A DNA stretch of 64,000 nucleotides from Halomonas denitrificans (GTDB taxonomy: Bacteria > Pseudomonadota > Gammaproteobacteria > Xanthomonadales > Wenzhouxiangellaceae), in NCBI GenBank assembly GCA_019800895.1, contig JAHVKF010000001.1, positions 806,001 to 870,000 on the forward strand, in the 5' to 3' direction. The notes beneath the pieces are model-generated. The model searched no databases, was not told the DNA's origin, and saw only the letters and a list, made by a program, of their open reading frames with translations. Positions 1 to 64,000 of the stretch are shown here, in pieces (the stretch's first letter is position 1; every line of letters starts with the position of its first letter). The position numbers were made by a program, and so were the translations under genes.

Positions 1-1316
1 TGCCCGACGACGACGAGGCCGACCGCGACCGCTGGCTCGCACGCCTGCGCTACCGCACCCGCCTGGCCGAGGACTGGACCACCCGCGTCACCCTGAACCG
101 GGTCAGCGACGAGGACTACTTCTTCGACCTGGGCAACGATCTGGAGTCGAGCACCATCCAGTACCTGCGTTCGGACGTCACGCTGCTCGGCCAGGGACGG
201 TTCTGGACGATGCGCACGACCTTCGATACGTTCCAGGTCCTCGACCGGGACGTACCGGACGACCGCGAGCCCTTCGACCGCCTGCCGCGCATCGAATTCG
301 ACGGGGAGTGGCCGCTGGGTGACGGCTTCACCATGAGCCTGGACAGCGAGGCGGTGTATTTCGACCGTTCCGAGGGCACGACCGGGGCGCGGCTCGACCT
401 GCTGCCCGAGCTGTCGTGGCGCCTGGTCCGACCCGGCGGCTTCCTCGAGCCGGCAGTGGGCTTGCGCGCGACCGCCTACAGCCTCGAGGATGCGCCGGCC
501 GACGACAGCCCGGCGCGGGTGCAGCCGATCTTCAGCGTCGACGGCGGCCTGGTGTTCGAACGCGAAACGCCTTCGGGCCATCTGCAGACGCTCGAGCCAC
601 GCGCCTTCTACCTCTACGTCCCGGGCCGCTCCCAGAACGACTTTCCGGTCTTCGACACCCGCGAACTGACCTTCGGCTTCGGCCAGCTGTTCCAGACCAA
701 TCGCTACGCCGGCGCCGATCGCCAGACCGACGCGAACCAGCTCACGCTGGCACTGACCAGCCGCTTGCTCTCGCGCAGCGATGGCCGCAGCCTGCTCGAC
801 GCAAGCATCGGTCAGATCCTGTTCTTCGACGACCCCAGCGTCCGCCTGCCGGGCGAACCCGAGGACGACCGCGAGCTGTCTGCGACGGTCGCCGAAGTCA
901 ACTGGCGCCCGACCGACCGCTTCCTGTTCAATACCGGGCTGCAGTGGGATCCGGACGACAACCGGATCGACGTCGCGGCCTTCGGTCTGCGCTGGAAAGG
1001 CAGTGACGCACGGCAGATCCAGCTCGGCTACCGCTTCCGCCGCGACCGGGTCGACCAGTTCGATATCCGCTGGCGCTACCCGCTGACCGCTGAACTCAAC
1101 CTGATCAGCCGTGTCAATTACTCCCTGAAGGACGACGAACCGCTGGAACTGCTCGGCGGACTCGAATACGAGAGCTGCTGCTGGGCCGTCCGGGCCTCCA
1201 TTCGCCGCTATGTCAGCGACCGCCAGGCCGACCAGCGCACCGCGTTCTTCCTCGAGCTGCACCTCAAGGGCCTCGGCAGCCTCGGCCGCCGTCCCTACGA
1301 TCTGTTCACGAACTAG
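1..1316 (+). CDS. lptD: LPS-assembly protein LptD, 3' part
   Basis: This is the C-terminal part of the outer-membrane beta-barrel that, with LptE, inserts lipopolysaccharide into the outer leaflet. The 5' end lies outside the window; the first complete codon in frame is at position 3 and about 437 codons are visible. The opening residues include VSDEDYFFDLGNDL, a stretch typical of LptD, followed by alternating amphipathic strands. Near the C-terminus the adjacent cysteine pair in YESCCWAV matches the conserved CC that takes part in LptD's inter-domain disulfides. The protein ends in LHLKGLGSLG followed by a short tail, as in the family. surA follows after 21 bases, the usual gammaproteobacterial order; SurA is the chaperone needed to assemble LptD. 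The LptE partner is at 29486-29983. Confidence 0.95.
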   Translation, partial: PDDDEADRDRWLARLRYRTRLAEDWTTRVTLNRVSDEDYFFDLGNDLESSTIQYLRSDVTLLGQGRFWTMRTTFDTFQVLDRDVPDDREPFDRLPRIEFDGEWPLGDGFTMSLDSEAVYFDRSEGTTGARLDLLPELSWRLVRPGGFLEPAVGLRATAYSLEDAPADDSPARVQPIFSVDGGLVFERETPSGHLQTLEPRAFYLYVPGRSQNDFPVFDTRELTFGFGQLFQTNRYAGADRQTDANQLTLALTSRLLSRSDGRSLLDASIGQILFFDDPSVRLPGEPEDDRELSATVAEVNWRPTDRFLFNTGLQWDPDDNRIDVAAFGLRWKGSDARQIQLGYRFRRDRVDQFDIRWRYPLTAELNLISRVNYSLKDDEPLELLGGLEYESCCWAVRASIRRYVSDRQADQRTAFFLELHLKGLGSLGRRPYDLFTN

Positions 1317-1337
1317 CGATTTACCCAGGACTCCACC

Positions 1338-2618
1338 ATGACCCGAATCCGATCGACCGCTCTGCTCTCTCTGCTGCTGGCGCTCGCCCCGCTGGCCGCC
1401 CTGTCCCAGGAGCGCCAGCCCATCGACGAGATCGTCGCGGTGGTCGACGAGGACGTCATCCTGCGTTCCGAACTCGACTCCGCGCTGGCCGGCATCGTCC
1501 AGCAGGTCGAAAGCCGCGGCGAGCGCCTTCCGCCGCGAGGCGTGCTCGAGGAGCAGGTGCTCGAGCGCCTGATCATGAACCGCATCCAGATCCAGCGCGC
1601 CGAGCAGACCGGCATCCGCGTCTCCGACCAGGACGTCGACCGCGCCTTGACCGATCTGGCCCGACAGAACGGCCTGACCCTGGGTGAACTGCGCGGCGCG
1701 ATCGAAGCCGACGGCCTGAGCTTCGATGAATTCCGCCAGGAGATTCGCTCCGAACTGACCACCCAGGCCCTGCGCCGCAGGATCGTCGACGGCATGGACG
1801 AGATCACCGAGACGGAGATCGACATCATGCTGGCCTCGGAGAACTTCGAAGGCGACGAGTACAAGCTGGCCCAGATCATGATCACGGTGCCCGAGTCGGC
1901 CACGCCGGCCGAGATCGACGCGGCCACGGCCCGCGCCAACGAAGCCTGGCAGGCGCTGGAGGACGGGCTGGACTTCGCGTCGGCGGCGATCGCCTACTCC
2001 GACGCACCGGACGCCCTCGACGGCGGCGACGTGGGTTGGCGCAACCTCAATGCGCTGCCGCGGCAGATCGCCGACCGTATCCGCGGGATGGAGCCCGGGC
2101 AGTACAGCGAGCCGATGCGCATCCAGAGCGGGTTCGTGATCGTGAACGTCGCCGACCGACGCGCGCAGCGCGAAGTCATCGTCGACGAATACCGGATGGA
2201 GCACCTGATGATCCGGCCATCGGAGCTGCTGAGCGCCGAGGAGGCGCGGCGCCTGATCGAGTCGCTGCACGCCAGGATCGAGGATGGCGAAGACTTCGCC
2301 GGAATCGCACGTGAATTCTCCGACGACCAGGGCTCGGCCAATCTCGGCGGGATGATCGACTGGTTTCCCGAAGGCGCCTACGGCTCCGGATTCCAGTCGG
2401 TCATCGATTCGCTGGAGGTCGGCGAACTGAGCCAGCCGTTCCAGAGCCCGCAGGGCTGGCACGTGATTCGCCTGGTCGGCGAACGCCAGGCCGACCGCAC
2501 GAACGAGTCGCTGCGCGCCGAGGCCCGCGAGATGATCATCCGGCAGAAGGCCGACGACGAGATCGATCGGGTGTTGCGCCGCATGCGCAACGAAGCCTAC
2601 GTCGACGTGCGGCTCTGA
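1338..2618 (+). CDS. surA: Periplasmic chaperone / peptidyl-prolyl isomerase SurA
   Basis: SurA escorts unfolded outer-membrane proteins through the periplasm. The 426-residue product is the usual length. It starts with a signal peptide (hydrophobic LLSLLLALAPLAALSQ), then the SurA N-terminal chaperone domain (to about residue 165), a first parvulin domain (about 174-271) and a second (about 282-381), each recognisable by the FSDDQGS/YSDAPDA and GWHVI-type motifs. The ATG at 1338 sits 21 bases after lptD. The stop is 4 bases before the pdxA GTG, so translation is probably coupled. Nothing looks unusual. Confidence 0.96.
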   Translation: MTRIRSTALLSLLLALAPLAALSQERQPIDEIVAVVDEDVILRSELDSALAGIVQQVESRGERLPPRGVLEEQVLERLIMNRIQIQRAEQTGIRVSDQDVDRALTDLARQNGLTLGELRGAIEADGLSFDEFRQEIRSELTTQALRRRIVDGMDEITETEIDIMLASENFEGDEYKLAQIMITVPESATPAEIDAATARANEAWQALEDGLDFASAAIAYSDAPDALDGGDVGWRNLNALPRQIADRIRGMEPGQYSEPMRIQSGFVIVNVADRRAQREVIVDEYRMEHLMIRPSELLSAEEARRLIESLHARIEDGEDFAGIAREFSDDQGSANLGGMIDWFPEGAYGSGFQSVIDSLEVGELSQPFQSPQGWHVIRLVGERQADRTNESLRAEAREMIIRQKADDEIDRVLRRMRNEAYVDVRL

Positions 2619-2622
2619 TCCC

Positions 2623-3672
2623 GTGCTGTCCGGTCCGGTCCTGGTCACCCCCGGCGAGCCGGCAGGGATCGGCCCGGAACTGACCGTACGGATCGCGCTG
2701 GACCGGCCCGAGGACGGGCTCGTCCTGGTCGCCGACCCCGGATTGCTGGCCGCGACCGCCCGATCCCTGGGACTGGACTGTGCCGTCGTCGAGTACGAGG
2801 ACCTCGACCCGCCGAAGCACCGCCGGACCGGGGACGCCGCGAACGGGCGTCCTGCCTTGCACTGCATTCCGGTCCCGCTGCGCGCACCGGCCGAGCCGGG
2901 GCGGCTCGATCCGGCCAATGCGCGCTACGTCCTCGATTCGCTGACCGCCGCGGTCGACCGGGTCGTCGACGGCCGGGCCGCCGCGCTGGTCACCGGCCCC
3001 GTCCACAAGGGCGTGATCAACGACGGCGGCTTCGCCTTCACCGGCCACACGGAATTCCTCGCCGAGCGCGCCGGAGTGGACCGCGTCGTGATGATGCTCG
3101 CCGCCGGATCGCTGCGTGTGGCACTGGCGACCACCCACCTGCCGCTGCGCGACGTCCCCGCCGCCCTGACCGCCGAGTCGCTGGAACGCACCCTCGCCAT
3201 CCTGCACGCCGACCTGGTCGGCCGATTCGGCCTGCCGCGACCGAGAATCCTCGTATTGGGCCTGAATCCGCACGCCGGCGAATCCGGCCATATGGGGCGG
3301 GAGGAAATCGAGATCATCGAGCCGCTGCTCGAACGCCTGCGCCGCGACGGCCTGGACCTGGTCGGACCGCTGCCGGCGGATACGGCCTTCGTCCCGGACC
3401 GCCTCGAGGACGTCGACGCCGTGCTGGCGATGTATCACGACCAGGGCCTGCCCGTGCTCAAGTACGCCGGCTTCGGCCGCGCCGTGAACATCACGCTCGG
3501 CCTGCCCTTCATCCGCACCTCGGTCGACCACGGCACCGCCCTGGACCGCGCCGGCACCGGCACCGCCGATGCCGGCAGCTTCAATGCCGCCGTCGACCTG
3601 GCCCTCGAACTGGTATCCAGGCAGAAAATCCAGAAAAAGGAACCGCAGATGAACGCAGATGAACGCGGATAA
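2623..3672 (+). CDS. pdxA: 4-hydroxythreonine-4-phosphate dehydrogenase PdxA
   Basis: PdxA oxidises 4-phosphohydroxy-L-threonine in the DXP-dependent pathway to pyridoxal phosphate. The three metal-ligand histidines lie in GHTEFLAE (about residue 142), LNPHAGE (about 216) and MYHDQG (about 270), and the N-terminal TPGEPAGIGPEL is the family signature. The start is GTG at 2623. At 349 residues it is slightly long: after the natural end near ALELV the frame continues into the repeat at 3641-3666, so the last 15 or so residues are encoded by a repetitive element. This suggests that insertion of the element replaced the original stop codon. The catalytic core is intact. Confidence 0.95.
   Translation: MLSGPVLVTPGEPAGIGPELTVRIALDRPEDGLVLVADPGLLAATARSLGLDCAVVEYEDLDPPKHRRTGDAANGRPALHCIPVPLRAPAEPGRLDPANARYVLDSLTAAVDRVVDGRAAALVTGPVHKGVINDGGFAFTGHTEFLAERAGVDRVVMMLAAGSLRVALATTHLPLRDVPAALTAESLERTLAILHADLVGRFGLPRPRILVLGLNPHAGESGHMGREEIEIIEPLLERLRRDGLDLVGPLPADTAFVPDRLEDVDAVLAMYHDQGLPVLKYAGFGRAVNITLGLPFIRTSVDHGTALDRAGTGTADAGSFNAAVDLALELVSRQKIQKKEPQMNADERG
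3641..3666. repeat. Left arm of 26-bp inverted repeat
   Basis: This arm is an exact reverse complement of 3887-3912 over 26 bases. It has an internal direct repeat of the decamer GCAGATGAAC. It lies inside the 3' end of the pdxA frame. The two arms bracket about 220 bases without a recognisable gene. Short repeats of this CAGATGAACGCAGATGAACG type are, from memory, dispersed in many environmental bacterial genomes; that is recollection, not a search result. Confidence 0.9.
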
Positions 3673-3886
3673 GAAGCAGGACGCATTGGTGGTGACGAGC
3701 TCGGCATCGAACCCGGGCCGGCTCTGCAAGCCCCTGCCTGGACCCTGCCGAACCACGAACAACGCCGAGGTCCGCCGCACCGGCAAACGAGCGGGGGACC
3801 TTCGACTTGCCGGACATCCCGTGGCGAGCGCGACGGACGCCGGGTTCGATGGCGAACGGTCCTCTCGTGCAGAACCGGGTGCATCT
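3673..3886. other. Intergenic core between inverted-repeat arms
   Basis: This is the roughly 214-base spacer between the pdxA stop and the right arm of the inverted repeat. Open frames cross it on both strands, but none has a convincing start, ribosome binding site or recognisable product, and they run into neighbouring genes out of frame. Together with the arms it looks like a small non-autonomous, MITE-like insertion of about 270 bp rather than a gene. Confidence 0.5.
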
Positions 3887-3912
3887 GCGTTCATCTGCGT
3901 TCATCTGCGGTT
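3887..3912. repeat. Right arm of 26-bp inverted repeat
   Basis: This is the exact reverse complement of 3641-3666. It is extended to the left by a third partial copy of the ATCTGCGTTC unit (from about 3883). It ends 45 bases before the rsmA ATG, so any rsmA promoter or leader lies in or just after it. Confidence 0.9.
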
Positions 3913-3957
3913 TCTCTCGCTTTTCATTCAGCCCTCCTACGCCATCGCATCGAGCGC

Positions 3958-4764
3958 ATGACGTCGCACCGACCCCGCAAGCGCTTCGGCCAGAACTTTC
4001 TCGAGAGCGAGTCGGTGATTCGACGGATCGTCGGTGCGATCGCGCCCGAGCGCGGGGACCGGCTCGTCGAGATCGGCCCCGGGCTGGGCGCATTGACGGG
4101 GCCGCTGCTCGAGCGCGTCGATCGACTCGACGTGGTCGAACTCGATCGCGACCTGGCCGGGGCGCTGGACGAACGTCTGGGCCGGCCGGCGGGCCTGACG
4201 ATCCACGAAGCCGACGCGCTGCGCTTCGACTTCGCCGCTCTGGCCACCGACGCGCCGCTGCGCATCGTCGGCAACCTGCCCTACAACATCTCCACCCCGC
4301 TGATGTTCCACCTGCTCGAGCAGGCCGACCGTTCCGGCGACGGCATCCGCGACATGCATTTCATGCTGCAGAAGGAGGTCGTCGACCGGATCTGCGCAGA
4401 GCCCGGCACCAAGGCCTGGGGCCGGCTGGGCGTGATGACCCGGGTCCGCGCCGAAGCGACTCGCCTGTTCACCGTTCCGCCCGGCGCGTTCCGCCCGCCG
4501 CCCAAGGTCGAATCGGCGATCGTCCGGCTGGTCCCGCGCCGGCTCGACGCCGGCCGGCGTGCGAGCCTGGCCGCGCTGGAAACGGTCGTCCGCGCCGCCT
4601 TCGCACAGCGCCGCAAGACCCTCCGGAACACGCTCAGGGGACTGGTCGACGAAGCCGGCTTCGAGAGCGCGGGCATCGACCCGTCGCGTCGCGCCGAGTC
4701 GCTGACGCTCGCGGACTTCCAGCGACTGACCGAGCAATTGTCGGACCGATCGGCCGGAGCCTGA
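3958..4764 (+). CDS. rsmA: 16S rRNA (adenine1518-N6/adenine1519-N6)-dimethyltransferase
   Basis: RsmA (KsgA) dimethylates two adjacent adenines near the 3' end of 16S rRNA during 30S maturation. The N-terminal KRFGQNFL, the SAM-binding EIGPGLGALT (about residues 40-49) and the catalytic NLPYNIS (about 105) are all present, and the product is 268 residues, the normal size. Its ATG at 3958 follows the right arm of the inverted repeat. It keeps the pdxA-rsmA-apaH order of E. coli, but the apaG gene normally found between rsmA and apaH is absent here. Confidence 0.96.
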   Translation: MTSHRPRKRFGQNFLESESVIRRIVGAIAPERGDRLVEIGPGLGALTGPLLERVDRLDVVELDRDLAGALDERLGRPAGLTIHEADALRFDFAALATDAPLRIVGNLPYNISTPLMFHLLEQADRSGDGIRDMHFMLQKEVVDRICAEPGTKAWGRLGVMTRVRAEATRLFTVPPGAFRPPPKVESAIVRLVPRRLDAGRRASLAALETVVRAAFAQRRKTLRNTLRGLVDEAGFESAGIDPSRRAESLTLADFQRLTEQLSDRSAGA

Positions 4765-4826
4765 GCTCCTGCGCGGGCCGCCCGGCCTGCGTACACTGCC
4801 GATCCGATGCAACGCTCCCTCTCCAG

Positions 4827-5645
4827 ATGAGACGCCATATCTTCATCGGCGACCTGCAGGGCTGCTGGGACGCGTTCCAGCGGCTGCTGGACAGGATCGC
4901 CTTCGACCCGGCCTCCGACCGCCTGTGCCTGGCCGGCGATCTGGTCAACCGCGGCGGCAAGTCGCTCAAGGTGCTGCGCCAGGTCCGCGATCTCGGCGAG
5001 CCGCACTTCACCGTCCTCGGCAATCACGACCTGCACCTCCTGGCCTATTGGCAGAACCACCCGCGGGTGCGCAAGAAGAACCCCGAGTTCGAAAGGATCC
5101 TCGGTCACGCAGAAGGACCGCGCGTGCTGGACTGGCTGCGCCGGCAGCCGGTGCTGTGGACCGACGATGCGTTGCGCATCGCCCTGGTCCATGCCGGAAT
5201 CGATCCGCGCTGGGACCGTGCGCAGGCCCGCGCCTGCGCCGACGAACTGGAGGGCGTGATCCGGGGCCCGAAGTTCGACCGCTTCATCGACAACATGTAC
5301 GGCAACCGCCCGGTTCGCTGGAAGCCGGAACAGAAGCGCTTCGTCCGAGCCAGGACCCTGACCAACGTGTTCACGCGGATGCGCTTCGCGCGGTCCGACG
5401 GCAAGCTGGAGCTGAAGTCCTCCGGCGACCTGAACAAGCCGCCGAAGGGCTATCAGCCGTGGTTCGAGCTCATCCACCCGGACTGGTCGGACTGGACCGT
5501 GGTATTCGGCCACTGGTCGATGCTCGGCCACTACGACAACGGCCAGGTGCTGTGCCTGGACTCCGGCTGCGTCTGGGGCGGCCGCCTGACCGCGTGGATC
5601 GTCGAGGCGGATCGCCGGTGGATCGAACAGGTCGACTGCGGCTGA
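4827..5645 (+). CDS. apaH: Symmetrical bis(5'-nucleosyl)-tetraphosphatase ApaH
   Basis: ApaH hydrolyses Ap4A to two ADP and can remove Np4N caps from RNA. It is a calcineurin-like metallophosphatase: the metal and catalytic motifs GDLQGC (residues 8-13), GDLVNRG, GNHDLHLL and HAGIDP occur in order, followed by FTRMRF and FGHW further on. The ATG at 4827 gives 272 residues, matching the family; a longer upstream extension in the same frame has no family similarity. It lies 62 bases after rsmA with no apaG between them. Confidence 0.95.
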   Translation: MRRHIFIGDLQGCWDAFQRLLDRIAFDPASDRLCLAGDLVNRGGKSLKVLRQVRDLGEPHFTVLGNHDLHLLAYWQNHPRVRKKNPEFERILGHAEGPRVLDWLRRQPVLWTDDALRIALVHAGIDPRWDRAQARACADELEGVIRGPKFDRFIDNMYGNRPVRWKPEQKRFVRARTLTNVFTRMRFARSDGKLELKSSGDLNKPPKGYQPWFELIHPDWSDWTVVFGHWSMLGHYDNGQVLCLDSGCVWGGRLTAWIVEADRRWIEQVDCG

Positions 5646-5755
5646 CATCGAACGCGCCGCGGCATGGCGCCCCCGCCCTTCTCCGGCCGGCGGCGATCAC
5701 GTCGCTCTGCCGTCCGGCTGGAATACTCCACGCTCGCTCGAACCGGAACGAGACC

Positions 5756-6289
5756 ATGACCGACAACGCACTCGAACTCACCGGAAAGACCGTGGCCATC
5801 CTCGCCGAGGACGGCTACCAGGAGCTGGAATTGCACTACCCGCGCCTGCGCCTGATCGAGGCCGGGGCCCGGGTCGAGGTGATCGGCACCGGCAAGGACC
5901 GCTACACCAGCGAAAAGGGCTACGGCGTCGACGCCGACCGATCCGCGGCAGACGCCGACCCCGACCGCTACGATGCCGTGGTGATCCCCGGGGGCATGGC
6001 GCCGGACCGGATGCGGCGCGACGCCGCGATGGTCGATTTCGTCCGACGGATGGACGAACAGGAGAAACCGGTGGCCTGGATCTGCCACGCCGGCTGGATG
6101 GCCGTCTCGGCCGACATCGTCCGCGGCAAGCGCGCCACGTCCTTCGAATCGATCCGCGACGACATGGTCAACGCCGGCGCCGACTGGGTGGACGAAGAAG
6201 TCGTCGTCGACGGCCACCTGATCAGCAGCCGGACGCCGCCCGACCTACCCGCGTTCTGTCGAGCGATCCTCCGGGCCCTCGCCGACTGA
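5756..6289 (+). CDS. DJ-1/PfpI family protein (glutamine-amidotransferase-like fold)
   Basis: This 177-residue protein belongs to the DJ-1/PfpI superfamily, whose members include deglycases, glyoxalase III enzymes and stress proteins. The nucleophile elbow is AWICHAGW, with the reactive cysteine at about residue 106 followed by the His of the catalytic pair. An upstream glutamate in EDGYQELELHYP (about residue 19-25) would be the conserved acidic partner. VVIPGG is the usual strand before the oxyanion region. The start is ATG at 5756. It stands alone on the plus strand, with the beta-lactamase-like gene converging on it. The precise substrate cannot be given; annotation as a protease (PfpI) would be over-specific. 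Confidence 0.88.
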   Translation: MTDNALELTGKTVAILAEDGYQELELHYPRLRLIEAGARVEVIGTGKDRYTSEKGYGVDADRSAADADPDRYDAVVIPGGMAPDRMRRDAAMVDFVRRMDEQEKPVAWICHAGWMAVSADIVRGKRATSFESIRDDMVNAGADWVDEEVVVDGHLISSRTPPDLPAFCRAILRALAD

Positions 6290-6336
6290 CGCGACATGGC
6301 GGCCGACCGGTCGACCCCCGGAAGGATCGACCATCG

Positions 6337-7182
6337 TCAGGGCGCCTCGGGCCAGACGCCGGCCTCGCCGAGCAGCCGCTCCGCGGCCTGGCGACGGAAC
6401 CGGGCGATCGATGCCCAGTCCGGTGCGGTAGCGAACAGGGCAAACGTGACCGGCGCCCGCTCGGGCCGCTCGATCCAGCCCACCAGCCAGCCGCGGAACG
6501 GCCCGTCGAATTCGCCGTCCACGGCCGGTCCGGCACCGGTCTTCCCGAACAGCACGTGCCCGGAACGCTCGTCGAGGCGCGCGACCTCGCGCAGGGCTTC
6601 GACCGATCCGGGGTCAACGGGCAGCTCGCCGCGAACCAGGCGGGCGAGGAAGTCGACCTGCTCGCGGACGCTGATGGCCAGCGTTCCGTCGAGCCAGAAC
6701 CGGTCCGAGCCGTCGGCCGCGACCGCGTTGCCGTAGTCGAAGGCGTCCAGGCGCTCCCGGTAGGTCGCCCCCCCGATGGCCAGGGCAAGGTCGCGGAAGT
6801 ACCAGACCGCCGATCGCCGGAAGGCGCTGGCCAGCGTCTGCGACTGCGCCCAACCGGCCGGCCAGTGGTCTTCGGCCGGCCGGCGTTCCGGGTCCCAGAC
6901 GATCCGGTGCTCCAGCGACTCCGCCGCGCCGACGTCCAGTGCGATCAGCAGATTGGGAATCTTGAAGGTCGAATACGGTGCGCGCCGCGCGTCGATCGCT
7001 TCCGGCGCCACCGTCCAGCGCGCACCCGTCTCCAGGTCCATGGCCAGGAAGACCACCTCGCGCGCCGGGTCCTCGAACGGCAGACGGACCGGCTCCTCCG
7101 CCGGTGCGGCCGCCGCCCAGGGAGCGGCGAGCAGCGCGAGTGCCAGCGTCCGGAACACGCAGCGCGCCCCACGCTCAGTCAT
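6337..7182 (-). CDS. Class D beta-lactamase-like serine hydrolase (OXA-type fold)
   Basis: The 281-residue product has a signal peptide (FRTLALALLAAPWAAAA) and then all the class D landmarks in order: STFK with the acylated Ser71 and carbamylation-site Lys74, SAVWYF (S-x-V motif), FDYGN (YGN motif) and FGKTGAG (KTG). It should act in the periplasm and acylate beta-lactams. Whether it confers resistance or has another role cannot be told from sequence. I chose the ATG at 7182 because it overlaps the stop of the upstream gene by 8 bases and puts the signal peptide at the N-terminus. The longer reading adds nine residues with no support. It forms a two-gene minus-strand operon with 7175-7618. 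Confidence 0.88.
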   Translation of the reverse strand: MTERGARCVFRTLALALLAAPWAAAAPAEEPVRLPFEDPAREVVFLAMDLETGARWTVAPEAIDARRAPYSTFKIPNLLIALDVGAAESLEHRIVWDPERRPAEDHWPAGWAQSQTLASAFRRSAVWYFRDLALAIGGATYRERLDAFDYGNAVAADGSDRFWLDGTLAISVREQVDFLARLVRGELPVDPGSVEALREVARLDERSGHVLFGKTGAGPAVDGEFDGPFRGWLVGWIERPERAPVTFALFATAPDWASIARFRRQAAERLLGEAGVWPEAP

Positions 7183-7618
7183 CGCCCAGGTCCTGCACCC
7201 GGTCGACAACGATCTCGTACGGATTGTCGCGGTCCGTCCGGTTGTACCGACCGCGGATTTCGTAGGCGTGTTCCGGCTCGAGCTCGAGTTCGATGTCGAC
7301 GTAATCCGGCCACTTCTGCCGCCGCTGGTTGATCAACGACTCGGTCAACTGCTCGGGCACCCGGACCGTGATTGTGCGCAGGCCGGGCTCGACCCAGAGA
7401 ATGCTGCGCGGCGAGATGTTGCGACCGTCGATGGCGAAGAACTCGACCGCGAACAGGTCGCGGTTCGCGTAGCCCGGCCGGCCCGACAGCATTGCGCGGC
7501 CCCGGTCCCGGTTCGCCGACGGCTCCTCGTCGACGGCGGGCGCCGAGGTCGAACCGGCGGCGAGCCCTGCGATCAGTACCGCGGCGGCGGCTCGTGAGGT
7601 CCAGCGGGCGATGGTCAT
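7175..7618 (-). CDS. Small exported protein of unknown function upstream of beta-lactamase gene
   Basis: This is a 147-residue protein with a signal peptide (AAAAVLIAGLAAGSTSA) and no family I recognise. The mature part has repeated short beta-type segments (RNISPRSILWVEPGLRTITVRVP, split in the middle by polar turns) and ends in an acidic DRVQDLGDD. A wording such as LEPEHAYEIRGRY is reminiscent of small periplasmic proteins that present PEGA-like beta folds, but this is weak. Start: ATG at 7618 with GGAG nine bases upstream. Its stop overlaps the start of the class D enzyme, so the two are co-translated and may be functionally linked. The same frame stays open far upstream, antisense to hutU/hutG; that extension is a GC-rich artefact. 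Confidence 0.75.
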   Translation of the reverse strand: MTIARWTSRAAAAVLIAGLAAGSTSAPAVDEEPSANRDRGRAMLSGRPGYANRDLFAVEFFAIDGRNISPRSILWVEPGLRTITVRVPEQLTESLINQRRQKWPDYVDIELELEPEHAYEIRGRYNRTDRDNPYEIVVDRVQDLGDD

Positions 7619-7804
7619 GGTGATGCTCCTGGTGTCGGGTCGGCCTATCACTCCGGGCGACGCGTCGTCGACCGCATCGACGACGACGAGTTCGCCCGAG
7701 CGTAGGACCCCGGAACCGGCCCCGGCGTTCCCGACGGTCCGGAGCGATCCCCGCAGCGACCGACTAGAATGCCCGCTGGAGTCGAAACGGGAGTCGATGC
7801 GACC

Positions 7805-9475
<1,671 letters not shown>

Positions 9476-9478
9476 GCC

Positions 9479-10462
9479 GTGAGCGATGTCCTCGACGAAC
9501 TGCTCGCGGCCAGCCGGCCGGGCGCCTGGCCCGAGCGCCGTGACGGCCGATTCGCTTCGAGGCTGGTCGATGTCCATCGCGACCCGAACCCCCTGGCAAC
9601 GCTGCGCGACCCGGTGCTCGACGGCGCCGGCCACGGGTTCCGGGGCGTCGGTCTGATCGGGCTCGCCGACGACGAGGGCGTGCGCCTCAACGGCGGTCGT
9701 ACCGGCGCGCGCCAGGGCCCGGACGCCTTCCGGACTGCCCTGGCCGGCTACGGCGGCGCGCACTCGGTCGGCCTGCACGGCCTGCCGGTCCCGGTCCTCG
9801 ACCTCGGCAACATCGTGCCGGGCAGGTCGCTCGGCGAGACCCACGACCGCGTCTCGGCCGCGGTCGCCGCGGCGATCCGGCTCGGCCTGATGCCCGTCGG
9901 CATCGGCGGCGGCCACGACCTGACCTGGCCGGAAGTCCGCGCCGTGATCGATACCTTGATCCGGCCCGCCGGCCGCAGCCTGCACGGGATCTACTTCGAC
10001 GCCCACCTCGACGTGCGCGAGGAGCAGGGATCCGGGATGCCGTTCCGACGATTGCTGGACTACGGCGGCGTCGAGCGTCTTTCCCTGTTCGGCTTCGACC
10101 CGCTCAGCAACACGCCGGCGCACCTGGACTGGTTCCTGGCCCACGGCGGCGAGTTCGCGGACTTCCTCGCCGATGACTGGCCGCAATCGACGGCCCAGTT
10201 CGTATCGATCTGCCTGGACGTGATCGACATGTCCCAGGCGCCCGGGGTCAGCGCACCGGCCCCGGCCGGATGGATGGCCCAGCGGGTCGCCGACTACGCC
10301 GAGGCCGCCGGCCGCCAGCCGGCGGTGTGCTGCTTCGACCTGATGGAACTCAGCCCGCCCCACGACGAGTCCGGCCGCACCGCCCGGCTCGCGGCCCATC
10401 TGTTCCTCCGTTTCCTCGCCGGGCTGGCCGATCGAGCCCGGCACCGCGGAGCGGCATCATGA
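9479..10462 (+). CDS. hutG: Arginase/agmatinase-family formimidoylglutamase HutG
   Basis: This is a 327-residue ureohydrolase-fold enzyme. Position between hutU and hutI and sequence both suggest it hydrolyses N-formimidoyl-L-glutamate to glutamate and formamide. The binuclear manganese motifs are GIGGGHDLTW (about residue 140), YFDAHLDVR (about 180) and CLDVIDMSQAPGVSAPAP (about 245-262). The start is GTG at 9479, three bases after hutU. Its stop overlaps the hutI start (ATGA). The alternative route via HutF plus an N-formylglutamate deformylase is not represented here. Confidence 0.9.
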   Translation: MSDVLDELLAASRPGAWPERRDGRFASRLVDVHRDPNPLATLRDPVLDGAGHGFRGVGLIGLADDEGVRLNGGRTGARQGPDAFRTALAGYGGAHSVGLHGLPVPVLDLGNIVPGRSLGETHDRVSAAVAAAIRLGLMPVGIGGGHDLTWPEVRAVIDTLIRPAGRSLHGIYFDAHLDVREEQGSGMPFRRLLDYGGVERLSLFGFDPLSNTPAHLDWFLAHGGEFADFLADDWPQSTAQFVSICLDVIDMSQAPGVSAPAPAGWMAQRVADYAEAAGRQPAVCCFDLMELSPPHDESGRTARLAAHLFLRFLAGLADRARHRGAAS

Positions 10463-11643
10463 CCGCCGACCTCCGCATCGATCGCGCTCGGTTGGACGAC
10501 CGCGACGAACCGGTCGCGCTGCTGATCGACGACGGCCTGATCCAGGCCGTGATCGAACCCGGCGATACGGCGCCGCCGCGCGCCCGATCGACCTTCGACG
10601 CCGCCGGCCGCTGCGTGCTGCCCGGCTTCGTCGATGTCCACACCCACGCCTGCTTCGCCGGCTCGCGGCTCGACGAATGGCAGCGCAAGCTCGCCGGGGT
10701 GCCCTACCTGCAATTGCTCGAGGAAGGCGGCGGCATCATGGCGACCGTGCGCGCGACCCGTGCAGCCGATGAGGATCGACTCGCCGCGACCCTGCTGGTA
10801 CGACTCGAGCGCATGCTTCGACACGGGTCCACCACGATCGAGGTGAAATCCGGCTACGGCCTGGAGACCGCCACGGAACTGAAGATGCTGCGCGCGATCC
10901 GCCAAGCTGGCGAGACCTTCCCCGGAACGGTCGTGCCGACGGCCTGCATCGGCCACGCGATCGACCCCGACGTCGAGGTCGACGAGTTCGTCCGCAGGAC
11001 CATCGAGCAGACCCTGCCTGCGATCAGCGAGGAGTTTCCGGGCATTGCGCTCGACGCCTACTGCGAACATGGGGCGTGGAGCCCGGAGCACTGCATCGCG
11101 CTGTTCGAGGCCGGGGCCGAGGCCGGCCACCCGATCCGCGTCCACGCCGACCAGTTCAACGCCCTCGGCATGATCGAAGCGGCGATCGAGCGCGGCTTCG
11201 CCAGCGTGGACCACCTCGAAGCCACCGACGCGAACGGGCTCCGGACCCTGGCCCGATCGGACACCTTCGGGGTGATGCTGCCCGCCTCCGGCTTCCATCT
11301 CGACGACCGCTACGGCGACGGCCGTGCGTTCGTCGACGCCGGCGGGAACCTCGCGCTGGGCAGCAACTTCAATCCGGGCTCGGCGCCGTGCTACTCCATG
11401 CCCTTCGTCATCCAGCTCGCGGTGCGCAAGCTGGGGCTGGAAATCGACGAGGCGATCGCCGCCGCGACCGCCAGCGGCGCCCGCCTGCTGGGCCTCCACG
11501 ACCGGGGCCGGATCGAACCCGGACTCCGCGCCGACCTCGTGGTGCTGGACACCGACGACCGGCGTGCGCTGGCGTTCGAGTTCGGCGGCAACCCGGTAAT
11601 CCGGACCCTGGCCGGCGGTCGCTGGGTCGAGCCGCCCCAGTGA
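10459..11643 (+). CDS. hutI: Imidazolonepropionase HutI
   Basis: HutI hydrolyses imidazolone propionate to N-formimidoyl-glutamate, the third step of histidine degradation. It is an amidohydrolase-superfamily TIM barrel of 394 residues. The metal ligands HTHACFAG (about residue 62), HADQFN (about 230) and DHLEATD (about 253) are visible, and LGSNFNPGSAP late in the barrel is a HutI signature. It starts within the hutG stop (ATGA) and its own stop overlaps the GTG of thiL, so hutUGI-thiL-pgpA read as one unit. Confidence 0.96.
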   Translation: MTADLRIDRARLDDRDEPVALLIDDGLIQAVIEPGDTAPPRARSTFDAAGRCVLPGFVDVHTHACFAGSRLDEWQRKLAGVPYLQLLEEGGGIMATVRATRAADEDRLAATLLVRLERMLRHGSTTIEVKSGYGLETATELKMLRAIRQAGETFPGTVVPTACIGHAIDPDVEVDEFVRRTIEQTLPAISEEFPGIALDAYCEHGAWSPEHCIALFEAGAEAGHPIRVHADQFNALGMIEAAIERGFASVDHLEATDANGLRTLARSDTFGVMLPASGFHLDDRYGDGRAFVDAGGNLALGSNFNPGSAPCYSMPFVIQLAVRKLGLEIDEAIAAATASGARLLGLHDRGRIEPGLRADLVVLDTDDRRALAFEFGGNPVIRTLAGGRWVEPPQ

Positions 11644-12620
11644 ACGAATTCGACCTGATCGAGCGGATCCGCCGGAGGGCCGCGCGAAGCAGCGGCCACG
11701 ACGACGACGGCATCGTCCTCGGCATCGGCGACGATGCGGCCGTGCTCCAGCCCGGCCGCGGCATGCAGCTGGTCGCCACCGTCGATCAGCTGGTCGACGG
11801 CCGGCACTTCGACGGCCGAGCCACGGCTGCCGACGTCGGCCACCTGGCCGCCGCCGCCAACCTCAGCGACCTCGCTGCCATGGGCGCGGCGCCGCGCTGG
11901 CTGCTGCTGGCGCTGACGCTGCCCGAGGCCGACGCCGACTGGCTGGACGGGTTTCTCGACGGGTTTCTCGGCCTGGCCGGGCGCTTCGGGGCGGAACTGG
12001 CCGGCGGCAACCTGACCCGTGGCCCCCTGAACGTTTCGGTCACCGCGATCGGCGAGATCCCCGCAGGCCAGTTCGCCCGGCGCACCGGCGCCCGGCCCGG
12101 CGACCGGATCCTCGTGACCGGCTGGCCCGGGGACGCGGCGGCTGCGCTGGCGCTCGATTGCCCGCGTTCGCATCCGCTGTGCGACCGCCTCTTCAACCCG
12201 ACGCCGCGGGTCGAGCACGGCCGCAAGCTGGCCGGTGTCGCTCGCGGCATGATCGACGTCTCCGACGGCCTTGCCGCCGACCTCGGGCACCTGCTCGGAG
12301 ATGCGCTCGGCGCGGAGATCGAAGTCGACCGGCTCCCGGCATCCGGGGCGTTGCTCGAGGCGGTCCCCGAGCCGGCCCGGCGAGTCGCGCTGCAGCTGGG
12401 CGGCGGCGGCGACTACGAACTGATCGCCGTGGTCCCCGAACACGCGGGAATCCCCGAGGCGATCGACGGCGTGCCGGTGACCGCGATCGGCACGGTCACT
12501 CGCGATTCCGGGCTGCGCTGCATCGACGCCGACGGACGGGACGTCACGCCGTCGCTGCGAGGCTGGGACCACTTCAGCGACGATCCGGAGCCCGGCTCGA
12601 GCGGGAGGGGAAGCCGATGA
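11640..12620 (+). CDS. thiL: Thiamine-monophosphate kinase ThiL
   Basis: ThiL phosphorylates thiamine monophosphate to thiamine diphosphate with ATP. The 326-residue product shows the family's N-terminal IGDDAAVL, the metal-binding VDQLVDGRHF, DLAAMGA, the central AGGNLTRG and DVSDGLAADLGHL, and the C-terminal GGGGDYEL. It starts with GTG at 11640, overlapping the hutI stop by 4 bases (GTGA). thiL-pgpA is a common pair; here it is attached to the hut genes instead of nusB. Confidence 0.95.
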   Translation: MNEFDLIERIRRRAARSSGHDDDGIVLGIGDDAAVLQPGRGMQLVATVDQLVDGRHFDGRATAADVGHLAAAANLSDLAAMGAAPRWLLLALTLPEADADWLDGFLDGFLGLAGRFGAELAGGNLTRGPLNVSVTAIGEIPAGQFARRTGARPGDRILVTGWPGDAAAALALDCPRSHPLCDRLFNPTPRVEHGRKLAGVARGMIDVSDGLAADLGHLLGDALGAEIEVDRLPASGALLEAVPEPARRVALQLGGGGDYELIAVVPEHAGIPEAIDGVPVTAIGTVTRDSGLRCIDADGRDVTPSLRGWDHFSDDPEPGSSGRGSR

Positions 12621-13165
12621 GCGCTGTCGAAGCCCGGCACGGCGGCGGTGAACACGATCCCGGCCAAGGACACGGCGCGCCCCGAAGTGCACGCGAGGTC
12701 GCGCTCGGTGGGCCGGTCGGCTTTCTTGCGTTCGGCTTCTGCAGCGGCCTGAGCCCGCGCGCACCCGGCACCGCCGGCAGCGCGATGGCGCTGCTACTCG
12801 GCCTGCCGTTGCTGGGCGTGCCGACCTGGGTCGGCGGCGTGGTCGTGGCCCTGGCGTTCCTGGTCGGAATCCCGATCTGCGAGCGCGCCTCGCGCGCGAT
12901 GGGCGTGCACGACCACGGGGGAATCGTGTGGGACGAATTCGTCGGCGTCTGGCTGGTCGTGCTGACCCTGCCCGCGCATCCCGCCTGGTGGCTGGCGGCA
13001 TTCATCGCTTTCCGCGTGTTCGATATCGCCAAACCGTGGCCGATCGGCTGGCTGGACCGACGCGTCCGCGGCGGACTCGGCATCATGATCGACGACGTCG
13101 TCGCCGCCGGCTACGCCATTGCCGTCCTCGCGCTGCTCGGCCTCGGCCTTGAACGCCTGGCGTAG
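12617..13165 (+). CDS. pgpA: Phosphatidylglycerophosphatase A
   Basis: PgpA dephosphorylates phosphatidylglycerophosphate to phosphatidylglycerol at the inner membrane. The 182-residue protein has about four hydrophobic segments. After a roughly 28-residue polar lead come the conserved GFCSGLSPRAPGTAGS, the acidic HDHGGIVWDEFVGVW, the RVFDIAKPWPI motif and GIMIDDVVAAGYA. The ATG at 12617 overlaps the thiL stop (ATGA). The polar N-terminal extension is a little longer than usual. Confidence 0.93.
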   Translation: MSAVEARHGGGEHDPGQGHGAPRSAREVALGGPVGFLAFGFCSGLSPRAPGTAGSAMALLLGLPLLGVPTWVGGVVVALAFLVGIPICERASRAMGVHDHGGIVWDEFVGVWLVVLTLPAHPAWWLAAFIAFRVFDIAKPWPIGWLDRRVRGGLGIMIDDVVAAGYAIAVLALLGLGLERLA

Positions 13166-13240
13166 TCGTCGATCGGTTCGAAACCGGAAGGTCACGACGG
13201 CAGGCGACCGCGTGATGCGGCGGCATCGCCGATGGAATCG

Positions 13241-13606
13241 TCAGCTGCCCGCGTCGAAGGCGCCCCGGATCCAGCGCAGGGCGTCGGCGCCGGCCGACCC
13301 GTCGATCGCGACCACGTCGAAGCGGCAAGCGCGCTGCTGCCATTCGCCGTGCGTGGCCACGAACATCGATGCCGCGCGAACCAATCGAGATTGCTTGCCG
13401 GGGTGCACACTATCGGCGGCGTCGCCGAAGTCGCTCGCTGCACGTACGCGGACTTCGACGAAGACCAGCGTTTCGCCGTCGGCCATGACTAGGTCGATCT
13501 CGCCGAAGCGGCATTGCCAGTTGCGAGCGACGAGGCGGAGTCCGGCGGCCTGGAGGTGACGCAGGGCGCGACGCTCGCCGCGCAGTCCGCGCCAGCGCCG
13601 CAGCAC
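13241..13606 (-). CDS. yraN: YraN/UPF0102 family endonuclease-like protein
   Basis: This is a 121-residue protein of the UPF0102 family, which has a PD-(D/E)XK nuclease fold. The nuclease-like core is visible as FGEIDLVM...LVFVEVR, with the conserved Glu, Asp and Glu-x-Arg residues. I set the start at the GTG at 13606 because it lies one base after the lpoA stop and gives the family's N-terminus (RGERRALRHLQAAGL). lpoA-yraN is the order in E. coli and many relatives. The cellular function is not firmly established. Confidence 0.88.
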   Translation of the reverse strand: MLRRWRGLRGERRALRHLQAAGLRLVARNWQCRFGEIDLVMADGETLVFVEVRVRAASDFGDAADSVHPGKQSRLVRAASMFVATHGEWQQRACRFDVVAIDGSAGADALRWIRGAFDAGS

Positions 13607-13607
13607 G

Positions 13608-15590
13608 TCAGGGCCGCTGCGGTACGCCGTCGCGGACGACGGCCCAGGGCAGGTCGCGCTCCAGCGCGACACCGTCGGCCAGCCGCAGCCGGCCGATTCC
13701 GCCCGACAGCGCGAGCTGCGGATCCCGCTTCATGGAATCCAGCCACGGCAGCAGTGCGACGGCATCGCGACCCAGCGCGTGGAGAAGGCTCAGGGTGACC
13801 GAGCCGGCGACCTCGGGAAACGCCTGTTCCGCCGAGCGCCGCTCCTCGGCCTGCGCACCGTTCGTGAACAACCACGGCGCCAGCGGCATGCGAATGCCGT
13901 CCAGGTCGCGATCGCGGCGGTCCGTGAGCACGGCCGACGTGGCCAGGACCGGCAGCTCACCGAGGTCGACGAAGCGCAGCTGCGGGTGCACCTGGCGGGC
14001 CTCTTCCCGGGCTGCCAGGAACACGACGTCGAGATCGGTCCTGCGCTGCGGCTCGGCCGCGAACGGTGCGTCGACCAGCGCTTCGATCCGCTCGATGCGC
14101 TGCTCCGACGCGCGCAGCCGCAGCGCGTCCTCGAGCCGGTCGGTCACATCGAACTCGCGCGGGGGATAGTCGACGCGATGGACGACGCGCCCGCCGCCCA
14201 GCTCGAAGGTCTCGATGAACCGGCCGGCCAGGCGCTCGCCGAAGTCGGAGTCCTGCGCGATCACCAGCGCACGGCTCGCGCCATCGACCAGCGCGCGCAC
14301 GGCCACCAGCTCGGCTTCTTCTTCCGGCGGCAGCGCCAGCATCGCCAGCGGCTGGGCCGGCCTCGGCCAGGCCACGTCGGGCGGCGGTCGATTGAGCAGC
14401 AGCATCGGCACACCGGCATCGGGCAAGGCGAGCAGGGACGGGATCTGGCGTCGATCCAGCGGCCCGACGACGAGGTCGGCGCCGTTCTCGCGGGCGGCGA
14501 ACCAACCGCCGACGGCCGCGTCCGGCGCCGATTCGAGGTAGACGAAATCGAGCACGGGTCGGCGTGCGGGCGGCAGCATCAGCCAGGCGGCCAGCATGCC
14601 GTCGCGCACCGCGTCGCCGGCCGCCACGAGCGGCCCGTCGCCCGGCAACAGCACCGCCACCCGCTCCGGCATCGGCTGCCGGCTCCGCCACGCATCGACC
14701 CATTCGACGATGGTCGCGGTGCTCGGCAGCGCCTCGGCGCGAGGATCGTCCATGACCCCGGTCCCGCCGTCGGACCCGTCGTCGAACCTGTTGTCGACCC
14801 TGTCGTCGGCACGAGCATCGACCCGATCGGCGGCGGGTGCATCGCCGCCGTGCCGGCCCGTCTCCTCGAGACGCGTGGACCGCCACGCTTCGACCGCCTG
14901 TTCCAGCCCCGGTCGATCGAGCAGGTTTGCACGAACCGCTCGACCCAGGGCCAGCCAATGGCCGATCGCCGGCTCCGAACCGTGCTCCGCGACCAGCGCA
15001 TCGAGGTCTGCAAGCCGCACGTCGATCAGCAGTGCCAGCGCCAGCGTCGGCTCGAATCCCGGTTCGTCCACCGCGTCGCGCAGCGCATCGAGCCGGGCCT
15101 TCGGAGAATCCGGATCGGATGCGGACAGGCGTTCGCGAAGCCCGGCGAGCCGATCGCGCAGCGCCGGCGGGAGAGTGTCGGCGGGCATCGCGAGCAGCCG
15201 CTCGGCGCGATCGAACTCGCCGCGATTCAGCGCCAGTTCGGCAAGCAGCAGGTCGAGGCGGAGCCGATCGACACGTTCGAGCGCACCCGGATCGATCGCC
15301 TCGACGGCGGCATTCGCCTGCATCGGCCGACCCGCGCTCAACCAGGCCTCGGCGGCGCGCAGTCTCGCCGAAGCCGCCCGCTCGGGCTCACGCTCGGCCA
15401 GCGCCAGCCAGGCCTCGGCGGCGTCGGCCGGCCGTCCGGCCCGGACCAGCTCGGCCGGATCGTCCGTCTCGGTGCGATCGCGCGGCGTCGGCGCCGGCGC
15501 TGCGCAGGCACCGACCAGCAGGGCCAGTGCGAGGGCCAGCGCGAATCGGGAAATCGTGGCCGTGGGTGCAACGGCGGGGCATGCATTCAT
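13608..15590 (-). CDS. lpoA: Penicillin-binding-protein activator LpoA (LppC family lipoprotein)
   Basis: LpoA is an outer-membrane lipoprotein that reaches through the periplasm to activate the transpeptidase PBP1A. The 660-residue product has a lipoprotein signal with lipobox LVGAC (Cys at about residue 29), an alpha-helical TPR-like half (to about residue 260) and a C-terminal periplasmic-binding-protein-like half starting near RVAVLLPGDGPL. A hydrophilic Asp/Arg linker (RADDRVDNRFDD) separates the halves. The ATG at 15590 is chosen because it places the lipobox correctly. It is divergent from rsmI, with only about 43 bases between the starts, and is followed directly by yraN. Confidence 0.9.
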   Translation of the reverse strand: MNACPAVAPTATISRFALALALALLVGACAAPAPTPRDRTETDDPAELVRAGRPADAAEAWLALAEREPERAASARLRAAEAWLSAGRPMQANAAVEAIDPGALERVDRLRLDLLLAELALNRGEFDRAERLLAMPADTLPPALRDRLAGLRERLSASDPDSPKARLDALRDAVDEPGFEPTLALALLIDVRLADLDALVAEHGSEPAIGHWLALGRAVRANLLDRPGLEQAVEAWRSTRLEETGRHGGDAPAADRVDARADDRVDNRFDDGSDGGTGVMDDPRAEALPSTATIVEWVDAWRSRQPMPERVAVLLPGDGPLVAAGDAVRDGMLAAWLMLPPARRPVLDFVYLESAPDAAVGGWFAARENGADLVVGPLDRRQIPSLLALPDAGVPMLLLNRPPPDVAWPRPAQPLAMLALPPEEEAELVAVRALVDGASRALVIAQDSDFGERLAGRFIETFELGGGRVVHRVDYPPREFDVTDRLEDALRLRASEQRIERIEALVDAPFAAEPQRRTDLDVVFLAAREEARQVHPQLRFVDLGELPVLATSAVLTDRRDRDLDGIRMPLAPWLFTNGAQAEERRSAEQAFPEVAGSVTLSLLHALGRDAVALLPWLDSMKRDPQLALSGGIGRLRLADGVALERDLPWAVVRDGVPQRP

Positions 15591-15633
15591 GGGTGCAATA
15601 ATACCCGCCGATCCGCGCCGCAATGCTGCCTCC

Positions 15634-16524
15634 GTGCCCGACCAACGACCCGACGTCACCCCCGCTTCCGGAACGCTCTACGTGGTGGCCACACCGATCG
15701 GCCATCTCGGCGATCTGTCGCCGCGGGCGCAGACCCTGCTCGAACAGGTGGCGGTGATCGCTGCGGAAGACACGCGAACGAGCCAGAAGCTGGTGCCCGG
15801 CCGCGCCGAACCGCCGCGCTGGATCGCGCTCCACGATCACAACGAAGCGCGGGCGGCCGAGCGCGTGGTCCATCACCTGCTCGCCGGCGACGACGTCGCG
15901 CTGGTTTCCGACGCCGGCACGCCGTTGATCTCCGACCCGGGCTACCGACTGGTTGCGGCCGCGCACGATGCCGGCGTGACGGTGCTGCCGGTGCCCGGGC
16001 CCTGCGCTGCGATCGCCGCGCTCAGCGCCTCGGGGTTGCCCAGCGACCGCTTCCGCTTCGAGGGCTTCCTGCCGCCCCGGCGCAGCGCGCGACGGAGGCG
16101 GCTCGTCGAGCTGGCCGACGTCGAGCACACCCTGATCTTCTACGTACCGGCGCGCGACCTGGTCGCGGTCATCGACGACCTGGCCGGCGCGTTCGGTCCC
16201 GAGCGGCCGGGCTGCATCGCGCGCGAACTCACGAAACAGTTCGAGTCGGTACGACGCGATCGCCTCGACGCACTGTCGACCTGGACCGCGGAGGATCCCG
16301 ACCGGCAGCGCGGCGAAGCGGTGCTCCTGGTGGCCGGCGCGCCGGCGCGATCCGGCGCCTCGATGGCCGGGGCAATATCGCCCGAAGCCGTCGCCGACGC
16401 GCTGGCCGACGAGCTGGCGCCGGCCCGCGCGGCAAAGGTCATCCGCGCCCTGACCGGGCTGCCGAGGGCGGACGCGTTCGCGCTCGCCGAAGCACGGCGC
16501 GGCGCGGGCGACAAGGCGCGCTGA
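15634..16524 (+). CDS. rsmI: 16S rRNA (cytidine1402-2'-O)-methyltransferase RsmI
   Basis: RsmI methylates the ribose of C1402 in the ribosomal decoding centre. The tetrapyrrole-methylase fold is shown by LYVVATPIGHLGDLS, AEDTRTSQKL, SDAGTPLISDPGYRLV (residues about 90-105), PVPGPCAAIAALSASGLP and FEGFLPP. The start is GTG at 15634, giving 296 residues; no in-frame ATG lies before the conserved N-terminus. Divergent lpoA is the normal neighbour. Confidence 0.95.
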   Translation: MPDQRPDVTPASGTLYVVATPIGHLGDLSPRAQTLLEQVAVIAAEDTRTSQKLVPGRAEPPRWIALHDHNEARAAERVVHHLLAGDDVALVSDAGTPLISDPGYRLVAAAHDAGVTVLPVPGPCAAIAALSASGLPSDRFRFEGFLPPRRSARRRRLVELADVEHTLIFYVPARDLVAVIDDLAGAFGPERPGCIARELTKQFESVRRDRLDALSTWTAEDPDRQRGEAVLLVAGAPARSGASMAGAISPEAVADALADELAPARAAKVIRALTGLPRADAFALAEARRGAGDKAR

Positions 16525-16526
16525 TC

Positions 16527-17213
16527 ATGCCGCTGGTTCTGATCGGACTGGTCCTGGTCGCCGCCGTGGTGGTGCTCCCGGGCTGGTGGGTGAAGCGCGT
16601 GATGCGCCGGTACCACGAGCCCGCCGACCGCTACGAAGGGACCGGCGCGGAGCTGGCCCGCGACCTGCTCGATCGGCTGGGCCTGGACCGGGTCCCGGTC
16701 GAACGCACGGACCAGGGCGATCACTACGACCCCGAGGCGCGCGTGGTGCGGCTGAGCCCGGAAAACCACGACCGGCGATCCCTGACCGCGGTGACCGTGG
16801 CCGCTCACGAAGTCGGGCACGCCGTCCAGCACGCCCTCGGCTACGGACCGCTGGTCTGGCGGACCCGCCTGGTCAAGGCGGCGCAGCGCGTGCAGCGGAT
16901 CGGCGTCGTGCTGATGGTGGCGATGCCGCTGGTCCTGCTCGCGCTTCGGCTGCCGAGGGCCGGACTCCTGCTGCTGGTGTTCGGGCTCGCGGCGCTGGCC
17001 TCGGGCATCGTGGTCCACCTGGTCACGCTGCCGACGGAACTCGACGCGTCGTTCCGCCGGGCCCTGCCCCTGCTCGACAAGGGCGGCTACCTGAAGCCCG
17101 AGGACCGGCGCCCGGCCCGACGCATCCTCGCTGCGGCCGCGTTCACCTACGTCGCGGCCTCGCTGATGGGCCTGCTGAACTTCTGGTGGTGGATGAGGAT
17201 CCTGCGGCCCTGA
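16527..17213 (+). CDS. Membrane zinc metallopeptidase, YugP family
   Basis: This 228-residue inner-membrane protein belongs to the YugP-like zinc metallopeptidases. An N-terminal transmembrane helix (LVLIGLVLVAAVVVLPGWWV) is followed by the zinc motif AHEVGHAVQHA (HExxH, about residues 92-102), then two to three more hydrophobic helices (about 130-170 and 200-220). The conserved PTELDASFRRAL lies between helices. It starts 3 bases after rsmI, so it is probably co-transcribed. The physiological substrate is unknown. Confidence 0.85.
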   Translation: MPLVLIGLVLVAAVVVLPGWWVKRVMRRYHEPADRYEGTGAELARDLLDRLGLDRVPVERTDQGDHYDPEARVVRLSPENHDRRSLTAVTVAAHEVGHAVQHALGYGPLVWRTRLVKAAQRVQRIGVVLMVAMPLVLLALRLPRAGLLLLVFGLAALASGIVVHLVTLPTELDASFRRALPLLDKGGYLKPEDRRPARRILAAAAFTYVAASLMGLLNFWWWMRILRP

Positions 17214-17228
17214 ATCCGCCGGTGGCGG

Positions 17229-17519
17229 TCAGTGATGGTCCATGACCTCGCCGTCCTTGAACAGGAAGGCGCGGAGCTGCTCGTCGAAGTCCCCATCGTT
17301 GCGGCGCAGCCATTCCAGCACCATCGCGGCGTGCTCGATCTCTTCGCGCATGTTGTGGAGCAGGATCTCGCGCAGCGCGTCGTCCTCGCAGTCATCGGCA
17401 CGCTGGCGATACCAGTCCGCCGCTTCCAGCTCTTCCATCAGCGAGACGATCGCGTGGTGCATGGCCAGGGTCTTCTTGCTCAGCCGCTCGCGCGGCGCGT
17501 GCAGTCCTTCGCTCGACAT
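17229..17519 (-). CDS. Encapsulated-ferritin-like (EncFtn) ferroxidase
   Basis: This 96-residue, two-helix ferritin-like protein matches the EncFtn family, which oxidises iron as an annular decamer inside encapsulin nanocompartments. Diagnostic segments are the N-terminal MSSEGLHAPRERLS, SLMEELEAADWYRQRAD (iron-binding Glu in ELEA) and the REEIEHAAMVLEWLRR helix with the E-x-x-H metal pair. Known encapsulin cargoes carry a C-terminal targeting peptide; this one ends shortly after RAFLFKDG with EVMDHH and shows no such peptide, and there is no encapsulin shell gene nearby. It is a single minus-strand gene converging on the metallopeptidase. Either it works unencapsulated or the shell is elsewhere. 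Confidence 0.85.
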   Translation of the reverse strand: MSSEGLHAPRERLSKKTLAMHHAIVSLMEELEAADWYRQRADDCEDDALREILLHNMREEIEHAAMVLEWLRRNDGDFDEQLRAFLFKDGEVMDHH

Positions 17520-17830
17520 GAATCTGATCTCCTCCGGTTGCGATACGGGATGTCGGGAGTGGCCGAGGGCTTCGGCCGCTTCAGTCCCGGTTCAGGGCCG
17601 GCGGGCAATCTTCGCTGCCGATCCTCGGTACACGAGAATACGGAATTCCGGCGCTCGACGCGCCGGGACGTGGCCCTTTGCCGACGCACTGAAGGCGAAT
17701 GCTCACGAAGTCACGCTAGGTCGCTGATCGTGAAAGAAATTGAAGCCTTGAATTTCCCGGCCATCGGGTGCATCATCGACGCTGGGAAGCTGAATCGACC
17801 GCTTGTCGACCGAACCGGAGAAGCCTCGGC
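17520..17830. other. Intergenic region between EncFtn-like gene and amiC
   Basis: About 310 bases hold the divergent upstream regions of the EncFtn-like gene and the amidase. I see no supportable gene; a plus-strand frame through it lacks any recognisable domain. A possible amidase promoter is TTGAAT at 17748-17753 with a 17-base spacer and CATCAT at 17771-17776, but the -10 match is mediocre. Confidence 0.4.
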
Positions 17831-19138
17831 ATGCCGAGAGTCCTGATCATCGCGCTGCTTCTGACCTGGATGGCCGCCCCCGCGGGCGCCGGAGAGGTCG
17901 AGAACGTGCGCGTGTGGGCCGGCCCGGACAAGACCCGCGTCGTCCTCGATCTCGACGCCCAGGTCGATTACCGCCTGTTCACGCTCGACGCGCCGCATCG
18001 CCTGGTGGTCGATATCGATGCGGCCCGCATGAGCGCGACGCCGGCGCTCGACCCCGAACACTCGGGCGTCGTCGAGGGCGTGCGCCACGGCGTGCGCAAC
18101 GGCAACGACCTGCGCGTGGTCCTCGACCTGGCCGACGCGGCGCGGACCAAGAGCTTCCTGCTCGAGCCGACCGGCCAGTACGGCCACCGGCTGGTGCTCG
18201 ACCTCTACCCCCACGGCGCCGAGTCGGCGACCGATCGTCTTCGCCAGGTCGCACAGACCCTGCCTGCCGACAATCGTGACATGCTGGTCGCGATCGACGC
18301 GGGCCACGGCGGCGAGGATCCGGGCGCCATCGGCCCGGGCGGAACGTACGAGAAGCACGTGGTGATGGCGATCGCCCGGGAACTCGCGCGGCAGGTGGAT
18401 GCGGCACCGGGAATGAGCGCGGTCCTGATCCGAACCGGCGACTACTACATCCCGCTGAAGGAGCGCTACCAGCGTGCTCGCGAGGCACGCGCGGACCTGA
18501 TGCTGTCGATTCACGCGGATGCATTCCGGGACCGTCGAGTGCGCGGCAGCAAGGTCTTCGTCCTTTCGCGGCGCGGCGCCTCGTCCGAGGCGGCGCGGCT
18601 CCTGGCAGAAAGCGAGAACGCCGCCGACCGGGCCGGCGGCGTGAGCCTCGACCAGGGCGACGACATGCTGCGCTCGGTCCTGCTCGACCTGTCGCAGAGC
18701 GCGTCGATGGAATACAGCAACGGGGCCGCACAGGCGATCCTCGACGAACTGGTTCGCGACGGAAAGACCAGCGCGCGGCGGACCGTCGAACGCGCCAACT
18801 TCGTGGTCCTGCGCTCCCATGACGTTCCGAGCGTCCTGATCGAAACCGGGTTCATCAGCAACCCGGACGAAGAGAAGAACCTCGGCTCTCCGCGCTACCG
18901 GGCCGAGATCGCATCGGCCATCCTGCGCGGCGTCGAGGAACACTTCCGCCTGACCGCCCCGCGGGGGACCTGGTTCGCCGCCAACCGCGACACCTCGGAG
19001 TACATCGTCCAGCGCGGCGACACGCTCGGCACCATCGCCCAGCGCTACTCGGTCAGCCTGAGCCAGCTGCGCCGCGCCAACCGGCTGGACGGCGACGTGA
19101 TCCACCCCGGCGCCGTGCTGGTGATCCCGCCGGGCTGA
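17831..19138 (+). CDS. amiC: N-acetylmuramoyl-L-alanine amidase, AmiC/AmiB type
   Basis: This periplasmic zinc amidase cleaves septal peptidoglycan during daughter-cell separation. The 435-residue product has a signal peptide (IIALLLTWMAAPAGA), an AMIN domain (about residues 22-125) that would target the septum, the Amidase_3 catalytic domain (about 152-378) and a C-terminal LysM (about 392-435, YIVQRGDTLGTIAQRYSV). Zinc ligands appear in DAGHGGEDPGA, YEKHVVM and SIHADAF, and the catalytic glutamate in LIETGFISN. A helix around DDMLRSVLLDLSQ corresponds to the regulatory helix that EnvC/NlpD-type activators displace. I chose AmiC over AmiB loosely; both have this fold. Confidence 0.9.
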   Translation: MPRVLIIALLLTWMAAPAGAGEVENVRVWAGPDKTRVVLDLDAQVDYRLFTLDAPHRLVVDIDAARMSATPALDPEHSGVVEGVRHGVRNGNDLRVVLDLADAARTKSFLLEPTGQYGHRLVLDLYPHGAESATDRLRQVAQTLPADNRDMLVAIDAGHGGEDPGAIGPGGTYEKHVVMAIARELARQVDAAPGMSAVLIRTGDYYIPLKERYQRAREARADLMLSIHADAFRDRRVRGSKVFVLSRRGASSEAARLLAESENAADRAGGVSLDQGDDMLRSVLLDLSQSASMEYSNGAAQAILDELVRDGKTSARRTVERANFVVLRSHDVPSVLIETGFISNPDEEKNLGSPRYRAEIASAILRGVEEHFRLTAPRGTWFAANRDTSEYIVQRGDTLGTIAQRYSVSLSQLRRANRLDGDVIHPGAVLVIPPG

Positions 19139-19175
19139 ATCGCCCTCCGCCCCTCGATTCCGCGGCTCCGGGGTC

Positions 19176-19204
19176 TTGCCCCGGCCCGAGAATTCTAGTA
19201 ACAT
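19176..19204 (+). promoter_or_regulatory. Predicted sigma-70 promoter of rplM-rpsI
   Basis: TTGCCC at 19176-19181 and TAACAT at 19199-19204 are separated by exactly 17 bases and lie about 50 bases before the rplM ATG. The two hexamers match the consensus at 4 and 4 to 5 positions. Sequence-only prediction. Confidence 0.5.
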
Positions 19205-19252
19205 CCCCGCTCTTTACTGAATCGCGTTCCAACCTTGGAGCCCACTGCTCTC

Positions 19253-19681
19253 ATGAAAACGTTCAGCGCCAAGTCGCACGAAGTGCGCCGCGAGTGGCTG
19301 CTGGTCGACGCCGAAGGCAAGACCCTCGGCCGACTGTCCAGCGAAATCGCGCGCCGCCTGCGCGGCAAGCACAAGCCGGAATTCACGCCGCACGTCGACA
19401 CCGGCGACTACGTGGTCGTCATCAACGCCGACAAGATCGCGGTCACCGGCCGCAAGATGTCGGACAAGGTGTACTACCACCACACCGGCTACATCGGCAA
19501 CCTGAAGTCCATCACGCTGGAAAAGCTGCTGGACAAGGCTCCGGAGCGCGTCATCCAGAACGCGGTCAAGGGCATGCTGCCGAAGAACCCGCTGGGCCGG
19601 GCGATGATCAAGAAACTGAAGATCTACGCCGGCTCCGAGCACCCGCACGCCGCCCAGCAGCCGCGCGCGCTGGAACTGTAA
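19253..19681 (+). CDS. rplM: 50S ribosomal protein L13
   Basis: L13 is an early-assembling large-subunit protein. The 142-residue length is exact for the family, and [38 protein letters not shown] and [11 protein letters not shown] are hallmark segments. The ATG at 19253 is preferred over an upstream ATG at 19235 because MKTFSAK is the family N-terminus. It is followed by rpsI after 19 bases, the universal pair. Confidence 0.98.
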
Positions 19682-19700
19682 GCAACGGAATAAAGACGAC

Positions 19701-20093
19701 ATGGCAACCGAACAGTTTTACGGAACCGGCCGCCGCAAGACCTCGACCGCTCGAGTGTTCCTGCGTCGCGGCACCGGCCAGATCATGGTCAACCAGAAGC
19801 CGCTCGACGAGTTCTTCGGCCGCGAAACCGCCCGCATGATCGCGCGGCAGCCGCTGGAACTGGTCGAACTGGCCGACAAGTTCGACATCTACGCCACCGT
19901 GACCGGTGGCGGCACCACGGGCCAGGCCGGCGCACTGCGCCTCGGCGTGTCCCGTGCGCTGACCGAGTACGACGAGAACCTGCGCGGCGAACTGCGCAAG
20001 GCCGGCTTCCTGACTCGCGACGCACGTGCGGTGGAGCGGAAGAAGATCGGTCTGCACAAGGCACGCAAGGCCACCCAGTACTCCAAGCGCTGA
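19701..20093 (+). CDS. rpsI: 30S ribosomal protein S9
   Basis: S9 is a 130-residue small-subunit protein whose C-terminal tail reaches the P-site t[50 protein letters not shown] and the terminal [11 protein letters not shown] are all canonical, including the final Lys-Arg. Co-transcribed with rplM. Confidence 0.98.
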
Positions 20094-20137
20094 TTCTGCG
20101 GCGTCCTTTCGCCGCTGGCGGCGTTCGGTGCCGCTTC

Positions 20138-20172
20138 GGAATGCTCATGCACCTCCAGTGCACTGCGCTTCC
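20138..20172 (+). repeat. Hairpin with conserved-looking internal loop downstream of rpsI
   Basis: A 35-base element can fold as an outer 4-bp stem (GGAA/TTCC), an unpaired internal loop (TGCTCA opposite CTGCGC), an inner 5-bp stem (TGCAC/GTGCA) and a CTCCA loop. There is no T-tract, so it is not a standard terminator. From memory, very similar elements recur in other GC-rich proteobacteria; that needs a search. Confidence 0.5.
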
Positions 20173-20260
20173 TCAGCGACACCGAGCCTGGCCAGCGACG
20201 AAATGCCACGCGCAGAATCGCCCATTCAGCAAGTCCTGGATGGGCTAACAACGATCCAAA

Positions 20261-20334
20261 TGGGGGATCGTCTAGCGGTAGGACTACGGACTCTGACTCC
20301 GTCAGCGGGGGTTCGAATCCCTCTCCCCCAGCCA
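20261..20334 (+). tRNA. tRNA-Gln (anticodon CTG)
   Basis: A full cloverleaf is readable. The 7-bp acceptor is TGGGGGA with TCCCCCA. The anticodon stem is ACGGA/TCCGT around loop CTCTGAC, with anticodon CTG at 20293-20295. The T-arm is GGGGG-TTCGAAT-CCCTC, and GCCA is encoded at the 3' end. It decodes CAG. It lies 167 bases after rpsI and is followed by a strong terminator. The last 18 bases recur in inverted orientation four times downstream. Confidence 0.97.
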
Positions 20335-20345
20335 CAAAAAAGTAC

Positions 20346-20371
20346 AGCCCGGCTCCCGCCGGGCTTTTTTT
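20346..20371 (+). terminator. Rho-independent terminator of tRNA-Gln
   Basis: AGCCCGGC and GCCGGGCT form an 8-bp perfect stem with a TCCC loop, followed by a run of seven T. The flanking A-run and T-run, and the tRNA tail with its inverted copy, extend the pairing (20317-20340 with 20366-20390), so the element may terminate transcription from both directions. Confidence 0.92.
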
Positions 20372-20512
20372 GTGGCTGGGGGAGAGGGATCGATGCAAGC
20401 GCGAAGCGCGCTGCTACCCGAGCGCAGCGAGGGCAAACCGCAGCGAAGCGGCGGCGCAGTCCATCCCACCGTCAAGAAAGCGCTTGGTCCGAGAGGCCAC
20501 AAGCCCAGACCA

Positions 20513-20536
20513 GCCCGGCACTGCCGGGCATTTTTT
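20513..20536 (+). terminator. Terminator closing array unit 1
   Basis: GCCCGGC, an ACT loop and GCCGGGC are followed by A and six T. The same hairpin is present at the end of the next unit, showing that the duplicated unit includes a terminator. Confidence 0.85.
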
Positions 20537-20676
20537 ATGCGCGTTGGCTGGGGGAGAGGGATCGATGCAAGCGCGAAGCGCGCTGCTACCCGAGCGCCAG
20601 CGAGGGCAAGCCGAAGCGAAGCTGCGGCGCAGTCCATCCCACGCGTTACGAAACGGTTTGGTCGAGAGGCCACCGC

Positions 20677-20698
20677 CCCGGCACTGCCGGGCATTTTT
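20677..20698 (+). terminator. Terminator closing array unit 2
   Basis: CCCGGC-ACT-GCCGGG stem-loop followed by CATTTTTTA, a near-exact copy of the hairpin at 20513-20536. Confidence 0.85.
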
Positions 20699-20975
20699 TA
20701 TGCGCGTTGGCTGGGGGAGAGGGATCGATGCAAGGGAGCTTAGCGACCGCTGCCACCCGAGCGCAGCGAGGGCAAGCCGCAGCGAAGCGAAGGCGCAGTC
20801 CATCCCACCCGTGACGCAATGCTCGGCACGGAAAGAGCGATCCGTCGACCGCCTGAGTCGCCTGCGTGCCGCGCTTTCAGCGGGCTGCGGGAGAGGGATC
20901 GATGCAAGGGAGCGAAGCGAGGGCAAGCCGTAGCGTAGATGCGGCGAAGTCCATCCGAACCGTGAAAGGCCAATC

Positions 20976-20999
20976 GCCTGCATGGCAGGCTCCCACAGG
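20976..20999 (-). repeat. REP-like element (TGTGGGAGC family), minus orientation
   Basis: On the minus strand this reads CCTGTGGGAGCCTGCCATGC, with a short internal palindrome. It faces the copy at 21035-21061, forming an inverted pair between the tRNA array and the next gene. Confidence 0.65.
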
Positions 21000-21034
21000 C
21001 CGTCGGCCGGACGCTGCGAAGGATTGACTTCCTT

Positions 21035-21061
21035 CCTGTGGGAGCGAGCCTTGCTCGCGAA
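21035..21061 (+). repeat. REP-like element (TGTGGGAGC family), plus orientation
   Basis: The element starts CCTGTGGGAGCGAGCC and continues to TTGCTCGCGAA; GCGAGC and GCTCGC pair as a hairpin stem. Related copies are at 49587-49612, 49634-49659 and 58607-58633. Similar elements are well known in Pseudomonas and relatives. Confidence 0.75.
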
Positions 21062-21094
21062 TGGGGTCGCCTGTCAGGCTCCCGCACCCACGAT

Positions 21095-21913
21095 TCAGCT
21101 GCGCCGGAAGCGCAGCGCGAGCACCGCCACCGCCAGTACCAGCAGGACCATCCCCCACCCCCGCATGGCCGGCACCGGCTCGGCCTCCGGCAACACCAGG
21201 GGCTCGAAGTCGACGACCAGCTGCGGCGTCAGCGCCGCGTTCTCGCGGCTCCCGATCCGGCGAGCGTTCTGCGGATTGCCTTCCTCGCCGATCAGGATCC
21301 AGCCGAAGTTCTGCCCGGGATCGTCGACCCACTGCTGGACATCGTCGACCAGGCCGGGCGCGGTGACGAAGGTCACCGGGCCGGTGCCGGAGCCGACCGG
21401 CGCGGTCGAGGACGCGGCGGCCGCGTAGTCGCCGCCGGGCGAGGACCAGGGGACCGTATCGAACTCTCGATGCAGCCAGGTGGCGTCCGGTGCGACCGCC
21501 GGCGCGCCTGCACCGCCCGCTCCCTGCGCCACGGAACCCCCCTCGCCCCAGTCGGCCAGTACGCGGTGCAGCGCCGCATCGAAGCCGGTCGCACCGGGCG
21601 GTACCAGGTCAACCTCGAGCGTGAGTTCGACGCTGTTGACTACAGAACCCGGCGGAATCGCGGACAGATCGAAGCGCATCAGGGCGCGCCGACGCACGTT
21701 TCCGGCATTGACCCCGGTACGGCCGAAAAACAGGTTCGGACCGGCACCGTTCGACAGGTCGCCGGCCGCGCGCTCGTACAGCGTGTTGTCGCGATCGGGG
21801 GCCACGGTGAGCGTGTCGCCGTACACGCTCGACGCGGCGAACGGGACCATCGCTGCCAGCGCAAGCCGCACGAACGGTCGGAGAGAAAAGCGGAAGCCCG
21901 GAGATCGAAACAT
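21095..21913 (-). CDS. DNRLRE-type surface protein with IPTL/PEP-CTERM-like sorting tail
   Basis: This 272-residue exported protein has a signal peptide (LALAAMVPFAASSVYG) and a beta-rich domain resembling the DNRLRE family, with DNTLYERAAGDLSNGAGPN, RRALMRFDLSAIPPGS and a long VELTLEVD strand. The C-terminus is PVPAMRGWGMVLLVLAVAV followed by LALRFRRS. That is a short Pro/Trp-Gly motif, one hydrophobic helix and an Arg cluster, the architecture of IPTL-CTERM/PEP-CTERM sorting signals. It would therefore be processed by an exosortase-like or rhombosortase-like system and displayed or secreted. I chose the ATG at 21913 because GAGG sits 8 bases upstream; a GTG nine bases earlier overlaps that ribosome binding site. 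It is divergent from the DUF1800 gene. The function is unknown. Confidence 0.78.
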   Translation of the reverse strand: MFRSPGFRFSLRPFVRLALAAMVPFAASSVYGDTLTVAPDRDNTLYERAAGDLSNGAGPNLFFGRTGVNAGNVRRRALMRFDLSAIPPGSVVNSVELTLEVDLVPPGATGFDAALHRVLADWGEGGSVAQGAGGAGAPAVAPDATWLHREFDTVPWSSPGGDYAAAASSTAPVGSGTGPVTFVTAPGLVDDVQQWVDDPGQNFGWILIGEEGNPQNARRIGSRENAALTPQLVVDFEPLVLPEAEPVPAMRGWGMVLLVLAVAVLALRFRRS

Positions 21914-21988
21914 GTGACGCACCTCAAGATTCGTGATCGATTACGCGGAGTCTCTCCGCAAACCCGTGAAAAATCGAAGGTTTCGAGA

Positions 21989-22017
21989 TTGAACGGGTTC
22001 GGGCCGCAGGGTATGTT
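21989..22017 (+). promoter_or_regulatory. Predicted sigma-70 promoter of DUF1800-DUF1501 operon
   Basis: TTGAAC at 21989-21994, a 17-base spacer and TATGTT at 22012-22017 form a good sigma-70 promoter about 75 bases before the first ATG of the operon. Confidence 0.6.
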
Positions 22018-22090
22018 AGACCGATCAGCGATCGATCCGCACGACGAATCGATCACGGAAGGGGGGAATTCAGCATGGACCAGGAACGCC

Positions 22091-23899
<1,809 letters not shown>

Positions 23900-23909
23900 G
23901 CGGAGACCC

Positions 23910-25343
23910 ATGATGAATCGAATCAATCGACGTACCTTCCTGACCGGCAGCGCGGCTGCGGCGGCCGCCACGATGACCCCGGGCCTGAGCTTCGCCGGCG
24001 CCAAGGGCGGCACCAACGACGAGGTGCTGATCTACGTGTTCCTGCGCGGCGGCATCGATGGCCTGAGCCTCTACGCACCCGGCGCCGGCCATCCGGATCG
24101 CGGGTTCTACGAGAGCCTCCGCCCCAGCGCGAGTGTCCGGCTGCCGACCGGCGGTCCGGGCGCGATGCTGTCCCTGAACAACGGTGATGGCTTCGGCCTG
24201 AACAGCGCCGCGGATCCGTTGCGCGACCTGTGGGACGACGGCGACCTGGCGATCGTCCACGCCACCGGTCTCCCGATCGTCAACCGCAGCCACTTCGAAG
24301 CCGAACGCTTCATCGAGCTCGGCACCCCGGGCGCCACCGAAGGGCTGCCCCCGGGCCAGGGGCCGATCGACGGCGTACGCACGACATCGACCGGCTGGCT
24401 GACCCGTCACCTGGCCTCGGCGGACAACCTCCCCCCGACGATGACCATGCCGGTCGTGGCAACCGAGAGCCAGACCACGCTCTCGCTGACCAACGAACCC
24501 GCTGCCGTCACGCTCCGCTACCCGAGCGACTTCGACCTGTCGACCTTCTCCCAGTTCGAGGAGCAGGTCGAGGATCGACTGGCGAGCATCTACGCCGCGG
24601 ACGGAAGCGATATCGGCATCGCCGGCGAGCAGGCCATGATCGCCCAGGCGCTGATCGAGAACGTGTTCGACACCAGCAACAAGGACTACAACATCGCCCT
24701 GGGCGTGCCCTACCCGGTCCGTGATGCGAGCAACAACCTCGAGAGCATCAGCGACAAGCTGATCACGCTGGCGCGCCTGATCAAGGCCGGACTGGACCTG
24801 CGCATCGCCCAGGTCGACTACGGCGGTTGGGACGACCACACGGACCAGGGCTCGCTTCCGATGGGCACCGGCGGCTCAAGCGGTCGGTACCACGACCGAC
24901 TGGACCGGCTGTCCCGGGCGGTCAACGCGTTCTGGGCGGACATGGCCGGCCAGTTCGACGCCAGCCCCGACCGCCGGAACAAGGTCACGGTGGTGTTCCA
25001 CAGCGAGTTCGGCCGCCGCGCCTACAACAACAACGACAACGGCACCGATCATGGTTCGGGCAACCCCATGATGCTCCTGGGCGGCAACGTCAACGGCGGC
25101 CAGTTCCACGGCACCTGGCCGGGCATGGCGCCGGGCGACCTGTACCAGGGCAACGACCTCCGGTCGACCAACGACTTCCGCCGCATCCTCAGCGAAGTCC
25201 TGATCCGGCGCCAGGGCAACCCGAACCTCGGGATGATCTTCCCCTACTACTACAACTACCAGCCGATGGGCGTGGTCAACGGACCCGACCAGCTGCCGAA
25301 CTACGGCCCCAACGACGAAATCACCGTCGACGGCTTCGAGTAG
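23910..25343 (+). CDS. Tat-exported DUF1501 family protein (alkaline-phosphatase-superfamily-like)
   Basis: This 477-residue protein has a twin-arginine signal (NRINRRTFLTGSAAAAAA) and the DUF1501 core, which is related to sulfatases and alkaline phosphatases. VLIYVFLRGGIDGLSLYAPG near the N-terminus, YGGWDDHTDQG (about residue 308), VFHSEFGRRAYNNN (about 363) and DHGSGNPMMLLGG (about 380) hold the Asp, His and Glu residues expected for metal ligands. The C-terminus TVDGFE resembles a tail I recall on other secreted proteins of related bacteria (recollection only). It is translationally close to the DUF1800 gene. Substrate unknown. Confidence 0.9.
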   Translation: MMNRINRRTFLTGSAAAAAATMTPGLSFAGAKGGTNDEVLIYVFLRGGIDGLSLYAPGAGHPDRGFYESLRPSASVRLPTGGPGAMLSLNNGDGFGLNSAADPLRDLWDDGDLAIVHATGLPIVNRSHFEAERFIELGTPGATEGLPPGQGPIDGVRTTSTGWLTRHLASADNLPPTMTMPVVATESQTTLSLTNEPAAVTLRYPSDFDLSTFSQFEEQVEDRLASIYAADGSDIGIAGEQAMIAQALIENVFDTSNKDYNIALGVPYPVRDASNNLESISDKLITLARLIKAGLDLRIAQVDYGGWDDHTDQGSLPMGTGGSSGRYHDRLDRLSRAVNAFWADMAGQFDASPDRRNKVTVVFHSEFGRRAYNNNDNGTDHGSGNPMMLLGGNVNGGQFHGTWPGMAPGDLYQGNDLRSTNDFRRILSEVLIRRQGNPNLGMIFPYYYNYQPMGVVNGPDQLPNYGPNDEITVDGFE

Positions 25344-25350
25344 ACCCCGC

Positions 25351-25378
25351 AGCCGCCCGGGATCGTTCCCGGGCGGCT
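25351..25378. terminator. Perfect 12-bp hairpin between convergent genes
   Basis: AGCCGCCCGGGA and TCCCGGGCGGCT pair perfectly around a TCGT loop, 7 bases after the DUF1501 stop and 10 before the queA stop. There is no T-tract on either strand, but position and strength suggest a bidirectional terminator or processing structure. Confidence 0.6.
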
Positions 25379-25388
25379 CTCCGGACCT

Positions 25389-26414
25389 TCAGACAATCAG
25401 CATCGCGTCGCCGTAGCTGAAGAAGCGATAGCGCGCTTCGACCGCATGGGCGTAGGCGCGCAGGACCGATTCGCGGCCGGCGAACGCCGAGACCAGCATC
25501 ACCAGGGTCGATCCGGGCAGGTGGAAGTTGGTGATCATGCCGTCGACCGCGCGGAACCGGTATCCGGGGTAGATGAACAGCCGGCTGTCGCCGGTGAACG
25601 GTTTCAATTCACCGTCCGATGCCGCGGTTTCCAGCGAACGGACCGCGGTCGTGCCGACCGCGATCACCCGTCCGCCGGCGGCCCGGGTGGCGACGATCCG
25701 GTCGACCAGGTCCTGCGAGACATCCAGCCATTCCGGATGCATCCGGTGATCCTCGACCCGTTCCACCCGGACCGGCTGGAACGTTCCTGCACCGACGTGC
25801 AGGGTGCAGAACGCGCGACCGATTCCCCGTGCGTCCAGCGCCGCGAGCAGGGCCTCGTCGAAATGCAACCCGGCGGTCGGCGCCGCGACGGCGCCCGGCT
25901 TCCGGCCGTAGACCGTCTGGTAGCGCTCGCGGTCCGAGGCGTCGTCCTCGCGAGCGATGTACGGCGGCAACGGCATGTGTCCGTGGGCATGGAGCAGCTC
26001 GATCCAGTCCGCCGCGGGATCGACCAGCCGAATACGCCAGAACTCGTCGACCCTTCCTTCGACCTCCGCCTCGCACTCGGCGCCCTCGATGAGGATCCGG
26101 GCACCCGCAGCGGGCTTCCGGTTGACTCCGAGCTGGGCCAGGGCGGTGGTCGCATCGATCACGCGTTCGACCAGGAGTTCGACGCGGCCGCCGGTGGCCT
26201 TCCGCGCATGCAGGCGCGCGGGAATCACCCGGGTGTCGTTGAACACCAGCAGATCGCCGGGATCGAGCAATTCGAGCAGGTCCCGGAAGGAGCGATCGAC
26301 CGTCTCGCCGCTGGTCCGGTCGAGGACCAGCAGGCGGCTGTCGGATCGGCCCGGCAGCGGCTGCTGCGCGATCAGTTCCTCGGGCAGTTCGAAGTCGAAA
26401 TCGGCTACGTCCAT
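25389..26414 (-). CDS. queA: S-adenosylmethionine:tRNA ribosyltransferase-isomerase QueA
   Basis: QueA transfers the ribosyl part of SAM to preQ1 at the tRNA wobble position, making epoxyqueuosine. The 341-residue product begins [21 protein letters not shown] and contains [40 protein letters not shown] and the C-terminal [18 protein letters not shown], all standard. The ATG at 26414 is used because upstream codons show no similarity. It is divergent from kynU. The tgt gene, often downstream of queA, is not in the window. Confidence 0.96.
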
Positions 26415-26523
26415 CGTGCGCTCCGTCGGTTCGCCACGGATTGTACCGAGCGTCGCGGCCCAGTCCCGCAGCGTTCGCTCGAATCTGGCATCCTGTCGGC
26501 TTTCCCAGGTATGGATCTCACCC

Positions 26524-27741
26524 ATGCAGACCGCCGCGTTTCGCGACCGTTTCGCGTTTCCTCGCCATGGCCGAGACGGCCGGAAGACCTATTTCTGCGG
26601 AAACTCGCTCGGCCTGATGCCCGATAGCGCGCGCGCCGCGGTGGAGAAGGAGCTGAAGCGCTGGGCCGACCTGGGCGTCGACGGCCACTTCGACGGCGAC
26701 CCCGCATGGCTCGGGTACCACCGCCAGTGCACCGATGTGCTGGCTCGCCTCGCGGGCGCCCGTCCGCGCGACGTCGTCGCCATGGGCGCCTTGACCGTCA
26801 ACCTGCACCTGCTCATGACCAGCTTCTACCGGCCCGACGGGCGCAAGCGCAAGATCCTGATCGAGCGCGGCGCGTTCCCGTCCGACCGCTATGCCGTGGT
26901 CTCGCAGCTGCTCCTGCACGGGTACGGCGAGGACGACCTGATCGAGGTCGACCCCGGCGAAGACGGGCTGATCGACGACGCGCGGGTGGCCGAACTCATC
27001 CGGGCCCGGGCCGACGAGATCGCGCTGGTCCTGTGGCCCGGTGTCCAGTACGCCACGGGCCAGCGATTCGACTGCGGCCTGATCGGCCGCGCGGCCCATG
27101 AGGCCGGAGTACCGATCGGACTGGACCTGGCGCACGCGATGGGCAACGTGCCGCTCGCGCTCGAGGACTGGCAGGTCGACTTCGCGGCCTGGTGCAGCTA
27201 CAAGTACCTGAATGCCGGCCCCGGCGCGGTCGCGGGCCTGTTCGTCCATCCCCGCCACGCGGACTTCGACGGTCCCCGCCTGGCCGGCTGGTGGGGTCAC
27301 GACGAATCGACCCGCTTCGTCATGGGCCCCGACTTCGAGCCGATCCGCGGCGCCGAGGGCTGGCAGGTTTCGGGCGCTCCCGTGCTCAATCTGGCGGCCC
27401 TGCGCGGTGCGCTGGACATCTATCGCGAGGCCGACATCGACAGCTTGCAGGACGCCGAAACCGACCTGACCGCGCATCTCATGGCCGCCGTGGACAACCT
27501 GCCCGGGCAGCCGTTGAAGATCGTCACGCCACGCGAGCGCCCGCGCCGCGGGTGCCAGGTCTCGATCGCCGTTCGTGCCGGCCGCGAGGCCGGGCGGGCG
27601 CTGTTCGACCGGCTGCAGGACGCGGGCGTGGTCGGCGACTGGCGCGAACCCGACATCATCCGCATTTCGCCGAACCCGCTGTACAACTCGATCGAAGACG
27701 TGGAGCGGCTGATCGCGCTTCTGGACGAGTTTTCAGGCTGA
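26524..27741 (+). CDS. kynU: Kynureninase KynU
   Basis: KynU cleaves kynurenine to anthranilate and alanine using pyridoxal phosphate, in tryptophan degradation. The 405-residue fold-type-I enzyme shows [11 protein letters not shown] at the N-terminus, [10 protein letters not shown] with the cofactor-binding Asp, [13 protein letters not shown] with the Schiff-base lysine near residue 227, and RGCQVSI and [11 protein letters not shown] at the end. ATG at 26524. No other kynurenine-pathway gene is in the window. Confidence 0.94.
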
Positions 27742-27780
27742 GCGGCTCGGCGAGCGGTCCGGCGATCGCCGGGCCGCGGT

Positions 27781-28470
27781 TCAGCCTCCGCCGGGCGCGT
27801 CGCGGTACAGGCCGTGCTTGCGGACGTACGCCAGCACCGTCGAAGGCAGCAGGAATCGCGGATCGCGGCCCCCGGCAAGCTGGGCGCGGATGTCGGTGGA
27901 CGAGATCGCGAGGCAGGTGACGTCGACCCGGCAGAGTCGACCGGCCGGCGCGCCCATCAGGTCCTGCGGCGTCGGCACCCAGCGTCCCTCGAAGGCCTCG
28001 AGTACGGCATCGGAATACCTCGGCTCGGATTCCGGCCGCGTCATCACCAGCAGGTGGGCCAGGTCGAGCAACGCGTGCCAGCGGTGCCAGCCGTCGAGCT
28101 GGTTGGCCGCATCCTGGCCCAGGCAGAGCACGACGGGGAGGTCGCCGGCCTCGTCCCGAACGCTGGCCAGCGTGTCCACCATGTACGACGGACCGGCGCG
28201 CTGGACTTCCCGGTCGTCGACGGACAGGTCGGCGTAGGGTGCGAGCGCCAGCTCCAGCATCGCCAAGCGATGACGCGGCTCGGCCCAGGTTGCATCGCGG
28301 TGCGGCGGAACGCCGGCCGGGAGCAGCCTGAAATCCGTCACCCCGAGCCGTTCCGAGACCTCGGCGGCCGCGCGCAGGTGGCCGTAATGGACCGGATCGA
28401 AGGTACCCCCGAAGATCGCGATCGCCCGGTTCACGGACGGGCTCACGGTACGATCGTCGCTTCGGCTCAT
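27781..28470 (-). CDS. nadD: Nicotinate-nucleotide adenylyltransferase NadD
   Basis: NadD adenylates nicotinate mononucleotide in NAD synthesis. The nucleotidyltransferase motif GGTFDPVHYGHL is at about residues 24-35 and ISSTDIRAQL near the C-terminus is the second family motif. At 229 residues it is normal. Start ATG at 28470 overlaps the holA stop (ATGA); an internal GTG 27 bases further in is an alternative. It is the last gene of leuS-lptE-holA-nadD. rsfS, which often follows, is not seen. Confidence 0.95.
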   Translation of the reverse strand: MSRSDDRTVSPSVNRAIAIFGGTFDPVHYGHLRAAAEVSERLGVTDFRLLPAGVPPHRDATWAEPRHRLAMLELALAPYADLSVDDREVQRAGPSYMVDTLASVRDEAGDLPVVLCLGQDAANQLDGWHRWHALLDLAHLLVMTRPESEPRYSDAVLEAFEGRWVPTPQDLMGAPAGRLCRVDVTCLAISSTDIRAQLAGGRDPRFLLPSTVLAYVRKHGLYRDAPGGG

Positions 28471-29485
28471 GCCGCCCGTCCAGGCCGCGACGGCGACGCG
28501 GCGAGCGAAACGCAGAGGCGTTCGAGCTCGACCCAGAAATCGCCGAAGGCCCGTCCCTTGGAGATCGAATCCAGGCGGGCCAGCGTACCGATCGCGCGGT
28601 CGAGACGCGCCGGACCCTGGCGCCGGATGCAGGCCTGGATGGGGCCCTGCCGGGCCTTCCACACGCGTAGGGCGTTGAACACCCGGCCGATCGGTTCATG
28701 CGCACTGCGATGGGCGACTTCGCGGGCGATCTCCAGTTCACGGCCCAGCGCCCACAGCACGGCCGGCGGCGGCGCATCGGTCTCGCGCAGGCCGCGAATG
28801 CAGCGCAGCGCAGGGCCCGGCTGACCGCCGAGCACCAGGTCGGTCAAGCGGAACCCGTCGAAGCGTGCATTGTCGGCCACCGCCTCCTGCACTGTCTCCA
28901 GGTTCAGCGTGCCGCCGGGAAACAGCAGCGCGAGCCGATCGACCTCCTGCGCCGCAGCGAGCAGGTTGCCCTCGAGCCGCGCGGCGAGGAAGCGAGCCGC
29001 CTCGCCGTCCAGCGCCAGCCCGCGGCTGCGGACCCGCTGGTCGATCCACTGCGGCAGGCGATCGGGCTTGACCGCCCAGCAGGGCACGTAGACACCGGCG
29101 CCGTCGATCGCCTTGAACCAGGCCGCCTTTTCCTGGTTCAGCTCCCAGGCGTCGCAGATCACCAGCAGGATGTCGTCACGCGCCTCGTCGATCCAGCCGC
29201 GCAGTACCTTGCCGCCTTCGGCGCCGGGCTTTCCGGTCGGCAGGCGGAGCTCGACCAGGCGCTGGCTGGCGAACAACGACCCGGTCTCGGTGGCGCGGGC
29301 CAGTTCGCTCCAGTCGAAGCGGCCATCGGCGCTCAGGCGAATCCGCTCGGCGACACCGGCCCGGCGCGCGGCCTCGCGGATCGCGTCGCAGGCCTCCTCG
29401 ACCAGCAGGCGCTCCGGACCCGCCACCAGGTAGACCGGCGCCAGTCCGCGCTGGAGCGCTTCCGGCAGCCGTTCGGGGAACGACT

Positions 29486-29489
<4 letters not shown>
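28467..29489 (-). CDS. holA: DNA polymerase III delta subunit HolA
   Basis: HolA is the wrench subunit of the clamp loader that opens the beta clamp. The 340-residue product starts with LPEALQRGLAPVYLVAGPE and contains LVELRLPTGKPG, an AAA-like domain without a usable Walker A, as in the family, and the helical collar domain at the C-terminus. The start is GTG at 29489, overlapping the lptE stop (GTGA). Confidence 0.93.
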
Positions 29490-32745
<3,256 letters not shown>

Positions 32746-33303
32746 TCAGCTGTCGTCGCCGTCGGTCAGCTCGTTCCAGTTCTCTTCGAGGTTCTCCATC
32801 GCCTCGGACGCGCGTTCGCGGAAGTCGTCCCAGCGGTCGCCGCTGTACTCGCGGGCGTTCTCCAGCGCTTCGGCAGCCGCTTCACGGGCCTCGGCCGCTT
32901 CTTCCTTCAGCTCGTTCCAGGCCTCGGAGCCTTCTTCCAGCCCCGAGTCCAGCGCGGCGCGGGTCTTCTCGTTGGCGGTCTGCGCCAGCTCGACGGCGCG
33001 CGCCCAGGCGGCCTCGGCCCCTTCGGCCACGTCGTTGGCCATGTCGTTCATCGCATCGCCGGCATCGTCGGCCATCTCGCGCATCCGGTCGCCGGCATCG
33101 TCGGCGGCGTCTTCCATCTCGTCACCGGCTTCGTCAGCCTCTTCCATCGCGTCTTCGTAGATGGTCTCGACCGCTTCACCGGTTTCCTCGGCAGCGTCCT
33201 CGATCGCCTGGCCGGCTTCTTCCATGCTGTCTTCGGGCTCGTCGGACTGGCAACCGGCCAGCACCAGGCCCGCGCTCATCAATGCAATCAACCAGATCTT
33301 CAT
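32746..33303 (-). CDS. Acidic, helical repeat lipoprotein of unknown function
   Basis: This 185-residue lipoprotein (lipobox LVLAGC, Cys at about residue 18) has a mature part that is almost entirely Ala, Glu, Asp and Met. Loose repeats such as DAADDAGDRMREMADDAGDA give way to longer amphipathic stretches (AREAAAEALENAREYSGDRW). It should form long negatively charged helices, comparable in style to LEA- or apolipoprotein-like proteins, anchored to a membrane. ATG at 33303 with GGGAG about 10 bases upstream. No family is assigned. It has its own terminator and may be monocistronic. Confidence 0.8.
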   Translation of the reverse strand: MKIWLIALMSAGLVLAGCQSDEPEDSMEEAGQAIEDAAEETGEAVETIYEDAMEEADEAGDEMEDAADDAGDRMREMADDAGDAMNDMANDVAEGAEAAWARAVELAQTANEKTRAALDSGLEEGSEAWNELKEEAAEAREAAAEALENAREYSGDRWDDFRERASEAMENLEENWNELTDGDDS

Positions 33304-33365
33304 TTCGTGGGTACTCCCTGCATTCATGCTGAGGTGGCCCGATAGCTTACCGCGTTCCACGCCGG

Positions 33366-34433
33366 TCAGGGTATGGCCCGGTCCAGTGCCGCGATCAGCC
33401 CGTCGACGGCCTCGTCGGTGGTCGAGAAGGCGCAGACCAGGCGTGCAAGGTCGTCGTGGCCCGGCCAGAGGTGGAATTCGAAGCCCTGCTGCTTCAGGGC
33501 CGCCAGGGCCTCGGGCGTCCAGCGCATGAACACTTCGTTGGCTTCGACCGGCCACGCCAGCTCCGCCTCGGAGTGACGGTCGATCGCTTCGGCCAGGCGC
33601 GCGGCCCGTGCGTTGGCCGTGCGCGCCAGGTCCAGCCACAGGCCGTCGTCGAGCATGGCCAGCAGCTGGGACGAGACATAGCGCATCTTCGACAGCAGGT
33701 GCCCGCCGCGCTTGCGCATTCGCGCCATCGCTTCGAGCACGGCCTCGAGCGAGTGGTCGAGCGGGCCGGTGGCGAACCGGTCTTCGAACACGACGATGGC
33801 CTCGGCCGTCAGCGCGCCGTTCTTGGTCGCGCCGAAGCTCAGCACGTCGACCCCGGCCCGCCAGGTGACATCCGCCGGCGCGACGCCGAGATGGGCCACC
33901 GCGTTGGCGAACCGGGCACCGTCCATGTGCAGGGGGAGGCCGCGCGATCGGGCGACCTCGGACAGGGCCTCGATCTCGCCGGGTCGATACGCGGTGCCGC
34001 ACTCGGTGGCCTGGGTGATCGACACGACCGCCGGTGCGACGTTGTGCACGCCGTGCGTTCCGGCACCGTCGATCGCCGCGGCGAGGATGGGCGGCACCAG
34101 CTTGCCGTGGTCGCCCTCGAGCGGCATCAGCTTGGCCCCGTGCGTGTAGAACTCGGGCGCCCCGCCCTCGTCGCAATGGATATGGGCCTGGCGGTGACAC
34201 AGGACCGCGCCCCAGGCCGGGGTCAGCGCCGCCAGGGTCACGGAGTTCGCGGCGGTCCCGGTGGCCAGCGGCAGCACCCGGCAGCGCGTTTCGAACAGTT
34301 CGGAGAACGCATCGTCGAGCCGTCGGCTCCAGCGATCGTCGCCGTAGGCGGTCGCGAAATCGCGATTGGCCTCGATCAGCGCGTCCAGGATGCGCGGGTG
34401 CGCCGGGGCCTCGTTGTCGCTCTTGAAATTCAT
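33366..34433 (-). CDS. ltaE: Low-specificity L-threonine aldolase
   Basis: LtaE cleaves L-threonine and allo-threonine to glycine and acetaldehyde with pyridoxal phosphate. The 355-residue protein contains FKSDNEAPAHPRI, the substrate-site HIHCDEGGAPEF, LHMDGARFANA with the cofactor-contacting Asp, and SFGATKNGA with the Schiff-base lysine at about residue 202. The N-terminal segment is of the bacterial type often annotated as beta-eliminating lyase/aldolase. Start ATG at 34433. Confidence 0.9.
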   Translation of the reverse strand: MNFKSDNEAPAHPRILDALIEANRDFATAYGDDRWSRRLDDAFSELFETRCRVLPLATGTAANSVTLAALTPAWGAVLCHRQAHIHCDEGGAPEFYTHGAKLMPLEGDHGKLVPPILAAAIDGAGTHGVHNVAPAVVSITQATECGTAYRPGEIEALSEVARSRGLPLHMDGARFANAVAHLGVAPADVTWRAGVDVLSFGATKNGALTAEAIVVFEDRFATGPLDHSLEAVLEAMARMRKRGGHLLSKMRYVSSQLLAMLDDGLWLDLARTANARAARLAEAIDRHSEAELAWPVEANEVFMRWTPEALAALKQQGFEFHLWPGHDDLARLVCAFSTTDEAVDGLIAALDRAIP

Positions 34434-34607
34434 CGGTGGTCGGTCGGGCGTCGCCTTCGGGGTGGGGGCCAAGCGTAGCCGATCGTGATGCGCGCCGGAG
34501 GGCCGGCCGCCGCGGCCCGCAGCCGGCGCCGAACCTCGGCCGCCACCACGGCGCGACGCCGGCCCATCCCCCATAATCGGGGTTCGCCCCGGCCGGCCCG
34601 TTTCTCG

Positions 34608-35921
34608 GTGGATTCGAAACAGGACATTCCGTTCGTCGCGCGCACCCTGATGCCGCGCGAGGTGCAGGTCAACGCCCTGCTGGCGGTCACGCTCGGCGCG
34701 CTGGAGGGCGGGCTGCTCGGCGTCATCGTCAAGACCGGCTTCGACGGTGTGACCGACTCGGCCTGGGTCAATTTCGCGGTCGCCCTCGTCACCGGCGCCC
34801 CGGCGCTGGCCAATGTGGCCAGCCTCGCCTTCGCCCGGCTCGCCCACGGCCGAAGCAAGACCGCCTGGGTTTCGAGCCTGATGGCGATCACCGCACTCGG
34901 CGCGCTGATGATCGCGCTGGCCCCGGTCTCCGCCTTCGGCCTGGTCTGGTTGACCGCGTGGATGATCATTGCCCGGCTGGCCTATTGCGGAGTGATCACG
35001 CTGCGCGCGGCGATCTGGCGCGCCAACTTCCCGCGCCACGTCCGCGCGACGATCACCGGCCGCATCGCCGTCACCTATTCGATCCTCATGGCGCTGACCG
35101 CCGCGGTGATCGGGCTGGCCATGGAAGCGTGGCCGGAGGCCTGGCGCGCGCTGGTGCCGACCAGTGCCGTGCTCGGCTTCGCCGCAGCCTGGCGCTATCG
35201 GACCTTTACCGTCCGCGGCCACGGCCGCCTGCTGCGCGAGGAAACCGCGGCCCGGGACGGCGCGAACGGCGGCGTGCGCCTGGCCGACGTGATCGACGTG
35301 CTGAAGACCGACGCCTGGTATCGCCGCTACATGATGACGATGTTCCTGTTCGGCTCGGGCAACCTGATGGTGATCGCCCTGCTGGTGGTCATCCTCACCG
35401 AGCAGATCGGGGCACCGCGCTTCGTGCAGGTGCTGATCACCACGACCCTGCCGCTGCTCGCCGTCGCCGTGATGACCCCGTTCTGGGCGCGGCGCCTGGA
35501 CCGGGTCCACATTCTCGACTACCGGGCCCGGCACTCGTGGATGTTCGTCGCCGCGCTGACCCTGTTCGTTCCCGGTGCGATCCTCGGCCGGATCGAGTTC
35601 TTCTGGCTCGGCGCCCTGGTGCTCGGCGCCGCCTTCGCCGGCGGAAAACTCGGCTGGAACCTGGGCCACAACGATTTCGCCAGCGACGGCCGGTCCACGC
35701 TGTACATGGGCATCCACGTCAGCCTGACGGGCGTGCGCGGCCTGATCGCGCCGATCGTCGGGGTCGCCATCTACCAGGCGCTCGAGCGCGTCGGCCCCGG
35801 CAACGGGCGCTTCGTGCTGATCTTTCCGGCGCTGCTGACGCTGGCCGGCGCCGTCACCTTCGTCGTGCTCGCGCGAAAGCGACGGATCGAACAGAACCTC
35901 GAACAGGACACGACCGCATGA
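34608..35921 (+). CDS. Major-facilitator-type transporter
   Basis: This 437-residue membrane protein has about eleven to twelve hydrophobic segments and a cytoplasmic charged loop in the middle (HGRLLREETAARDG), the general MFS shape. Recognisable helices include LNALLAVTLGALEGGLLGV-type residues early and LVLGAAFAGGKLGWNLGHN late. The start is uncertain: GTG at 34608 is the most upstream plausible codon near a coding-like N-terminus. Its stop overlaps the TonB receptor start by 4 bases, so the two probably form an uptake route across both membranes. Substrate unknown. Confidence 0.75.
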   Translation: MDSKQDIPFVARTLMPREVQVNALLAVTLGALEGGLLGVIVKTGFDGVTDSAWVNFAVALVTGAPALANVASLAFARLAHGRSKTAWVSSLMAITALGALMIALAPVSAFGLVWLTAWMIIARLAYCGVITLRAAIWRANFPRHVRATITGRIAVTYSILMALTAAVIGLAMEAWPEAWRALVPTSAVLGFAAAWRYRTFTVRGHGRLLREETAARDGANGGVRLADVIDVLKTDAWYRRYMMTMFLFGSGNLMVIALLVVILTEQIGAPRFVQVLITTTLPLLAVAVMTPFWARRLDRVHILDYRARHSWMFVAALTLFVPGAILGRIEFFWLGALVLGAAFAGGKLGWNLGHNDFASDGRSTLYMGIHVSLTGVRGLIAPIVGVAIYQALERVGPGNGRFVLIFPALLTLAGAVTFVVLARKRRIEQNLEQDTTA

Positions 35922-38002
35922 GCCATACCCTGGCCTGGATTCCCCTGGCGCTCGCTGCCAGCGCGGCAAGCGCCGCCCCGACGCCCGAAGGCACCGACGA
36001 ACTCGAACCGCTCGAGGTCACCGGACGCGACCTGCGCGCCGAGGATCCCCGCGCGGTCGCCGAACTCGACCGCGAGCGCCTGGCGCCGATCGCCGTGACC
36101 CACCCCTCGGAGCTGTTCGCCCGCATCCCCGGCGCCTGGGTCACGCGCGGCAGCGGCCAGGAACATCTCACCGCGATCCGCTCGCCGCTGCTGACCGGCG
36201 CGGGCGGCTGCGGCGCCCTGCTCTACCTCGAAGCCGGTGTACCGATCCGCCCGCCCGGCTTCTGCAACGTCAACAACCTGTTCGAGGTCGACCTGGCCCT
36301 GGCCTCGGGCGTGCGCGTCCAGCGCGGTCCGGGCGGCCTGGGCCATGCCTCCGGCGGCCTGCACGGCGTGATCGACGTCCGCCCGCGCGACCCCTGGCTG
36401 GACCCGGTCGACGCGGCGTGGATCGAGTACGGCAGCGACGACTACCGGGAGATCGGCGCGCGGCTGACCGGCACCGGCGAGCGCGCTGCCCTCGGGATCG
36501 ATGCGCGCTACACGCGGGCCGGCAGCTTCCGCGTCGACGAGGGCTACGAGCACGGTTTCCTGGCCGCCCACCACCGCTTCCGCCTCGGCGAGGCCGACGG
36601 CTCCACGCTGCTCAGCCTGGTCCAGCTCGACCAGGACACGGCCGGATTCATCACTGGCTTCGAGGCCTACCGGGATGCGCAGCGCCGCGACGACAACGAC
36701 AACCCGGAAGCCTTCCGCCGGGCCAGCGCCGCGCGGCTGGTCAGCCGCCTGGCCTGGCTCGATCGCGACGGCGGCGAGCATCGCCTCGCCGCGTTCGCCC
36801 GGCGATCGCGCATGAACTTCCTGCAGCACTTCCTGCCGGGCAAGCCGCTGGAGAAGAACGGCCAGGTCTCGGCCGGCGTGCAGTACGACCGGACGCGCCC
36901 GCTGGGCGACTGGACCCTCGAGTGGGGGCTGGACGCGGAGGTCTTCGACGGCTTCCTGTTCGAAGTGCAGGAGCAGCCTGCCGAGGGATCGCCGTTCCTG
37001 GTCGCGACGCGCCCGGTCGGCGTCCACTACGACTACGACGTGTTCGGCCTGCGCGCCGGCGGCTACCTGGCCGTGGCGCGAGCCTTCGGCGAACGGTGGA
37101 CGGTTCGCGCCGGTGTCCACGCCGACCGGATTCGCTACGACTACGAGACCGCCCTGGCGCCGGGCAACCTGGACGACCGCGGCGAGCCCTGCGGCTTCGG
37201 GGGCTGCCTGTTCACCCGGCCCGCCGATCGCACGGACACGTTCAACGAGTTCGCGCCCGAGTTCACCGTGACCCGCCGCTTCGATCGCGCCCGGGGCCCG
37301 CTTCGCGATGGCCGCGCGTGGCTGCGCCTGGCCCGGGGCTACCGGGCGCCCCAGGCCACGGAGTTGTACCGCCTGCAGCGCGGCCAGCAGGTCGCCGACC
37401 TCGATTCGGAGACGCTGGACGCCATCGAACTCGGCGCGTCGGGACGCGCCTGGGCCGACTGGCAGGTGATCGGGTTCGCGCAGCGCAAGCGCAACTTCAT
37501 CTTCCGCGACGGCGAGGGATTCAACGTGTCCGAGGGCCGCACCCGGGCCCTGGGCGTGGAATTCGATGTCGAGAAGCGGCTGGCACCCGGCCTGGTGGCC
37601 GGGCTGCGCGGCACCTGGGCCCGGCACCGCTGGGACTTCGACCGGGAACTGCGCGGCGAAGCCATCGTCACCGGGAACACGATCGCCTCGGCGCCGGAAC
37701 GGCTGGCCAGCGCGGACCTGACCTGGCGCCCGGACCCGCGCTGGAGCCTGCAGCTGGCGGCCGAATCCACCGGCCGCTACTACCTCGACGAAGCCAACAG
37801 CCGCCGCTACGGGGGCCATCTGCTCGTCCACGGGTTCGCCGGCTACCGCGATCCGTCGGGCTGGTCGGTGGAGGTCAAGCTGCGCAACCTCGGCGGCGAG
37901 CGCTACGCGGAGCGCGCCGACTTCGCCTTCGGCAACTACCGCTACTTCCCCGGACCCGGGAGAAGCGTGTTCGTGCAGTTGGGCTGGAGGGACCGGCCCT
38001 GA
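35918..38002 (+). CDS. TonB-dependent outer-membrane receptor
   Basis: This 694-residue receptor has a signal peptide (WIPLALAASAASA), a plug domain (about residues 30-160) and a 22-strand barrel ending in a C-terminal aromatic strand (SVFVQLGWRDRP). LEPLEVTGRDL is a degenerate TonB-box-like region. The plug has an unusual cysteine pair (GAGGCGALLYLEAG and PPGFCNVNNLFE) that may form a disulfide, and VRVQRGPGGLGHASGG is the conserved plug segment. It is translationally coupled to the MFS gene upstream, suggesting one nutrient, perhaps a siderophore, cofactor or metal chelate; the ligand cannot be inferred. Confidence 0.88.
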   Translation: MSHTLAWIPLALAASAASAAPTPEGTDELEPLEVTGRDLRAEDPRAVAELDRERLAPIAVTHPSELFARIPGAWVTRGSGQEHLTAIRSPLLTGAGGCGALLYLEAGVPIRPPGFCNVNNLFEVDLALASGVRVQRGPGGLGHASGGLHGVIDVRPRDPWLDPVDAAWIEYGSDDYREIGARLTGTGERAALGIDARYTRAGSFRVDEGYEHGFLAAHHRFRLGEADGSTLLSLVQLDQDTAGFITGFEAYRDAQRRDDNDNPEAFRRASAARLVSRLAWLDRDGGEHRLAAFARRSRMNFLQHFLPGKPLEKNGQVSAGVQYDRTRPLGDWTLEWGLDAEVFDGFLFEVQEQPAEGSPFLVATRPVGVHYDYDVFGLRAGGYLAVARAFGERWTVRAGVHADRIRYDYETALAPGNLDDRGEPCGFGGCLFTRPADRTDTFNEFAPEFTVTRRFDRARGPLRDGRAWLRLARGYRAPQATELYRLQRGQQVADLDSETLDAIELGASGRAWADWQVIGFAQRKRNFIFRDGEGFNVSEGRTRALGVEFDVEKRLAPGLVAGLRGTWARHRWDFDRELRGEAIVTGNTIASAPERLASADLTWRPDPRWSLQLAAESTGRYYLDEANSRRYGGHLLVHGFAGYRDPSGWSVEVKLRNLGGERYAERADFAFGNYRYFPGPGRSVFVQLGWRDRP

Positions 38003-38030
38003 CGCGGGCCGTTCCATCGCCGGGGCGGAA

Positions 38031-38639
38031 TCAGCCGCCCGCCTCGTCGCCCCAGAGTTCCTCGAGCCGCGCCTGGCGCCCGCAGTTCCAGCGGTAGAAC
38101 TTGTAGCGCACCGGGTTCTTCCGGTAGTAGTCCTGGTGGTAGCCCTCGGCCGGCCAGAACGTGTCGGCGTCCTCGATCGGCACGACAATCGGCCGATCGA
38201 AGCGGTCGGACTCGACCAGTGCCCGCTTCGACGCCTCGGCCGCTTCGCGCTGGTTCGGCGTGTGGGCAAAGATCACCGGCCGGTAGCTTTCACCGGCATC
38301 GCAGAACTGGCGGTTGTCGGTCAGCGGATCGACGTTTCGCCAGTAGACGTGCAGCAGGTCCTCGTAGGACACCCGGTCGTCGTCGTAGCGAACCTGGACG
38401 ACTTCCACATGGCCCGTCCCGCCGCGCGTGACCTGCTCGTAGGTGGGTTGCTGGACCGTACCGCCCATGTAGCCCGACGTCGTCGAGAGCACGCCGTCGA
38501 GTTCGTCGAAGGGCGGTTCCATGCACCAGAAGCAGCCACCGCCGAAGGTCGCCACGCGTTCTTCGGCCGTCGCCGGCGGAACGACCAGCCCCGCGAGCAG
38601 CCCGATCGAGATCAGCAACGTACGCGTTCGCAGGCTCAT
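38031..38639 (-). CDS. msrA: Exported peptide-methionine (S)-S-oxide reductase MsrA
   Basis: MsrA reduces the S-epimer of methionine sulfoxide in proteins. The 202-residue product carries a signal peptide (LLISIGLLAGLVVPPATA), so it acts in the periplasm. The catalytic motif is GGGCFWCMEPPF (about residues 33-44), followed by GYMGG, YEQVTRGGTGHVEVV and further cysteines in RQFCDAGE and WNCGRQ that can act as resolving residues. Its ATG at 38639 overlaps the msrB stop (ATGA), so A and B forms are co-translated. Confidence 0.93.
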   Translation of the reverse strand: MSLRTRTLLISIGLLAGLVVPPATAEERVATFGGGCFWCMEPPFDELDGVLSTTSGYMGGTVQQPTYEQVTRGGTGHVEVVQVRYDDDRVSYEDLLHVYWRNVDPLTDNRQFCDAGESYRPVIFAHTPNQREAAEASKRALVESDRFDRPIVVPIEDADTFWPAEGYHQDYYRKNPVRYKFYRWNCGRQARLEELWGDEAGG

Positions 38640-39202
38640 CCGCGCAGCTCCGGCAGGGCGTCGCCCTGCGGTACGAAGCGAAGCGCCAGGCCGTTGTTGC
38701 ACCAGCGCTGGCCGGTCGGCTCGGGGCCGTCGTCGAACACGTGGCCCTGGTGCCCGCCGCAGCGGCTGCAGTGGTACTCGGTGCGCGGCCAGATCAGCTT
38801 GAAATCGCGCTTGGTGTCGATCGCCTCCTCGGCGATCGGCCGCCAGAAGCTGGGCCAGCCGGTGCCGGACTCGTACTTGTGCGCGCTGGAGAACAGCGGC
38901 TGGTAGCAGGCCGCGCAGATGTAGGTGCCGTCGCGCTTCTCGTCGTTGAGAGAGCTCGAGCCGGCCCGCTCCGTGCGTTCGCGGAACAGGATGTCGTAGC
39001 GGTCTTCGGGCAGGACACGGCGCCAGTCTTCCAGCGTGTATTCCACGGGCGGTGCCGGGGAATCGCCCGAGGATTCCGCATCGGGCGCGGCCGGGATGGC
39101 CGCCGAATCGTCCTGGGCCAGCAGCCGGCCGGCAACGCCGGCGGCGACCGATCCCGCGACGGCGCCTGCAACGGCGCCGGAAAGGAGATGTCGTCGTTTC
39201 AT
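38636..39202 (-). CDS. msrB: Exported peptide-methionine (R)-S-oxide reductase MsrB
   Basis: MsrB reduces the R-epimer of methionine sulfoxide. This 188-residue form starts MKRRHLLSG followed by a long Ala/Gly/Val stretch, a twin-arginine-like signal, so it is probably exported folded with its zinc. Zinc cysteines lie in YICAACYQPL and CSRCGGHQGHVF, and the catalytic cysteine in GQRWCNNGLALRF. Divergent from the ZnuD-like receptor; the Zur box lies in the shared region about 120 bases upstream of its start. Confidence 0.92.
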   Translation of the reverse strand: MKRRHLLSGAVAGAVAGSVAAGVAGRLLAQDDSAAIPAAPDAESSGDSPAPPVEYTLEDWRRVLPEDRYDILFRERTERAGSSSLNDEKRDGTYICAACYQPLFSSAHKYESGTGWPSFWRPIAEEAIDTKRDFKLIWPRTEYHCSRCGGHQGHVFDDGPEPTGQRWCNNGLALRFVPQGDALPELRG

Positions 39203-39320
39203 GACTCAGTGGACCGGGAAATTCCCGTTCAGCTTGCAGGGCGGCCGTCCATCGCGCGTGAGCGGTCCGCCCGGACACCCCGGCGCCCGGAGCCGCTTCG
39301 GCCGTTGCACTGTCGGATTC

Positions 39321-39338
39321 GGATGTTATAACATTACA
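39321..39338 (+). promoter_or_regulatory. Predicted Zur (zinc uptake regulator) box
   Basis: GGATGTTATAACATTACA contains the perfect 12-bp palindrome ATGTTATAACAT. It matches the proteobacterial Zur operator GTAATGTTATAACATTAC at all but the outermost left bases. It is 55 bases before the ATG of a ZnuD-like receptor, the expected type of target. This site alone stands out as AT-rich in a GC-rich region. Confidence 0.75.
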
Positions 39339-39393
39339 GGTTAATGGCCGTTCCCCGGCCGCTCCGTACTCCACTGCTGACCTCGAACCTGCC

Positions 39394-41508
39394 ATGACCA
39401 TCAAACGACACGCTCTTGCCCACGCGATTGCCCACGCGATCGCCCTCTCGCTGGCCGCCGCGACCGCCTCCGTCCATGCCCAGGACCGGACCGCCGAGCC
39501 CGAACCCGAGGCCGTCGAACTCGACACGCTCGAGGTCCGCGTACTGCCGCAGGGCGGCACGGCGCTGGACGCGACCCAGCCGGTCGACGTCATCGTGGGC
39601 GAGGAACTGGACGACCAGAAGGAATCCACGCTCGGCGAAACGCTGGACGGCGAACTCGGCGTTCACTCGACCTATTTCGGCCCCGGCGCCGGCCGACCGA
39701 TCATCCGCGGCCTCGGCGGCAACCGGGTCCGGGTCACCGAGGACGGCCTCAACGCCCAGGACGCTTCGGCGCTGAGCCCGGACCACGCGGTCTCGGCCGA
39801 GCCGCTGCTGGTCGACCGGATCGAGATCCTCCGCGGGCCGGCCACCCTGCTCTATGGCTCGACCGCGTCCGGCGGCGTGGTCAACCTGGTCGACAACCGC
39901 ATTCCCGAGCAGCGCCAGGCCTTCAGCGCGGCCGCCGAAGTGCGCGGCAACACGGCCGCCGACGAGCGTGCCGGGGTGTTCCGGGTTGACGGCGGCGTGG
40001 GCGCCTTCCAGTTCCACGTCGACGGCTTCCAGCGCGAGACCGACGACTACGAGATCCCGGGCTTCGCGCTGTCGGCCGAAGAGCGCGCCGAGCTCGACGC
40101 GGATGAGCTCGACGAACTGGAGCCGGGCATTCTCGAGAACAGCGCCCAGGAAAGCGAAGGCGGCACGCTCGGCGTTTCCCTGGTCGGCGACTGGGGCTTC
40201 GTCGGTGTGGCGTGGAAGGATTTCGAGACGCTGTACGGCATTCCGGGCGGCCACGAACACGGCCACGAGGAAGACCACGGTGACGACGACCATGGCGACG
40301 AGGACCACGGCGAAGAAGAGGAAGCGATCTCGATCGACCTGGACCAGTCGCGCTACGAGTTCCGCGGCGGGCTGTGGCAGCCCGTCGATGTTCTCGACGA
40401 GGTCCGCGTGAAGTTCGCCCGCACCGACTACCGGCACGTCGAGCTCGAAGGCGACGAGATCGGCACGACCTTCGACGTCGAGGCCTCCGAGTTCCGGATC
40501 GAGGCGCGTCACGCGCCGATCGGCCGCCTGACCGGCGTGATCGGATTCCAGTTCGAGGACACGGAGCTGCTGGCCGTCGGCGAGGAAGCCTTCATCCCGG
40601 GTACCGATACCCAGTCCAAGGGCCTGTTCCTGATCGAGGAACTCGACCTCGATGCGGTCACGCTGTCCGGCGGGGTCCGCTTCCAGCAGGACGAAATCAA
40701 GCTGACCGACAGCGTGCTGGCCGACGGCACACGGGAGCGGGAGTTCGATCTCCTGACCCTGTCGGCAGGCGCCGTGTGGCGCTTCGCACCAACCTGGCAG
40801 GCGAGCGCCAACTGGCAGCTCTCGGAGCGCGCGCCGACCCAGGAAGAACTGTTCGCCGACGGGCCCCACGTGGCCACCCAGGCCTTCGAGATCGGCGACC
40901 CGTCGCTGTCCGAGGAGACCTCGAACAACGTCGACATCGGCCTGCACAAGTACGCCGGGCCGTTCCACTTCCGCGCCGACCTGTTCTACAACGACATCGA
41001 CGACTTCGTCTACCTGGCCAACACGCAGGACGTCGAGGACGGCCTGCCGGTCCAGGTCTGGAGCCAGGCCGATGCCGAGTTCTGGGGCCTTGAAGCCGAG
41101 GCCAGCCTGAAGCTGCCCGAGTCCTCGGCCGGGCAGTTCGAACTGCGCGTCTTCGGCGACACGGTCGAGGCCGACATCGACGCGGGCAACGGCAACGTGC
41201 CGCGCTTGTCCCCGACCCGGCTCGGCACCGGCTTCGACTGGCACCGGGGCGGCTGGCGCGCGAACGTGGCCTACACCCGCGTGTTCGAGGTCGATGACGT
41301 CGCCGAGTTCGAGAGCGAAACCGACGGCTACAACATGCTGACCGCGAACCTGGCCTACGGCTGGACGATGGGCGCGGCAGACGTCGAAGTCTTTCTCAAG
41401 GGCGCGAACCTGCTGGACGAAACGCAGCGGGTCCACACCTCGTTCCTGAAGGACGACGCGCCCCTGCCCGGCCTGAACGTCACCGCCGGCCTGCGCGCCC
41501 GCTTCTGA
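39394..41508 (+). CDS. ZnuD-like TonB-dependent receptor (zinc uptake)
   Basis: This 704-residue outer-membrane receptor has a signal peptide containing several histidines (RHALAHAIAHAIALSL) and a plug with GETLDGELGVHSTYFGPGAG and PIIRGLGGNRVRVTEDG, the pattern of ZnuD-type receptors. The DASALSPDHAV segment carries the zinc-associated His. The barrel contains an extracellular His/Asp/Glu-rich loop at about residues 286-311 (GHEHGHEEDHG, DDDHGDEDHGEEEE) suited to capturing zinc. It ends GLRARF. The upstream Zur box supports induction under zinc limitation. Monocistronic, followed by a hairpin. Confidence 0.88.
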   Translation: MTIKRHALAHAIAHAIALSLAAATASVHAQDRTAEPEPEAVELDTLEVRVLPQGGTALDATQPVDVIVGEELDDQKESTLGETLDGELGVHSTYFGPGAGRPIIRGLGGNRVRVTEDGLNAQDASALSPDHAVSAEPLLVDRIEILRGPATLLYGSTASGGVVNLVDNRIPEQRQAFSAAAEVRGNTAADERAGVFRVDGGVGAFQFHVDGFQRETDDYEIPGFALSAEERAELDADELDELEPGILENSAQESEGGTLGVSLVGDWGFVGVAWKDFETLYGIPGGHEHGHEEDHGDDDHGDEDHGEEEEAISIDLDQSRYEFRGGLWQPVDVLDEVRVKFARTDYRHVELEGDEIGTTFDVEASEFRIEARHAPIGRLTGVIGFQFEDTELLAVGEEAFIPGTDTQSKGLFLIEELDLDAVTLSGGVRFQQDEIKLTDSVLADGTREREFDLLTLSAGAVWRFAPTWQASANWQLSERAPTQEELFADGPHVATQAFEIGDPSLSEETSNNVDIGLHKYAGPFHFRADLFYNDIDDFVYLANTQDVEDGLPVQVWSQADAEFWGLEAEASLKLPESSAGQFELRVFGDTVEADIDAGNGNVPRLSPTRLGTGFDWHRGGWRANVAYTRVFEVDDVAEFESETDGYNMLTANLAYGWTMGAADVEVFLKGANLLDETQRVHTSFLKDDAPLPGLNVTAGLRARF

Positions 41509-41549
41509 CCGCATCGCGAGTTTCGACGGCACCCCGACCCCCGGGGCCG

Positions 41550-41573
41550 GCCCGGGCGGCCTTCCGCCCGGGC
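41550..41573 (+). terminator. Hairpin downstream of ZnuD-like gene
   Basis: GCCCGGGCGG, a CCTT loop and CCGCCCGGGC form a perfect 10-bp stem 41 bases after the receptor stop, followed by only two T. A probable but weak intrinsic terminator. Confidence 0.6.
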
Positions 41574-41602
41574 TTCATCCGGACCGGCTAGCATGCGCCT
41601 GC

Positions 41603-42508
41603 ATGGACTCCACCCGCACCGTTCGCACACCCGGCATCCGGATTCCCGAGTTCCGCGATGACGGATCGCCCCCGGCGCGGCCGGGCACGATCGAGGACCT
41701 GGCCGACTTCCTGCAGCGCCGAGCGCCGGTGCTCGTGCTCACCGGCGCGGGCTGCTCGACCGGCTCCGGCATCCCGGCCTATCGCGATCCCGACGGCCGC
41801 TGGAATCGGCGCCAACCGATCTTCTTCCAGGAATTCATCGACTCGGCGGTCACCCGTCGCCGCTACTGGGCGCGCAGCTTCCTCGGCTGGCCCGTCATGC
41901 ACCGGGCACGGGCCGGTGACGCGCATCGCGCCCTGGCCGGACTCGCTGCACGCGGACTGCTGACGGGCCTGGTGACCCAGAACGTCGACGGGCTGCACCA
42001 GGCCGCGGGGCACCGCGACGTGCTGGAGCTCCACGGCGGGCTGCAGCGGGTCCTCTGCCTCGATTGCGGCGCCGCGATCGACCGGGACGTGCTGCAACAG
42101 CGGCTGCTCGTCGCCAACCCCGACTGGGCGCCCGACGTGCTGGAGATCCGGCCCGACGGCGACGCGGAACTCGACGACGCCGCCTATCCGGGCTTCCGGG
42201 TCGTCGACTGCGAGGGCTGCGGCGGCCGCCTGAAGCCCGACGTGGTGTTCTTCGGCGAGACCGTACCGGCCGAGCGCTTCGCGGCGGTCAGGACACGCCT
42301 CGCCTCGGCGGGCGGCCTGCTGGTGGCCGGGTCGTCGCTGGTCGTCGGCTCGGGGTTCCGGATCGTGCGCGAGGCGGTGCGCCGGGGCTTGCCCGTGGCC
42401 GCGGTCACCCGAGGCCGGACACGCGCCGACGCGCTGCTGGAATTCAATGTCCGGGATGACTGCGGGACGGCACTGACCCGAACCCTGGACCGGCTCGACT
42501 CGCCTTGA
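41603..42508 (+). CDS. NAD-dependent protein deacylase, Sir2 family
   Basis: This 301-residue sirtuin removes acyl groups from lysine with NAD+. It has GAGCSTGSGIPAYRDPDG (NAD-binding, about residues 49-66), TQNVDGLHQ, the catalytic histidine in LELHGG, two CxxC zinc pairs (CLDCG and CEGCGG) and GSSLVVGSGFRI. The short helical module and WNRR segment resemble class II (SIRT4-like) sirtuins, which often act as lipoamidases or deacylases. The N-terminal 35 residues are an uncharacterised extension. It is stand-alone, without the partner genes seen for Sir2-type antiphage systems. Confidence 0.9.
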   Translation: MDSTRTVRTPGIRIPEFRDDGSPPARPGTIEDLADFLQRRAPVLVLTGAGCSTGSGIPAYRDPDGRWNRRQPIFFQEFIDSAVTRRRYWARSFLGWPVMHRARAGDAHRALAGLAARGLLTGLVTQNVDGLHQAAGHRDVLELHGGLQRVLCLDCGAAIDRDVLQQRLLVANPDWAPDVLEIRPDGDAELDDAAYPGFRVVDCEGCGGRLKPDVVFFGETVPAERFAAVRTRLASAGGLLVAGSSLVVGSGFRIVREAVRRGLPVAAVTRGRTRADALLEFNVRDDCGTALTRTLDRLDSP

Positions 42509-42530
42509 GCTCGAGCCGCGGCAGCGGACC

Positions 42531-43199
42531 TCAGACGTCGCGCTCGAAGTCCTCGAGCTCGGTCTTCAGCCAGGCCCGGGCGCGGGTCAGGTCCCGGCTC
42601 ACGGTGCGTCCCGACAGGTCCAGCATCTCGGCGATCTCGTCGATCGCGAAGCCGGCGAAGTAGCGCGCGGAAACGATCTCGGCCATGCGCGGGTTGCTCT
42701 GTTGCATCTGGTCCAGGATGCGTTCCATCGCCAGCACCAGGTCGCGATCGGCCACGTCGTGATCGGCCACCCGATCGTCCTCGAGTTCGACCGGCGCCTG
42801 GCCGCTGCCGCGCTTCTGCGAGTTGGCCCGCCGGGCGTAGTCGAAGATCAGCTGGCGCATCACCATCGCGGCGAGGCGCCGCAGGTGCGCCCGGTTCTCG
42901 ATCTCCCCGGACGAGTGCTCCTTGAGCTTGATGAACGCTTCGTGGACCAGCGCCGTGGTCTGCATGGTCATGCTCGACGCGTACTGCCGCCGCTGGTTGT
43001 GGCCGATCCGCTTCAGGTCGTCGTAGACCAGCGGCACGACCTGGTCGAACAGGTCCGGTGCGCTCCGGATCTTCTGAAGCAGCTGGGTGACCTCGTGCTC
43101 GGGAAGCGGCTCGAACGGATCGCCGGAGCCCTCATCGGAGGCCTCGCCGGACGCGTCCCGGTTGCGGTTGTCCCTCGCATCGATCGCGGACTTGCCCAT
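42531..43199 (-). CDS. ECF sigma factor (TIGR02999-like subfamily)
   Basis: This is a 222-residue sigma-70-family regulator. After a hydrophilic N-terminal 40 residues come region 2 (LVYDDLKRIGHNQRRQ, ALVHEAFIKLKEH, RRLAAMVMRQLIFDYARR) and region 4 (ISARYF-like SARYFAGFAIDEIAEML, LSGRTVSRDLTRARAWL). The YDDLKRIG and MVMRQLIFDYAR segments are typical of the subfamily often next to a Ser/Thr kinase gene. No kinase, anti-sigma factor or obvious target operon is adjacent, so how it is controlled is unclear. Start ATG at 43199. Confidence 0.87.
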   Translation of the reverse strand: MGKSAIDARDNRNRDASGEASDEGSGDPFEPLPEHEVTQLLQKIRSAPDLFDQVVPLVYDDLKRIGHNQRRQYASSMTMQTTALVHEAFIKLKEHSSGEIENRAHLRRLAAMVMRQLIFDYARRANSQKRGSGQAPVELEDDRVADHDVADRDLVLAMERILDQMQQSNPRMAEIVSARYFAGFAIDEIAEMLDLSGRTVSRDLTRARAWLKTELEDFERDV

Positions 43200-43303
43200 C
43201 GCTTCTCCCTGCCCGAGGCGTGCCGTGACCCGTGACCTCGATGGCGGTCCGAGCCGGTCGAATGCAATACTACCAGCGCGACCCGAACCGCAACTGAACG
43301 AAC

Positions 43304-43717
43304 ATGAAGCCCGGATACGTGCGCGGCCGCGACGCCGAGGAGACCTGGATCGAGGAAGGCTGCTTCGTCCAGGAATGGTCGAACGACGCCGGCGACGCCG
43401 ACTGTTCGATCGCGCGAGCGCGGGTCCCGGCCGGGTCGTGCACCCGCTGGCACCGCCTCCACGGCATCGCCGAGCGCTACGTCGTCCTCGAGGGCACGGG
43501 CCGGGTCGAACTCGGCGGCGGCGGCCACGCCGCGTCGCCTGCCGCCCGGTCCATTGCCCGGCCCATGTCCCGGCCCATCGCACCCGGCGATGTGGTCCGG
43601 ATTCCACCCGGCGTGCCCCAGCGCGTCCACGCCGGCGACGTCGAACTGGTGTTTCTGGCGGTCTGCACACCCCGCTTTCGGCCCGAGGCCTACGAGGACA
43701 TCGACCTCGCCGTGTGA
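43304..43717 (+). CDS. Cupin-domain protein
   Basis: This 137-residue single-domain cupin has RWHRLHGIAERYVVLEG (first cupin motif with two His and a Glu) and IPPGVPQRVHAGDVELVFL (second motif with His), which would bind one metal ion. A short insertion of Ala, Ser and Arg-Pro residues in the middle is not typical. It is divergent from the sigma-factor gene with about 105 bases between. The enzymatic or regulatory role is unknown. Confidence 0.8.
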   Translation: MKPGYVRGRDAEETWIEEGCFVQEWSNDAGDADCSIARARVPAGSCTRWHRLHGIAERYVVLEGTGRVELGGGGHAASPAARSIARPMSRPIAPGDVVRIPPGVPQRVHAGDVELVFLAVCTPRFRPEAYEDIDLAV

Positions 43718-43798
43718 CCGGGGTCTCGAACCCGCCCCGGACGCGTCGAGTGGTCCGCGAACCGCTCGGGCTTTCTGTGGCGGAACGATGCCCGTTGT

Positions 43799-43807
43799 TG
43801 CTATATT
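43799..43807 (+). promoter_or_regulatory. Possible extended -10 promoter before acidic ACT-like gene
   Basis: TGCTATATT is an extended -10 (TGnTATATT) about 50 bases upstream of the GTG at 43859. No good -35 is visible 17 bases upstream, as expected for extended -10 promoters. Confidence 0.45.
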
Positions 43808-43858
43808 TGCGGGTCCTGCGAGTCAATTCGACGAACCGAGTCCAAGGGAGGGTCCGCA

Positions 43859-45007
43859 GTGGCGGAATTTCGTCTGAAGCTCGAGCTGGACCGCGCCTCG
43901 GGCGTGCTCGCCAGCATCGTGGCGCAACTGGTCCGCCAGGGCCTGGAACTCAAGACCCAGAAGCTGACGCGAGCGGCCGAGGGTCGCGGCGGTTCGCTGG
44001 ACGTCCTGGCCGAGGGCGATGCCGGCGACATTGCCGTGTTCGCCGAGCAGATGGCGGCCGCTCGCGGCGTCGACCACGTGGTGACGATCGAACGCGACGG
44101 CGAGCTGGTGTTCGCCGACGGCGAGGTCATCGAGCCCGAACCCGAGGTGCTGCCGGAACCCGCCGGCGACGAATCGGTCGACGCCGAATCCGTCGACGCC
44201 GAGGTCGACCGTTTCCTCGAACCGGACGACGCGCCGCCGGCCATCGACGAGGAACGCGAAGCCTCCGAGGGCGACGACGAATGGCTCGAAGACGATCCCG
44301 ATGCAGCCGGACCCTCGGCGCTGCACCCGGACTCGAGCGACGGCAACGAGGACGACGATGCGCCGATGCTCGGTCACGGTGACGAACCCGGACCGGACCG
44401 GACCGCGGAAGAAACCGCCGACGAACCCGGTACGGCGACGAGCGACGACTCCGCCAGCGCGGATGCGGATCACGAAAGAACCCGGGCCGAGAACCGGGAC
44501 GAGGACCGGAGCGAGGACAGCGATCCGGCCCCGGCGGCTTCGAACGACGAAGACCCGTTGACCGAGAGCGGCTGGGGCAAGGAAGCCGAAGCCGAGTGGC
44601 AATCCGGCCTGGCCGACCCGGAGCCCGAAGAGGAAGAAGAGATCCTGCTCGGAACCGAGCCGGGCTCCGATCCCGCGACGCTCGCCGAATCGTCCGGATC
44701 CGACGCGCGCGAAACGGCGGCCGCATCCGACGATTCCCGCCCATCGACCGAGCCCGCTGCCGACGAAGCCAGCGATCCCGCGGTGGCGTCGGGCCCCGCG
44801 AAGGAACCCGAAAGCCGTGCGTCTTCCGAGGATGCGGGCCCCGACGACGACGAAGGCGACGGTGGAGACCGCCAGGACGATCCGTCGAGCGACTCGGCGG
44901 ACGATTCCCCGAACGCTGCGGCCAGCCGCGATCCGAAGGCCTCCGGCAACGGCGATCCGTCCAAGGTCGGCGCCACGATGCGGCGGCGCCGGCGCCGTCG
45001 GCGCTGA
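43859..45007 (+). CDS. Acidic disordered protein with N-terminal ACT-like domain and arginine tail
   Basis: This is a 382-residue protein of no family I can name. Residues 1-90 look like a ferredoxin-like ACT domain: strand FRLKLEL, helix SGVLASIVAQLVRQG, strand LELKTQKLTRA, strand SLDVLAEG, helix IAVFAEQMAAARGV, strand DHVVTIERDG. From about residue 90 to 370 the sequence is highly acidic and low-complexity (Glu, Asp, Ala, Ser, Pro; for example EPEPEVLPEPAGDES), and the C-terminus is MRRRRRRRR. The start is GTG at 43859. The charge split could allow self-interaction or binding to a basic partner or nucleic acid; that is inference. Confidence 0.72.
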   Translation: MAEFRLKLELDRASGVLASIVAQLVRQGLELKTQKLTRAAEGRGGSLDVLAEGDAGDIAVFAEQMAAARGVDHVVTIERDGELVFADGEVIEPEPEVLPEPAGDESVDAESVDAEVDRFLEPDDAPPAIDEEREASEGDDEWLEDDPDAAGPSALHPDSSDGNEDDDAPMLGHGDEPGPDRTAEETADEPGTATSDDSASADADHERTRAENRDEDRSEDSDPAPAASNDEDPLTESGWGKEAEAEWQSGLADPEPEEEEEILLGTEPGSDPATLAESSGSDARETAAASDDSRPSTEPAADEASDPAVASGPAKEPESRASSEDAGPDDDEGDGGDRQDDPSSDSADDSPNAAASRDPKASGNGDPSKVGATMRRRRRRRR

Positions 45008-45096
45008 GTACGAGCCACTCCATGCCCGTTTCGTCCGACGGCTTCCGATCCGGTCCGACTCCATTCGATCGGACCGGCGGTCGCCGACACGGCTGA

Positions 45097-47250
<2,154 letters not shown>

Positions 47251-47282
47251 CGCAGCCGTCGATCCCTTGCCTTTTGGACCTT

Positions 47283-47311
47283 CCCCGGTGCGCTTCGCTT
47301 GACCGGGCTAC
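47283..47311 (-). repeat. REP element 1 of REP-RAYT unit
   Basis: CCCCGGTGCGCTTCGCTTGA followed by CCGGGCTAC is an inverted relative of the element at 47338-47367. It folds as a hairpin around a GCGCTTCGC-like core. It lies downstream of the RAYT gene. Confidence 0.8.
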
Positions 47312-47337
47312 AAGAGCGATCGACGACTCCGCCTTTC

Positions 47338-47367
47338 GTAGCCCGGGTAAGCGAAGCGCACCCGGGG
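47338..47367 (+). repeat. REP element 2 of REP-RAYT unit
   Basis: GTAGCCCGGGTAAGCGAAGC followed by GCACCCGGGG starts with the GTAG tetranucleotide typical of REPs recognised by RAYT transposases. It has an imperfect palindrome CCCGGGT...ACCCGGG. Together with element 1 it forms a head-to-head pair. Confidence 0.85.
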
Positions 47368-47402
47368 ATTTTTCGCGCCGAATGCTCACAGCCCGTGATC
47401 CA

Positions 47403-47903
47403 CTACCGGATCGGCTCGCCGAATCGGCCTTCGAAGTCGTCATTCGTTCCCCAATCCGCGGGCAAGTCACCGCGTTCGATATAGCGATGAATCGATGAAT
47501 GCGGCCAGTCCGAGGCACGCTCGACGTACCCGTGCTTCACCGGATTGAAATGGATGTAGTCGCAATGAGCTTGCAGGTCGGCGTCGTTGCGGATCGTGTG
47601 TTCCCAGTACCGCGATTGCCAAGGTGATCCTCTGCCGCCGATCCGCCGAGTGAACCCCTTCTTGATCTCCTGCCAGAGCTTCGGGTAATCGTCGTTCTCA
47701 TCGCGCATTTCGATCAACGCATGAAGATGGTCGGGTAGAACGACGACCGCGAGGACCTGATGAGGCACGCGCTCAGCGGCGCGTCTCCAGGAAACGCGGA
47801 GTGCTGCGACCTGTCGAGTCAGCAGATCGGACGATCGATTCCGCAGCGTGACCGTGAAGAAGTACGTGCCGCCCCGAAGCCTGTTCCGTCGGTAGTTGAC
47901 CAT
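47403..47903 (-). CDS. REP-associated tyrosine transposase (RAYT, Y1/HUH)
   Basis: This 166-residue single-strand transposase of the IS200/Y1 superfamily has RGGTYFFTVTLRNR at the N-terminus, the HUH metal motif LPDHLHALIEM (about residues 57-67), SPWQSRYWEHTIRND in the middle and the catalytic-tyrosine helix HCDYIHFNPVKHGYV (about 113-127). These are standard RAYT landmarks. It is bracketed by REP elements on both sides (47283-47367 and 47910-47940). RAYTs are thought to be domesticated and to spread REPs in trans. The gene looks intact. Confidence 0.92.
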   Translation of the reverse strand: MVNYRRNRLRGGTYFFTVTLRNRSSDLLTRQVAALRVSWRRAAERVPHQVLAVVVLPDHLHALIEMRDENDDYPKLWQEIKKGFTRRIGGRGSPWQSRYWEHTIRNDADLQAHCDYIHFNPVKHGYVERASDWPHSSIHRYIERGDLPADWGTNDDFEGRFGEPIR

Positions 47904-47909
47904 CGAGAA

Positions 47910-47940
47910 CCCCCGGGTGCGCTCCGCTTACCCGGGCTAC
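47910..47940 (-). repeat. REP element 3 of REP-RAYT unit
   Basis: On the minus strand this reads GTAGCCCGGGTAAGCGGAGC then GCACCCGGGGG, one base different in the loop from element 2. It sits 7 bases upstream of the RAYT start codon. Confidence 0.85.
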
Positions 47941-47965
47941 GAGAAAGCCAGCAGAAGCGATTCGA

Positions 47966-49450
47966 TCAGACCCTCTCCCCACCCGTCCACTTCATCAGGT
48001 TCAGGAAGTCCCGGCGCGTCTTCGGCCCGTTCGTCAGGAAGTGCGGATCGGCTTCTCGCCGATAGTTCGCCCTCGCGATCTCGACCTCGTCCCCGCCGAG
48101 GTGGTGACGGAGGACGTCCTGCTCGATACGGTACGGCTTCAGCGCGTTCAGGCCGAGGATCTTCTGCTTGATCTGCGGCGTCAGGGCCGGATAGCCGTAA
48201 CGCTGCTGGAATTCCTCGCTGATCTGGAACGCGCGGAAGGCCTGGATCTGGTCCTGGGGCGAGCCGTACCAGATGGAATCGGTGCCCCAGAGGATGTTGT
48301 CCTCGCCGATGTGCAGCAGCATCTTGCCCAACGCGTGGGCCGCCGAGTCCGGGTCGCGCATCAGGAAGCGCCAGGTCGAGCCGAGCTCGGCGTAGACGTT
48401 CTTGCCCTTGAGATCGTGTTCGATCACGGTCTGCACCAGCGAATCGATGCCCTCGCCGCGCTCGGGATCGTAGGGGCCCTCGGGCTGACCGGGGATCAGG
48501 CCCGAGTGGTAGATCAGCAGGCTGACGTCCGGGTAGGCGTTCGCCGCCGGGCCGACGTCGGTGCACAGCGAGTGCTGGTAGCTCTGCTGGCCGAAGGGGA
48601 TGCCCTTGTGGATCGCGATCACCGGCACGTCGAGGCGTTTCGCTTCCTCCATGAACGGGACCCCGGTGTCCTCGTCGGTCAGGAAGAAGCCCTCGCCGTC
48701 CGGCCCCCACTGGGTGTAGGTCTTCCAGGCCTGGATGCCGAAGTCGTCGCGCAGGCGCTGCATGTCCCCGACGTCGCCTTCCTGGTTCGGATTGACCCGT
48801 CCGTGGAGAATCAGCCGGTGCGTGCCCTCGAGCTGGGCCACGATCTCGCGCGCGGCCGCTGCTTCCTCGATCGTCAGCGGCTCGCCCTCGCGCGTCGACG
48901 GCACGAAGGACAGCACCATGACGTCCGTGTCCGAATCCATGAACACGTCCTGGACGAAGGCATCGGGGCCGAGGCACTTGAGATACGACCGCGGCTCGTC
49001 GCCGACGCCGCGCGCGCAACCGGCCGCCGGCATGCCCGACAGCGGGCGCGCATCTTCCGGCACGTTGTTCAACCACGCACCCGTCGGGTTCACGAAGTGA
49101 CCCTGCACATCGAAGATGAACTCGTTGCCGGCCAGCACCGCGTCGGCGGCCTCGGGCTCCATCGCCGCGTCCTCGGCCAGCGCGAACAGGCCGCCGGTCC
49201 GCCCCATCGCCGCTTGCGCCGCGTTGAAGGCCAGCAGCGTCGACGCCGCCCCGCAGCTCGACACCAGGAACTTGCGCCGCGTCTGGCCGAGCCGCTTCGC
49301 GTTCTTCGTCGCGGCCTCCTGCGCCAGTTCGTTGGCCAGCAACTCAGGCTTGCCCAGCGGAATCGGCTCGAACTCGCCATTGGAGGTGGAATCCAGCTTG
49401 ATCGGCAAGCGCGTGCCGTCTGGGTCGTGGCGGTCGTTGCTGCGGCTCAT
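47966..49450 (-). CDS. Tat-exported amidohydrolase-family protein
   Basis: This 494-residue protein belongs to the Amidohydro_2 TIM-barrel group. It has an unusually long polar N-terminus (about 57 residues) before the twin-arginine motif QTRRKFLVSSCGAAS. The core has FDVQGHFVNP, SFVPSTREGEPLT, LHGRVNPNQEGD, QAWKTYTQWGP, VIAIHKGIPFG and ILWGTDSIWYGSPQDQI, with His and Asp residues placed as metal ligands. The C-terminus (NGPKTRRDFLNLMKWTGGER) is also basic. ATG at 49450. The substrate is unknown; relatives act on aromatic or cyclic amide and acid compounds. It stands alone on the minus strand. Confidence 0.82.
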   Translation of the reverse strand: MSRSNDRHDPDGTRLPIKLDSTSNGEFEPIPLGKPELLANELAQEAATKNAKRLGQTRRKFLVSSCGAASTLLAFNAAQAAMGRTGGLFALAEDAAMEPEAADAVLAGNEFIFDVQGHFVNPTGAWLNNVPEDARPLSGMPAAGCARGVGDEPRSYLKCLGPDAFVQDVFMDSDTDVMVLSFVPSTREGEPLTIEEAAAAREIVAQLEGTHRLILHGRVNPNQEGDVGDMQRLRDDFGIQAWKTYTQWGPDGEGFFLTDEDTGVPFMEEAKRLDVPVIAIHKGIPFGQQSYQHSLCTDVGPAANAYPDVSLLIYHSGLIPGQPEGPYDPERGEGIDSLVQTVIEHDLKGKNVYAELGSTWRFLMRDPDSAAHALGKMLLHIGEDNILWGTDSIWYGSPQDQIQAFRAFQISEEFQQRYGYPALTPQIKQKILGLNALKPYRIEQDVLRHHLGGDEVEIARANYRREADPHFLTNGPKTRRDFLNLMKWTGGERV

Positions 49451-49586
49451 CGTTCGGCTCCTGGCTCGAAGGAGTCTTCGATTGGAGCAGAAGTCGGGGA
49501 CGGGCGCAAATCGAGGGCATCGGCCCCCGCTTCCGGCGAACGCGCCGCTAGGCGATCACCGGAAAAAACCAACGGGGGAGAGACCG

Positions 49587-49612
49587 CCTGTGGGAGCAAG
49601 TTTGCGAGCGAA
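49587..49612 (+). repeat. REP-like element (TGTGGGAGC family), plus orientation
   Basis: CCTGTGGGAGCAAGTTTGCG then AGCGAA; diverged copy of 21035-21061. It faces the copy at 49634-49659. Confidence 0.65.
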
Positions 49613-49633
49613 CGGGCATGACCCGAGAGTCCG

Positions 49634-49659
49634 ATTCGCTCGCAAGCTCGCTCTAGCAG
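49634..49659 (-). repeat. REP-like element (TGTGGGAGC family), minus orientation
   Basis: On the minus strand it reads CTGCTAGAGCGAGCTTGCGA then GCGAAT, a variant with the TGTGGG part changed. Inverted partner of 49587-49612. Confidence 0.6.
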
Positions 49660-49874
49660 AGCTCGGGTCGATTCAGCGGCCAGGGGCCGGTCAGCACCTG
49701 TCGGCCGGCGATCGGTCCGAATCGTTCGCGGACAAGCCGCGCCCTACGGCAAGTCTTTCTCCGGTCTTGTGGTGTCTTCGCGCTCTTCGCCCCTTCGCGC
49801 CTTTGCGTCCATCATCCAGAAGAACGACGCGAAACGCCCGAACGAGACCGGTTCGCAGCCGATCCAGCGCGACC

Positions 49875-50432
49875 CTACCGACCCAGCCGCTGCTCCAGCC
49901 GCTTCAGCGCGGCGTGGATCTCGGGGCTTCCTTCGTAGGCGAAGCCATCGAGCTGGCCCGGGAGCGACGGAACGGCCGGCAGGCCGGGACCGTGGGCGGT
50001 GTGCGGCAGCACGACCGGTGCATAGGCGCTTTCGATCCTTGCGTCGGGGCCGGGGTCGTCGGCGCGCACCAGGCGGACTTCCACCCGGGTCCGGTCGGGG
50101 AAGTGGACGATCACCGCGCCGTCCGGGCCGTCGATTCCGCGACCGAGGAAGCGGCGGATGGCCAGGACGCGCGGGTCGTTGCGATCGGCCACCGAGCAGC
50201 GCTCGATCCCGTCGATCCAGCACTGGAGACGGTGGGCGACGGCAGTGCGGTTCCGCCCCGCGGCACCGCCTTCCGGTCCCACGAGGTCGATCGCCGAGGG
50301 AATCTGCGTGGCGAGGCCGAGGTCGGCGATCCGGACCCCGTCGGGGGTCGCTTCGATGTCCGGCTGGGCGCTCGACAGCGAACACCAGCCGACGATGGAG
50401 AGGAAGGAAAGGGCCTTGATCGTTCGAATCAT
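49875..50432 (-). CDS. Small exported protein of unknown function
   Basis: This 185-residue protein has a signal peptide (IKALSFLSIVGWCSLSSA) and no recognised family. The mature part contains two cysteines (RLQCWIDGIERCSVAD) likely to form a disulfide, a strand-rich middle (GAVIVHFPDRTRVEVRLVRA) and a C-terminal helix (HAALKRLEQRLGR). ATG at 50432. It is isolated and divergent from the mscS gene. No functional context is visible. Confidence 0.7.
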   Translation of the reverse strand: MIRTIKALSFLSIVGWCSLSSAQPDIEATPDGVRIADLGLATQIPSAIDLVGPEGGAAGRNRTAVAHRLQCWIDGIERCSVADRNDPRVLAIRRFLGRGIDGPDGAVIVHFPDRTRVEVRLVRADDPGPDARIESAYAPVVLPHTAHGPGLPAVPSLPGQLDGFAYEGSPEIHAALKRLEQRLGR

Positions 50433-50578
50433 GGTCGTACTCCACCAACGCGAGATGCCGAGTTTCCGACGCTAGCGAGCATTTCTAGAGCGGTCACCCT
50501 AGAACGATCGACTCGTTCGCCAGGCCGCCTTGCCGCCGTCGACGGCGCCTCGGTTGACCCGCAGCGTCCGAAGCGGCA

Positions 50579-51853
50579 ATGATGGGCCCGGCCCGGGTGA
50601 TCGGAGACGTGCAGGTGCAGAACGTACAGGAAGCCCTACCGGACAGCGCATCGTCCCTGCTCGAGGAGTCGTCGTCGGACTCGCAGGAGGAGCCGTCTTC
50701 GGAGACGTCGTCGGAATCATCGTCGGATCCATCGTCGGACTCTTCGTCCGATTCATCTTCGGAGTCGTCGACCGAATCGTCGACCCAGGGCGCCGGTGAA
50801 GGCTCGGAATCCGCCGCCTCGGTGGACGAGGCGGTCGACGAGCTCGATCTCGACGTGGTCGGCACGCTGGTCGAGCAGGTCAGGAACTACGCCACGTCGT
50901 TCATCGAATCGCTGCCCAACATGATCGCCGCGGTAGTCATCCTGGTCCTGACCTTCGTGGTCGCCCTGATCGCACGCTCGCTGGTCGAGAAGGCGATGCG
51001 CCGGGCGAACATCCGCCGGGCGCTGATCAGCCTGACCCGCACGCTGACCGGAGTCGCGGTCTGGATCGTCGGCCTGCTGGTGACCATGGCCGTGCTGTTC
51101 CCCTCGGTGGAGCCGGCCAGCGTGCTGACGGCGATGGGGGTCGGCGGCATCGCGATCGGCTTCGCGTTCAAGGACATCTTCGAGAACTTCATGGCCGGCG
51201 CGATGATCATGCTGCGCAAGCCGATGCACATCGGTGACTACATCGAATGCGAGGATGTCGAAGGCGAGGTCGAGAACATCATGATCCGCGACACCTACAT
51301 CCGCAAGAACGACGGCCAGCTGGTCATCCTGCCGAATTCCATGCTGTACAAGAACCCGGTCTACGTCCTCACCGATCGGCGCCAGCGTCGCTTCGAGATC
51401 ATCGCCGGGGTGTCCTACGACACGGACGTCGACGAAGCGCGCGAGATCATCCGCGACGCGGTCGGCGGCCTGGACGCGGTGGACTCCGAGCGCGGTATCG
51501 ACGTCTTCGCCTGCGAGTTCAACGATTCCAGCATCGACTTCCGCGTGCGCTGGTGGGCCGCCTCCACGCCGCGCGACGGCCACGAGAGCACCGACGTCGT
51601 GGTGGCCGCGATCAAGCGCGCGCTCGACGAGGCGGGCATCGAGATACCGTTCCCCTACCGCACGCTGACCTTCGGCGAGTCGCTGCAGCTCCAGCAGGTC
51701 GAGGACACGGAGGAGCGGACCACGGGGCGCAACACGCGCGAGAACGCGAACGGCAACGACGGCGGGAACGACAACGAGAACGGCAGCGGCGGTCGGAACG
51801 AGAACAACGCCGACGACGCCGAAGCGGGAGACGACGCGGGCGAGAAGGACTGA
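50579..51853 (+). CDS. MscS-family mechanosensitive channel with acidic serine-rich N-terminus
   Basis: This 424-residue inner-membrane channel opens under membrane tension to release solutes. The first 90 residues are low-complexity Ser/Glu/Asp (SSSDSQEEPSSETSSESSSD and similar). Three transmembrane helices follow (about 113-135, 150-172 and 178-200), the last being the pore helix TAMGVGGIAIGFAFKDIFEN. The cytoplasmic beta and alpha/beta domains then contain LRKPMHIGDYIEC and the VILPNSMLYKNP motif. The C-terminal 45 residues are Asn/Gly/Asp/Glu-rich. The start is uncertain (ATG at 50579 or 50582). The core is normal; both tails are unusual. Confidence 0.87.
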   Translation: MMGPARVIGDVQVQNVQEALPDSASSLLEESSSDSQEEPSSETSSESSSDPSSDSSSDSSSESSTESSTQGAGEGSESAASVDEAVDELDLDVVGTLVEQVRNYATSFIESLPNMIAAVVILVLTFVVALIARSLVEKAMRRANIRRALISLTRTLTGVAVWIVGLLVTMAVLFPSVEPASVLTAMGVGGIAIGFAFKDIFENFMAGAMIMLRKPMHIGDYIECEDVEGEVENIMIRDTYIRKNDGQLVILPNSMLYKNPVYVLTDRRQRRFEIIAGVSYDTDVDEAREIIRDAVGGLDAVDSERGIDVFACEFNDSSIDFRVRWWAASTPRDGHESTDVVVAAIKRALDEAGIEIPFPYRTLTFGESLQLQQVEDTEERTTGRNTRENANGNDGGNDNENGSGGRNENNADDAEAGDDAGEKD

Positions 51854-51896
51854 GCCGGACGGTTCGAGGCGCGTTGAGGCCAGCCTCCGGGCGCCT

Positions 51897-52898
51897 TCAG
51901 GCGGCCGATTCCAGCTCCGGCGGCAGGCGATCGAAATACGCGCGGGTCTTCTCGACCTGCTCGGCCGCATCGGTGACGCGCTGGACCGAGGCGAGGAAGG
52001 CCTCGCGTCCCGGATGCGCCTTGACGTACCAGCCCAGGTGCTTCCGCGCGATGCGCACACCGCGCTCGTCGCCGTAGAAGGCATGCAGCGCCTCGAGGTG
52101 TTCGACCAGCACCGCGCCGACCTCCTGCGGGGATTTCTCCGGCAGCCGCTCCCCGGTGTCGAGGAAGTGGCGGATCTCGTCGAAGATCCACGGCCGTCCC
52201 TGCGCCGCCCGGCCGATCAGCAGGCCGTCGGCGCCGGTGTAGGCGAGCACGTCGCGGGCCTTGGCAGGGTGGTCCACGTCGCCATTGGCCCAGACCGGAA
52301 TCGACAGGGCCTGCTTGATCTCGGCGATCGTGTCGTACTCGGCCTCGCCCCGGTACTTCTGGTCGCGCGTCCGGCCGTGGACCGCCAGCGCCGCGACGCC
52401 GGCGTCCTCGGCGATGCGCGCGATCGTCGGCGCGTTCTTGCGGTCCGCGGCCCAGCCGGTGCGGATCTTCAGGGTCACCGGGACATCGACGGCACCGACC
52501 ACCGCCTCGAGGATGGCCGCGACCAGCGACTCGTCCTGCATCAGCGCGGAGCCGGCCCAGGCCTTGCAGACCTTCTTGGCCGGGCAGCCCATGTTGATAT
52601 CGATGATCTCGGCGCCGTGGGCGACGTTGTAGCGCGCGAACTCGGCCATCTGCACCGGCTCGGTGCCGGCGATCTGCACGCTGATCGGCCCGGCCTCGCC
52701 GGCGTGGTCCAGTCGCTCGGCGGACTTGCGCGACCCCCGCAGGCGGGGATTCGCCGACGTCATCTCGGTGGTCGCCAGGCCGGCCCCCATCCGCCGGCAC
52801 AGCAGGCGGAAGGGCTTGTCGGTCACGCCCGCCATCGGCGCCAGGCCCAGCGCCGGGGCGATCGTGTACGGGCCGATGGAGAGCGTTGGGGCAGCCAT
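51897..52898 (-). CDS. dusB: tRNA-dihydrouridine synthase DusB
   Basis: DusB reduces a uridine in the tRNA D-loop with FMN and NADPH. The 333-residue product shows LAPMAGVTDKPFR, VQIAGTEPVQMAEFAR, DINMGCPAKKV with the catalytic cysteine, AVHGRTRDQKYRG, WANGDV and IGRAAQGRPWIF. These favour the DusB subfamily. ATG at 52898. The fis gene that follows dusB in enteric bacteria is absent. Confidence 0.92.
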   Translation of the reverse strand: MAAPTLSIGPYTIAPALGLAPMAGVTDKPFRLLCRRMGAGLATTEMTSANPRLRGSRKSAERLDHAGEAGPISVQIAGTEPVQMAEFARYNVAHGAEIIDINMGCPAKKVCKAWAGSALMQDESLVAAILEAVVGAVDVPVTLKIRTGWAADRKNAPTIARIAEDAGVAALAVHGRTRDQKYRGEAEYDTIAEIKQALSIPVWANGDVDHPAKARDVLAYTGADGLLIGRAAQGRPWIFDEIRHFLDTGERLPEKSPQEVGAVLVEHLEALHAFYGDERGVRIARKHLGWYVKAHPGREAFLASVQRVTDAAEQVEKTRAYFDRLPPELESAA

Positions 52899-53159
52899 GG
52901 CGTCATTGTAGCCAGCCGCGCTCGGGCGGATCGTCGCGCGCCCGCGTCCGGGTCCACCCGCCGCGCCGAGCCACGAGCAGGCGCAGGCCGCCCCCCGCAT
53001 CGGACGTGAACGGCCTTCGCGTCGCTTGCCGCCATGCCGTGAAACACCGCATACTACTGAATCGAAACCCGTTTTCGGGCGACCGGGGACGCGACCGGAT
53101 CCCACGACGCGCCCCGGGTTCCTGGTGTTGCACCGACGCAGGAGGCCACCGCCCAGCGT

Positions 53160-55046
53160 ATGCCGCGACGAGGAGTTTCTCTGCTGACGATGATCCTGCT
53201 GCCGTTCGCGGCAGTGGTCACGGCCATCCTGTCCGTCCATACGTTCTGGAGCCAGCAGACCCTGCACCGCGTGGCCGATGCCTCGGCGCTGGAGGTCAAC
53301 CGGCAGGTCGCGGCCCGGGTCGAGGCCCGCCTGGATGCGTTGTTCGATGCGCCGGGCCAGCTGCTCGACACGACGGCCGGTGCGATCGAGCTGGGCCTGG
53401 TCGGCTTCGAAGACGCGGCCCGTCTGGAGCGATCGCTGGTCAACGAGGTACGCGCGCACCCCTGGGTCACCAACCTTGCCGTGGGCTTGGACGATGGCCG
53501 TTACGCCTGCGCCTATCGCCCATGGGACGAAGCGACCCGCGTGATGGTCTCGGTCGCCGATGGTGGCGGCGTCATCTCCAGTTTCGATGTCGCGCCCGAC
53601 GGCACTCGCACGGACCTGTTTTCCGCTCGTGAAGGCTTCGAAGTGACCGAACGGCCCTGGTATGCCGCCGCCATCGACCGCGCCGGACCATCCTGGTACC
53701 AGCCCTACGAAGTATTTTCCGGCATGGGCGTTGCAATCGGCCTGTCGCGCGCCGTGCGGACGCCCGACGGGTCGCGCGGCGTGGTCGCCGTCGACATCGC
53801 CCTGGACGAAATCGGCGCGTTCCTCGCGTCACTCGACCTCGCCGCCGACGGCGTGGCCTTCGTGATGACCCCGGACGGTCGCATGATCGCGGACTCGAGC
53901 GGACGGGCGCCGATCGAACGGCCTGCCGCTTCCGAGGCCGCCGGGCCGGCGACGACCGCGAGCGCCGAGGCGCCCCGGCAGCGGGTCCCGGCCAGCCGCA
54001 GCCCACTCGACGGCATCCGGCGCGTCGAGTCGCGGGTCCGCGAGGCGGGCGGAACCTTCCAGGGGGCGATCGGCAGTGGCGCCGATGCCGATATCGTCCA
54101 CGCCGACCGCTACGCACGCGACGGCGGGCTGGAACTGATCATCGGCGTCAGCGTCCCGCGTTCGTCCTACGGCGACGCGCTGGCAGCAGAGAGCCGTCGC
54201 GGTCTGTTCATCGCGATTGCCGTGGGGCTGATGGGCCTGGCCCTGCTCGCCGTCCTGGCCCGGGGGATCACCCGGCCGGTCCGCGAATTGACCGCGGCGA
54301 TCTCCGACACCGAGGCCGACCGCTTTCCGAACTATGTCCCGGATTCAAGCATCCGCGAGATCGATACGCTGGCCCGCTCCTTCTCGACGATGAGCAACCG
54401 GCTCGGCGGCGTCATGGCATCGCTGGAGCAGCGTGTGGCCGAACGGACCGGCGCGCTCGAGGCCGCCAACCGGCAGCTGCAGCAACAGAACCGCACCGAC
54501 GAATTGACCGGGTTGGCCAACCGGCGGCGCTTCGCTCGCGAACTCGCCCGGGAATGGCAGCGGGCGTCGCGTCGAGGTCATCCCCTGAGCCTGGTGATGT
54601 GCGACATCGACTGGTTCAAGACCTTCAACGACGACTACGGCCACCCGGCCGGCGACCGCGCGCTGGTCGACGTGGGCACCGCGCTGAAGGGCCGTGCGCG
54701 ACGAAGCGGCGACCTGGTCGCCCGGATCGGTGGCGAGGAGTTCGTGTTCCTGCTGCCCGACGTCGATCTCGAGGCCGCCCGGGCGCTGTCCGAACGCGCC
54801 CGCGAGGACATCGAGCGCCTCGGCATCGAGCACCGGGGCTCGCCCTTCGGCATCGTCACGGTGAGCTTCGGGGTGACGTCGATCGTACCCGATGCAACCC
54901 AGCCCGGCGCCGACTCGACCCAGCTGATCGCCGCCGCCGACCGTGCGCTCTACCGCGCCAAGCGCCTGGGCCGGAACCGGGTCGAGTGCGAATCGGAATC
55001 CGAATCCGGCTCCCGGCCCGAGGCCGAACCCACCGAACCGGCCTGA
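53160..55046 (+). CDS. Membrane diguanylate cyclase with dCache sensor
   Basis: This 628-residue protein should make cyclic di-GMP. Transmembrane helix 1 (about residues 8-30) is followed by a large periplasmic dCache-like sensor (about 35-345, with WVTNLAVGLDDGRYACAYRP and RPWYAAAID). Helix 2 is at about 349-371 (GLFIAIAVGLMGLALLAVLA). A HAMP domain (to about 425), a coiled coil (RVAERTGALEAANRQLQQQN) and the GGDEF domain follow. The active site reads RIGGEEF at about 522-528 and is intact. RSGD five residues before it is the product-inhibition I-site. The C-terminus is Glu/Ser-rich. The ligand is unknown. Confidence 0.92.
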   Translation: MPRRGVSLLTMILLPFAAVVTAILSVHTFWSQQTLHRVADASALEVNRQVAARVEARLDALFDAPGQLLDTTAGAIELGLVGFEDAARLERSLVNEVRAHPWVTNLAVGLDDGRYACAYRPWDEATRVMVSVADGGGVISSFDVAPDGTRTDLFSAREGFEVTERPWYAAAIDRAGPSWYQPYEVFSGMGVAIGLSRAVRTPDGSRGVVAVDIALDEIGAFLASLDLAADGVAFVMTPDGRMIADSSGRAPIERPAASEAAGPATTASAEAPRQRVPASRSPLDGIRRVESRVREAGGTFQGAIGSGADADIVHADRYARDGGLELIIGVSVPRSSYGDALAAESRRGLFIAIAVGLMGLALLAVLARGITRPVRELTAAISDTEADRFPNYVPDSSIREIDTLARSFSTMSNRLGGVMASLEQRVAERTGALEAANRQLQQQNRTDELTGLANRRRFARELAREWQRASRRGHPLSLVMCDIDWFKTFNDDYGHPAGDRALVDVGTALKGRARRSGDLVARIGGEEFVFLLPDVDLEAARALSERAREDIERLGIEHRGSPFGIVTVSFGVTSIVPDATQPGADSTQLIAAADRALYRAKRLGRNRVECESESESGSRPEAEPTEPA

Positions 55047-55180
55047 CCGCCGCAGCGCTCGCCGCCCAACCGCTATCGCCGGCCCGCTACCATCGATCCT
55101 CGATCATCCACCGTCGACCCTCGACACCGGCGCCCTGCACCGCGGGCCGCCCCACCCACCGACCCGCAGGACGGAGTGCA

Positions 55181-55669
55181 ATGAACGACCTCGACGAACG
55201 CCGATGGCTGCACGACACGCTGACCCGGCAGATTCCCCTTGGCGGCGCGATGGCGCTGACCATCGAACGCCTCGACGACGACGGCATCGAACTGGCCGCC
55301 CCGCTGGCCCCGAACGTCAACGACAAGGGCACCGCCTTCGGCGGCGCACTGGTCTCGCTGATGATCCTGGCCGGCTGGTCGCTGCCCCGCCTGATTCTCC
55401 GGCGAGCCGGCGTGCGCGCCGAGCTGGTCATCGGCCGCTGCGAGGTGCGCTTCCTGGCTCCCGTGTCGGGCGAGTTCCGCGCCGTCTGCGAGGTCCCCGG
55501 CGAGTCGGCCGTCGAGGCCTTCCTGCGCGGGGTGCGGGAGCGCGGCAAGGGACGGCTGGACCTGGCCCCCGAGATCCGGGTCGAGACCGCGCAAGGCCCG
55601 GCGGTGGCGGCCCGGCTCGAGGCCCGGTATGCTGGGCTCGCCGTCGCACAGGAAGACCCCGTTTCGTGA
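55181..55669 (+). CDS. Hot-dog-fold thioesterase (YiiD C-terminal-like)
   Basis: This 162-residue protein has the hot-dog fold of the YiiD_C/putative thioesterase family. LAPNVNDKGTAFGGALVSLM forms the central helix with the acidic and glycine features of acyl-thioester hydrolases, and CEVRFLAPVSGEFRAVCE gives the following strands. It likely hydrolyses an acyl-CoA or acyl-ACP; the substrate is unknown. ATG at 55181. Its stop overlaps the GTG of the lipoprotein gene at 55666, so they are co-translated. Confidence 0.83.
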   Translation: MNDLDERRWLHDTLTRQIPLGGAMALTIERLDDDGIELAAPLAPNVNDKGTAFGGALVSLMILAGWSLPRLILRRAGVRAELVIGRCEVRFLAPVSGEFRAVCEVPGESAVEAFLRGVRERGKGRLDLAPEIRVETAQGPAVAARLEARYAGLAVAQEDPVS

Positions 55670-56115
55670 ACGCAACGACCCCCAGCTTCATCCCCGCCGG
55701 CCCGGTCCGCCTTGCGCTCGTGCTGCTGGCCGCGCTGCTGCTGGCCGGCTGCCCGGCGACCCAGCAGAAGAACCAGAAGCAGACCGAGACCTTCGACCGC
55801 TTCGAGGCCCTGGTGCGCTGGAACCAGCCCGATGCACTGGTCGATTTCATGCACCCGGACTACCTGGCCGAGAACCCGATCACCCAGCTCGATGTCGATC
55901 GGCTCAAGCAGTTCCAGGTCAGCCAGTACCGCGTGCGCCAGATCGTCGCGCTGGAAGACGGCACCGGCGTCGACCGGCTCGTCGAGCTGCGGATGTACCA
56001 CGTTCATACGGCGCGCGAACGCACGATCCAGTACGTCGAGTCGTGGCGCTGGGACGAAGAGCGCGAGCGCTGGATGCTCCACTCCGGCCTGCCGGACGTG
56101 ACACAGGGCCGCTGA
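55666..56115 (+). CDS. Small lipoprotein of unknown function
   Basis: This 149-residue lipoprotein (lipobox LLLAGC, Cys near residue 29) has a mature domain of about 110 residues (TFDRFEALVRWNQPDALVDF, HTARERTIQYVESWRWDEER) that looks like a small alpha+beta cone, possibly NTF2-like. The start is GTG at 55666, within the thioesterase stop (GTGA). I do not recognise a named family. Co-translation with the thioesterase is the only functional hint. Confidence 0.75.
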   Translation: MNATTPSFIPAGPVRLALVLLAALLLAGCPATQQKNQKQTETFDRFEALVRWNQPDALVDFMHPDYLAENPITQLDVDRLKQFQVSQYRVRQIVALEDGTGVDRLVELRMYHVHTARERTIQYVESWRWDEERERWMLHSGLPDVTQGR

Positions 56116-56195
56116 TTTGCCATGATCGAGGCGGCCCCGCGGCCGCGGCTCGATCGGGGAGCCCGCCGCACGACGCGCGGGGCGCCCGCGTAGGC

Positions 56196-56245
56196 ATCGA
56201 CAGGGAATCGAGATCGATCGGGAATCGACATCGACAGGGAATCGA
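56196..56245. repeat. Three 16-bp direct repeats before ParA-like gene
   Basis: ATCGACAGGGAATCGA at 56196-56211, ATCGATCGGGAATCGA at 56213-56228 and ATCGACAGGGAATCGA at 56230-56245 are separated by single bases (17-bp period). Each is a half-palindrome with TCGA near both ends. The last ends 12 bases before the ATG of the ParA-like gene and abuts its ribosome binding site (AAGGAG). The arrangement suits an operator or partition-site-like protein-binding array. Confidence 0.85.
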
Positions 56246-56257
56246 TAAGGAGCCGAC

Positions 56258-56899
56258 ATGCGAACGATTGCTGTGCTCAACGCCAAGGGAGGCTGCGGCA
56301 AGACCACCATCGCGACCAATCTGGCCGCCGCCCTGGCCTGGGAGGGCTACCAGGTCGCGCTGGGCGACCTCGATCCCCAGCAGTCGTCGGCCGACTGGAG
56401 CGCGGTGCGGCCCGACGAGTATCCCGAGGTCATCGCGCTGAATGCCGCCGACGGCCCGATCCGCGCACCCTCCGGCACCGACTTCCTGATCCTCGATTCC
56501 GCCGCCGGCATCCACGGCCCGGAAATGGGCAACCTGGTGCGGCGCGCACAGACCATCCTGATCCCGGTGCTGCCGTCGTACATCGACATGAACGCCGCCT
56601 ATCGCTTCCTGGGCCACCTGTTCTCGCTCAAGCCGATCGCCGAGGGCGACGCCAAGGTCGGCCTGGTCGCGAACCGGGTCAAGCCGCACACCATCATCTA
56701 CCGGGAACTGACCGGCTTCCTCGAGGGCTTCAAGGCCCCGGTCATCGGCCACCTCCGCGACTCGATGAACTACGTGCGCGCCTTCGAGCGCGGACTGTCG
56801 GTCAACGACCTGCCGGCCTACATGGCCGAGCAGGACTGGGAAGAGTGGGAAACGGTCACGAACTGGGTCACGAGCCGGAAATCCCGGGGAAAAGCGTGA
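56258..56899 (+). CDS. Orphan ParA/MinD-family ATPase
   Basis: This 213-residue small ParA-type ATPase has the deviant Walker A KGGCGKTT (residues 10-17, signature lysine at 10), the [11 protein letters not shown] switch I, the FLILDSAAG Walker B-like strand, and VANRVKPHT near the base-recognition loop. The size resembles ParF/McdA/MipZ-like orphan positioning ATPases rather than chromosomal Soj. No parB or DNA-binding partner is adjacent. AAGGAG lies 8 bases before the ATG and three direct repeats lie just upstream. A long hairpin follows the stop and a Ycf46-like AAA ATPase is the next gene. It may position a cargo such as a chromosome region, a carboxysome-like body or a polar complex; the cargo is unknown. 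Confidence 0.87.
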
Positions 56900-56900
56900 C

Positions 56901-56939
56901 GGACCTGCTGGCGCAGGTGCTCCTGCGCATGGCAGGTCC
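56901..56939 (+). terminator. Two-tier hairpin after ParA-like gene
   Basis: GGACCTGC pairs with GCAGGTCC and, inside a TG/ATG internal loop, GCGCAGG pairs with CCTGCGC around a TGCT loop: 15 base pairs in all, starting two bases after the stop codon. No T-tract follows, so it may be a rho-associated barrier or a protective 3' structure. Confidence 0.6.
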
Positions 56940-57064
56940 GGGACCCGACGGACCGGACTGATCCCGGACGACGCCCGCCCCGGACGCGCGCCAGCCGGGC
57001 CCCCGACCATGCGCCCTTCGCCTTCGGCCATAATCCCCGGCTGGTTCTCCCTTCCGGTCGATCC

Positions 57065-58564
57065 ATGTCCCAGTCCGACTGCGCGCTGAGCACCGACAAG
57101 CACGAACTGGCCGTGCACGTGCGCGCCGGCGCCGGCCCGATCGTCATCGATTGCCACGACGAGCCCCGCGCGGCCGAGCTCATCCAGCACGTCGGCCGCG
57201 AGATCGGCCGCCCGGCGTTCTTCTGGTCGGCGGCCCGCGGTCTGAGCCGGCTCGGACGCGAAAGCGGCCTCGACGGCACCTTCGACCAGCCGGCCGAGCT
57301 GCTCCGCCACATCGACCAGCGCCGCGACGGCGCGATCTTCCTGCTGGCCGACTTCCACCCCTATCTCGACGACCCGATGATCGCCCGCCTGGTCCGCGAG
57401 ATCAGCCGCGGTCACGACCGTCCGGGCGCCACGCTGGTGCTGGTCGGCCACAACATCGAATTGCCCGACTCGCTGAAACCCCGCGCCGTGCACTTCGAGA
57501 TGACCACGCCGACCCGGGCCGAACTCGAGGCGATGATCCACGAAGAAGCCGTCGCCTGGAAGGACGGTCGGGGCAAGGTCCAGGCCCGCGTCGACGACGC
57601 GATCGTCGACCGCCTGATCCTGAACCTGAACGGCCTGACGATGAAGGACGCGCGTCGGCTGGTGAAGAACGCCATCCACGACGACGGCGTGCTCGACGAG
57701 AACGACCTGCCCGAACTGATGAAGACCCGCTTCGACCTGCTCGATCGCTCGGGTGCGCTGTCCTTCGAACTCGACACGGAGCGCTTCACGCGGGTCGCCG
57801 GCATGCCGAAACTCAAGCAGTGGCTGGACCGCCGCAAGCCCGTCTTTACCGCGGCCGAACCGCCGAAGGGACTGGACCCGCCGCGCGGCGTGCTGCTGCT
57901 CGGCGTCCAGGGCTGCGGCAAGTCGCTGGCCGCGCGCGCGGTCGCCGGGCTGTTCGGCGTGCCCCTGCTCCACCTCGATGCCGGCGCGCTGTACAACCGC
58001 TTCCACGGCGAAAGCGAACGCAACCTCCGCCGCGCGCTGGCCGGCGCCGATCGGATGGAGCCCTGCGTCCTGTGGATCGACGAGATCGAGAAGGGCCTCG
58101 CGACCGGCGACAACGACGGCGGCACGTCGAAGCGGATGCTGGCCACGCTGCTGACCTGGATGGCCGAGCGCGACAGCCGCGTGTTCCTCGTCGCCACCGC
58201 CAACGACATCACCGCGCTGCCGCCGGAGCTGGTGCGCAAGGGGCGCTTCGACGAGGTGTTCTTCGTCGACCTGCCGGACCTCGAAACCCGCCGGGAGATC
58301 CTCGCCATCCACCTGGCACGCCGCGACCTCAAACCCATGCTCTACGACATCCAGGCCCTGGCCGAGGCGTCGGAGGGCTTCTCCGGTGCCGAGCTCGAAC
58401 ACGCCGTCGTCGCGGGGCTGTACACCGCGCACGCGGAAGACCGCGTCGTGGAGAACGACGACATCCTCGAGGCCATCCGCGACACCCGGCCGCTGTCGGT
58501 GATGATGGCCGAACCGATCGAACGGCTGCGCGCCTGGGCAAGCGACCGGGCGGTCCAGGCCTAG
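57065..58564 (+). CDS. AAA+ ATPase, Ycf46-like
   Basis: This is a 499-residue single-ring AAA ATPase. The N-terminal 240 residues form a degenerate ATPase-like or regulatory domain (HDEPRAAELIQHVGREI, DGAIFLLADFHPYLDD). The C-terminal AAA module has Walker A GVQGCGKS (about residue 280), Walker B VLWIDEIE (about 335), sensor 1 VATANDI and an arginine finger region LVRKGRFDEVFF. The layout matches Ycf46, a family of uncertain function linked in cyanobacteria to CO2 response. It lies 165 bases after the ParA-like gene in the same direction, so the two may share a process. ATG at 57065. Confidence 0.88.
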   Translation: MSQSDCALSTDKHELAVHVRAGAGPIVIDCHDEPRAAELIQHVGREIGRPAFFWSAARGLSRLGRESGLDGTFDQPAELLRHIDQRRDGAIFLLADFHPYLDDPMIARLVREISRGHDRPGATLVLVGHNIELPDSLKPRAVHFEMTTPTRAELEAMIHEEAVAWKDGRGKVQARVDDAIVDRLILNLNGLTMKDARRLVKNAIHDDGVLDENDLPELMKTRFDLLDRSGALSFELDTERFTRVAGMPKLKQWLDRRKPVFTAAEPPKGLDPPRGVLLLGVQGCGKSLAARAVAGLFGVPLLHLDAGALYNRFHGESERNLRRALAGADRMEPCVLWIDEIEKGLATGDNDGGTSKRMLATLLTWMAERDSRVFLVATANDITALPPELVRKGRFDEVFFVDLPDLETRREILAIHLARRDLKPMLYDIQALAEASEGFSGAELEHAVVAGLYTAHAEDRVVENDDILEAIRDTRPLSVMMAEPIERLRAWASDRAVQA

Positions 58565-58606
58565 CGGCGCCTGCCCGCGATCCCTTTCCGCGGACCGACG
58601 GAACGC

Positions 58607-58633
58607 TTCGCGCGCGAGGCTCGCTCCCACAGG
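58607..58633 (-). repeat. REP-like element (TGTGGGAGC family), minus orientation
   Basis: On the minus strand it reads CCTGTGGGAGCGAGCCTCGC then GCGCGAA, matching 21035-21061 closely. It lies between the convergent AAA ATPase and YdjM-family genes. Confidence 0.7.
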
Positions 58634-58681
58634 AACCGAAGTCCGGTCGCGGTCACTCGACCCCCGCAGCCCCGCTTGCCG

Positions 58682-59698
58682 CTACTCCCGGTCCTCGCCC
58701 CTCAGGCGGGCGAAGAAGCCTGCCCGCTCGGCCTCGTCGATCTCCGCCGGACGTTCGAAGACCACGCCCTCGGACGGGTCGTCCGGATCGTAGAGGATGC
58801 CCCAGAGCGGCCGCTGCGCCGCCGGGTCGATGGCGTAGCGGAAATCGCCGACGAAGGCCCGTTCTTCCCGGTCGTAGCGGTAGTAGCGGAAGGTCCAGCC
58901 ATCGGAAAAGTGCTCGAAGCGCGCGAGATCGCGCGCAAGGCGGCTGCCGTCGGGCACGTCGGGCGCCTGGAAGTGCTCGACCCGGGAGCCGACCCACAGC
59001 ATGGCGGGTCGGGTCGGGACGATCCGCACGGCCACGGCGTGGAAGTCCCGCCCGTCGTCGACCAGCCCGCGCCACAGCACGAGATTGGCGAAGGACGGCT
59101 TGGCGATCACCCGCTCGGCCTGGATGCCGCTTTGCTCGGCCCAGTGGCGGACGATGCTCTCGGCGCGGTTGTGCTGGATGAACCCTATGGCCAGGTAGAG
59201 GATGACCCACAGCGCCGCGATGCGGACCACCAGCCGGCTGCGCTTGAACACGCCGATCGCCAGCAGCACGGCCAGCGGCACAGAGAACAGCGGGTCGATC
59301 ACGCTGATCGCGTTCCAGGCCACGCGGCCGTCGGAGAAGGGCCAGAACAGGCGCGTGCCGTAGGAGGTCGCCGCGTCGAGCAATCCGTGCGAACCGTAGG
59401 CCAGCAGGCACCACAGGTAGACCCGGGCAAAGCGGATCTTCTCCGACCACCGGGACAGCAGCGGCCAGAGGACCAGCGAAACGACCAGCGCACCGATCGG
59501 GACGAAGGCGAAGGCGTGGGTGAAGTGGCGGTGATACTCGATCGCCAGCAGCGAGTCGGTCGAGGACCGGATCAGGACATCCAGGTCAGGCGCCATGCCG
59601 GCGACCACGCCGGTGACTGCGGCCGGTCGCATGTCGCGGCGGCGCGCGCCCGCCTGCGCCCAGAGCCCGCCGAACAGGCCTTGCGTGACTGGATCCAT
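58682..59698 (-). CDS. Membrane-bound metal-dependent hydrolase-like protein, YdjM family
   Basis: This 338-residue inner-membrane protein of the YdjM/DUF457 family starts MDPVTQGLFGGLWAQAGARR and contains AGMAPDLDVL, EYHRHFTHAFAFVP and YGSHGLLDAATSYGTRLFWP. These place conserved His and Asp residues in a metal site like that of phospholipase C-type enzymes. Four to five transmembrane helices cover about residues 20-185; the C-terminal 150 residues are soluble and probably periplasmic or cytoplasmic. The role is unknown; the family includes LexA-regulated YdjM. ATG at 59698, divergent from a lipoprotein gene. Confidence 0.85.
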   Translation of the reverse strand: MDPVTQGLFGGLWAQAGARRRDMRPAAVTGVVAGMAPDLDVLIRSSTDSLLAIEYHRHFTHAFAFVPIGALVVSLVLWPLLSRWSEKIRFARVYLWCLLAYGSHGLLDAATSYGTRLFWPFSDGRVAWNAISVIDPLFSVPLAVLLAIGVFKRSRLVVRIAALWVILYLAIGFIQHNRAESIVRHWAEQSGIQAERVIAKPSFANLVLWRGLVDDGRDFHAVAVRIVPTRPAMLWVGSRVEHFQAPDVPDGSRLARDLARFEHFSDGWTFRYYRYDREERAFVGDFRYAIDPAAQRPLWGILYDPDDPSEGVVFERPAEIDEAERAGFFARLRGEDRE

Positions 59699-59746
59699 GC
59701 GCTGCTATCCTTCGCTCGAATCCAGGCAGTGTACGGGAAGCCCCGC

Positions 59747-60169
59747 ATGAATCCTCGCCCCTCGTCGTCGAGCCTCCTCCTGCCGGCGCTGCTGGCCGCC
59801 GTGCTGGCCGCCATGGTTGTCCTGGCCGGCTGCGCGACCTCGTCGGCACCGGGCCTGCCGACGGGGCCGGACTGCAGCGACCAGGCCCGCTTCGACCTTG
59901 CCCTGGCCGGGGAACCGGTGCCGCCGGCCTGCGCGGTGGCGGCACCGGACGAAGCCTACGGGCTGGGCGCGATGATCCGCGAGAACCGCGAAACGATCCG
60001 CCGAGCGCGAATGCAGCTGCGCAATCTGCCGCCGGATTCCGAGCGGGCCGCACTTCGCCTGCGTCAGCAGCTGATCCGCGCCGAGCGCGACCTGCCCGAA
60101 CTCGAGGCGCTGGCCCGGCTCGAGGGCTGGCTGCCGCCGGCCGAGCTTCCCGACGCGCCGCCCGACTGA
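59747..60169 (+). CDS. Small lipoprotein of unknown function
   Basis: This 140-residue lipoprotein has a lipobox (VVLAGCATS, Cys near residue 28), a Pro/Ala-rich linker with two further cysteines (GPDCSDQA and PPACAVAA), then a basic helical segment (NRETIRRARMQLRNL, RLRQQLIRAERDLPEL) resembling a coiled coil. No named family. ATG at 59747. Confidence 0.7.
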   Translation: MNPRPSSSSLLLPALLAAVLAAMVVLAGCATSSAPGLPTGPDCSDQARFDLALAGEPVPPACAVAAPDEAYGLGAMIRENRETIRRARMQLRNLPPDSERAALRLRQQLIRAERDLPELEALARLEGWLPPAELPDAPPD

Positions 60170-60231
60170 CCGGCCGTCGATCGTCGACGATCCACGACGA
60201 CGACCTACATCCCGCGCGGAATTCACTCAAG

Positions 60232-60258
60232 AAAAAGGCCGGACGCGAACGCCCGGCC
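60232..60258 (-). terminator. Terminator downstream of sppA
   Basis: On the minus strand, GGCCGGGCG, a TTCG loop and CGTCCGGCC form a stem with one mismatch, followed by five T (60232-60236 on the plus strand are A). It lies 27 bases after the sppA stop. Confidence 0.85.
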
Positions 60259-60284
60259 CTTGTCTCGATCCGCCGTCCGGCGGG

Positions 60285-62150
60285 TCAGTATGGCGCTTCG
60301 CACAGGCAGTGCGCGACGACTTCCGGCAGGTTCGGCCGGCCCGAGCGGGCCTCCGCGATGCGGTTCAGGTCATCGAGCAGCCGGCCGTAGAGATTCGTGC
60401 CGATCAGCCGCGACAGCGGGTTGACCGGCAGTTCCAGCCCGGCCTTGACCATTGCCTCGGCACCCATCCGGGCGAGGAACTCCTCGAAGGCGCTCATCTC
60501 CGGCTGGATGTAGACGCGGTCGTAGTCGTCGGACAGGCCGGCCATGCGGGCCGCCGCCTCGATCGCCTCTTCCAGCGTTCCGAGCTGGTCGACCAGGCCG
60601 CGGTCGCGCGCCTGGGCGCCGGTCCAGACCCGGCCCTGGGCGATGTCGTCGACCTGGTCCAGGCTCATGTCGCGGTGCTCGGCCACCAGGCCGATGAACT
60701 CGCGATAGCCATGCTCGATGATCGACTGGATCAGCGCGCCGACCGGCTCCGGCAGGTCGCGGTCGGCGCGGAAGCCGCCGGCGATCGGCGTGGTGCCGAA
60801 GCCGTCGGTGTTGATGCCGACGATCTCCAGCGTGTCCTGGAAGGTCGGGAAGAAGCCGAAGATGCCGATCGACCCGGTGATGGTGTTCGGATAGGCCCAG
60901 ATTTCGTCGGCGCCCATGGCGATCCAGTAGCCGCCCGACGCCGCCACGTCGCCCATGCTGACGATCACCGGCTTGCCGGTTTCGCGCAGGGCCATCATCT
61001 CCTGGCGGATGATTTCCGAGGCGAAGGCGCTGCCTCCGCCGGAGTCGATGCGGAACACCACCGCCTTGACCACGTCGTCCTGCGCCGCGTCGCGCAGCAG
61101 TCGGGCAGTGGAATCGCCGCCGATCATGCCCGGCGACTGGCTGCCCTCGACGATCGAGCCGGCCGCCACGATCACGGCGACCCGGTCGTTGGCCAGCTCG
61201 GGCGTGCGCGGCAGCGCAAGAAACGCGTCCATGCCGATCTGACGGAAGCCCTTGTCATCGTCCGGTGCACCGCGCTCTGCCAGGGCCAGGCGTGCCTCCG
61301 GTCGGGTCACCAGGCGATCGACCCAGCCCGCGTCCAGCGCCGCGGCCGCGGCGTCGCCACCGGCCGCCTGCACCAGTTCGACCGGGTTCTGGGTCTGCTC
61401 GACGAGCCGCTCGATCGGCAGGCCGCGATTGGCCGCGATCATTTCCAGCATCTGCTGCCACAGCCCGCCGATCCAGTACTGTGCCGCCTCACGGTCGGCC
61501 TCCGACATGTCGTTGCGGATGTAGGGCTCCATCGCCGACTTGAACTCGCCGACCCGGAACAGGTTGACGTCGACCTTCGCCAGCTCCAGCGCATCGGCGA
61601 AGTAGTTGCGGAAGTACGCCATGCCCTCGATGATCACGATGCCGTCCGGGTCCAGCCAGACCTCGTCGGCCATCGATGCGAAGCCGTACTGGGCCTGGGT
61701 CATGGCGCCGGCATAGGCGATCATCGGCTTGCCGGACCGGCGGAAGCGCTTCACCGCCGCGTCCAGCTCGGTCAGCGTGCCGGGCGACACGCCCAGAAGC
61801 CGGTCCGTGCGCAGCAGCACCTGGACGATCCGGTCGTCGTCGGCGGCCAGCTCGAGCGCGCGGACCAGGTCGCGCAGGCGCGTCTCGGGCAGCTGCTGGC
61901 CCAGCGCTTCGTTCAGCGCCCGCTCGGCCGGAGTGCCCGTGTACTCCTCGACGATCACGCCGACCGGCGCGATCACCAGCGTGGTGTCGTCCTCGACCAC
62001 GATGCGGTCGCCGGACACCAGGCCCCGGATCAGCAGCGCGAGGATCAGAAGGAACAGCACGTTGAACACGAACATGCGGAGCGCGGTCACGCCGCCCCAG
62101 AAGCCGGTCCAGATGCGCACGAGGAAATTCGGTCGTCGTTCGGTCGTCAT
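60285..62150 (-). CDS. sppA: Signal peptide peptidase SppA, long type
   Basis: SppA degrades cleaved signal peptides in the periplasm from the inner membrane. The 621-residue, two-domain form has one N-terminal transmembrane helix (MFVFNVLFLLILALLI, about residues 27-42). The general-base lysine lies in VGEFKSAMEPY (about residue 204) and the catalytic serine in the second domain in DSGGGSAFASE (about 373), the Lys-Ser dyad of the E. coli-type enzyme. GDVAASGGYWIAMG is also diagnostic. ATG at 62150. It follows the MATE gene in the same direction after about 150 bases. Confidence 0.94.
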   Translation of the reverse strand: MTTERRPNFLVRIWTGFWGGVTALRMFVFNVLFLLILALLIRGLVSGDRIVVEDDTTLVIAPVGVIVEEYTGTPAERALNEALGQQLPETRLRDLVRALELAADDDRIVQVLLRTDRLLGVSPGTLTELDAAVKRFRRSGKPMIAYAGAMTQAQYGFASMADEVWLDPDGIVIIEGMAYFRNYFADALELAKVDVNLFRVGEFKSAMEPYIRNDMSEADREAAQYWIGGLWQQMLEMIAANRGLPIERLVEQTQNPVELVQAAGGDAAAAALDAGWVDRLVTRPEARLALAERGAPDDDKGFRQIGMDAFLALPRTPELANDRVAVIVAAGSIVEGSQSPGMIGGDSTARLLRDAAQDDVVKAVVFRIDSGGGSAFASEIIRQEMMALRETGKPVIVSMGDVAASGGYWIAMGADEIWAYPNTITGSIGIFGFFPTFQDTLEIVGINTDGFGTTPIAGGFRADRDLPEPVGALIQSIIEHGYREFIGLVAEHRDMSLDQVDDIAQGRVWTGAQARDRGLVDQLGTLEEAIEAAARMAGLSDDYDRVYIQPEMSAFEEFLARMGAEAMVKAGLELPVNPLSRLIGTNLYGRLLDDLNRIAEARSGRPNLPEVVAHCLCEAPY

Positions 62151-62302
62151 TGAAACCTTTCCCGGTCGGAAGAAAATCGAGCCGCGCAAGGATCGCACGG
62201 CCCGGTCATGGAAGAATCGTGACCGGATTGTTTCAGCCGGGCCCTGCGACCGCAAGGGCCAGAAGTCAGGGCGCGCGGCGCGGCCTGCAGCCGCGGCGAA
62301 AC

Positions 62303-63811
62303 TCAGGCCACGGTGGGCGGATCGGGCGGCCCGGGCGGCGGCGGAGGATTCGGCACCGGCGCCGGCTCCGGCGCATCGGCCAGCACCTTCCGACCGTGCC
62401 GGATGTAGGCGCCGGAGGCACGCCAGAAGCGGGTGCCGAGGAGCACCGCCGCGACGCTGAGTCCGGCGACCAGGCCCACCCACATGCCGTGCGGTCCCCA
62501 GTCGCGCCAGAAGGTCAGCCAGCAGCCCAGGGTCATGCCCACGCCCCAGTAGGAGACCAGGCTGTAGACCATCGGCCAGCGCGTGTCCTTCAGCCCTCGC
62601 AGCGCACCGGCCGAGGCCACCTGCAGGCCGTCGGAGACCTGGAAGATCGCGGCCCACAGGAGCAGGCTCGAGGCCAGCGCGACGACTTCCGCCTCGGCGG
62701 TGTACATCCGCGCGATCGGCTCGGCCAGCAGCAGCATCAGCGTGGCCGAGATCGCGCCGTAGGTCCCGGCGATGCCGATGCCGACCAGCCCGGCGCGCCG
62801 GGCGCCCTGGCGGTCCCGGCGGCCGACCGCGTTGCCGACCCGCACGGTGATCGCCCCCGACATGCCCAGCGGCACCATGAAGGCCATGGACGCGATATTG
62901 ATCGCGACCTGGTGCGCCGCGATCGGCAGCGCGCCCAGCGTGGCGATCAGCAAGGCGGTGGCGATGAACAGGCTGCCCTCGAAGGACACCATGATCCCGA
63001 TCGGAAGACCCACCGCCAGCAGCCCCCGAATCTCGCGCCAGGACGGCGGGCTGAAGCGCTCGAACAGCGCGAAGGGCCGGAAGCGCGGCCGCCATGCGAT
63101 GTAGAGCCCCAGCGCGACGAACTGGACCCAGAACACGATCGCCGTGGCCCAGCCGCAGCCGACCGCACCCATCGGTTCGAAGCCCAGCTTGCCGAACATC
63201 AGCACGTAGTTCAGCGGTACGTTCAGGGCGATGCCCATCACGCCGATGTACATCGTCGGCTTGGTGTCGCCGGTGCCCTCGGCGAAGAAGCGCAGCACCA
63301 GCTGCCCGGTCAGCGCCAGCGCGCCCCAGCTGATCGCGTCCAGGTACCCCAGCGCCGTCGCCGCCACCGCGTCGTCGACATCCAGCAGGGCGACCACCCA
63401 GTCCATCTCGCGCATGGCGAAGAACACGAACACGCCCAGCACCAGGGCGATCCAGCCCGCCTGGCGCGTCATCTCCCCGGCCTGGCCCCGACGCCCGGCG
63501 CCGTCGAGCTGCGACACGGCCGGTGACACGGACATCAGCACGCCCAGCGACAGCAGGAAACCGGCCGCCCAGACCGACGACCCGACGGCGATCGCGCCGA
63601 GCGCCACCGTGCCCAGCCGCCCGGCCATCACCGTGTCGACGAAGTTCATGCCGAAGGACGTCAACTGGCCGATGATCAGCGGCGTGGCCAGCAGCAGCGT
63701 ACGGCCGACCTCGTAACGGAGGCCGGTGCCTTCGGGGGCCGGGGGTGAGGGGGTGCTGCGATCCACGGTAGACTTCGATCCGGTCGGCCGGGCAGTGTAG
63801 CCGGTCAGCAC
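62303..63811 (-). CDS. norM: MATE-family multidrug/cation exporter (NorM type)
   Basis: This 502-residue transporter with about twelve transmembrane helices exports drugs or organic cations in exchange for Na+ or H+. LLLATPLIIGQLTSFGMNFVD early and the mirrored IRGLLAVGLPIGIMVSFEGS in the second half are the paired MATE repeats. The start is GTG at 63811 because GGGGAGGA lies 5 bases upstream; a later GTG at 63766 would be a shorter alternative. The C-terminus is Pro/Gly-rich (PAPVPNPPPPPGPPDPP), which is unusual for the family. Its ribosome binding site overlaps that of the divergent acetyltransferase gene. Confidence 0.9.
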   Translation of the reverse strand: MLTGYTARPTGSKSTVDRSTPSPPAPEGTGLRYEVGRTLLLATPLIIGQLTSFGMNFVDTVMAGRLGTVALGAIAVGSSVWAAGFLLSLGVLMSVSPAVSQLDGAGRRGQAGEMTRQAGWIALVLGVFVFFAMREMDWVVALLDVDDAVAATALGYLDAISWGALALTGQLVLRFFAEGTGDTKPTMYIGVMGIALNVPLNYVLMFGKLGFEPMGAVGCGWATAIVFWVQFVALGLYIAWRPRFRPFALFERFSPPSWREIRGLLAVGLPIGIMVSFEGSLFIATALLIATLGALPIAAHQVAINIASMAFMVPLGMSGAITVRVGNAVGRRDRQGARRAGLVGIGIAGTYGAISATLMLLLAEPIARMYTAEAEVVALASSLLLWAAIFQVSDGLQVASAGALRGLKDTRWPMVYSLVSYWGVGMTLGCWLTFWRDWGPHGMWVGLVAGLSVAAVLLGTRFWRASGAYIRHGRKVLADAPEPAPVPNPPPPPGPPDPPTVA

Positions 63812-63825
63812 ACGGGAGTCCTCCC

Positions 63826-64000
63826 CTGTACATCGAACGCTGGCAAACCGACCGAATGGCCGCGACCCCGCTCGGGGCGGAGCATCTTGCCGATATCGAC
63901 CGGCTGCACTCCGACCCGCAGGTGATGGCGTTCCTCTCGGCCGATGGGCGGCCGCTTCCCGAGAGCGTTTCGCGGTCTTCGATCGACGACGCGGTCGCCC
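63826..64000 (+). CDS. GNAT-family N-acetyltransferase, 5' part
   Basis: The window ends inside this gene; about 58 codons are seen. YIERWQTDRMAATPLGAEHL and ADIDRLHSDPQVMAFLSADG match the N-terminus of RimJ/RimL-type GNAT acetyltransferases. No ATG or GTG precedes the conserved part: the first plausible codon is CTG at 63826, with GGGAG about 8 bases upstream, and an in-frame ATG at 63856 would remove the conserved first strand. The start is therefore uncertain. Divergent from the MATE gene with almost no spacer. Confidence 0.72.
   Translation, partial: MYIERWQTDRMAATPLGAEHLADIDRLHSDPQVMAFLSADGRPLPESVSRSSIDDAVA

Follow-up and report, generated by a model that had tools for sequence, protein, structure and literature searches.

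Our analysis indicates that the repeat array behind tRNA-Gln(CTG) in the window, the whole 64,000-nucleotide stretch of DNA that was analysed, probably belongs, in decayed form, to a family of repeats that accompany tRNA genes across bacteria and whose known case is rtT of E. coli tyrT/tyrV. Units of this family have a common anatomy, with a covarying core that interrupts tRNA copies at one position in the T-loop and is followed by the tail of the host gene, and cores are more alike within a genome than between genomes. They may be processed from tRNA transcripts, probably function as RNA, and may spread from one tRNA gene to another. The array consists of the following features, with bit scores from two covariance models, R1 and R2, described below:

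20261..20334, + strand: tRNA-Gln(CTG) (ARAGORN; Rfam tRNA 60.8 bits), the host gene of the array; copied tail 20317-20334
20335..20372, no strand: palindromic leader and two-way terminator, running on into the inverted tail; hairpin 20346-20365
20373..20390, + strand: unit 1, inverted tRNA tail, 18/18
20386..20469, + strand: unit 1, core; R1 17.2 bits (background 18.7), R2 26.1 bits (best unrelated window match 20.0)
20513..20536, + strand: unit 1, terminator; hairpin 20513-20529
20545..20562, + strand: unit 2, inverted tRNA tail, 18/18
20558..20642, + strand: unit 2, core; R1 22.3 bits (R1 contains no Gln unit), R2 28.9 bits (unit 2 is a training member of R2)
20677..20698, + strand: unit 2, terminator; hairpin 20677-20691
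20708..20725, + strand: unit 3, inverted tRNA tail, 18/18
20721..20808, + strand: unit 3, core; R1 17.3 bits, not above the background of 18.7, R2 26.8 bits
20883..20899, + strand: unit 4, inverted tRNA tail, 16/17
20908..20996, + strand: unit 4, core remnant; direct repeat D2, 82% over 56 nt (20910-20965); R2 13.6 bits, within background

The initial annotation had described four diverged units spaced by about 170 nt, each opening with an inverted tRNA-Gln tail and two sharing a terminator, and we confirmed all three points. Unit starts lie 172, 163, and 174 nt apart; the inverted tail is exact over 18/18 nt at 20373, 20545, and 20708 and matches at 16/17 at 20883; and the inner terminators lie inside 63-nt copies that are 97% identical. 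The tRNA tail, leader, terminator, and first inverted tail form a single inverted repeat with perfect 25-nt arms (20317-20341 and 20366-20390), and we found four terminator-like hairpins in the array (20346-20365 on both strands, 20513-20529, and 20677-20691) compared to a shuffle mean of 1.1. On one side of the array are ORFs 19235-19681 and 19701-20093, which we take by eye to be rplM and rpsI; on the other is a convergent ORF on the - strand (21095-21922), whose C-terminus we take to resemble a sorting signal.

The window array shows two elements of an RtT-type architecture, tandem units right behind the tRNA and an inverted host tail at the unit start, and the direct tail to CCA is absent. 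The T-arm pair and direct tail are gone from its units, with only CATCCCAC or a similar remainder in place of the tail, and the exact inverted tail is kept. Used as a DNA query, unit 1 matched only the tRNA-Gln array in its own genome and had matches in 14 of 100 relatives, in four of them (G007, G012, G032, G086) in the terminator part only. Seven loci that we inspected (L005, L006, L007, L011, L012, L014, L015) have a layout with one to three inverted tails behind tRNA-Gln(CTG). Of nine Gln loci compared, seven retain 33-35 of 38-39 pairs of the inverted repeat, the window 30/38, and L006 28/40; the leader sequence of this repeat varies between species yet remains complementary. The Gln locus of G016 (L015) retains the inverted tail, the T-arm words, the core, and most of the direct tail (CATCCCTCTCCACC). 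The window array looks like a decayed RtT-type member that has lost the direct T-arm and tail and is left with the inverted tail, and it is borderline by model score: its first three cores reach 17.2, 22.3, and 17.3 bits with R1 against a background of 18.7, and 26.1, 28.9, and 26.8 bits against 20.0 for the next match with R2, whose training set contains one of the three along with Gln units from relatives.

Units across the family follow a common order: a terminator; an inverted T-arm and/or tail (GATTCGAACC or GATGAGAACC); the T-arm 5' strand GGTTCGA; the core; and ATCC with the remaining tail. The core spans ~40-105 nt with two to four hairpins, and the tail resumes from nt 59. Units in Gemmatimonadota have a direct copy of the variable arm and T-arm where others have the inverted part. 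An inverted tail is detectable (score of at least 8) in only 40/92 units, and it is specific to the unit's own tRNA, with a score of at least 9 in 25/92 units versus 115/6338 tests with other isotypes.

The core structure comprises 24 pairs, with 88.8% of the cells of alignment A1 paired compared to 73.7% after shuffling (0/500 shuffles as high) and at most 41.6% when slid along the alignment; it was drawn by hand on A1 rows and counted on the same alignment, and the slid controls are thus partly favoured. Both sides change in 17/24 core pairs. In a second alignment, made of R1 matches and fitted to the structure, 90.8% of cells are paired, and automatic folding of mixed alignments gave one short stem each and no more. 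G-U and A-C mismatches number 44 and 32 in stems, where column make-up predicts 113 and 137, and 19 and 16 in the inverted arm, a small strand bias that would fall short of proving selection as RNA.

R1 was built from A1 (18 rows, one of them E. coli rtT and none a Gln unit), and R2 includes one window unit and Gln units of relatives in its training set. In 90 hand-chosen loci R1 gave 137 matches; these cover the remaining E. coli copies as well as loci of Gammaproteobacteria, Gemmatimonadota, and some Bacteroidota. In the window's own genome, with 150 of 7098 first-look candidates scored, R1 gave 18 matches at E <= 0.016, every one of which falls at one of six tRNA loci (Glu-TTC, Ser-GGA, Ser-TGA, Ser-CGA, Thr-CGT, and Arg-ACG). 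We considered a repeat dispersed away from tRNAs and found none among these matches. Three weaker matches away from the six loci (E 0.06 to 0.48) look like background. The Gln units are absent from the 21 own-genome matches listed with those 150 candidates scored. To that extent the search covers in part the refuting condition named in the initial annotation, units far from tRNA genes.

We found that the tail following the core is that of the host gene. Among 61 R2 matches, 56 have a same-strand tRNA in front of them, 54 within 350 nt. At 39 of these 56, at least 16 of the 17 tail nt that follow the core agree with the host tRNA, compared to 0/2262 tests with other isotypes, in a sample that represents the 49 best-scoring loci of two genome searches rather than a random draw, that leaves out 20 further matches in pattern-picked loci, and in which part of the loci trained R2, a model that ends three nt into the tail. 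At a threshold of at least 14/17 the counts are 43/56 and 6/2262, and the other 13 core matches have a tail identity under 14/17 (for example L302, L327, and L350). Five R2 matches have no tRNA in front; two of them (L294 and L345) lie behind tmRNA (ssrA) and carry an exact 18-nt tmRNA tail, indicating that the host need not be a tRNA. Hosts are Gln, Ser, Thr, Arg, and Glu here, and Lys, Pro, Cys, Met, and tmRNA elsewhere. The Rfam RtT loci follow the same rule: own-tail copies are present at 16/20 of those fetched (15 exact over 17 nt, one with two differences; hosts Ser, Gln, and Tyr).

The core also has a fixed position relative to the tRNA. At 13 loci, 16 tRNA copies (out of 41 rows listed) can be aligned from nt 1 onward, and the core interrupts each of them at GGTTCGA^ATCC (nt 58/59); their alignment scores range between 38 of 73 and 75 of 75 nt. 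Among them are, from Wenzhouxiangellaceae, Arg-CCG and three Ser tRNAs; others are Ser of L177, Gln-TTG of G221, and Arg-CCG of L268. Interrupted copies in nine loci precede an intact copy and miss the last tail nucleotides. Copies of tRNA-Cys(GCA) with the core in the T-loop occur in L184, L192, and L214, all Bacteroidia or Bacteroidales, and in L248 and L277. A copy of tRNA-Ser(CGA) in the window's own genome (L085:1510-1800, - strand) carries the core in the D-loop instead, at GGTCGA^ATGC, a sequence close to that of the T-loop site; there is no loss or doubling at the bond, and the copy continues for 14 nt before it diverges. This placement at a look-alike argues for insertion by sequence rather than for a relic of T-arm function. 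As regards local arrangement, the core starts ~80-150 nt before the start of the intact tRNA-Cys at all five Cys loci, and in L184, L192, and L214 a short tail folds directly back into an inverted T-arm.

Tail copies are also found behind other tRNAs of the same genomes. Within 600 nt downstream, 8/43 tRNAs in the window's own genome and 8/42 in G017 have a copy of their own tail, direct at six and inverted at five in each genome. An inverted own tail scoring at least 12 lies within this distance of 5/43 own-genome tRNAs versus 14/1806 tests with foreign tails; over the own genome and G017, foreign tails reach such scores in 14 to 25 out of 1722-1806 tests, which include serine tRNAs with shared tails. 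Chance is excluded as the source of the inverted own-tail copies. The direct copies are mostly 17-19 nt long and start at the T-loop, and they occur at Ser, Thr, Arg, Glu, and Phe tRNAs. By eye, terminator hairpins lie behind many tail copies at other loci. The own-genome tRNA-Phe(GAA) units (L062 / L096) contain GAACCGCC, GGTTAGATGG, a 17-nt direct tail, and a differing core, which is possibly a second core type. At tRNA-Arg(CCG) of G017 (L130), the second downstream unit stops after its inverted T-arm and runs into a putative insertion sequence.

R2 matches occur in 38/43 genomes of Wenzhouxiangellaceae and 44/398 Pseudomonadota genomes, the own genome counted in both, and in 7/11 genomes behind DNA-pattern loci, where the loci with a named taxon are Bacteroidota or Gemmatimonadota; some of the matched genomes had supplied training units, and the matches in relatives include members of the training set. 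The DNA pattern itself, GTTCGAACCGAGN{6,20}CGAGCTC, is found at at least 117 loci in a named genome collection. The 142 matches listed divide as follows: 72 stand no more than 500 nt behind a tRNA or tmRNA on the same strand, 11 precede one by up to 700 nt, 15 are close to the start of a contig or locus, and 44 are elsewhere; those in, for example, Nocardia and Cohnella are taken to be chance. The Rfam RtT model (RF00391) matches 26/143 Gammaproteobacteria at E <= 0.001, seven of them above its cut-off; it has no match at E <= 0.001 in the window's own genome, where the curated cut-off of 45 bits is not reached, and it fails to reach the other-phylum loci that we tried. In the window, an Rfam scan at gathering scores returned tRNA alone. 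As for a known RNA family other than RtT, Rfam scans of the window and 17 loci identified tRNA and, in E. coli, RtT, with all other families below their cut-offs. A hammerhead ribozyme, suggested by the motif AUGAG..CGAA, was rejected: no such family is among the listed matches at E <= 1, and the motif is in keeping with the RtT tandem GA instead.

Cores resemble each other within genomes. In 24 genome-tRNA combinations from nine genomes, with units containing N or more than two tail differences dropped, core likeness is 0.759 for different tRNAs of one genome (30 pairs), 0.702 for the same tRNA in different genomes (17), and 0.672 for neither (229). None of 2000 label shuffles reaches the within-genome value, and the best partner is in the same genome for 12/22. 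These data suggest that tRNA genes exchange cores, by movement or by mutual conversion, and that the tails stay with the host. We propose that a unit would be a copy of the host tRNA gene, in most cases incomplete, into which a structured core of ~40-105 nt is placed in the T-loop, at the bond of nt 58 and 59 (GGTTCGA^ATCC). Downstream units would have this copy reduced to T-arm and tail, often behind an inverted T-arm/tail copy and a terminator, and units would multiply through tandem duplication. They would be transcribed as a tRNA trailer, would fold into a hairpin cluster closed by the inverted arm and tail, and may be cut out by tRNA 3'-end processing. Within a genome the core would pass from tRNA to tRNA, landing at the T-loop consensus, with each copy keeping the tail of its new host. 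As to the mover, we favour the guess of template switching at GGTTCGA and ATCC, short words held in common.

The units likely have a putative RNA function, to judge from the covarying core, the annotated end of the E. coli RNA, and published observations on RtT. The annotated E. coli RttR RNA terminates exactly at the CCA of the copied tail. According to these publications, RtT contains a tandem GA motif (PMC7657543), RtT-family RNAs are named in Pasteurellaceae and Thioalkalivibrio (PMC4986893, PMC8092127), Thioalkalivibrio RtT is listed with the RNAs that are upregulated in the cold (PMC8092127), and amino-acid limitation is linked to RtT (PMC4986893). A broader proposal, to which we give even odds, is that T-loop inserts in at least three phyla are a folded RNA module that would enter tRNA or tmRNA copies at nt 58/59, take on the host tail, copy itself between tRNAs, and be released with a tRNA-like 3' end, with rtT as one local case.

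Elements of the IS200/IS605 type make no target duplication, contain hairpins, and use a fixed landing sequence. The cores might accordingly be tiny elements of this type moved by a Y1 transposase, which we regard as quite improbable. Insertion without target duplication at GGT(T)CGA^AT and a hairpin-rich core are as such a mover would leave them, and Y1 family proteins are present in 7/13 genomes tested, including the window's own (three matches, best 35.6 bits). Y1 is disfavoured by the other six core-bearing genomes, among them G409, G573, and G604 with tandem units, which have no match at E <= 0.001, some of the 13 being incomplete assemblies. Separately, the window contains a weak Y1_Tnp (PF01797) match at 47586-47840 on the - strand (21.2 bits, below cut-off). 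Of the three origins suggested in the initial annotation, a tRNA-targeting non-autonomous element comes closest to the mobile core that we favour; the idea of a layout special to inversion or to tRNA-Gln does not survive the direct tail copies at Ser, Thr, Arg, Glu, and Phe tRNAs.

Another suggested origin was repeated fold-back duplication, and we consider it unlikely that the array is functionless debris, left when replication folded back (template switch) at the terminator hairpin and duplicated the tRNA end. Such an event may account for the inverted arm: a single long inverted repeat runs from the tail through leader and terminator to the inverted tail, the leader is species-variable but complementary, there is little G-U bias, and template switching can make and maintain hairpins with paired changes (PMC8794818). 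It gives no account of a conserved, homologous core at many tRNAs in several phyla or of its exact T-loop position in tRNA copies. The third, a terminator array insulating the tRNA from convergent or read-through transcription, agrees with three + strand terminator-like sites, one of them two-way, with the - strand ORF 21095-21922 that faces the array, and with the hairpins seen by eye behind many tail copies elsewhere. It explains the terminators only, leaving the core, the tail rule, and the core-bearing tRNA copies upstream of an intact gene, and we hold it to be rather improbable as an explanation of the whole. tRNA and tmRNA genes are favourite sites of tyrosine integrases, and tail copies of 17-19 nt from T-loop to CCA at both kinds of gene could each be an attR left by an integrative element that uses the tRNA 3' end. 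We judge this very improbable given the inverted copies, the like core before the tails, the T-arm sequence before the core, tRNA copies interrupted inside the T-loop, and units too short for an integrase gene. The initial annotation had likewise set the array apart from ordinary tRNA integration remnants, and this stands: the window copies are inverted only, with no direct tail at the far end.

RtT repeats are known, and their breadth, host-tail rule, and T-loop position would appear to be unreported in the literature searched. We found no account there of host-specific tails or of the T-loop position of such repeats, in sources available in part and with the original 1991 rtT and older tyrT papers outside the search. 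The passages of PMC4986893 and PMC8092127 on RtT RNAs of Pasteurellaceae and Thioalkalivibrio mention neither. Also in support of an RNA function, a 175-bp VNTR at the rtT RNA is given in the insertion/deletion table of a Salmonella comparison (PMC2658671), and attenuator candidates are said to resemble rtT (PMC2965389). Our results turn a curiosity of one E. coli locus into something general and testable, with the core as the insert, T-loop nt 58/59 as the site, the host tail as the rule, and tRNA and tmRNA as the hosts. They raise the questions of whether T-loop-extended tRNA copies are used as RNAs, and of what leads a module to the T-loop in so many tRNAs. For annotation, they warn that tRNA pseudogenes and tail copies need not signal integrated phages.

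Among known systems, P4-type attachment sites at tRNA and tmRNA genes are tail-long direct copies; unlike these, the units described here have inverted arms, a core inside the T-loop, and no room for an integrase. Palindromic elements derived from IS200/IS605, and REP/BIME, are short, rich in hairpins, and without target duplication; the present units differ from them in having the tRNA T-loop as their landing site and in the lack of a Y1 match in 6/13 genomes, some incomplete. The closest counterpart is rtT of E. coli tyrT/tyrV (178-nt units; RttR RNA; Rfam RtT, RF00391), whose repeats have to our knowledge been unexplained since the 1970s. Like the window's family, it consists of tandem units behind a tRNA with a tail copy from T-loop to CCA, an inverted GGGGAAGGAT arm, GGTTCGA before the core, and the same order of hairpins, including CCCGAAGGG, and its repeats align with units of that family. 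The window units differ from E. coli rtT in keeping the inverted tail only.
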